A stretch of DNA of 34,949 nucleotides from a virus. Positions 1-34,949 of the stretch are shown piece by piece (the first letter of the stretch is position 1; each line of letters opens with the position of its first letter). A program made the position numbers and the translations under genes. Below the pieces are notes generated by a model. The model had not been told where the DNA came from. It searched no databases and saw only the letters and a list, made by a program, of their open reading frames with translations. The DNA lies in IMG/VR virus record IMGVR_UViG_3300025133_000353, positions 1-34,949 of that record; one strand, given 5' to 3'.

Positions 1-2574
1 CCTAGCCCATATGTCCTATTGCCGGGAGATGAATTAATATTAGGCTGCGATGCAGGAATATCTTCTGTCCCGTGTAGTGGAACAAGCCCACTAGCATATC
101 CTGCAGGCGTTCCAGGAGATCACTGCACAGTTAACGTAGTTGATGGATGGGGGTTTCCGAATACACATTTGTTAAACCTTCCCGCAGGCCTTCCAACATC
201 AGGATCACTATCTGAAATAAGCGGATCATTCATGGTATTTGAAAAGGGCCCTGCTAAACTAACCTTATTTGGATCAATGATAAGGGATGATAAGGAGAAA
301 CTATTCGAACTCAATCAAAATCTATCATCAGATTCAATTCATGAGGCTCTTCACTTTGATAATCCCGTAGTTGATCAGTTTGACATAGAGAATAGAAAAG
401 AGCTTTCTGACGGATACACATCTGATTATGTTTTAGGCGGAATGTATGGAACATTCTTATTTGATGACTTCCATAAGAATTATACGTTGCTCAATGGCAC
501 ATACTATAGAGAGTCAGACTGCTACGGAGGGATATATCCGTATGGCGACGGCCCATTCGCAAATCAGATTGAAAGGGTTAGAGCAATTGACTTCGCAAAG
601 GGCTCTCATTCAATCTATAATATTATTCAGACAAGGCCCGCAAACAAGACCGGAATATACATAATCCCTATTTTCATTGGTGGTCAGTTCTACTTGATCA
701 ATGCTTGTCAAAAGCTATGGTCCTTCCCGCTCGACGGTAGCAAAATTATAGGAGGGGCAATTCCCGGCAAGATAGAAGCAACATCAGTAATCGGACCGGC
801 GACGATACCGGCTGGATTAGTTTCACCCAGCGGCCCCGAGCACATAGGCGGACTGCCCCTAGACAGACATGGAGTAAAAAGCTGGAATAGTGAAATGCTT
901 AATTCGTCTAAGACGAGTACGATGCTTAGAGCTGTTGTTGCTACTGATTTTAATGAAAGGTATTTTGATACAATAATGCCACAAGTGCAAGACTGGGCAT
1001 CGCGATCAGGATTCATTGTGACAACTGATATAAAGAATAGGCAGCTGGAGATTAAAGACTTCATTAATAAAGAGAAGGGTTGCAGGCTTAATGAGTCAGC
1101 ATCTGCACAGCCAGGTCAAGCCGGCCAGCACACAATGAAAGATTCCTATAAAAAGGCGCTGCCCTATCATCTAATGAATTCAGAAAGACAAACTGAGCAA
1201 AGCTTTCAAATTACAGTGAAGTCTTTTCCAAAAAATGTGGGCTGGACCAGCATGGACGATGAAAGCAGGCTCGATATTACTGATGGATTGCAAAATTGCA
1301 GTGATGAATTTGGGCCAGGTTGGTCAAGAGTAACATGGAATAACTGGGTTGGGTGCCACTCTAACCTTGGGTATCCTGGGAATGTTGCGATGTCATACTG
1401 GTCAGCGTTTAGAAAGATATTAGATGTAAGTACTGAGCAAAAGGCTTGCTACGATGTTTTGTTTAGGAAGGGATATGATATGTCATTTAGAAGATCAGAT
1501 CCTAGTCCCACACAATTGGACAACTTTCCCCTTCTACCTGCTGGAAAGATGGTTAGTTACTATAACTCTGGCGTCTCACCACTTCCTCCCGACCCTGCAA
1601 ACACAGACATATATGTTTATACTCAAGATGTAATAAGATTATTTCACAATATGGGTCCCGGTGCTGCTCATGGATATGCATATGGCATCATGGATACATC
1701 GCCAAAATTCACAACAGCAGTCTACAGACCTGGGAGGTATGGCCAGAATAGGGATATGCTAGAGCAGAGAAAATTTTCTAAGTTCTATATAACACCTACA
1801 ACAACACGAACTATAAACTCTCTAATTCCAACTCTTCAAGCCGTAATAGGATCGGGAGAGCAAGATGCTCCAATTACATGCTATTTTGTAGACTCTGCTG
1901 ATGGAGTCTCAATAGTAGATCCGTATACAACAGATTGCTCTAATATGGACTTAGAAGCATCTTCATCGTGTCCCTTTACAGACGGTCATATTTGTAACAG
2001 ATATGAGCCCAAGCCAGTCTTTATTTTCAATGCAAGAATATCTTGTGTAATAAAGGGCACTCAAATTCAAACAGATTCTGGCGAGATATCAGTCGAAGAT
2101 GTCACCACAGATACTAGAGTTCTAAGCCATGACTTTAGAACATCTGAGATGGGATATTTTGAAGTTCTTGATACATTTTCAAACACAGTAAGCGGATGGT
2201 GCAAGATTAGAACAGAGTCAGGATTTGAATTAAGCTGCTCACTAGATCACCCAATCATGAGCAAGTCAGAAGAAGATCTTTGGGAGCTTAAGGCCGCAGA
2301 TGCATCTCCCGGAGATCACACATGGGTGCTAATCGATGGAGAGCTCAGAGATGATGTTATTAAGTCAGTTGAGATATTTGAAGAATCTGTAGAGGTGTAT
2401 AATATGACTGTGAAGGATGTTCATACATACTTTAGCAATGGTATATTATCTCACAATGCCAACCTGCAGTTGAACACCCAGACAGCCGCAGCGGCAGCTC
2501 GAGATAGTATAAATACAAAAGGCGGCGGGAAACAATCGCCACGGATCCCAATGCCTCCATCATGGGGCATGTAG
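1..2574 (+). CDS. Probable virion protein with C-terminal Hint (intein-like) domain, 5'-partial
   Basis: The reading frame is open to the first base, so the true start lies upstream; the first in-frame start-like codon is a TTG at 19, and residue numbers here count from it. Residues 1-675 are a Cys- and Gly-containing region I do not recognise. Residues 676-813 form a Hint domain: Cys676 opens the block CVIKGTQI, SLDH at 741-744 is a block-B-like motif, and the end (VYNMTVKDVHTYF... then SHN at 811-813) is a classical C-terminal intein block. The residue after Asn813 is Ala, not Cys/Ser/Thr, so it resembles a bacterial intein-like domain that cleaves rather than splices. Only 38 residues follow. 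The neighbouring large structural-type genes suggest a virion component; that role is inferred. Confidence 0.8.
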   Translation, partial: PSPYVLLPGDELILGCDAGISSVPCSGTSPLAYPAGVPGDHCTVNVVDGWGFPNTHLLNLPAGLPTSGSLSEISGSFMVFEKGPAKLTLFGSMIRDDKEKLFELNQNLSSDSIHEALHFDNPVVDQFDIENRKELSDGYTSDYVLGGMYGTFLFDDFHKNYTLLNGTYYRESDCYGGIYPYGDGPFANQIERVRAIDFAKGSHSIYNIIQTRPANKTGIYIIPIFIGGQFYLINACQKLWSFPLDGSKIIGGAIPGKIEATSVIGPATIPAGLVSPSGPEHIGGLPLDRHGVKSWNSEMLNSSKTSTMLRAVVATDFNERYFDTIMPQVQDWASRSGFIVTTDIKNRQLEIKDFINKEKGCRLNESASAQPGQAGQHTMKDSYKKALPYHLMNSERQTEQSFQITVKSFPKNVGWTSMDDESRLDITDGLQNCSDEFGPGWSRVTWNNWVGCHSNLGYPGNVAMSYWSAFRKILDVSTEQKACYDVLFRKGYDMSFRRSDPSPTQLDNFPLLPAGKMVSYYNSGVSPLPPDPANTDIYVYTQDVIRLFHNMGPGAAHGYAYGIMDTSPKFTTAVYRPGRYGQNRDMLEQRKFSKFYITPTTTRTINSLIPTLQAVIGSGEQDAPITCYFVDSADGVSIVDPYTTDCSNMDLEASSSCPFTDGHICNRYEPKPVFIFNARISCVIKGTQIQTDSGEISVEDVTTDTRVLSHDFRTSEMGYFEVLDTFSNTVSGWCKIRTESGFELSCSLDHPIMSKSEEDLWELKAADASPGDHTWVLIDGELRDDVIKSVEIFEESVEVYNMTVKDVHTYFSNGILSHNANLQLNTQTAAAAARDSINTKGGGKQSPRIPMPPSWGM
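2044..2457 (+). other. Hint domain (mini-intein size, no endonuclease)
   Basis: About 138 residues run from a starting Cys to a terminal His-Asn. This is the length of an intein without a homing endonuclease. The N-terminal nucleophile Cys676, a Ser-x-x-His motif (Ser741, His744) and the terminal His812-Asn813 are all present, so the residues for thioester formation and Asn cyclisation look intact. Ala814 at +1 removes the nucleophile needed for normal splicing. Expected chemistry is C-terminal cleavage after Asn813 and/or N-terminal thioester hydrolysis or aminolysis at Cys676. This follows from known Hint biochemistry and is not shown for this protein. Confidence 0.85.
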
Positions 2575-2577
2575 ACA

Positions 2578-4569
2578 ATGGCTATAAAACAAACACTTCG
2601 AAGAGGAAAGCCAACAAAGGGTACAGAGCTATCTGAAGATCTTCTATGCGGGACAGTAGAATTCGAAGTAAAGGATCCCATAACTGGTTGTATAGATCAC
2701 ACAATAACCCCTCACAAGAGGCAGATAGGTCTTGATCACCCCAATTACCAAGCAGATTTAGTTGTCAAAGGCGTAACACTTCCAGAAGGAGGACTCCGGC
2801 TACGAGACGACGGCTACATGAATTTTGGAAAGCTCCAGGGTGACCTTGGAATAGGGCTCAGAGCAGCTGATGATCCACTGAATCCAGGAACTACAACAAT
2901 TCAAGTTAGAGATGAAGGAGGGACATGGGAAAATATCTCAGGAGGCGGCGGATCAATATCTCTGATAAATGATGATATAAATGGGGGAATAAGTGTAACA
3001 AATGGAACAGGCCCAACTACAACATTAAAAATAGATGTAAATGATTTAGTAACACTAGGTGCAACAATTGATACAGGAGACTTTGTTGTTATATACGATT
3101 CAGACACGGCATCAAGCAAGAAGGCACTTGTTAGCAATCTTCCATTCACAAATAATGCAGGCACCGTCACTCCATCATCATCAGATACATTTACAAATAA
3201 ATCTGGAAATATATCACAATGGACAAATGATTCTGGATATACAAGCAATCTAGGAACTGTAACATCAGTCACTGCTGGTGACAACACAATCAATTCAACG
3301 GGTGGTACAGCTCCAGCCCTTAATGTAATTGAGGCAAATCTTACGGGAATTCCAGCCGCAACAGCAATCACTGGCCTTGCAACTGTCGCCACAACAGGTG
3401 CATATTCAGATCTATCAGGCACACCAACAATTCCAACAGATAATAATCAGCTAGCCAACGGTGCAGGTTACACAACAAATACAGGAACGGTAACATCAAT
3501 TGCAATTTCTGGTGCAGATGGAGTTGACATCGACTCTGGATCACCAATAACCACATCTGGCACAATAACTCTTGGTCTATCTAATATACCAAATACCTCT
3601 CTTGCTAACGATTCCATTAATATCGCTGGATTAACAGTCGAATTGGGAGCCGTTAATACACCTATAGATTATTCTGATCTATCAAATCAGCTAACTGGCG
3701 GGAACGGAATAGACATAACGACTGGTACAATCACAGTAGATTTAGCAGCTAATCCCGGTCTTGAATTTTCTAACGGAGAGCTAGTGCTTAAAACCGACGC
3801 CACGCTTAGTGTGGGTGCCGGCGGAGCTTCTGTTGTTAGCACGCCCGGAGCACTAACAGCTGCACTTGGAGGAGGATTTGTCATCGGCGGCGGCGGGTCA
3901 TTTAATGGTTCGGGAGATCTATCGGCGTCTGTTAACTTTGGGGTGACAGCTAACGACGGAACATACACAAATGCAAGCGTTACAGTTTCAGGAAATCAAG
4001 TAACCAATGTGACCTCAGGAGGAGCAGTCGGCGGACCAGAGGAAGCATTTATTAGAGGCTACACAGTAGGAGATTCGACTATTTCTTCCACTACAGCGGG
4101 CGCGGCCCAAGAACTTAAATTCACGACAAAGATGAATACTGGTGCTCCCAACTTTACACCCATCGCAGAGGGGTGTGTGCTTGAAGTCAACCAGGGTAGT
4201 AATATCACACTCGCCGCCACACTTCTGGGCGGTGTGATAACAATAAATAATGCAGGGACATATAAGGTCACAGCAACAATTGATGCTACACATGATAATC
4301 AAAACCAGACTGGCTATAGTACATTTTCAGTCTGGATGTCGCGAACTGACCAGGGAGTACTCGCGGAATTCGCTGCGGGTGGTAACTCTATGATGCCCCA
4401 TGGCTTCCCCTCAATGTTCCAGATAACGGGAATAGCAATATTCACCGGCGGTACTATGTCACTTCATGTCGGTACTACAAATGAGAACTCCGTTAACGAC
4501 AAGCTGACTACTGGCACGCTGGCTACTAATCAATTTGCAGTAACAGTCTCAATTGAAAAGATAGCATAA
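2578..4569 (+). CDS. Tail-fibre-like protein with repeats and C1q-like C-terminal domain
   Basis: A 663-residue protein very rich in Thr, Ser, Gly, Asn and Ile, typical of fibrous phage adhesins. After an N-terminal region that may attach to the virion (about 1-120), degenerate repeats appear. The pattern GYTxNxGTVTS occurs just before residues 226 and 302, and YSDLSGTPTIP and YSDLSNQLTGG are further shared words. Residues of about 515-663 look like a C1q/TNF-type jelly roll, with a strand-rich core around NNAGTYKVTATIDAT and an end of FAVTVSIEKI. The start ATG is three bases after the previous stop. The likely role is host recognition as a trimeric fibre; the receptor is unknown. The C1q-like assignment comes from pattern reading only. 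Confidence 0.7.
   Translation: MAIKQTLRRGKPTKGTELSEDLLCGTVEFEVKDPITGCIDHTITPHKRQIGLDHPNYQADLVVKGVTLPEGGLRLRDDGYMNFGKLQGDLGIGLRAADDPLNPGTTTIQVRDEGGTWENISGGGGSISLINDDINGGISVTNGTGPTTTLKIDVNDLVTLGATIDTGDFVVIYDSDTASSKKALVSNLPFTNNAGTVTPSSSDTFTNKSGNISQWTNDSGYTSNLGTVTSVTAGDNTINSTGGTAPALNVIEANLTGIPAATAITGLATVATTGAYSDLSGTPTIPTDNNQLANGAGYTTNTGTVTSIAISGADGVDIDSGSPITTSGTITLGLSNIPNTSLANDSINIAGLTVELGAVNTPIDYSDLSNQLTGGNGIDITTGTITVDLAANPGLEFSNGELVLKTDATLSVGAGGASVVSTPGALTAALGGGFVIGGGGSFNGSGDLSASVNFGVTANDGTYTNASVTVSGNQVTNVTSGGAVGGPEEAFIRGYTVGDSTISSTTAGAAQELKFTTKMNTGAPNFTPIAEGCVLEVNQGSNITLAATLLGGVITINNAGTYKVTATIDATHDNQNQTGYSTFSVWMSRTDQGVLAEFAAGGNSMMPHGFPSMFQITGIAIFTGGTMSLHVGTTNENSVNDKLTTGTLATNQFAVTVSIEKIA
3190..3580 (+). 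repeat. Degenerate fibre repeats (about 77 residues per unit)
   Basis: Two in-frame copies of the protein pattern [Q]xxNxxGYTxNxGTVTS[VI] lie about 77 codons apart inside the fibre-like gene. The DNA copies have diverged, so this is an old protein-level repeat rather than a recent duplication. Such repeats usually form stacked beta or triple-helical shaft segments. Confidence 0.55.
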
Positions 4570-4612
4570 TGATAATTTTGCTTTATAATAGTTATGATAG
4601 GCGGAGATATTA

Positions 4613-5773
4613 ATGGCTGGAATTCTAGATAGTAAGTCACGAGTAATAGATGCAATTGTAACTCAAATTGGTCGAAGCCAGATAGCAACTGGCGGACTAA
4701 AGATAGAATTTGCATCTCTAACTGATGCTACGACTTATTACCAGGCAGATGAGGTTAATGCCACAGATGACGCAAATATGCGAATCTATTTTGAAACGCC
4801 CGGAGCAAAGAAGCAGGACTTTATAACATTTGAGACAGATGATTCAGGAGCGCTTCTTGGATATCCCACATCTCCAGACATGACAATCGTTGGTGATGAG
4901 TTGTTTAAGGAGGACTCAGAGTCATCTGATGTTAATACTTTAACATTTGTCTCTGGTTCAAGCGACTTTGCCAGCCTATCAGAGGGCCTTATAACAGGAT
5001 CAATTAATAACTTCAAGGAAAATTATATACTTGGGTCAACAAGTAATGGACTATCGGATAGAAGAGAGCTAAAGATTAGTCCCAACTCACATTCATTCCT
5101 TGTCTCTAATACATTTCCATTTGATTCATATCCTGAAGATGCAGTGATAAATATAGATTCTGTTGAGTGCCTATTCTTAGACAAACGTCTTTCACATTTT
5201 CCTAATTTCAAATTTATGCCTCCTATGGTTGTAGAGCCCAGCACAGAAACTTTTGATCTAACAGCTGAGAAGGAAAGGGAAGCTGCCGGCGAGGAAGTAT
5301 TCCTTGGATCATATACTCCCTTGAATGAGTCTCAACAAGAGATGACGCTCGAAGAGATAATGAATCATCTTAATGGACCCGGATGTGAAGGTATTGATCC
5401 TGATGCGTGGCAATCAGTTCCAACTACTAGCCTGCCCTGGACAAAGGGAGGAATATCATCAGATATTGGAGGCTCAGCGGGAATATCTGACAGTACATCA
5501 GATTTATCTGTAACATCGATAGAGGTTGATAGAGAGAGATCTGTTATGACATTTCTTGATACGTCTGAGACGAACAATATTATGATGCAAATTTTCGAGG
5601 TAGATGATAATAAGCTCAAATTTAAGAAGCTTGACGTTATTGATTACGGTGAATTTTTTGATGAGAGTGATGAGCTCAGGCCAAACAAGCACGTATTTTT
5701 TGTTGGAAAAATCTTTTTAAATAGCTACAGTATTCCAACATTTGTTAACATTTTTACGATTATACTAGACTGA
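4613..5773 (+). CDS. Virion-type protein, N-terminal module shared with the gene at 14905
   Basis: A 386-residue protein of unknown function. The first 45 residues (MAGILDSKSRVIDAIVTQIG and onward) match the pattern of the protein at 14905 (MGFLDHSTNNIILDAVLTDL and onward): LD near the start, then I-x-DA-[IV]-x-T-x-[IL]-GR, and a Phe-Ala-containing strand. The rest is acidic and beta-rich, with no motif I can name. A purine-rich stretch GGCGGAG about six bases before the ATG is a reasonable ribosome binding site. The gene's stop overlaps the next start by one base, so the two are probably translationally coupled. Position among large structural genes suggests a tail or baseplate role; this is inference. 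Confidence 0.75.
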   Translation: MAGILDSKSRVIDAIVTQIGRSQIATGGLKIEFASLTDATTYYQADEVNATDDANMRIYFETPGAKKQDFITFETDDSGALLGYPTSPDMTIVGDELFKEDSESSDVNTLTFVSGSSDFASLSEGLITGSINNFKENYILGSTSNGLSDRRELKISPNSHSFLVSNTFPFDSYPEDAVINIDSVECLFLDKRLSHFPNFKFMPPMVVEPSTETFDLTAEKEREAAGEEVFLGSYTPLNESQQEMTLEEIMNHLNGPGCEGIDPDAWQSVPTTSLPWTKGGISSDIGGSAGISDSTSDLSVTSIEVDRERSVMTFLDTSETNNIMMQIFEVDDNKLKFKKLDVIDYGEFFDESDELRPNKHVFFVGKIFLNSYSIPTFVNIFTIILD

Positions 5774-8520
5774 TGAAGATTAAAAAATTAAAAAAGTTTT
5801 CTGTATTATCAAAGCCATTATTTGATGAGTCAATGATAGACAGAATTTATTCTGTAGACGAATCTATTATCGATCCACAGACCCAAGAGCCCAAGATTAT
5901 AAGTGAAGACTATATAGACTACAGATTTTATTTCATGGCAGATCTAAGAAAAGCAATTAATAATGATCTGGGAAGAGTTAGATTTAGCATAAGAAAAGAC
6001 CTTAAGCAGACAAGATATCCATTCTTTAATGATTTAGATAATAAGAATTCAAAAGGCATCGTTGCCGCCTTGTTTGCAAAAAATCGAGATATAGAAGCGC
6101 AGATGTTTACGTCAGATAAGGAAGGTCTTCTCTATAGGAAGAATATTGATCTATTTAAAAACTTTAATAACTTTAAGATAAGAAATGCAAAAAGGTTAAA
6201 TGATAGAGAACTATTTGGAACGATTCTTACAAATAAGATAGTAAATACGAAAAAAATGAAAAATCTAGGAAGTAATCAACAGCTTTCTCAAAAAACCCTA
6301 ACTTCAATTAATAGTGAACTTCTAAACGCTAGATCATTTAGAGGCAATTATGAAAAAGCAGTAAGCCTTGGATTTGATCCCCCTTCGCTCCTTTTTCCAA
6401 CAGACGATGAAACACCTGCAGATCCCAGAAAAAGCGGAACGTTTTATAGAAAGTCAATAACCACCGGTACTCACTTTAAAGATTCGTGTCTGTCAACATT
6501 GAGATATCAAGCCATAGGAACATCAACTAGTGATAATGCCTCTACTGATAAGCAGTCAGTTGCACAGCTTCCCAAAGGATCGTCAGTTGCAGTTACAACA
6601 ATGCAACCAAATAGAGTAAGAATAATTCCAGTAAATGTTACCATGAAGAAGTCTGATTTTGCAGGAAGGAAAAACTTTTTCGTTGTACTTGATGTGATTG
6701 ATAGCAAAGGATTAATTGCGCAAACGCTGGTTATAAAAATAGATCATGAAAAAAATGTCGACGATTACTATGCACCGATATCTGGTGTAGAGTCAAATAT
6801 AACATTTTCGTTTGATTCTAATAAGAAGTCTGCTAGAATATGTCTCAAAAAAGAAGATCCAAATATAGCCGGCTGTGACATCTACATTAGGGAAGTTAGT
6901 GAAACATTTCCCATGCAATCTTCACAGTTCAAAAAGATGAAGAGAGTTCAATTTCGTCAAGGAGGTACAACATACAGTGATTCAATCAGATATCCAGTTA
7001 CAGAAACATTTACCCTGCCCTACGTTGAAGATAAGATGACAATTATGAGAGTCGTGCCAATATCTAAGACAGGCAAAGTTTTTGGAAATTTTTCTTCATC
7101 AGTTAAGAAAAATGGTCCTTTTGTTCCATACAGAGCAGCACTATCAACTTATTGCAATGATGAAGGAATAGTGATAAAGCTCGAGAATGCTTCTTCAAAT
7201 ACGACTGGAGTTGTATTTGAGAGAAGAGATCTCACAATCAAGGAGAGAAATTTTTCTAAAGTTCTTGGACCTCTCGAAGTTGACGAAAACAATCTATCAA
7301 TACAAAACGTAGGAGTCGGTGCTGCATCTTTGAAGTCCAAAGGTGGACGCGGAATTTTTCGAACACTAGACAAATCTGTAAAAGAGGGACACTTATATGA
7401 ATATCGCGCTAGGCTATATTTAAGAGAAGGTGTGACTCGTACATCTATCATGTCAAGATTTGAAACTTTTATTACTCCTATGGAATTTGTTAGTACAGTA
7501 ATGGGAGATATAAAAGTTACACCAGTACAGTCTCCTCCATTAAGAACAGAGGTATCTGGATTGAATTCCTCGATAAATATTTCATTTTCAATTGATTTCA
7601 ATGTAGCTCCAACAGATGCAGATAAAATAATGGAAGCATTGAGTGCTGCTGGGTTATCTAGTTTATACACAGGTGAAATAAACGAGGTCAAATCTAGTTT
7701 ACAAAATCTCATATTTTTTAATATTGAAAGATTTAATACAGAAACAGGAGAGACATTTTATTTGGGTTCATTTCCGCCAGGGAAGACAATAGTAGATGAT
7801 GGAATTACAACAGATGCTCTATGTCCCATAATGGGACAAAGATACATGTATAGAGTCACACCATGCCTAGTTCAACCAGATGTTGCTGTTCAGTCAATAT
7901 CAAGGACAGCAACTAGCAGAACAGAGCCGTCACCAGTACTGGGAAGCACAACTTTTCTTAGAAATCCTTCTACGTATGCAAAATTACGCATTGATTATAA
8001 TCTAGCAGCTCTACAATCAGTTGCAGACAAGGCACAGCTTCAGCTAGATTATATTGATGTAAAGACTTCTAAGAATTTTTCACGAGAATCATTTGAAAGA
8101 GGGACAGTTCCTACATCTAATTCTCTAGCTTCACTAGCTGATTTTTCAACTGGAGACTATATTGACAAGTTTGTCTCTACTGGGTATGAGACAATCAAAG
8201 TTAAAAATGTTAGTGTCTCTATGGGAAAAAGGGCGGGCCCAATAGTTAGATGGAGATCATCAGGGTCAGCTACTTCAAGAAATTTTGTTGATTTTTTTAT
8301 TGTCCTAGTTAAAAAGCAAGGTGAAAAATATATTGCTGGCACATGTCATCGAGTAGTTTCTGATAGTTTTAGATTTGTTGATTTTAGTAATAAAGACTAT
8401 GTAGGAGTAATTGAATATTCAATAAAGCCTGTCTTCCTGGGCGGGAAGACGGGAGAAGAGATATCAGTTGGAACAACGATGATGCTTGATAGAAATACGA
8501 GCTTTAGAAGGGGAAATTAG
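5773..8520 (+). CDS. Large beta-rich probable virion protein
   Basis: A 915-residue protein I do not recognise. The first 210 residues are Lys/Asn-rich and probably helical. From about residue 270 the sequence becomes a series of beta-strand-rich stretches of 90-120 residues with FN3-like or Ig-like rhythm (for example RVRIIPVNVTMKKSDF and MTIMRVVPISKTGKVFG). None is clear enough to name. The start codon shares a base with the stop of the upstream gene (TGATG), and the stop is followed directly by the ATG of the next gene. This tight coupling suggests stoichiometric production with its neighbours. No signal peptide or membrane segment is evident. A tail or baseplate role is inferred from context. 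Confidence 0.75.
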   Translation: MKIKKLKKFSVLSKPLFDESMIDRIYSVDESIIDPQTQEPKIISEDYIDYRFYFMADLRKAINNDLGRVRFSIRKDLKQTRYPFFNDLDNKNSKGIVAALFAKNRDIEAQMFTSDKEGLLYRKNIDLFKNFNNFKIRNAKRLNDRELFGTILTNKIVNTKKMKNLGSNQQLSQKTLTSINSELLNARSFRGNYEKAVSLGFDPPSLLFPTDDETPADPRKSGTFYRKSITTGTHFKDSCLSTLRYQAIGTSTSDNASTDKQSVAQLPKGSSVAVTTMQPNRVRIIPVNVTMKKSDFAGRKNFFVVLDVIDSKGLIAQTLVIKIDHEKNVDDYYAPISGVESNITFSFDSNKKSARICLKKEDPNIAGCDIYIREVSETFPMQSSQFKKMKRVQFRQGGTTYSDSIRYPVTETFTLPYVEDKMTIMRVVPISKTGKVFGNFSSSVKKNGPFVPYRAALSTYCNDEGIVIKLENASSNTTGVVFERRDLTIKERNFSKVLGPLEVDENNLSIQNVGVGAASLKSKGGRGIFRTLDKSVKEGHLYEYRARLYLREGVTRTSIMSRFETFITPMEFVSTVMGDIKVTPVQSPPLRTEVSGLNSSINISFSIDFNVAPTDADKIMEALSAAGLSSLYTGEINEVKSSLQNLIFFNIERFNTETGETFYLGSFPPGKTIVDDGITTDALCPIMGQRYMYRVTPCLVQPDVAVQSISRTATSRTEPSPVLGSTTFLRNPSTYAKLRIDYNLAALQSVADKAQLQLDYIDVKTSKNFSRESFERGTVPTSNSLASLADFSTGDYIDKFVSTGYETIKVKNVSVSMGKRAGPIVRWRSSGSATSRNFVDFFIVLVKKQGEKYIAGTCHRVVSDSFRFVDFSNKDYVGVIEYSIKPVFLGGKTGEEISVGTTMMLDRNTSFRRGN

Positions 8521-11500
8521 ATGCCAGTAAATAGCAATTCATCGCAAGGCAATAATTCAATGTATATTCAGCCTAGCTCAGAGACAGGTCAGTCACCCGC
8601 TGGAACTCCGCCCGGACTTAGTAAAATAAGCACAAATATAACGCCGCAAAATACATCAGATTCAGTTAAGATATCTGCTGGTGATGATTTTTATTCAATT
8701 TATACTGACCAGACTTTAGAATCTGTTCTCGTCTCCAGAGGATTTTCACAACTACGGCCAGAAGTACTAGGATCTTTTGAATTTGTGCCTCCCCTTTCTT
8801 CTGATTCGATTGAGTCTTCTCAGGATGATGGCCAAGTAGTATATAATTCTAGCGGAGCAGGAGAGCTTATAGACATGCAGAATCAGCTAAAACAGCTGAG
8901 ATATGCTGAGACTATGTACTTTCTCAGAGTAAAGTGTGGACTTTTATACGCTGATCATTCGACTGACGGGTACCCTGGTGTGTTTTTACAGACGAATACA
9001 CTGGGACAAACTTATACATTCTGTAATTCTTCTGCAGATGTTAGTGATTCAAATTATACCTGCGCAACTCCAGAAACTCCTCTAACTGAACTATACCCGA
9101 ATGACCATGATGCAACCAACTATTCAGGTGTCGCAGTACTCGGAACCATGTGGGGAAATTCTAGTGCTGTTCTGCTTGAGTCATTTTATGATGACATGGC
9201 AAAGGCATCGTCAGTATTGGAATTTTTAGCAGCAGCATTATCAGTCTATGAGCTTAAATCTGCAGTTGACATAAAGATCAATAATTACGTGGATAAAAAC
9301 TCTGCTGATTCATCAACAACTGCAGGATCAATTGCAGATAGATTAGATTTATATGATGATGATTTTGTATCTAATAAAGCGCCCGGAAATATATCCCTAG
9401 AGTCATATTTAAAGGATTTTATGGGAATGCCTGAAGCTTATTGGGACAATGCTTCTTCTACAGCATTGGTTATGCAGCTTGTGGCAGACATTGTTGGAAG
9501 AACAGGATACCCCCAAGATACTTTGTCGGGATTCTCACCCAAAGAGTCTAATGTGTTTGGAGCTGGTGAAATCCTTGGAGTTAATAAAAATGAATATTCG
9601 GGCGGATATGATGTTTTAAAGCAGCTAGGAAAAATAGACACGACAGAGCTTAAAAACTATAGTAGAAAATATTTTGAAGATAGCGGCGCCGTCGGCGGGA
9701 TCACCGAAGCTGCCGATGGCGGAACACCGAAAATGGACGACGACAGTTCTGGATCAAATATGTTTACTAAAGGTGATTTTTTCGATCTCTGGGACCGACT
9801 TGTTGATCAGCAGGATCCAAAATTATTTTATGTAGTAGCTAGAGACTTTATAAATCATTGCCAGATGAAAAGTAGTAAATCTCCAGCGACGGAAGGCAGC
9901 GATATTGAAGATAGGTTAGAAAATTTAATAGGATGGAATCCTTTTGAACAAATAAAAAATCTTGCAGAAATTCACGTAGATTCAGGGAATATGCTTGGAA
10001 TAGAAGCCCTAAGGCCAAGAAAATCAACGTTTGACGTAGCAACATTTAATAAGGGTAACGGTGACACACCAGGCGGCGGCGGACAGATAAAGCCCGGAAT
10101 GGAATATTACCTAAGTGAGTTTCTAGCAGGCGGCTCAATTTCAGATAGTTTAGAAAAAATGACTGAATTTTCTGAAAACCTTGACAAGCTAACAACAGAC
10201 TTAACGTCATTTTTAGACGCGGCGCTAACACCAAATAAGGGGTCTGGCTCAGGAGCACCAGAAAATTCTCTTGCATATGGAACAGGAGCATCGATGAATC
10301 CTAATGCCGACGACAGTGGTGGCGACCCGATCGCAATACCCATTGGTCAGGACGGTAAGTCCTCTCCGACAGTTCCCAGTCTATCACCTGTTGGCATAGG
10401 ATCAGACTCTGGCTCGACAAGCAATTCAGCAGCCTTAGTTCAGAGAGTATTTGAGGAATTTACTAAAACACTCCATACGACGTACTTAGTAGACATGGAA
10501 TGGTCCTCATGTAACTGCTTTGGAGAAGCTGGACAGTTGCTTTGGTTTGCAGCCGCGGCGAATGATCCGGCATGTGCGTGGGCGGGGCTAAAATATTTAC
10601 TAGCAAGAGATAACACAATGAAGGGAGATGATGATTTTCCAGCGAAGGAGACTGGAGATTTACGTGACATAGGTGATGACTTACTCGCTATTACACAAGA
10701 CTTCTTTCAGATGTTGTCTCCGGGTAGTGGAAAGTTAACAAAGTACGGATATGGATATGATGATGATGCATTTGCGTTTGAAGACTCTGACTCAACCTAT
10801 AGTGAACAAGTAAGTGGTGAAGGCAATACGACTACCATTCAACTGTTACATCCAGGATTAGAACTCGGAACTGATTATGACGGTTCGTGGTTTGAGTATT
10901 GGTATAGCGGAAGTGATCTTACATGGACACAAACTGACGAAGACGGCGGTTCTACTCTGATACCTGCTCTGAGTGATTCAATAGGGAGAGCTCTGGAATA
11001 CTGGGAGGTTGCAACTGCAGACGGCTTAGGCGTTGAGGGCGAGCTTAGTCAAAATTCTGCTTGGGAGGGATTGGTAACAAATGATCTCGGCATAGGACGT
11101 CAAGGGAGGCTCGTAATGTGCTATTTGTTTGCCCTAGTAGTTATGCAGCAGACTCAAAAGTTTGCAATATGGGTTCCTGGTGAGCATGCCAGTACATCAT
11201 ATGATACATGGTATCAAACTCGATGGTCATTAAGCAAGAGAGCTATCGCCGGCCTAAATGACGCAAATGACTTAAAAGACTTACCTGATTCTAGCGATTG
11301 GGGGCTAACAGGACAGGCATATAGTTCTAAAGATGATGAAAGCTGGAATTACAATACTGGAAGTGGGTATTCTGAATCAATTGAAGAATCAATAAATTTA
11401 TTTTGGACGTATTACAGACCGCAGCTAGAGTATGATGTATTAGCATGGAATTCTCTTTATTTCTTAACTGAAATATCCGACAGGGTTAGGGAGATTATTG

Positions 11501-12732
11501 ATGAAATTTTATCAACATTTTCTGGAGGGCTATCTGAGACATCAATAACTGAGCAGCTAAGTGATATTAACTCTGCTGGAAATTTATCTGAGATAGTTTC
11601 TGCTTCGCTGACAAGAGATCAGGTCACACTATCTAGATATCTAGAAGCATCAATTTCAAATGTAAGTTCCAAATATCCGTATTTGCCCACACTTAAATCT
11701 GTAGAGCCAAATCAGGCAATGTGTCTTGGAACTCTTTGCCAGATGAACTATTTAGTTGAATCTCCTATGTCTGGAAAAAAGAGAATTTTTGCTCTGGGGC
11801 TCCCATCAGGCATGGTAGAGTTTTTAAGAAATTCTGCTGCAGATGAGATGAGTAACCCAAGATACAACGAATCAAATGTGATAAAGATAAGCCTGTGGAG
11901 GAGAAATCTTTTAAATGAGACAATATGTGAAACTCCTCAAGAATTCTTATTTGATGTATCGAAATATGTCTATCCTGATACTGGAGCAAGTGAGTTTTTC
12001 ACAGGGCAGACTGTTGATGACCTACTTGAACACACTAGTATAACAAAATTTACCAAAGATGGACCAGGCATAACTACAGTCGGACAAGCGTACGAGGATG
12101 ATGTAATATCAGGTTTTGATGCAGAATTTACGGCAATAGAAAATCTTGTAGATGTCATGGGCAATGCACCAATAGATGGATCTTCTCCAACATCAAATGC
12201 ACTGGTTCAAGTTTTCAATAATCATGTGCTTGATCATTATTTAAAGCTATATCTTCGATTAACAACTGGAATTGATGTGAGTGAGGAGTCTTTCTGCTTC
12301 CTAGAAGATGAGACAATTATCACATCACCTGATGCGGATAAGGTGGGCACCAGCAATGAGATGATCTCTCTGCTATCGAGCATGTATAATGCGAATGATT
12401 TAGCTGCTGGCATAACATTTCAAAGAGTTAGCGGAGAGTTAACTAGATCAATCATGCTAAGTCCAGAAAAATATAGAAATAAAATAATATATCCAAAAAT
12501 ATTTGATAGAGTGTTTTGCATAGTTGTAGATGATGCAGACTGGATAGCACCTCAGTCAGTAGAGGAATCGGTAGATACAACGGAATCAGGAAATTTAGCG
12601 TATGAGAATACTCAAAAAGAGTCAACATCAACGACAGTTCAAACAGATCCTACTTATTTTCAATACTTTATAACAGTGTCAATTATGACTGAAGTCGATC
12701 CCGAAGAGGGAGAGGTTTCAAGCTTAAGCTAG
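8521..12732 (+). CDS. Giant (1403-residue) probable virion protein, unrecognised
   Basis: This is the largest gene in the window, starting on the base after the preceding stop. The protein is acidic and Ser/Asp/Gly-rich, with low-complexity linkers (about residues 395-415 and 580-640) between probably globular parts. The middle segment contains several Cys and Trp residues (around residues 655-700, near the words WSSCNCFG and DPACAWAG), which could be a compact or metal-binding fold. The final 450 residues include longer hydrophobic helices (for example around QGRLVMCYLFALVVMQQTQ). I cannot match it to a T4 baseplate, tape-measure or fibre protein. Length, lack of enzymatic motifs and neighbours point to a structural role. 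Confidence 0.7.
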   Translation: MPVNSNSSQGNNSMYIQPSSETGQSPAGTPPGLSKISTNITPQNTSDSVKISAGDDFYSIYTDQTLESVLVSRGFSQLRPEVLGSFEFVPPLSSDSIESSQDDGQVVYNSSGAGELIDMQNQLKQLRYAETMYFLRVKCGLLYADHSTDGYPGVFLQTNTLGQTYTFCNSSADVSDSNYTCATPETPLTELYPNDHDATNYSGVAVLGTMWGNSSAVLLESFYDDMAKASSVLEFLAAALSVYELKSAVDIKINNYVDKNSADSSTTAGSIADRLDLYDDDFVSNKAPGNISLESYLKDFMGMPEAYWDNASSTALVMQLVADIVGRTGYPQDTLSGFSPKESNVFGAGEILGVNKNEYSGGYDVLKQLGKIDTTELKNYSRKYFEDSGAVGGITEAADGGTPKMDDDSSGSNMFTKGDFFDLWDRLVDQQDPKLFYVVARDFINHCQMKSSKSPATEGSDIEDRLENLIGWNPFEQIKNLAEIHVDSGNMLGIEALRPRKSTFDVATFNKGNGDTPGGGGQIKPGMEYYLSEFLAGGSISDSLEKMTEFSENLDKLTTDLTSFLDAALTPNKGSGSGAPENSLAYGTGASMNPNADDSGGDPIAIPIGQDGKSSPTVPSLSPVGIGSDSGSTSNSAALVQRVFEEFTKTLHTTYLVDMEWSSCNCFGEAGQLLWFAAAANDPACAWAGLKYLLARDNTMKGDDDFPAKETGDLRDIGDDLLAITQDFFQMLSPGSGKLTKYGYGYDDDAFAFEDSDSTYSEQVSGEGNTTTIQLLHPGLELGTDYDGSWFEYWYSGSDLTWTQTDEDGGSTLIPALSDSIGRALEYWEVATADGLGVEGELSQNSAWEGLVTNDLGIGRQGRLVMCYLFALVVMQQTQKFAIWVPGEHASTSYDTWYQTRWSLSKRAIAGLNDANDLKDLPDSSDWGLTGQAYSSKDDESWNYNTGSGYSESIEESINLFWTYYRPQLEYDVLAWNSLYFLTEISDRVREIIDEILSTFSGGLSETSITEQLSDINSAGNLSEIVSASLTRDQVTLSRYLEASISNVSSKYPYLPTLKSVEPNQAMCLGTLCQMNYLVESPMSGKKRIFALGLPSGMVEFLRNSAADEMSNPRYNESNVIKISLWRRNLLNETICETPQEFLFDVSKYVYPDTGASEFFTGQTVDDLLEHTSITKFTKDGPGITTVGQAYEDDVISGFDAEFTAIENLVDVMGNAPIDGSSPTSNALVQVFNNHVLDHYLKLYLRLTTGIDVSEESFCFLEDETIITSPDADKVGTSNEMISLLSSMYNANDLAAGITFQRVSGELTRSIMLSPEKYRNKIIYPKIFDRVFCIVVDDADWIAPQSVEESVDTTESGNLAYENTQKESTSTTVQTDPTYFQYFITVSIMTEVDPEEGEVSSLS

Positions 12733-12764
12733 TAGCTGAATAATTAATATTACGGGAAACTAAT

Positions 12765-14840
12765 ATGGCAACACCAACATCAAATGACGGTCCGGGAGGA
12801 AATCCCAACTACACAGCAGTAGCGAAAACTGGATGGGCAGATGGATCAACTTATTCAGAAGATCAGGAGTGGTCATATTCTGCATCTTCGATGGAGACAT
12901 ATGAGGAATCTCTTGGAGAGTTTTCAGATAAATGGGGATATACATCATATCCTTGTTCTCCAACAACATGGGTAGAGATTCCAGAGGTAAAAAAAACCTC
13001 AGTTGAATTTATTTATAATTTCTATACAAAAAATGAGAGAACGGCGGGAGCAGGAACTTTTGATGTAATTGATATAAATAATATGACTCAAGAAGATGAA
13101 GCTATAGCAAGATCAGACCGATATCCAAGATTTAATCAAATATACATATCTCCGACTGTGTTTGACTCAAATGATGAATCTCTAAAAGCAGTTGCAGAAA
13201 AGTTGGGACCCAATCTTATTAGGGATAATTTCAACATGATTCAGTCAGAGGATACAATATCTACTGCTTATTTTTCTGCAGTTCGCATAAAAGATGATTT
13301 TATAGATAGAGAATTTTATGATTCATTAAAGTCATCCATATCATTTTTTGGCCTGCCTGAAGATACTAGCGGAAATACAGATGCATCAAATCTATGTGAA
13401 GTAGTAGACGATCAGTCTGCATTTAGCCCCGATGGACTTCAGATGAAAGATGCATTATCAAATATACAGTCGCAGGGAGTTGCATACGCTCCCAGTGATA
13501 CTAGAAGTGAAATAACAAACAATGCATTTACTAGTGTGACAAACTTAGACTTCTCATTCAACATAAACAATCTAGTTGTTAATAATCTAATCGTGTCATC
13601 CCTAGAGGATAAGTCAAATATTTATGAAAATGAATTAAGATCATTGGTCACTTCATCGAAAATAATTCAAGATAATTCTATAGCTAGTGTAGTCCCGGGA
13701 ACAATAACATCTGATGAATATGAAGTTTCAATATCTGGAGCATTCCAGCAGACTGCGTATGACAGCGCATCAGTAGATTCATTTATAAATGAGCACTCGA
13801 TTCCTGTAGGGTATATTGTAGAAAAATCTGAGATCAAGCAGTCAGGAGATACATGGGAGAGGATAGAGCACAAGCCTTTAATAGTTGAACATTATGGTGT
13901 AATGAACCTGCTAGATCTTGATATAAGATATGGCGGAACTTACATCTACAATGTTAAAACAGTATGTCTTACTAGAATAGAAGCATTTAGGGTCGATAAC
14001 GTGGATGATGTTGAAGATCAGGCGATTTTTGCTGTAATATTAGTTGCATCATCAGGCTTAGCAGTTAAAATTGACTGTAAAGAAAATATACCTCCAAATC
14101 CTCCTCAAAATCTTTCATTCTACTGGGATTACAAAGATGACGGATTAATATTATTTTGGGACGAAGAATTAAATCCCCAGAGAGATGTCGTGAGATACCA
14201 GATATTTAGAAGAAAATCTGTAAATGTCCCGTTTACTCTTATACAAGAACTAGATTTTGATGCTTCCACGTCTAGAGTTGTACCGCTAGAAGTCGCTCCG
14301 CCCGACCTAATATCCAGTGTGTCTGGCCCGAGAAAGATATTTAGAGATCTGAATTTCACAAAGAGTTCTGACTATATTTACACACTAGCTGCAACAGACG
14401 CAAGGGGATTCACATCCAATTACTCAGCACAGTTTAGAGTGACATTTGATTCTTCTAGAAATAAGCTGCATGTAGATTTAGTTTCACAATCTGGGACTCC
14501 TAAGCCGTATCCTAACATCTATTTAAATCAAGATCTATTTGTTGACACAATGAAAGATTCTGGGCACAGCAGGATGAGAATATTTTTTGATCCAGAATAT
14601 TCAGATGTTTTTATTTCAAAAAGCACAGAGACGTATGATGCTGCTACTGGTACACCAACAGTTGTTAAAAATGAAGAATTTTTAGATCTGTTGTCAGATA
14701 AGTATAAGTTACAAATTATTAATATTGATAATCAGATAAGCGAGATAGTAAACCTTTCAATTAATAATGAATCTGGCCCGCCCATGGCAGTTCCGCTGAG
14801 CAGAGCCAATACTTCATTTTTTGGATTTAATAATGTTTAA
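12765..14840 (+). CDS. Probable virion protein with a fibronectin-III-like domain
   Basis: A 691-residue protein. Residues of about 441-560 resemble a fibronectin type III domain: a Pro-rich entry (IPPNPPQNLSFYWDY), a WDE strand, RYQIFRRKS in the C-strand position, and YIYTLAATDARGFTS near the end. Such domains are common surface decorations on phage tail and capsid proteins and often bind carbohydrate weakly. The N-terminal 440 residues are unrecognised, with several repeated beta segments. It is separated by only 32 bases from the giant gene upstream and by 64 bases from the next gene, one of the longer gaps in the window. Confidence 0.7.
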   Translation: MATPTSNDGPGGNPNYTAVAKTGWADGSTYSEDQEWSYSASSMETYEESLGEFSDKWGYTSYPCSPTTWVEIPEVKKTSVEFIYNFYTKNERTAGAGTFDVIDINNMTQEDEAIARSDRYPRFNQIYISPTVFDSNDESLKAVAEKLGPNLIRDNFNMIQSEDTISTAYFSAVRIKDDFIDREFYDSLKSSISFFGLPEDTSGNTDASNLCEVVDDQSAFSPDGLQMKDALSNIQSQGVAYAPSDTRSEITNNAFTSVTNLDFSFNINNLVVNNLIVSSLEDKSNIYENELRSLVTSSKIIQDNSIASVVPGTITSDEYEVSISGAFQQTAYDSASVDSFINEHSIPVGYIVEKSEIKQSGDTWERIEHKPLIVEHYGVMNLLDLDIRYGGTYIYNVKTVCLTRIEAFRVDNVDDVEDQAIFAVILVASSGLAVKIDCKENIPPNPPQNLSFYWDYKDDGLILFWDEELNPQRDVVRYQIFRRKSVNVPFTLIQELDFDASTSRVVPLEVAPPDLISSVSGPRKIFRDLNFTKSSDYIYTLAATDARGFTSNYSAQFRVTFDSSRNKLHVDLVSQSGTPKPYPNIYLNQDLFVDTMKDSGHSRMRIFFDPEYSDVFISKSTETYDAATGTPTVVKNEEFLDLLSDKYKLQIINIDNQISEIVNLSINNESGPPMAVPLSRANTSFFGFNNV

Positions 14841-14904
14841 AATTCGTAATAGTGATTTACTAAGAATAGTTTTTATCGATATATTTAATGCCAGGAGAGT
14901 TTAA

Positions 14905-15606
14905 ATGGGATTTCTTGATCATAGTACAAATAATATCATTCTTGATGCAGTTCTAACAGATCTGGGCAGAGAAGCGCTGTCTAGAAATGATGGGAGTTTT
15001 GAAATTTTTAAGTTTGCTTTTTCAGATGAAGAAGTTGATTATGGGCACATAGTTCATTTTGGAAGAACTGTAGGAAAGGAAAAGATTGAAAAAAATACAC
15101 CAATCTTAGAGGCTGTAACGGAAGGAAACTTAGCGCAGAAGTTTAGATGTCGATCTATTAATAACGATGCACTAACACGTCTGCCAACAATAGCAATTGT
15201 TGAAAATTTAACTAATAATACTCTTTCACTATCAAGATCATCTGGAACATCTGATCCGACATCTAAGTTTATGCAGTTTAAGCAGTCAATGTCAAGCGGA
15301 ACACTTGACCCTGATTTAACAGACTTTAGCTATAGGATTACAGTTGACTATCTCTTTGTTGGTATTACCAATAGAGTTCCAGACAGCGTAGATAAAAATA
15401 ACCTCGCAGTGTATACAATTCCAGCAGACCCATCAATAGATAACCAGAATCTTTCAACAGTCGGAATAACTTTTTATGCAAAGTCAGTTTCAAGCGATTT
15501 ATTTGCGTCGTATAGACAGAAAGGTTCAGAGATAGTTGAAAAAATCGTATCTATATCTGGAATTAACTCAGGTGCATCTAAGAATTTTAGAATAGCTATT
15601 TCGTAA
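14905..15606 (+). CDS. Virion-type protein, N-terminal module shared with the gene at 4613
   Basis: A 233-residue protein that begins with the same kind of module as the protein at 4613: LD, then I-x-DAV-x-T-x-LGR, followed by a Phe-Lys-Phe-Ala strand and an acidic turn (SDEEVDYG). This version is shorter and lacks the long acidic C-terminal part of the paralogue. AGGAG at 14893-14897 lies seven bases before the ATG and strongly supports the start. I have no named family for the module. Its presence in two structural-region genes suggests a common docking surface on the tail or baseplate. Confidence 0.75.
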   Translation: MGFLDHSTNNIILDAVLTDLGREALSRNDGSFEIFKFAFSDEEVDYGHIVHFGRTVGKEKIEKNTPILEAVTEGNLAQKFRCRSINNDALTRLPTIAIVENLTNNTLSLSRSSGTSDPTSKFMQFKQSMSSGTLDPDLTDFSYRITVDYLFVGITNRVPDSVDKNNLAVYTIPADPSIDNQNLSTVGITFYAKSVSSDLFASYRQKGSEIVEKIVSISGINSGASKNFRIAIS

Positions 15607-15621
15607 TTTTGGAGTAAAACA

Positions 15622-16890
15622 GTGGCCACATTTAAAGAGTTAACAAGCGCTGATAAGAAGACAGCCGCGTCCTTTCTTAACCAGCTAGTCGACGTTATTC
15701 AAGAAGACATATCAGGATCCAATACAAGAAAAACATATCAGGTTTTTGTTACGGGGGGAATTGGGCCGGGAGTAACATCGTCATTATTTCAAACAGTGTT
15801 TGATCAAGATTTCTCTCTTCAGACAGCAAATCCTGTATTCGACCTCACAGTTGGAATTTTTTCTGGCAGTGATGAAGTAAAAAATTCTTTAACTGGTATT
15901 GATTCAACTGGAAAAATCTTGTTTGCATCTAACTCACTTATGATGAGAGAGAAGATAAGCAATTATAGACAGTTTGCACAATTACTTCTTGGAAATGCTG
16001 ATTCACAATTCGCTGCTCCATTTTCAAACTTTACTCCAGAGTCTGATGCAATTGATAATGGAATGTTTGTATGCTTTAAGCGTCTTTTCTCAAGAGATAT
16101 GATAAAGAGAGAATCTTTTGCAATGAGATTTTTTACGTCTGCATCACATACACCAGGCTCACCAGAGGGCGGAGCATCATGGGCATCAGTAGAATCTCAG
16201 CGTCCAAATCTAATTCAAACATCAGAATCAGGATCAATGATATTTACAGACGTAGGCGCGTCAAGCAATCAGGAAACAGCTTTTGGCGGTCAGGTAGGAA
16301 ATATTGTTAATTCATCTAATACTGCTGAATCAGTTGGCTTAATGTTCTATGAGCAAGGGATAGGAGTATTTGATCTAAAGAAGATTATGTCTGGATCACA
16401 ACATGTATCTGGCGTGATTTCTGCAATGAATGATAAAAATCCAGCATCTATAGGGTTTGGCAGAACAGTAATTGGATCAGCTGCTGAGGGAAGATCTTCA
16501 AATGCTTTTGCAAAGTTTATTCCTGACTTAATGGTTTCTGCGTCAATGGATAATATAATTGACCACCTTGCATCGTGTAGGTTTAGCTCTGGATCAAACA
16601 CTGCTATAACATTTCAAAATCTAACAAACATTAACTCAACACTAATATTTTGCAGAGCTACAGCAGATGAGTTTAATTACTCGTCTAATCCGACATACGT
16701 CGATGGTTCGACAAATAAAATTCGTGTAATTGAGGTCGGTCAAGAATCAACGCAGAAGGCATTTTGCTTTATAACAACAGTCGGGCTGTATGACGCTAAT
16801 GATAACCTTCTAGCAGTTGCGAAACTGTCAAGACCAGTTGAAAAAAATAATGAGAAGGATATCACGATTAGGGTTCGACTTGACTTCTAA
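15622..16890 (+). CDS. Virion-type protein, C-terminal module shared with the gene at 16902
   Basis: A 422-residue protein starting at GTG, supported by GGAG at 15611-15614, seven bases upstream; no competing in-frame ATG is near. The start is helical (FKELTSADKKTAASFLNQLV), followed by alternating segments of unknown fold. Residues of about 350-422 carry a module (EFNYSSNPTY, then GLYDANDNLLAVAKLSRPV, ending IRVRLDF) that recurs at the end of the next gene. The Phe terminus is typical of structural proteins whose last residue packs at an interface. It is probably a tail or baseplate component; no enzymatic motif is seen. Confidence 0.75.
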   Translation: MATFKELTSADKKTAASFLNQLVDVIQEDISGSNTRKTYQVFVTGGIGPGVTSSLFQTVFDQDFSLQTANPVFDLTVGIFSGSDEVKNSLTGIDSTGKILFASNSLMMREKISNYRQFAQLLLGNADSQFAAPFSNFTPESDAIDNGMFVCFKRLFSRDMIKRESFAMRFFTSASHTPGSPEGGASWASVESQRPNLIQTSESGSMIFTDVGASSNQETAFGGQVGNIVNSSNTAESVGLMFYEQGIGVFDLKKIMSGSQHVSGVISAMNDKNPASIGFGRTVIGSAAEGRSSNAFAKFIPDLMVSASMDNIIDHLASCRFSSGSNTAITFQNLTNINSTLIFCRATADEFNYSSNPTYVDGSTNKIRVIEVGQESTQKAFCFITTVGLYDANDNLLAVAKLSRPVEKNNEKDITIRVRLDF

Positions 16891-16901
16891 CGGTGGTATA
16901 A

Positions 16902-19355
16902 ATGTCTCTAATCAAGGTCCTACCAGAATATCTTGAAAAATTTAGCTTAACACTTCATCCCGAAATAAGGTATGTAAGCTCTTCACTGACTGGTCCTACT
17001 GCGCTCACAACTGGCTCAATGCCCCTGTCAATCCGTCCCAGCCGATGCTTTAAAAATCTAATAGATCCAGCTCAAACGGGGCAAAACTCTTATGATCCAG
17101 AGAGCCCAGGCGTTGTCGGATTTAACGAGGGAGATTTTTCAATATTAGAAGATTTAAAGTCAGCAAACGTAACAGTAAAAGCTGCAAATGCATCCGGAGA
17201 TACAACTGATGTAAACGCGACTATTAGCAAGTACATGGAGCTTGTTAATTCATCTTCTGAAATATCCAGAAATTCTAAAAGATTTGAAATAGTAAGATTT
17301 GATCCACCGTTCACATTCAATATAAATACATCAGTAAAGAATTGCGTAAGAAATGTCTTAATGCCGTTTTATTCATCAAGATATGATTCTTGTCAATTCT
17401 CTTATACAAATTATAATACATTGAATTTTTTCTCTGGTTCCGGACTCCCTGGATCATCAGCAATCATATACAATAATTTTAAATTTCCAAATAAGCCAAG
17501 ACCATATTCTCCAACTGGGTCATTTAGCTTTGATTTCTATATAAATCCAAGATATTCAAATGTAACTGGAGAAGAATTTAAAGCTGGAACAATATTGCAT
17601 CTTTCGTCAACATATGCTATATCACTTGTCTCTGGAAGCCAGCTGGATGAAAATGGACTGGTAAGCGGATATAGGATTATGCTACAGCTCAGCCACAGTG
17701 CCGATATCGAGCCATCATCAGTTGACTTAAGTATACCAAACAATCAAAGACCATACCCAAGAGATCTAATATTTGTTTCAGGTGACAATACTTTAAGGAA
17801 AAATACCTGGCATCATACAACAATTCGATGGGGCGGTCCAATGATTAATGATGGCACGGGAAGCATCTTAATTGATAGAGGAAGAAATGACTTTTCAATA
17901 CCGTCAGCATCGATACTTCCCCCGCCGAATATTCAAGCATCAGCACTTGTTATGGGAAATTATTTTAGCGGCTGGGCAGATGAAGCAGGATTCTTTAATG
18001 AAACAGCTGGTGTTACTGAGGGTGTGTATCCATATGAGACAGGGCTAACTGAGCCCAACGAGGATCAATATGCATTTGATCATCCCCTCCAGGCAGAAAT
18101 TCATGATATAAAACTGTATAATAAATTTATATGGGAAAATGTCATTCACGAAAATGAAAAATATGGACAATCATCTTTAAAAGACATCATGTTCTATGTG
18201 CCCCCATTTTTTACTAGGACTTCTCCCTCTAGAGAGAATCTAATAACCCCATTTCAGACAGAAACAAAGGAATCAACACAGCCATTTAATCCCGTATTTT
18301 CATTTGGTGTGGGAGGATACATAATAAATCTTCCAAATTTTGTTAGAGAGTTTAAGCAGGGTTTTTACCCAAGATTATTTCATCTGACAGCTTCAACAAT
18401 TGATACAACTGTCGTTGATATAACGGCTAATGGGTATATCTACGCGAGCGGATCAACTAAGAAAAGAAACTTAACAATACTTCCAAATGATAATGGACGA
18501 TTCTATCCTGATTTTGATCTCTTGAAGACAAACTTGCCTCCGTCCGACCTCTCTGCCTTTGAGAGTGTCAACGGAGGTATAGATCTTAGTATCATTAATA
18601 TTAATGATATGGTTCCTGCTTCATCTGCATATTCTGGACTACCCACAGTGTCTACTAGAGATCTAGAGATGATAAATGAAAGCCTCGGGCTTCCTGATGA
18701 TACATCGCCAGATTCAATAGCTGCACAAGTTGCCGGTGTCACACCAGAGAACATGATACTGGCGGGCCAGGGACAGGGACCGATTTTAACAATATATCAG
18801 AGAACTAGAGATCCAAGTTCAAATGAAATTACTATTTTTGATATTTCAAATCTATTTTATGGAAACACTATTCTTCCAAAGTCATTCCACTTAACAGATC
18901 CAAACGTCACAGGTTCATCTGGAAGGATAAAGATGACGCTAAGGGATAATAGTAGGGGAAGCCTCTATAGGGCTGATTGCGAGCTTCCTCACGCAACATG
19001 GTCAAATGTTGGAACTATTCTCTATAATGAAGGAGTTTCTGTTATCAAATCTCCTCATATAGCTTACTTTGGAGTAGACAAGTTTGAAGCTACCTTTAAG
19101 GGAGAACAGAACATTCACATGCTAACTGTTAATTTGCCAGCAGGCGTGGGCGAGTTTAACTCATCATCAAATCCGCAGTATAAAGTACTATCTGCTTCAA
19201 ACAATGCCAATGATTTGAATTCAAGATTTGTTTACATATCTGGGCTTAACTTACACGATGATAATTTGAATATAATAATGAGAGCAAACCTCGCACAACC
19301 AGTTTTAAAGAGAGAGGAAGATGAAGTTCTCTTAAGATTCAAGATGGATTTTTAA
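16902..19355 (+). CDS. Large virion-type protein with LamG/concanavalin-A-like domain
   Basis: An 817-residue protein. Residues of about 205-410 read as a LamG-type jelly roll: SFSFDFYINPRYS opens the sheet, GTILHLSSTYAISLVSG is a typical second strand pair, NTWHHTTIRWGG is the conserved WHH segment, and EIHDIKLYNKFIW closes it. This fold usually binds sugars or serves as a structural spacer. The C-terminus (about 751-817) shares EFNxSSNPxY ... LxxANLAQPVLK ... LRFKMDF with the preceding protein. The stop codon overlaps the ATG of the resolvase gene by one base. It could help recognise host surface glycans, but a purely structural use is equally possible. Confidence 0.75.
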   Translation: MSLIKVLPEYLEKFSLTLHPEIRYVSSSLTGPTALTTGSMPLSIRPSRCFKNLIDPAQTGQNSYDPESPGVVGFNEGDFSILEDLKSANVTVKAANASGDTTDVNATISKYMELVNSSSEISRNSKRFEIVRFDPPFTFNINTSVKNCVRNVLMPFYSSRYDSCQFSYTNYNTLNFFSGSGLPGSSAIIYNNFKFPNKPRPYSPTGSFSFDFYINPRYSNVTGEEFKAGTILHLSSTYAISLVSGSQLDENGLVSGYRIMLQLSHSADIEPSSVDLSIPNNQRPYPRDLIFVSGDNTLRKNTWHHTTIRWGGPMINDGTGSILIDRGRNDFSIPSASILPPPNIQASALVMGNYFSGWADEAGFFNETAGVTEGVYPYETGLTEPNEDQYAFDHPLQAEIHDIKLYNKFIWENVIHENEKYGQSSLKDIMFYVPPFFTRTSPSRENLITPFQTETKESTQPFNPVFSFGVGGYIINLPNFVREFKQGFYPRLFHLTASTIDTTVVDITANGYIYASGSTKKRNLTILPNDNGRFYPDFDLLKTNLPPSDLSAFESVNGGIDLSIININDMVPASSAYSGLPTVSTRDLEMINESLGLPDDTSPDSIAAQVAGVTPENMILAGQGQGPILTIYQRTRDPSSNEITIFDISNLFYGNTILPKSFHLTDPNVTGSSGRIKMTLRDNSRGSLYRADCELPHATWSNVGTILYNEGVSVIKSPHIAYFGVDKFEATFKGEQNIHMLTVNLPAGVGEFNSSSNPQYKVLSASNNANDLNSRFVYISGLNLHDDNLNIIMRANLAQPVLKREEDEVLLRFKMDF

Positions 19356-19903
19356 TGATACTAGGGCTTGATATCTCTACAAGTTGCACAGGCTGGTGCT
19401 TATTAGACGAGAAAGGTGTGCTATTAGATATGGGATACATTGATCTCAAAAACAAAAAGGGAATGTTTGAAAAAGCCCTCGTAGTCAAAAGAAAGCTGTC
19501 TTCACTTCATATACTAAACGACATACAGCGTGTTGTAATAGAGGAAAACCTGCAGTCATTTAGATCTGGATTTTCTTCAGCTCAGACACTATCAACGCTA
19601 GCAAGATTTAATGGTGTAGTTTCATATCAATGCTTTGAAGAATTTGGAGCTGAGCCAACATTTTTAAACGTCAATTCTTCAAGAAAGTCACTTGGTATTA
19701 AGGTCGTGAGAGAGAAAAAGTGTGGAATTTCAACAAAGCAGCAAGTTCTTGACTGGGTGATGTTAAGGTTGAATGGTTCATACACATGGCCAACAAAGGT
19801 ACTAAGAAATGGACCACGACGAGGACAAACGATTCTTGAGGCCGGGTGCTATGATATGGCTGATGCATATGTTATAGCGGCAGCAGGATTGATGAACACT
19901 TGA
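19355..19903 (+). CDS. RuvC-like Holliday junction resolvase
   Basis: A 182-residue protein of typical RuvC length with the RNase H-like fold signature. MILGLDIST supplies the first catalytic Asp (D6), VVIEEN supplies the Glu pair (E63/E64), and DMADAYVIAAA supplies the C-terminal acidic pair (D167/D170). These match the four-carboxylate metal site of RuvC nucleases, which cut four-way DNA junctions symmetrically. T4 itself uses the unrelated endonuclease VII (gp49) to debranch DNA before packaging, so this enzyme probably fills that late role. Its ATG shares a base with the stop of the preceding virion gene, implying translational coupling to late structural expression. Confidence 0.85.
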   Translation: MILGLDISTSCTGWCLLDEKGVLLDMGYIDLKNKKGMFEKALVVKRKLSSLHILNDIQRVVIEENLQSFRSGFSSAQTLSTLARFNGVVSYQCFEEFGAEPTFLNVNSSRKSLGIKVVREKKCGISTKQQVLDWVMLRLNGSYTWPTKVLRNGPRRGQTILEAGCYDMADAYVIAAAGLMNT

Positions 19904-19926
19904 CCTAGCCTGCTGTATCCTTAAGT

Positions 19927-20883
19927 GTGGAAACATTTACTTCAAAAATAAGCTTCGTTAGAAGTGCGTTTGGTGAGATAACAGTGGCGCGAGATGGTGT
20001 CAATGTTGCAACAAAATGTCCCAAGTGTAAGTCTCCCGGAAAAAGAAAATTTTCTATAAATCTAGAGAACTGGAGCTGTCACTGCTGGGTTTGCGGAATA
20101 AAGGGAAAAACACCGTACAGAATTCTTTCTCAGCATGTTGGAGAAAGCACCGCTAGAGAATTTAGTGAAAGATTCCTTAATATAAAGATATCTGCTGACG
20201 TTGAAGAGATCAAAGAAAAGCCAGTAGAGCTTCCAGCTGGGTTCACACCTCTTTGCCTAGAATTAAATTCCAGGGATCCTGACATACGAGACTGTATATC
20301 CTATTTAAAAAGTCGCGGGCTATACGAAAGAGATCTATGGTATTTTAAGATAGGATCCTCTAAGATTGGAAAATTTAGAAGAAGGATTATAATTCCATCT
20401 TTTGATAGTGAGGGAGAACTTAATTATTTTTCTGCAAGAACAATAGATGATTCAAGATATAAATACATCAACTCCAGAGCAAAGAAAAGAGAAATAATCT
20501 TTAATGAAATCAATATAGATTGGAAAAAAGAAATTACCATAGTAGAGGGTCCATTTGATTTATTTAAGTGTAATTCAAATTCAACATGCTTACTAGGGTC
20601 AGTTTTAAGTAAGAGATCATATCTTTTTAAAAAAATAGTAGCCAATCAATCTCCTGTTCTGCTTGGCCTAGACTTAGACATGAAAGAAAAGACGTTAAAG
20701 ATAGCTGATTTACTATCTGAATACGGATGCGAAGTAAGGATACTATCGATGGGAAAATTCAACGATGTTGGAGAAATGTCAAAGAATGATTTTAATGATT
20801 TAAAAGAAATATCATTAAAGTGGACAAGACAAAGATCACTAATGGAGAAAATAGCTTCAATTAGAACAGGATCCTTATTCTAG
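19927..20883 (+). CDS. DnaG-type DNA primase (zinc finger plus TOPRIM)
   Basis: A 318-residue protein beginning at GTG; the zinc finger starts at residue 31 and no in-frame ATG precedes it, so an upstream start is required. The zinc-binding domain has C31-x2-C34 and C51-H-C53-x2-C56. The core contains a DnaG-like segment (RRRIIIPSFDSEGELNYFSA, then YKYINS) followed by TOPRIM motifs: EG at 207-208 in ITIVEGPFDLF, GS at 224-225 and DLD at 249-251 in LLGLDLDM. It should synthesise RNA primers for lagging-strand replication with a helicase not present in this window. T4 gp61 is the functional counterpart. It is short for a full DnaG, as is usual in phages. Confidence 0.85.
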   Translation: METFTSKISFVRSAFGEITVARDGVNVATKCPKCKSPGKRKFSINLENWSCHCWVCGIKGKTPYRILSQHVGESTAREFSERFLNIKISADVEEIKEKPVELPAGFTPLCLELNSRDPDIRDCISYLKSRGLYERDLWYFKIGSSKIGKFRRRIIIPSFDSEGELNYFSARTIDDSRYKYINSRAKKREIIFNEINIDWKKEITIVEGPFDLFKCNSNSTCLLGSVLSKRSYLFKKIVANQSPVLLGLDLDMKEKTLKIADLLSEYGCEVRILSMGKFNDVGEMSKNDFNDLKEISLKWTRQRSLMEKIASIRTGSLF

Positions 20884-20916
20884 ATTCAAATAGTTATAGA
20901 CGAGGGATCAAATAAT

Positions 20917-21120
20917 ATGAAATTGCTTAGAGATCTCATTAGAGAAGAAATTAAAAAATTAATGCAGGATGATGCTCTTTTTAGGCGATTACACCTGCCC
21001 GGCCTAGAGGGTGAAAGAGATATTCCTGGAATTGAATCAGGATTTGATGAACCCAGAGATGAATGTCCAGATTGTGAAAAAAGCTGGCCAGATCCATGCT
21101 CTGATCACCAAACATTGTAA
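20917..21120 (+). CDS. Small protein with capsid-targeting-like N-terminus and CCCH zinc-ligand pattern
   Basis: A 67-residue protein. The start MKLLRDLIREEIKK resembles the capsid-targeting sequence of T4 internal proteins (Met-Lys, three residues, acidic, hydrophobic, Ile, x, Glu), with possible prohead-protease sites of the (L/I)-x-E type at residues 8-10. The C-terminal half has C50-x2-C53-x7-C61-x2-H64, a plausible zinc site. A purine-rich CGAGGG lies 13 bases before the ATG. It sits between primase and the nuclease fusion. It could be an internal head protein or a small DNA-binding accessory factor. The real-gene call rests on the start, the spacing, and the meaningful Cys/His pattern. 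Confidence 0.6.
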   Translation: MKLLRDLIREEIKKLMQDDALFRRLHLPGLEGERDIPGIESGFDEPRDECPDCEKSWPDPCSDHQTL

Positions 21121-21130
21121 TCTGTTGAAC

Positions 21131-21167
21131 TAGACATTTCATAGATTGTACAATTATAAAATTTGTG
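21131..21167 (+). promoter_or_regulatory. Candidate sigma70-type promoter before the nuclease fusion
   Basis: In the 79-base gap before the Mre11-Rad50-like gene, TAGACA (21131-21136, five of six matches to TTGACA) and TATAAA (21155-21160, five of six to TATAAT) are separated by 18 bases. A start site near 21167 would leave a leader of about 33 bases. This could give the recombination gene its own early or middle expression. In AT-rich DNA such a match can arise by chance. Confidence 0.3.
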
Positions 21168-21199
21168 TAACTATTAAGATAGTATGAGTTTGAGAGTTT

Positions 21200-24100
21200 A
21201 TGAAAATAATACATTTAGCTGATATTCATTGGCGCGGGCTATCTAGGCACGATGAATATCAAGAATCCTTTTCCATGTTTTTTGAGAAAGCCAGAGAGCT
21301 TAACCCAGATGTAATTTATGTCGGTGGTGACATAGTACACAATAAGACGCAGGGTATATCTCCAGAGCTGATAGATAGGCTCTGTTGGTGGTTTAACGGG
21401 TTATCTGATATTGCACCCACACACATAATTCTAGGCAACCATGACGGCCTGGTGCTCAATAAAGACAGACAAGATGCAATATCTCCAATAATTGACGCGC
21501 TTCAAAATGATAACCTTTTTCTGTATAAGGATTCAGGAACCTACCCAGTTAAGGATCATGAAGAGTTCAATTGGTGTGTTTTTTCATGCTTCGATGAGGG
21601 AAGGTGGAAATCAGTCATTCCAGACAAAGACAAGATTAATATAGCTCTATTTCATGGAGCTGTCTGGGGATCTAAAACTGATATTGACTGGAGCATTGAT
21701 GGAGATGTAACGGATGACTTTTTCAATGATTTTGACTTTGCACTCCTGGGAGATATACACAAGAGACAGTTTTTAAATGACGCTAAGACGATGGCATATC
21801 CTGGCTCCACAATTCAACAAAACTATGGTGAAACCACAGGAAAGGGATTCTTATTTTGGGATATTAGATCGTTAGATGATTTTGATGTAGAGTTTCATGA
21901 AATTCCACACATGAAGCCCTTTATAACACTTGACTGGAATGGATCAGTAGATAATATTATTAGCGAGTCATTAAATCATCCAGATGGATCAAGATTTAGA
22001 ATAAGATCGAAAACTGCCCTTATGCAAGCAGACAGTAAGCGACTTCAATACGATCTAAGAAGAGAAAAATTTGCAACAGAAGTAGTATTTAAATCAGAGG
22101 CCTCATTTGATGTATCAAAAATCCAAACAGCGGGCGGATCTCTCAGTAAGGAAAATCTAAGAGAGCCAAACACACACAAGAAGCTAATACGAGAATTTTA
22201 TAGAGATAGTGACATAGCTGATAAGCAATATCAAAAGCTAGATAGGCTAGTTGAGAAATATACATCAAGGATATCAGACGACAACGAGGTATTGAGAAAC
22301 TCTAGGTGGCAAGTTAATTCATTGAGATTTGATAATCTCTTTGCGTATGGCGATGGAAATATTGTTAATTTTGAAAATTTGCCAGGCATAACTGGAATAT
22401 TTGGCAAAAATACAAAAGGAAAGTCTTCCATAATAGGATCATTGATGTATGGTCTATTTAATACAACTGATAGAGGATCAATTAAAAATCTTCACATAAT
22501 CAATAATAGAAAGAATGATTGTAATGCAACAATAGATCTCTCATTAAACGGAGAAAATCTTAGAGTAAGTAGGTCAACTATAAAGCATCAGACGCGAAAG
22601 GGAGATGTGTACGCATCGACATCTCTACAGCTGCATAAGATTTTAAGTGATGGAACAATATCAGAAGACATAACAGAAGAGCAGCGAAGAGTAACAGAAA
22701 ATGTTTTAAGAAGAATGATAGGAACGTCTGAAGATTTTTTAATGACTTCATTGGCATCTCAAGGTGAAATGAATACTTTTATAAAAGAAGGTGCATCGTC
22801 TAGAAAAATGATATTGACAAAATTTCTTGATCTTGGTGTATTTGAAAAGATGTACGATGCAGCAAAGGAAGATTCTTCTGAAATAAGAAATAAGGCCAAG
22901 ACGTATCCTGATATAGATTGGGATGAAGAGATAGATAATTTTCAATTCAATGTAAACGAAAGCTCTGGTGAGTTAAAGAAGATCGAAAGAGAAATATCAA
23001 ATAAAAGGAAAACGCTAAGAGATCTCAATATTCAGCTAGCAACTTCTGATAACCCAGACATTGTAACGAAACACGAAATAGAAGCACGCCAGCGAATCAT
23101 TAAAGATTCACAGGCTGAAATATTTGAAATGATTTCAGCTAGAGACAGCATTCAGAAAAAAATATTCTCAAATGATGAGAAGATACAGAAGATCAACCTT
23201 GTCAAATTAGACTTTCCAATTAATGAGCTGCTAGAGAAGAGAGAATCTCAAAGTGCTATTGAGAGATCACTAGTTGACTTAAAGCATGTGTATGAAAATC
23301 AGAAAAAGGAGCTAGAGAGGCTAGAGGCATCCATTTCTAAGCTTAATGAAGTTCCGTGCGGCGATTCATTTCCCACATGTAAGTTTATTAAAGATTCTCA
23401 TGAAGATAAAGACAGAATATTAAATCAAAGAGATGAAACAAAAAAATCATTAAAATCATTAAAGTCAGCTAAGTCAGCATTATCGTCAATCCTTAGAGAA
23501 TCAATCGATGAAAAAATAGAGAAGTATGATTCGCTAGTGACAAAGGAGTCAGAGATATCACTAGACACCTCTAGTCTTCAAATTGATTTAAATAATTGTG
23601 AAAATCTCTTAAGCTCGTCAGAAGCTGATCTTTTAAAATTGAAAGACGAGCTACTTGATATGATTCCGAGATTGGTGGAGTCAGAAGAAAATCCATCAGC
23701 TGTAATCAGAGCATCAATCGTTTCTTTAGAGGATGATATTAAGAAGCTAGATAGAAAGCGTCTTAGGAAATTTGAAAATATCATCAGCCTCAATGCAGAA
23801 ATATCTAGAATGAAATCAGATAGAAAAGAGTTTGATACCATTAAGCAAGATTTAATAGCATATGATTTTTTTATGCAAGCAACCTCAAAGAAAGGGATTC
23901 CATTACAGATAATGATGTCACAGCTCCCGCTAATCAACTCCGAGATTTCAAAAATTTTGCAAGGAGTGACGGGATTTACAGTTGATCTAGAGGCAGATCC
24001 AGAGTCTAACTCAATGGATATTTACATAAACTATGGTGATAGTAGAAGAATAATTGAGTTAGCATCTGGAATGGAGAAAATGATGGCATCCCTGGCAATC

Positions 24101-24337
24101 AGAGTAGCTCTCATTAATGTCTCTTCTTTAACAAAAACAAACATGCTAATAATAGACGAAGGGTTTGGAGCACTAGATGAGACAAATATAGAAGCATGCA
24201 GTAGATTATTAGAGTCACTTAAGAAATGGTTTAGAAATATAATAGTGATATCTCATGTAGATGCCATTAAAGATGCTGTTGATAATTCACTGGAAATAAC
24301 GAAAAATGAAAAAGATACTAAAGTATACAGCGCATGA
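21200..24337 (+). CDS. Fused SbcD/Mre11-SbcC/Rad50 recombination nuclease (T4 gp47-gp46 equivalents)
   Basis: One uninterrupted 1045-residue chain carries both subunits. Residues 1-365 form the Mre11-type metallophosphatase: D8 and H10 (LADIHW), D44 (GGD), N80-H81-D82 (GNHDG), H152 and H187 (GDIHKRQ). Residues 370-1045 form the Rad50-type ATPase: Walker A GIFGKNTKGKSS (399-410), a long coiled coil with a hook-like turn holding C720 and C727, the signature ELASGMEKMM, and Walker B MLIIDEGFGALDE with D986/E987. The complex should process DNA ends for recombination-dependent replication. In T4 and most bacteria the subunits are separate genes. The hook spacing C-x6-C also departs from the usual C-x2-C. 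Confidence 0.92.
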   Translation: MKIIHLADIHWRGLSRHDEYQESFSMFFEKARELNPDVIYVGGDIVHNKTQGISPELIDRLCWWFNGLSDIAPTHIILGNHDGLVLNKDRQDAISPIIDALQNDNLFLYKDSGTYPVKDHEEFNWCVFSCFDEGRWKSVIPDKDKINIALFHGAVWGSKTDIDWSIDGDVTDDFFNDFDFALLGDIHKRQFLNDAKTMAYPGSTIQQNYGETTGKGFLFWDIRSLDDFDVEFHEIPHMKPFITLDWNGSVDNIISESLNHPDGSRFRIRSKTALMQADSKRLQYDLRREKFATEVVFKSEASFDVSKIQTAGGSLSKENLREPNTHKKLIREFYRDSDIADKQYQKLDRLVEKYTSRISDDNEVLRNSRWQVNSLRFDNLFAYGDGNIVNFENLPGITGIFGKNTKGKSSIIGSLMYGLFNTTDRGSIKNLHIINNRKNDCNATIDLSLNGENLRVSRSTIKHQTRKGDVYASTSLQLHKILSDGTISEDITEEQRRVTENVLRRMIGTSEDFLMTSLASQGEMNTFIKEGASSRKMILTKFLDLGVFEKMYDAAKEDSSEIRNKAKTYPDIDWDEEIDNFQFNVNESSGELKKIEREISNKRKTLRDLNIQLATSDNPDIVTKHEIEARQRIIKDSQAEIFEMISARDSIQKKIFSNDEKIQKINLVKLDFPINELLEKRESQSAIERSLVDLKHVYENQKKELERLEASISKLNEVPCGDSFPTCKFIKDSHEDKDRILNQRDETKKSLKSLKSAKSALSSILRESIDEKIEKYDSLVTKESEISLDTSSLQIDLNNCENLLSSSEADLLKLKDELLDMIPRLVESEENPSAVIRASIVSLEDDIKKLDRKRLRKFENIISLNAEISRMKSDRKEFDTIKQDLIAYDFFMQATSKKGIPLQIMMSQLPLINSEISKILQGVTGFTVDLEADPESNSMDIYINYGDSRRIIELASGMEKMMASLAIRVALINVSSLTKTNMLIIDEGFGALDETNIEACSRLLESLKKWFRNIIVISHVDAIKDAVDNSLEITKNEKDTKVYSA

Positions 24338-24611
24338 TGACATAGAATGTGATTTGTATGTTATTGATAACACTGGCCAGAGAGCGATGCCATTTTTCTG
24401 CGAAGTGTGTGAATTTGTCATGAATAGTCATGATGACTTTAAAGCAATTCAGAGATTTAATTGCTGCACAGCGTGCGAAATGACATTTGCACAGCCGAAT
24501 AGAGAGAAGTGGGATTCGGGATGGCGCCCCAGTGAAGAAGAGCTTAATAGTTATAAAGATAGGATTATAGGACAATCCTTGAATTTATTTCTAGATGATC
24601 AAGATAATTAG
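24306..24611 (+). CDS. Small zinc-ribbon-like protein
   Basis: A 101-residue protein with C32-x2-C35 and C54-x2-C57 (FCEVCEF and CCTACEM), giving a probable four-Cys zinc ribbon, followed by a charged C-terminal tail (EKWDSGWRPSEEELNSYKD). The first 32 bases overlap the end of the nuclease fusion in another frame. No strong ribosome binding site is visible, so coupled translation is likely; a later start at Met28 would still keep the Cys residues. The function is unknown. Location between the recombination nuclease and the packaging genes suggests a nucleic-acid-binding or transcription-accessory role, which is inference. Confidence 0.65.
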   Translation: MKKILKYTAHDDIECDLYVIDNTGQRAMPFFCEVCEFVMNSHDDFKAIQRFNCCTACEMTFAQPNREKWDSGWRPSEEELNSYKDRIIGQSLNLFLDDQDN

Positions 24612-24629
24612 AGTAAGGAGTAGTCTATT

Positions 24630-25016
24630 ATGCTAAGTTTAAGTGAAGTTAATTTTTTAGGACAAATTTTAAATGAGACGTGGGGGCAATCCACCAGATC
24701 TGATTTTAGAACACCGACAATGTCAATTAGAACATCTTTGCAGGGAGATAATCTTTCATGTACATACACAACTATAGTTCACTTAGCGTCTGAGAGAAAT
24801 CTTAGAGATCAAGTGAGAGTATTTGAAGAAGAGTCTGCAAAGCTGACAAACGACTATATCAAAGAGATAAAAAAAGAATTTAAAGAGGCCGCTGGCAGAG
24901 CACTAAAGGTAAAAGAGATTAACTCTAACGATAATATCGAACTAATCACATCATCACCTTACACCCCAAGAAAAACAGCATACTATAGAAGATATACAAA
25001 CTTTCAGGTAGAGTAA
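24630..25016 (+). CDS. Unknown protein in the small-terminase position
   Basis: A 128-residue protein preceded by AAGGAG (24615-24620), nine bases before the ATG, so the gene and start are well supported. The first half is beta-rich (PTMSIRTSLQGDNLSCTYTT), the second contains a helix of about 40 residues (RVFEEESAKLTNDYIKEIKK and onward) and a Tyr/Arg-rich end (RKTAYYRRYTNFQVE). Its stop overlaps the ATG of the large terminase by one base. In T4 this slot holds gp16, the small terminase subunit. I see no helix-turn-helix or other feature proving that role, and a neck or tail-completion protein is another option. Confidence 0.65.
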   Translation: MLSLSEVNFLGQILNETWGQSTRSDFRTPTMSIRTSLQGDNLSCTYTTIVHLASERNLRDQVRVFEEESAKLTNDYIKEIKKEFKEAAGRALKVKEINSNDNIELITSSPYTPRKTAYYRRYTNFQVE

Positions 25017-26647
25017 TGTCTAAAATTAATAAATCTAGACAGGTATCAGAAATCATCAAATGTGGACGAGAGCCTGTTTATTTTTTTAACAATTACGCAA
25101 AGATACAGCACCCTGTAAGGGGATTGATAAAGTTTGATACTTATCCGTTTCAAGACATGTGTGTTCAAAGTTTCATCGATGAAAGATTTAATATCATATT
25201 AAAATCTAGACAGCTTGGAATGTCAACATTGTCTGCAGCATATGCTGTGTGGCTTACTCTTTTTCAAAGAGACAAAAACGTACTAATTATCGCAACAAAG
25301 CTTAGTGTCGCTCAAAACTTTATCGCAAAGGTAAAGACTATGATTAGGAGTCTTCCGAAGTGGCTAGTATTGCCAGAAATAGTAACTAACAATAAACAGT
25401 TGATAGAGTTTAGCCACGGATCATCCATTAAGGCAATACCCACGTCAGAAGATGCAGGACGATCAGAAGCACTGTCACTTCTTATTATTGATGAGGCAGC
25501 TTTCGTTAGAAATTTTGATGAACTTTGGATGGGATTGTATCCAACTATTTCAACTGGTGGTCGAGTTATAATTCTATCTACACCAAACGGTGTCGGAGGG
25601 CAATACTATAAGCTTTACACAGATGCAGATGCCGGATTAAATGAATTCACGGCTATAAAGTTGCCATGGGATATCCACCCAGAAAGAGATGAAGTCTGGT
25701 TTGATGAAACAACTAAAAATCTATCCAATAGACAAATATCTCAAGAGTATTTATGTGATTTTGCATCGTCGGGTGAGACATTTCTTTCGCATGAAGATAT
25801 AGAGTGGGTTAGACAAATAGCAAGGCCCCCTAGAGAGAGAACTGGATTTGATATGAACGTGTGGATATGGGAATATCCGTTATCTGAGCATGATTACTTG
25901 ATGACAGCAGACGTTGCAAGGGGTGATTCGAAGGATTTTTCCACATTTCACATAATTGATATTACAGAAGGGGAGTGTGTTGCAGAGTATAAGGGTAAGA
26001 TACCGCCAGATAGATTTGCTGAACTTTTGAGTGAATTTGGATTAAAATATAATAAAGCCCTTCTCTGTCCAGAAAATAATAGCTATGGATATGCAACAAT
26101 CTTAAAGCTCAAGGAATTAGATTATCCTCGCCTCTATCATAAAAAGAGAAAAGCAATCTTTATAGGAGACTATATTCCTCCAAAAGAAACTGATCTCGCA
26201 GGTTTTACAACTAGCGGAAAAACACGTAATTTAATACTAACAAAGCTAGAGGAAATTTTAAGAAACAAGCAGATTAAAATCTATTCATCGAGATTTTATG
26301 AAGAGTTAAAGACATTTACATGGTCAGGAAACAAAGCTTCGGCGATGAGGGGATATAATGATGATCTAGTTATGAGCTTTGCAATCGCAATGTGGCTATA
26401 TGATGCATCAGCTGATTATAGTGTTAGCTCTAAGGCGATCAATGATGCAATGTTAAAGGGTATGAAGTTGAAACGAAATTCATATGATGATATGCCAGGA
26501 GCAATTTTAGAAGGAAGGCCTCACAGCTCTCCTTCGAGAGATCCCAATGTCAACCCAGACATTAATAGAGAAAGGTCAAAACATGCTCCGGCTGACTGGA
26601 ATAAAAAAGTAAAAATCATGAGTGAGCATGACTGGCTGCTTAAGTGA
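25016..26647 (+). CDS. Large terminase subunit (T4 gp17-like)
   Basis: A 543-residue packaging motor. The ATPase half has the Walker A-like segment KSRQLGMST (63-71), Walker B LLIIDE with catalytic E160, and coupling motif STP (188-190). The nuclease half has the RNase H-like acidic residues D299 (TADVARGD), E353 (CPENNSYG) and D449/D450 (NDDLVMSF), in the order seen in gp17. It cuts concatemeric DNA and drives it into the prohead through the portal. T4 gp17 is about 610 residues, so this is slightly short at the N-terminus. The start overlaps the upstream stop (TAATG). The portal gene follows within nine bases. Confidence 0.95.
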   Translation: MSKINKSRQVSEIIKCGREPVYFFNNYAKIQHPVRGLIKFDTYPFQDMCVQSFIDERFNIILKSRQLGMSTLSAAYAVWLTLFQRDKNVLIIATKLSVAQNFIAKVKTMIRSLPKWLVLPEIVTNNKQLIEFSHGSSIKAIPTSEDAGRSEALSLLIIDEAAFVRNFDELWMGLYPTISTGGRVIILSTPNGVGGQYYKLYTDADAGLNEFTAIKLPWDIHPERDEVWFDETTKNLSNRQISQEYLCDFASSGETFLSHEDIEWVRQIARPPRERTGFDMNVWIWEYPLSEHDYLMTADVARGDSKDFSTFHIIDITEGECVAEYKGKIPPDRFAELLSEFGLKYNKALLCPENNSYGYATILKLKELDYPRLYHKKRKAIFIGDYIPPKETDLAGFTTSGKTRNLILTKLEEILRNKQIKIYSSRFYEELKTFTWSGNKASAMRGYNDDLVMSFAIAMWLYDASADYSVSSKAINDAMLKGMKLKRNSYDDMPGAILEGRPHSSPSRDPNVNPDINRERSKHAPADWNKKVKIMSEHDWLLK

Positions 26648-26656
26648 GAGTTTTAG

Positions 26657-28726
26657 ATGGCAGATAATACATCGAAGAGCTTATTTCGGAGATTAACGCA
26701 TCTATTTAGAAGCGGCCCCGTAATAAAGAGAAAAGTAAGAGATTTTGAATCATCTGCAAAGGGCACGTCTGCCTATGAGATGTTTAGAAAGACTCAGAGT
26801 CATGTCTATAGCACTGCGATGAGTGCGTATGGATCATATGATAGAATGGCGCGATACAGCGACTTTAGTGAAATGGAGTACACACCCGAAATAAGCTCTG
26901 CGCTAGACATATACTCAGAAGAAACTGTAGCAGCTGACGAGAAGGGTAGCGTTCTTCACATATATTCAGAAAATCCAACAATCCAGGGCCTGCTTGATGA
27001 TCTCTTTTACGATACACTAAACATAGAATTTAATATGACCTCATGGGTTAGAAATCTTTGCAAGTATGGAGATTTCTTTTTATTCAATGATGTAGATCCG
27101 GATCATGGAATTATAAACGCATATCCTATGCCAGTCAACGAAGTTGAAAGAGAAGAAGGATTCGACCCGTCAGATCCGATGGCAGTTAGATTTAGATGGG
27201 TCACACAGGGGAATCAGGTTCTTGAAAATTGGCAAGTGTGCCATGTAAGGATTTTAGGAAATGATGCATTTTTGCCATACGGTTCTTCAGTACTAGAGGC
27301 TGCCCGCAGAATCTGGAGACAGCTAATTTTAGTTGAGGATGCAATGCTAGTCTATCGTGTCGTTAGATCTCCAGAAAGAAGAGTATTTTATATTGATGTG
27401 GGTAATGTTCCTCCCGAGGACATCCCAAACTATATGGAGCAAGCACAGTCGACGCTGAAGAAGGCCCAGGTTGTTGATAGAAGCACAGGAAGGGTTGACC
27501 TTAGGTATAATCCATTGAGTGTTGATGAAGACTACTACATACCGGTAAGGGGTGCAGAAAGCGGTACAAAGATAGACACACTAGCCGGCGGAGCAAATGC
27601 CACAGCAATTGAAGATGTAGAATATATTCAGAAGAAACTATTTGCAGCATTAAAAATTCCAAAAGCTTATCTTGGGTATGACGAGGGGCTTGGAGCAAAA
27701 GCTACACTCTCACAGGAAGATATAAGATTTTCTAGAACTATTGCTAGAATACAAAGATCTGTCATAGCTGAGCTTAACAAGCTAGCAATAATACATTTAT
27801 TCTGTAATGGCTTTGAGGGCGAAGATTTATTAGATTTTTCTCTGAAATTATCAAACCCATCAACAGTCGCGCAACAGCAGAAATTAGAGCTGTATAGAAG
27901 CAGGTTTGAAATAGCAACATCTGCTGCAGGATCTGAAGGTCTTGTTAGTAGAACATGGATTAGAAAGACCCTGTTCAACATGACAGACGATCAAATAGAA
28001 GAGCTTGGTGAGCAAAGGCTTGCTGATAAGATGAGTGATCTTGAAGTTGAAGCTGTACAGTTACCTGTTGGAGCCGGAGCCGAGATAGAGGCAGAAGCAG
28101 AAGCCGGTGAAGACTTTGGAAGTGACGAGGCTGAAGATCTTGAGATGGCAGGAGATGATAGAAACACAGCCGGTCTTCAAATACTAGATGGAAGCGAAGG
28201 CACACTTAGCTTAAAGAATTTTTCAATATCAGATGATAAATCTCCGATAAGAGCACAGGAGATTGTAGATAAATTATCTGAAAGTCTGGGAACTGATCAA
28301 GCTGAAGAGAATGATTCTGAACTAGACGAAGATTGCGATGATGAAACCCCGGCTGAAGTAGATGTTGAAAATAGCAGGCGGAGAAATAAAAAGGGATATT
28401 CAGATACTAATCACTTAGATTTAGTTTCTCATGATTCAAGAGATGTCTCTGATTCTATTGCTCATCCATATGCAGAAAAGCTTCGACGCCAGAAGGCAAA
28501 GAGTGATAGAAAGGATGATATGAATCCTCTAAGATCAGCATTTAAGATGCCATCGCTCTCAGAAGAATCGGACGGGTTTATGATAGATTTTATAGATGAT
28601 AAGCTAGAACATCAGGCAAGAATGACATCTCAAATAAGATCAACATTAAAAACGCTTGAGAGCAAAATAAATAATAAAAGGAGGGTTATCTCTGAGGTAG
28701 ATGATTCTGCTGAGGGAGAAATTTAG
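26657..28726 (+). CDS. Portal protein (T4 gp20-like) with long acidic C-terminal extension
   Basis: A 689-residue protein whose first 465 residues follow the T4 portal pattern: YTPEISSALDIYSEE, the segment WVRNLCKYGDFFLFNDVD, PVNEVEREEGFDP, an Arg-rich clip region (RRIWRQLILVEDAMLVYRVV), and GYDEGLGAKATLSQEDIRFS. It forms the dodecameric ring at the unique vertex through which DNA enters and on which the prohead is initiated. T4 gp20 has 524 residues. The extra 220 here are low-complexity and acidic (EAEAEAGEDFGSDEAEDLEM) and end in a charged helix. This tail is unusual and might replace small prohead-core proteins or help scaffold docking. Confidence 0.93.
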   Translation: MADNTSKSLFRRLTHLFRSGPVIKRKVRDFESSAKGTSAYEMFRKTQSHVYSTAMSAYGSYDRMARYSDFSEMEYTPEISSALDIYSEETVAADEKGSVLHIYSENPTIQGLLDDLFYDTLNIEFNMTSWVRNLCKYGDFFLFNDVDPDHGIINAYPMPVNEVEREEGFDPSDPMAVRFRWVTQGNQVLENWQVCHVRILGNDAFLPYGSSVLEAARRIWRQLILVEDAMLVYRVVRSPERRVFYIDVGNVPPEDIPNYMEQAQSTLKKAQVVDRSTGRVDLRYNPLSVDEDYYIPVRGAESGTKIDTLAGGANATAIEDVEYIQKKLFAALKIPKAYLGYDEGLGAKATLSQEDIRFSRTIARIQRSVIAELNKLAIIHLFCNGFEGEDLLDFSLKLSNPSTVAQQQKLELYRSRFEIATSAAGSEGLVSRTWIRKTLFNMTDDQIEELGEQRLADKMSDLEVEAVQLPVGAGAEIEAEAEAGEDFGSDEAEDLEMAGDDRNTAGLQILDGSEGTLSLKNFSISDDKSPIRAQEIVDKLSESLGTDQAEENDSELDEDCDDETPAEVDVENSRRRNKKGYSDTNHLDLVSHDSRDVSDSIAHPYAEKLRRQKAKSDRKDDMNPLRSAFKMPSLSEESDGFMIDFIDDKLEHQARMTSQIRSTLKTLESKINNKRRVISEVDDSAEGEI

Positions 28727-28729
28727 TTC

Positions 28730-29590
28730 ATGTCAAAATCTCACAATAAGAAAAGAAATGTAGGGGTTATTTATGAGCTTTTGCTTAGAAATATATCTGA
28801 ATGCCTAATCAAAGATGATAAAGAGTCTGCGCAGAAAGCACTAAACATTATAGAGAAAAGATTTAATAGAGAGTCTGAGCTTTATAGGGAGTTTAGATTG
28901 TTTAACGCTTTGGTTAAATCAACAGTTAGCAGCTCTAGTGTAGCTGCTGCAATTCTAACAGAGGCGAAGCAAGCAGCAAGAAGGTGTGATGAATCTAGAC
29001 TCAATAAAGAAAAGTCTCTTTTAATTAGAGATATAAATCACACTCTTAATGATCCGAGCTTCTACTATAGAAGAATTCCAGAGTATACAACATACGCCAC
29101 AATTCAGACGCTGCTAAATGATTGGAGAATGGGAGATAGAGCAAACCTAACTAGAATGGTTCAGTATGAGTCAAAAGTCGCTGAATTACTTCTTGAAAAG
29201 AGAGATGCACCCAGTCTAGATGATATAGATCCAGACGTTAATTCTCTTGTTGTTAATATTATGACAGAAAAAATAAATAACAGATATGGTGAAAAGCTTA
29301 GCAGGGAGCAGAGAGATCTGATGAGAGATTATGTTTTTTCCAGTGCTAGCAACAAGAATGATGGAATAAGAAAGAGACTAATTGAAGCAAAAAATGATAT
29401 TCTTTTAGATTTAGAGGTCTTTAAGAAAAAGACAGAAAACAAGATAATTTTAGAAAAAATAGATGGAGTTCATGAGAAATTATTAAAAGAATCTTTTGAT
29501 AATATTAACGATGAATCAGTTTCAAGATTTCTAGTATTAATTAATTTACGGCAAGAACTAAAGGAGGCACTAGATGAACAAAGATCTTAA
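28730..29590 (+). CDS. Helical protein of unknown function between portal and protease
   Basis: A 286-residue, Lys/Arg/Glu-rich, almost entirely alpha-helical protein (for example YELLLRNISECLIKDDKESA near the start and VFKKKTENKIILEKIDGVHE near the end). There is no enzymatic motif. It starts three bases after the portal stop, and its last 17 bases overlap the prohead protease gene, whose ribosome binding site lies inside it. In T4 this place is taken by the small core proteins gp67 and gp68. This protein is much larger and I see no similarity. A prohead-core or assembly-chaperone role is suggested only by position. Confidence 0.75.
   Translation: MSKSHNKKRNVGVIYELLLRNISECLIKDDKESAQKALNIIEKRFNRESELYREFRLFNALVKSTVSSSSVAAAILTEAKQAARRCDESRLNKEKSLLIRDINHTLNDPSFYYRRIPEYTTYATIQTLLNDWRMGDRANLTRMVQYESKVAELLLEKRDAPSLDDIDPDVNSLVVNIMTEKINNRYGEKLSREQRDLMRDYVFSSASNKNDGIRKRLIEAKNDILLDLEVFKKKTENKIILEKIDGVHEKLLKESFDNINDESVSRFLVLINLRQELKEALDEQRS
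29561..29567 (+). promoter_or_regulatory. Strong ribosome binding site for the prohead protease
   Basis: AAGGAGG ends six bases before the ATG at 29574 and lies within the upstream coding sequence. It fixes the start despite the 17-base overlap and suggests high, possibly coupled translation. Confidence 0.75.
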
Positions 29591-30179
29591 ACTATTAACT
29601 GAGTGGTTGCCGCTCAAATATACACCCGAGCTTATTAACGAGTCTAAGAGTCTAAATGATGGAAAGATCTTCTTAAAGGGTGTATTACAGAGATGTAATA
29701 CACTAAATCAGAATGGAAGAATTTATCCTAAATCAATTTTAGATAGAGAAGTTACAAATTATCAAAAATTTATTCAAGAGAATAGGGCACTTGGAGAATG
29801 CGATCATCCTGATTCATCTGTCGTTGAACTTAAAAATGTATCTCATATCGTTAGAAATGCAAAGATGGACGGTGATAGTGTAATTGGAACCATAGAGATC
29901 TTGGACACCCCTAGCGGAAAAATATTAAAAAGCCTAATAGAGTCTGGTGTGACATTAGGAATATCGTCAAGAGGGGTAGGATCAACCAGGAAAGAGGGAG
30001 ATACCCAAATAGTTCAGGATGATTTTCAATTAATTTGCTTTGATATGGTTAGTGAGCCTTCGACTCCTGGAGCATTTATGCTGAGAGAGGGAAAAGATAT
30101 TTCTCGTGAAGATCTTAAAAAGCATTTTACCAGCACAGATAGAATAGATAGAATTTTTAATGATATATTGGCCTGGTGA
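29574..30179 (+). CDS. Prohead maturation protease (T4 gp21-like)
   Basis: A 201-residue serine protease of the T4 gp21/herpesvirus assemblin type. The catalytic His lies in GECDHPDSS (H78) and the nucleophile Ser in TLGISSRGVGS (S131 or S132), at the usual spacing. FQLICFDMVSEPSTPGAFM is the conserved region following the active site. It cleaves scaffold, capsid N-terminus and internal proteins after (L/I)-x-E once the shell is built. An L-x-E site at residues 8-10 could be an auto-processing point. Length agrees with T4 gp21. A perfect ribosome binding site sets the start. The gene lies between portal and scaffold, as in T4. Confidence 0.93.
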   Translation: MNKDLKLLTEWLPLKYTPELINESKSLNDGKIFLKGVLQRCNTLNQNGRIYPKSILDREVTNYQKFIQENRALGECDHPDSSVVELKNVSHIVRNAKMDGDSVIGTIEILDTPSGKILKSLIESGVTLGISSRGVGSTRKEGDTQIVQDDFQLICFDMVSEPSTPGAFMLREGKDISREDLKKHFTSTDRIDRIFNDILAW

Positions 30180-30182
30180 AAA

Positions 30183-30647
30183 ATGGCAAAATTAAGCAAA
30201 GCTTCACTTAAAATGATAGTAAAAGAATGTCTAGTTGAGATTCTACAAGAAGGCTTAATGACAAGTACGGTCATGTCTGAATCTGCAAGAAGGCAGCCTG
30301 TGAAGAAAAAACGTCAAAGAAAAGTAGCATCTCCCAAGGGGACCAGTCTCGACAATATCAGATTTGATAATAATGAACCTCAGCCAAACAAAGATTTTGA
30401 AAAAAATGTTTATGAAACTGCAAGAAGCATGACTAGTGATCCAGTGCTTTCTTCAATATTGGCAGATACTGCTATGACAACACTTCAAGAACAGACTTCT
30501 GCTGAAAGTAGAGGTGCTCCAGCTGCGGGAAGTGATAGAGCTGCAATGACTGCTGCTCGGTCCAACCCTAATGAGCTATTTGCAGAGTCTGCATCGAAGT
30601 GGGCAGATTTGGCATTTGCGTCTCCTGTTAATAAATCTCCAAACTAG
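30183..30647 (+). CDS. Small basic protein with amphipathic N-terminus, candidate internal/core head protein
   Basis: A 154-residue protein starting four bases after the protease gene. The first 24 residues (MAKLSKASLKMIVKECLVEI, then LQEG) form an amphipathic helix with possible prohead-protease sites (LVE, LQE). A basic patch follows (RRQPVKKKRQRKVASPKG), which could bind DNA or the acidic scaffold. The rest is Ala/Ser-rich, low complexity and probably helical or disordered. I know no named family. Placement next to the protease and the N-terminal pattern fit a prohead-core protein that is trimmed during maturation, in the manner of T4 gp67/gp68 or internal proteins. This is inference. Confidence 0.7.
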   Translation: MAKLSKASLKMIVKECLVEILQEGLMTSTVMSESARRQPVKKKRQRKVASPKGTSLDNIRFDNNEPQPNKDFEKNVYETARSMTSDPVLSSILADTAMTTLQEQTSAESRGAPAAGSDRAAMTAARSNPNELFAESASKWADLAFASPVNKSPN

Positions 30648-30672
30648 AGCTAGATTAATCTAGTTTAGGCTT
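30641..30672 (+). terminator. Weak hairpin, possible terminator or processing site
   Basis: The arms AAACTAGA (30641-30648) and TCTAGTTT (30659-30666) are perfect complements around a 10-base loop and overlap the preceding stop codon. A T-rich stretch (TTTATTTTAA) follows a few bases later. The stem is AT-rich and thus weak. An alternative fold uses the inner palindrome CTAGATTAATCTAG. Confidence 0.3.
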
Positions 30673-30721
30673 TATTTTAATGTCGTGAGGCATATGTATC
30701 AATGCGCAATGGAGGCACAAA

Positions 30722-30976
30722 ATGATTAAGAACCTAACTTTTAGCAAACTTAAAAAGATCGTACTTGAAGAGAAGAAGAAATTACAAAAGAAAGGTATTA
30801 TTTCAACTGATTCTGTTGAGACAGTTGAAGATGCGTGGTCCGGCGGGGATAATCTCGTTAAGCATGTAGACTTTATAAAGCAGTTGGGAATCACAGAAAC
30901 TAAGCTTAGAGTAAAGGCTGATAAGCTTTCAAGAGCAAGAGACATCCTTAAAAAGAAGATAGTGAGGGATTTATAA
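30722..30976 (+). CDS. Small basic helical protein with N-terminal motif like its neighbours
   Basis: An 84-residue protein with a good ribosome binding site (GGAGG at 30711-30715, six bases before ATG). The N-terminus (MIKNLTFSKLKKIVLEEKKK) follows the same plan as the small proteins at 20917 and 30183: basic start, hydrophobic heptads, then a Glu pair. The C-terminal part is another basic helix (TKLRVKADKLSRARDILKKK). There is no cysteine and no recognisable domain. It may be a prohead-core or DNA-associated head protein. Its function is unknown. Confidence 0.7.
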   Translation: MIKNLTFSKLKKIVLEEKKKLQKKGIISTDSVETVEDAWSGGDNLVKHVDFIKQLGITETKLRVKADKLSRARDILKKKIVRDL

Positions 30977-30979
30977 TAG

Positions 30980-31579
30980 ATGCCTGTTGAAAAGGATCCA
31001 CAGATAATGGTTGAGCCTGACCCACCCAGTGAAGGGTATTCTTCAACTGGTGGGTATAGAAGTGATAAGATTTTAAAGGGATCATTTCCAAACTCTCCAA
31101 TTATGTGGTCTGATAGCTCTGATGTAATATTAACGGATGATAAACTAACAGATGAATATAAGGGCCTAATGAATGGCTCTATAGTAGACGGGTTTCAATT
31201 TCCAACTACTGTCTATATGGATTATCATAAAAATAATGCTCCGACTATGAGTGAAGTTGTTGTCGGAATTGATGCGTCAGGAAATCCCACAATGGGAAAG
31301 GATCTTGATGGGTCTCCGTGGCCTGTTCCTAATCCAGAATCATCCGCAGGACCTGCAAACGCAAGCGGCGGACATAATGTTGGTGCAAATCATGTTAATC
31401 AAGACGCGTATGACGGCCCAACAATTTCCCAACCATCTATAAACTACGGAACCGGCCCGACATCACCGCTTAATCCATCGACCACATCAGAAGAGATTGC
31501 TAAGCAAGATTTTACAGATCTTGCACTAGGAAAATCCTCACTCACAAGAGTTGGTGCGTATAGCGAAGCTTCTGAGTAA
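30980..31579 (+). CDS. Pro/Gly/Ser-rich head-region protein, paralogue A
   Basis: A 199-residue acidic protein, rich in Pro, Gly, Ser and Asn and probably largely extended. Five words recur in the same order in the next gene: PQIMVEP (7-13), NGSIVDGFQFP (65-75), VPNPESSAGP (116-125), PLNPSTTSEEIAKQ (163-176) and GKSS (184-187). The two are therefore diverged tandem paralogues. It begins three bases after the small basic protein. Location between protease and scaffold suggests a head component such as a decoration or core protein. I know no family for it. Confidence 0.75.
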   Translation: MPVEKDPQIMVEPDPPSEGYSSTGGYRSDKILKGSFPNSPIMWSDSSDVILTDDKLTDEYKGLMNGSIVDGFQFPTTVYMDYHKNNAPTMSEVVVGIDASGNPTMGKDLDGSPWPVPNPESSAGPANASGGHNVGANHVNQDAYDGPTISQPSINYGTGPTSPLNPSTTSEEIAKQDFTDLALGKSSLTRVGAYSEASE

Positions 31580-31643
31580 GTTTGGTGTCTCTTTTTTAAT
31601 TGCGCTATATTTATATTACGAACACCATTAGGAGAATTTTAAA

Positions 31644-32144
31644 ATGGCAGAGCAACCTCAAACAATAGTAGAGCCAGCAGCTCCTGTAGACAAGCCGCTA
31701 GGCTCTAGAAATCAGTCTAACCTTAGCGCAATGTTTGGTGATTCACCATTACCTGGGTATCTTGGAGAAATCAACGATGATGAGAGAAAAACTCTTTATC
31801 AGGATGAGGTTCTAGACGGAACTGTTTCTGATGGTATGGGTTTTCCAAATTTCGACACTAGCTACACAATTAATGGATCTCCAGATCTAGATACTGTTGA
31901 AACAGGTGGCGGAGGCAAACCAGCAACACCATATGTACCAAACCCTGATTCACCCGGTCCCGGAAGCATGTCAGCTTCAGATCAGGCTGAATTTGCAGGA
32001 ACAATTCCAGATAGTAGCCCTGAATATGGCTCCGGGCTGGGCGGGCTTGTATCCCCTTCAACGACAAGCGCTGAAATTGAAAAGCAGACGCTGGGAGGAT
32101 ATATCAGTGGTAAATCCTACGCGGGGTCCAACGGCGTCTCGTAA
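31644..32144 (+). CDS. Pro/Gly/Ser-rich head-region protein, paralogue B
   Basis: A 166-residue protein, preceded by AGGAG (31630-31634) nine bases before the ATG. It repeats the plan of paralogue A: PQTIVEP (5-11), DGTVSDGMGFP (58-68), VPNPDSPGP (98-106), LVSPSTTSAEIEKQ (135-148) and GKSY (156-159). A stretch of Gly (around residue 88-91) and loops differ in length between the two. The 64-base gap before it is one of the larger ones here and may hold an independent promoter. The function is unknown. The two could form a hetero-oligomer, which is inference. Confidence 0.75.
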   Translation: MAEQPQTIVEPAAPVDKPLGSRNQSNLSAMFGDSPLPGYLGEINDDERKTLYQDEVLDGTVSDGMGFPNFDTSYTINGSPDLDTVETGGGGKPATPYVPNPDSPGPGSMSASDQAEFAGTIPDSSPEYGSGLGGLVSPSTTSAEIEKQTLGGYISGKSYAGSNGVS

Positions 32145-32153
32145 AGGGTCGTC

Positions 32154-32846
32154 ATGACAAAAAGACTCTATTATAATTCAGTAGCGGCAACCGGAGATCC
32201 CCGAAAGGGGATGGGCTATGGAAAGAGTCAAAAGATTCCTAGCTTTGGAACGGGACTTGGATCTGAAAGATCGATGGGGTCTGCAGAGACGGGAATATAT
32301 TCAGAGCCGTATGAAGAAGATGAAGAAGATGAAGATGAATTTATTGATCAAGATGACACTGATAAATTTGTTAAAAAGATAAATAAGAATATTATTAATC
32401 CAGACCCGGCATTTTGGCCAAGAGCAGATAGGAGTTCTTTAGGCTCAGCTGGCGCCGGCTGGATGTCTGGATTTGGAGGAATGGGAGTCGCCGAGGGAAT
32501 GATTCCTGTTCCAAAGGGGCAGAGACTACCAAAGGCTTCAGCTGGAATAGCTCCATTCCCACACAGCGTATTATATCCTGGAGGTTTCGATGGTCCTCCA
32601 CTCGGCTCTGGCGGAGCCAGTCAGGCATTTAAAACAACTGGCCCAGCATTTAAGTCTGGAACACAGTATGGGTCCTCAAGAGCACCAACCGGTGTGATGT
32701 CAGATGATGATACAGATATAATGATCTCTGGATTTAAAGATATTCTTGATCTAGATCCATCAGAGAGATCAATAATTAAACAAAAACTAAGAATAATGAA
32801 GCTTTTAAATAGAATAGATGAAATTGAATCACAAACTGGCATGTAA
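32154..32846 (+). CDS. Unknown head-region protein with acidic segment
   Basis: A 230-residue protein. A Gly/Ser-rich start is followed by a run of Glu/Asp (about residues 53-70, EPYEEDEEDEDEFIDQDDTD), a Gly/Pro-rich middle (for example AGAGWMSGFGGMGVAEGM), and a C-terminal helix of about 35 residues (PSERSIIKQKLRIMKLLNRI and onward). The acidic stretch followed by a helix is reminiscent of scaffold-associated proteins. The start follows the previous stop by nine bases with AAAGGG upstream. The name and exact role are not known to me. Confidence 0.7.
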   Translation: MTKRLYYNSVAATGDPRKGMGYGKSQKIPSFGTGLGSERSMGSAETGIYSEPYEEDEEDEDEFIDQDDTDKFVKKINKNIINPDPAFWPRADRSSLGSAGAGWMSGFGGMGVAEGMIPVPKGQRLPKASAGIAPFPHSVLYPGGFDGPPLGSGGASQAFKTTGPAFKSGTQYGSSRAPTGVMSDDDTDIMISGFKDILDLDPSERSIIKQKLRIMKLLNRIDEIESQTGM

Positions 32847-32888
32847 AAATAAATGCTGCAGAATAATTAAAGATGAAGAGGGTTACTA

Positions 32889-34355
32889 ATGTCTAAAACA
32901 CTTTATGATGAAGCAATCGCAGAAGCAAAGCTTCTTAGGGAGACAGCTGAGCAAAATGCTAAAAATGCAATCATTGAAGCAGTTACTCCAAGAATTAGAA
33001 ATTTTATAGAGGAGCAGCTATTAGGTGACGACTCTGCCGGAGATGAATCTGATTTGCTCCAAGAGGTCGCCTCTAGTATTGTTAATACAGATAAAAATTC
33101 TGACGTTATTCTAGATGAGAGCGCTTTAGTTTCACTTTTAGAAATGTTTAGTGGAGAAAATTTAGATAGTGTGAGGGGTCATAAGAGAGTTAAAAGTGCT
33201 CTAGACGAATCATTTAACACTCTAAGCCAGCCAGATAAGGTAAAAATATTACGTTTGGCTGATAAACTTAATCAAAACTCGGAGTTTTTTGGCGGCTCCG
33301 GAATAAATAATGATGTACGTGTTCAACAGGAGAATTCTACAATGGCAAGAGCAGATGAAGTTCTTTATGAAGTTGATCTTGACGAGTTGGCAAATATGAC
33401 AGCGTCAATGATGAATGAAAAAGAAGAAGAAGATCTTGAAGAAGCCGAAAGAGAGGAAGATCTTGAAGAATTGGAAAAAGAGGAGTTGGAAGAAATTATG
33501 AAATCTCTAGGACTTAAAAGTCTTCTTAGTGAAGATAAAATTGAAATTGATCTCGGCGATGTTGAGCTAGATCCTGAGCTTCAGCTTATTGCTACATTAG
33601 TGGCAGATGAGGAAGATGAGGGAGAGGAGATCGAGGTCGGAGAGGAAGAAGAAGAAGTTGACATGGATGAAGAACTTCCAATGGATGCTCCCGAAGAACT
33701 CGAAGAAGTTTTTGAAATTGATGAGAGGGTATTAAGATCTGAGCTCGCAAGATTGCGAAGCCGAATTTCTGAGGCCAAGGAACTCGTCAAGGTTAAAGGT
33801 ATTAAAAATGACATGGCCCACTCTTGGGGTGGAAAAGGTGACGGCAAGGCCGGAACCAAAGGCGCCTACGGTGGAACCGGTAAGGGTGGCGGCGATGCAT
33901 GGGGCGGAGGCACACGAGGTGGTGACCCGCTCAAAGTAACACTTAATAAGCTTTCCGAAGCTGTTAAAATTGAGAGACGCAAGAATCGATCTCTTAGCAA
34001 GAAGCTCAATGAATACAGGAGTGCAGTTGAAACTCTCCGTGAGCAGTTGACAGATCTTAATCTGTTTAACGCTAAGCTTCTCTACGTAAATAAATTGCTA
34101 CAAAACAAGGACATAGGATCCTCTCAGAGGAGAACGGTCGTTGAGTCAATTGATAAGGCAAAGAGTTTGAGAGAAGTTAGGCTCGTGTACAAGACACTTA
34201 CTGAATCCTTTAGAAAGGCTTCTGGGGGCGTCTTAAGAGAATCCGCAACACGTCGGGCTCTCGGTTCATCCTCTTCACGAACACGTCGGGGTTCTTCCCA
34301 GACTGCCAGTGCTGAGGTTAATCGGTGGTCGGTGCTAGCGGGAATCAAAGAATAG
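32889..34355 (+). CDS. Prohead scaffold/core protein (T4 gp22-like)
   Basis: A 488-residue protein directly before the capsid gene, as gene 22 is in T4. It has three parts. The N-terminal half is helical and very acidic (DLEEAEREEDLEELEKEELE around 180-200, and another Glu-rich run around 235-285), with many L-x-E sites for the maturation protease. A Gly/Lys-rich linker follows (about 308-345, around GKGDGKAGTKGAYGGTGKGG). The C-terminal part is basic and coiled-coil-like, including NAKLLYVNKLLQNK and VESIDKAKSLREVRLVYKTL, which is the part that looks like the conserved gp22 core. T4 gp22 has 269 residues, so this is nearly twice as long. Confidence 0.85.
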   Translation: MSKTLYDEAIAEAKLLRETAEQNAKNAIIEAVTPRIRNFIEEQLLGDDSAGDESDLLQEVASSIVNTDKNSDVILDESALVSLLEMFSGENLDSVRGHKRVKSALDESFNTLSQPDKVKILRLADKLNQNSEFFGGSGINNDVRVQQENSTMARADEVLYEVDLDELANMTASMMNEKEEEDLEEAEREEDLEELEKEELEEIMKSLGLKSLLSEDKIEIDLGDVELDPELQLIATLVADEEDEGEEIEVGEEEEEVDMDEELPMDAPEELEEVFEIDERVLRSELARLRSRISEAKELVKVKGIKNDMAHSWGGKGDGKAGTKGAYGGTGKGGGDAWGGGTRGGDPLKVTLNKLSEAVKIERRKNRSLSKKLNEYRSAVETLREQLTDLNLFNAKLLYVNKLLQNKDIGSSQRRTVVESIDKAKSLREVRLVYKTLTESFRKASGGVLRESATRRALGSSSSRTRRGSSQTASAEVNRWSVLAGIKE

Positions 34356-34380
34356 ACAACTGCATAACTATAAATCATAT

Positions 34381-34386
34381 AAGGAG
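34381..34386 (+). promoter_or_regulatory. Consensus ribosome binding site of the capsid gene
   Basis: AAGGAG lies seven bases before the ATG at 34394, in an A-rich, unstructured leader. It matches expectation for the most highly expressed phage gene. Confidence 0.75.
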
Positions 34387-34393
34387 TAAAAAA

Positions 34394-34949
34394 ATGTCAA
34401 AGTCGTTCACACTACAACAGCTTACCGAAGGAATCCGCGATCGAAACGTGGGCGCCGAAGGTACGCGGTTAATTGAGAAGTGGACCCGAACCGGTCTTCT
34501 TCGAGGTCTCGCTGACCACAATCGCGAGATCATGTCACGTCTCCTGGAAAATCAGGCTGCACAGCTACTGAGAGAGCAAAACTCTCTATCACAGGGTGCT
34601 GGTAGTCTAACATCCTCTGGAGATATCCGCGGTTTCACAAACATCGCGTTCCCAATCGTTCGTCGAGTATTCGGCGGTCTCGTTTCTAACGAGTTAGTTT
34701 CAATCCAGCCAATGAGCCTTCCTTCTGGTCTGCTCTTCTACCTGGATTACACCTACGGATCAAACGTTGGTGGTTCTGCTGCCCTCGGAACAGGCGATCA
34801 GGATGGAACTATTAATGCCGAGCAGTTCAGACAGGGACAATCGATCTACAACCTCCCAACAGGCCGTGGCGTTCAGTCCGGATCTATTGCGGTTGGTGGT
34901 CAGTATGACCTTGTTGGAACAACCTACACTAAGGTTCACCAGACCGCAG
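34394..34949 (+). CDS. Major capsid protein (T4 gp23-like), 3'-partial
   Basis: The gene runs off the window after 185 codons. The protein begins MSKSFTLQQLTEGIRDRNVG and includes the T4-type segment FPIVRRVFGGLVSNELVSIQ followed by PMSLPSGLLFYLDYTYGS, which is diagnostic of gp23-like capsid proteins. The N-terminal 61 residues are helical and end in LLRE, a likely maturation site for the prohead protease; T4 gp23 is cut after residue 65. Codon choice differs sharply from the rest of the window: 11 of 13 Arg codons are CGN, whereas AGA dominates elsewhere, as expected for selection on translation. It forms the hexamers of the head. Confidence 0.95.
   Translation, partial: MSKSFTLQQLTEGIRDRNVGAEGTRLIEKWTRTGLLRGLADHNREIMSRLLENQAAQLLREQNSLSQGAGSLTSSGDIRGFTNIAFPIVRRVFGGLVSNELVSIQPMSLPSGLLFYLDYTYGSNVGGSAALGTGDQDGTINAEQFRQGQSIYNLPTGRGVQSGSIAVGGQYDLVGTTYTKVHQTA

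Follow-up and report, generated by a model that had tools for sequence, protein, structure and literature searches.

The window, as we call the whole analysed stretch of 34,949 nucleotides from the viral record IMGVR_UViG_3300025133_000353, encodes at 2044-2457 of the plus strand a complete Hint domain of 138 residues, with Cys at position 1, a Ser-x-x-His motif and a terminal His-Asn pair (translated open reading frame, one sequence). By its sequence features, the segment fits an A-type BIL (bacterial intein-like domain). It lies in the variable C-terminal region of a probable virion protein, and we judge it rather probable that it would act there by autocleavage, a minor fraction of the protein perhaps being ligated. 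It is a known kind of domain in a new context, and the host protein, together with a wider set of phage tail proteins, appears to be a little-noticed home for such Hints.

Coordinates and conserved residues of the Hint domain

The features of the region are collected in Table 1, where residues are counted from base 1 of the open frame 1-2574, the true start of which lies outside the window. The Hint-like segment with its Cys, Ser-x-x-His, His-Asn, Ala at +1 and 38 remaining residues, as described in the original prediction, was found in this frame with all its elements. The residue numbers given there (Cys676 and Asn813) had been counted from an in-frame TTG at base 19 and were arbitrary, because the reading frame continues past the left edge of the window; they are corrected here to Cys682 and Asn819. 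The equivalent Cys of the homologue L001 has number 1870 if counting starts at an ATG. The Cys1 column was invariant in alignments A5 and A6, an invariance partly forced by the search patterns. As a separate observation, the G+C content of the tail that follows the Hint domain (2458-2571) was 56%, versus 39% in the Hint domain and 42% in the host part, the tail being too short for conclusions.

Table 1. Features of the host gene, its Hint domain and the genes that follow.
Feature	Position	Strand	Basis
Host ORF: last 857 aa of a probable virion protein of large size; its 5' end is not in the window	1..2574	+	open frame
Host portion (N-part), common to Hint-less relatives	1..2043	+	IMG/VR loci; identities
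Hint domain, A-type BIL-like, 138 aa	2044..2457	+	Pfam, PDB sequence, AlphaFold + Foldseek, phage-Hint profile
Cys682, block A nucleophile (Cys1), codon TGT (TGC in L001)	2044..2046	+	
Block B Ser747-Leu-Asp-His750; canonical form Thr-x-x-His	2239..2250	+	
Blocks F and G, VYNMTVKDVHTYFSNGILSHN, ending in His818-Asn819	2395..2457	+	intein_Cterm TIGR01443 above cut-off
Codons of His818-Asn819	2452..2457	+	
Codon of Ala820, the +1 residue	2458..2460	+	one sequence only; L001 ends inside the domain
C-terminal tail, 38 residues starting with Ala820	2458..2571	+	translation; TAG stop 2572-2574
Next gene, 663 aa, fibre-like by eye only, no family match	2578..4569	+	
Two downstream genes, 386 and 915 aa	4613..8520	+	homologues with conserved order downstream of the host gene in L006, L016, L017, L027, L028

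Assignment to the Hint and BIL families

The segment is a Hint domain, with matches far above chance. The Pfam family PT-HINT (PF07591) matched at 1.9e-9, with 38.4 bits against a cut-off of 27.7 and over positions 2-136 of the 137 of the profile, and Intein_splicing (PF14890) matched at 7.9e-8, slightly under its cut-off. Concerning the NCBIfam models, intein_Cterm (TIGR01443) passed its cut-off of 15.6 with 25.9 bits, while intein_Nterm (TIGR01445) stayed, with 19.4 bits, below its cut-off of 24.5. Among PDB sequences, the BIL domain 2lwy ranked first (1.3e-6), and the RadA intein scored practically the same (1.5e-6). When 33 of the phage Hints surveyed below were made into a profile from which the window sequence was excluded, residues 682-819 aligned with it over its whole length (1-130 of 130) and scored 55 bits.

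The AlphaFold model of the domain, computed with eight aligned sequences as input, reached a moderate mean pLDDT of 63.5 and a pTM of 0.60, the confidence being highest near the Hint start and below 50 in the tail. Foldseek retrieved 65 PDB chains at E <= 0.001, and the best 50 of these 65 were all inteins, BILs or Hedgehog; the first was Tetrahymena BIL2 (6y75, E 1.4e-8, TMt 0.78, 17% identity) and the sixth was the BIL 2lwy (TMt 0.82). The model and these matches display the horseshoe, all-beta Hint fold. Since three independent methods (Pfam, PDB sequence, AlphaFold with Foldseek) agree on the Hint/BIL placement, an outcome that the original prediction had named as a refutation, a profile search placing the segment outside the Hint family, did not occur. 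Close relatives of this particular Hint domain were searched for in IMG/VR, and none was confirmed.

As to the class of Hint, Cys682 and His750 provide the Cys (or Ser) of position 1 and the block B His of A-type BILs, and the length of 138 residues falls within the range of 130-155 given for them (PMC9185962). The combination of a C-terminal His-Asn, here His818-Asn819, with the lack of Cys, Ser or Thr at +1, here Ala820 in a single sequence, is the A-type BIL pattern (PMC4031507; PMC5874633). BILs are located in non-conserved, variable regions (PMC5874633), and the host region is of this sort, as 61 complete, distinct relatives are devoid of Hint and have C-termini that are unalike. The likeness to the Clostridium thermocellum BIL 2lwy extends to size, Cys1, block B His, His-Asn end, absence of a +1 nucleophile and variable location; the differences are that the window Hint has Ser for Thr in block B and is hosted by a probable phage virion protein, with a processing that is predicted only.

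Other classes share part of these features. Tetrahymena BUBL1 BIL2 (6y75, 6tmm) is the best Foldseek match, but it is flanked by ubiquitin-like domains and forms isopeptide bonds (PMC8616854), while no ubiquitin-like domain was found in the window protein. Pretoxin Hint (PF07591) is the best Pfam match and exceeds its cut-off; however, no toxin domain follows the window Hint, there being only 38 residues up to the stop, with no domain match. The class 1 mini-inteins gp41-1, RadA and Spl DnaX resemble the window Hint in fold and motifs, but a class 1 intein has Cys, Ser or Thr at +1 and a conserved insertion site with a precise empty counterpart, whereas here Ala820 occupies +1 and the domain lies in a variable C-terminus for which no reliable tail alignment was obtained. 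B-type BILs, defined by the lack of a His-Asn end, were ruled out by its presence, and a mobile intein with endonuclease was ruled out by the size of just 138 residues.

The host protein, its relatives and its genomic context

Searches of IMG/VR, with the protein and then with alignments, yielded 27 and later 78 loci (overlapping sets), some of them on contigs 280-370 kb long. As 151 relatives were confirmed and 78 loci were kept, the set read does not cover the whole family. The intact ORFs of relatives are of about 930-1900 residues; in the nearest relative, L001, the host protein measures about 2,000. The host part of the window protein is 67-68% identical to L001 and about 23-33% identical to other relatives. 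Among 64 distinct C-termini extracted from the family, 61 reach a stop codon, and these complete relatives extend at most 140 residues past the conserved GQxRDMLE motif, compared to 278 in the window, so there is no room for a Hint domain in any of the 61. Downstream of the SSxPYxDG region their C-termini are unalike. A Hint profile run over all the ORFs of the relatives' loci detected no Hint; as expected, this profile also misses the 21-residue Hint start of L001.

L001 is the one other carrier. Its Hint domain begins with CVIKGTQIHTDLGDIPVEDVT, and then the contig ends inside the domain. Among about 65 distinct family members there are two Hint carriers, one of them incomplete, and a single complete Hint sequence is available. 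Over the first 21 Hint codons, a small sample, the window and L001 differ by seven synonymous and four nonsynonymous changes, with 17 of 21 residues kept; Cys1 itself is conserved through a synonymous change. The tail after the window Hint was also compared with the C-termini of six Hint-less relatives, with one marginal match (L006) and five that were not significant. These tail alignments not being reliable, a precise empty site was discarded and no exact insertion point is claimed.

It is likely, from the gene content around it, that the host protein is a virion protein, because its downstream neighbours are conserved (Table 1), the far end of the window contains terminase, portal, head protease and major head protein genes, and a lectin-like Laminin_G_3 domain occurs near the N-terminus of the relatives L001 and L017. 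Apart from that lectin-like domain, nothing that would identify the host protein came out of searches with PHROGs and Pfam or of tblastn against annotated phages, and no relative of it was found in the GTDB genomes searched. The AlphaFold model of residues 1-681, with 14 aligned sequences, had a mean pLDDT of 31.5. The source is a tailed phage, probably of the jumbo type.

Two side observations belong here. In L007, L014, L018, L021 and L024 the homologue ORF starts at about 6190-6234 while the match begins at 6001, suggesting that in these loci the gene may be split or frameshifted. In the window itself, 21200-24337 (plus strand) encodes a protein of 1045 residues, of which residues 1-188 form a calcineurin-like phosphoesterase domain and the later part contains pieces of an SbcC/RAD50-type ATPase; it is an apparent SbcD-SbcC fusion.

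The +1 residue in other phage Hint domains

Two pattern searches of IMG/VR were used to survey phage Hints. The pattern HTYF-x-NG-xxx-HN gave 47 stretches; in many, which look like inteins, the +1 residue is Cys, Thr or Ser, and in others it is Lys, Gly or Phe and the protein stops 5-16 residues further on. The pattern of four Gly followed by Cys-Phe-x-Ala gave at least 120 stretches, and 62 dereplicated Gly-linker ORFs, from the listed stretches plus earlier loci, matched the Hint profile. In this set the Cys and the Gly were imposed by the search pattern, while the +1 residue was free. A terminal His-Asn or Ser-Asn was present in 50 of the 62 and absent from 12, three of which run off the contig. 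With one exception, the 50 Hints with the terminal Asn motif had at +1 a residue other than Cys, Ser or Thr (49 of 50: 24 Gly, 12 Lys, 4 Ala, others); in the remaining ORFs, mostly from the HN pattern, Cys, Ser or Thr occupied +1 in 27 of 39. The figure of 49 in 50 suggests that a whole class of domains has retained the cutting chemistry in the absence of standard splicing. Inert +1 residues being common in phage Hints of the Gly-linker sort, the Ala of the window is no oddity by itself.

Six of the surveyed Hint proteins were submitted to typing with PHROGs. Four gave matches, L107 and L092 to the central tail fibre J, L091 to tail assembly and L034 to a tail protein, while L055 and L163 had no PHROGs match; all those typed were tail proteins (J, tail assembly, distal tail), and the tail-protein label of the surveyed Hints comes from these four. 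The tail-protein Hints (L034, L055, L091, L107, L152 and others) share with the window the terminal Asn motif and a +1 residue other than Cys, Ser or Thr, and several lie at the very end of the protein, only 4-16 residues from its C-terminus. They differ in the Gly-rich linkers that precede the Hint, as the flanks of the window domain are not Gly-rich and its tail has 38 residues.

Some further cases were recorded. L040, L045, L058, L102, L110, L176 and others have Gly-linker Hints too, in which +1 is Gly, Lys, Ala, Phe or a comparable residue. Gly-linker Hints either close a tail or repeat protein at its C-terminus or lie close to the N-terminal end of a J-like protein. L112, L131, L132, L168, L198 and similar loci contain C-terminal Hint-like segments of about 140 residues that start with CFxAGT and have no His-Asn, and that resemble B-type BILs. 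L030 (Ruminococcus phage NatCom_3870) has three Hint ORFs in 8.4 kb, with Ser or Ala at +1, more than 110 residues after the Hint and a pretoxin-like look. When 50,697 annotated phage records were searched with two Hint queries, all the Hints retrieved were from Vibrio phages, most of them with a helicase annotation; H1, also from annotated phages, was rejected as a parallel, as its Hint is inside a terminase and has Cys at +1, a different situation. In the open-access literature searched, which leaves most subscription journals outside, no paper was found on phage Hints that lack a +1 nucleophile and follow Gly linkers.

Predicted processing and alternative explanations

According to reviews, A-type BILs excise themselves and sometimes join their flanks (PMC4031507; PMC5874633; PMC9185962), and in those tested cleavage products dominate (PMC4031507). 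In the window protein, the Ser681-Cys682 peptide bond would shift to a thioester on Cys682 with the help of His750, and Asn819 would cyclise with the assistance of His818, the resulting cut before Ala820 freeing the tail of 38 residues. With no nucleophile at +1, no branched intermediate would form and the thioester would be mostly hydrolysed. The Hint domain would thereby be released, and the host protein would terminate at Ser681, close to the ends of the Hint-less relatives; a minor fraction might be ligated to the tail. Cleavage is favoured because a product ending at Ser681 would resemble those relatives, which evidently suffice. Against this reading are the small number of carriers in the host family (only two, one of them incomplete), the Ser for Thr in block B, the lack of Gly-rich flanks, the TIGR01445 score under its cut-off and the moderate pLDDT of the model. 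It is worth noting that the original prediction had deduced cleavage or cross-linking from the lack of Cys, Ser or Thr at +1: the cleavage is in agreement with A-type BILs, while ligation without a +1 nucleophile had been left out (PMC4031507). Its proposal of a maturation trigger finds no support, since 61 complete distinct relatives do without the domain.

The serious rival to cleavage, and the main one, is that very ligation, which we consider unlikely as the principal fate of the protein: the freed amino group of Ala820 would attack the Cys682 thioester, and the mature protein would be the host part joined to the 38-residue tail. A-type BILs can ligate their flanks in this way, the freed alpha-amine attacking the thioester (PMC4031507), and the match to the C. 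thermocellum BIL is close. Moreover, the tails of L006 and L017 have a loosely similar TK-GGK end, with a score reached by 1.8% (L006) and 12% (L017) of shuffles. However, the tail similarity is weak, was picked out of a set of six comparisons and does not hold for L016 or the others, and the dominance of cleavage products in tested A-type BILs points the other way.

An inactive or decaying intein relic, persisting as an inert C-terminal extension, seems more improbable still. It would account for the missing +1 nucleophile, for the lack of a homing endonuclease and for the rarity of Hint among the family members, but the remaining residues of the chemistry are all in place in an open reading frame, and L001 keeps Cys1 and most of the adjoining residues with an excess of synonymous over nonsynonymous differences, in 21 codons only. 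The recurrence of the same non-nucleophile pattern in tens of phage Hints of other proteins also counts against decay. The least probable explanation, to which we give very little credence, is acyl transfer, in which a lysine or another amine of a neighbouring virion protein would attack the thioester and the host protein would become covalently attached to that partner. BIL2, the best structural match, does form isopeptide bonds and attaches the ubiquitin-like domain on its N-terminal side to other proteins (PMC8616854), yet no sequence feature of the host protein points to a partner.

Biological significance

The phage Gly-linker Hints constitute a natural set of compact domains for testing nucleophile-free processing or ligation in phage particles. 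It is conceivable, if improbable, that nucleophile-free Hints are widespread acyl-transfer devices of tailed phages, located in proteins of the tail and fibre region, which would cut or covalently couple virion proteins during assembly, the window protein being one instance, from a family in which the domain is rare. If the Hint domain of the window is active, its host would be a virion protein that processes itself, and the end encoded by the gene may be missing from the mature form, with consequences for annotation and proteomics.
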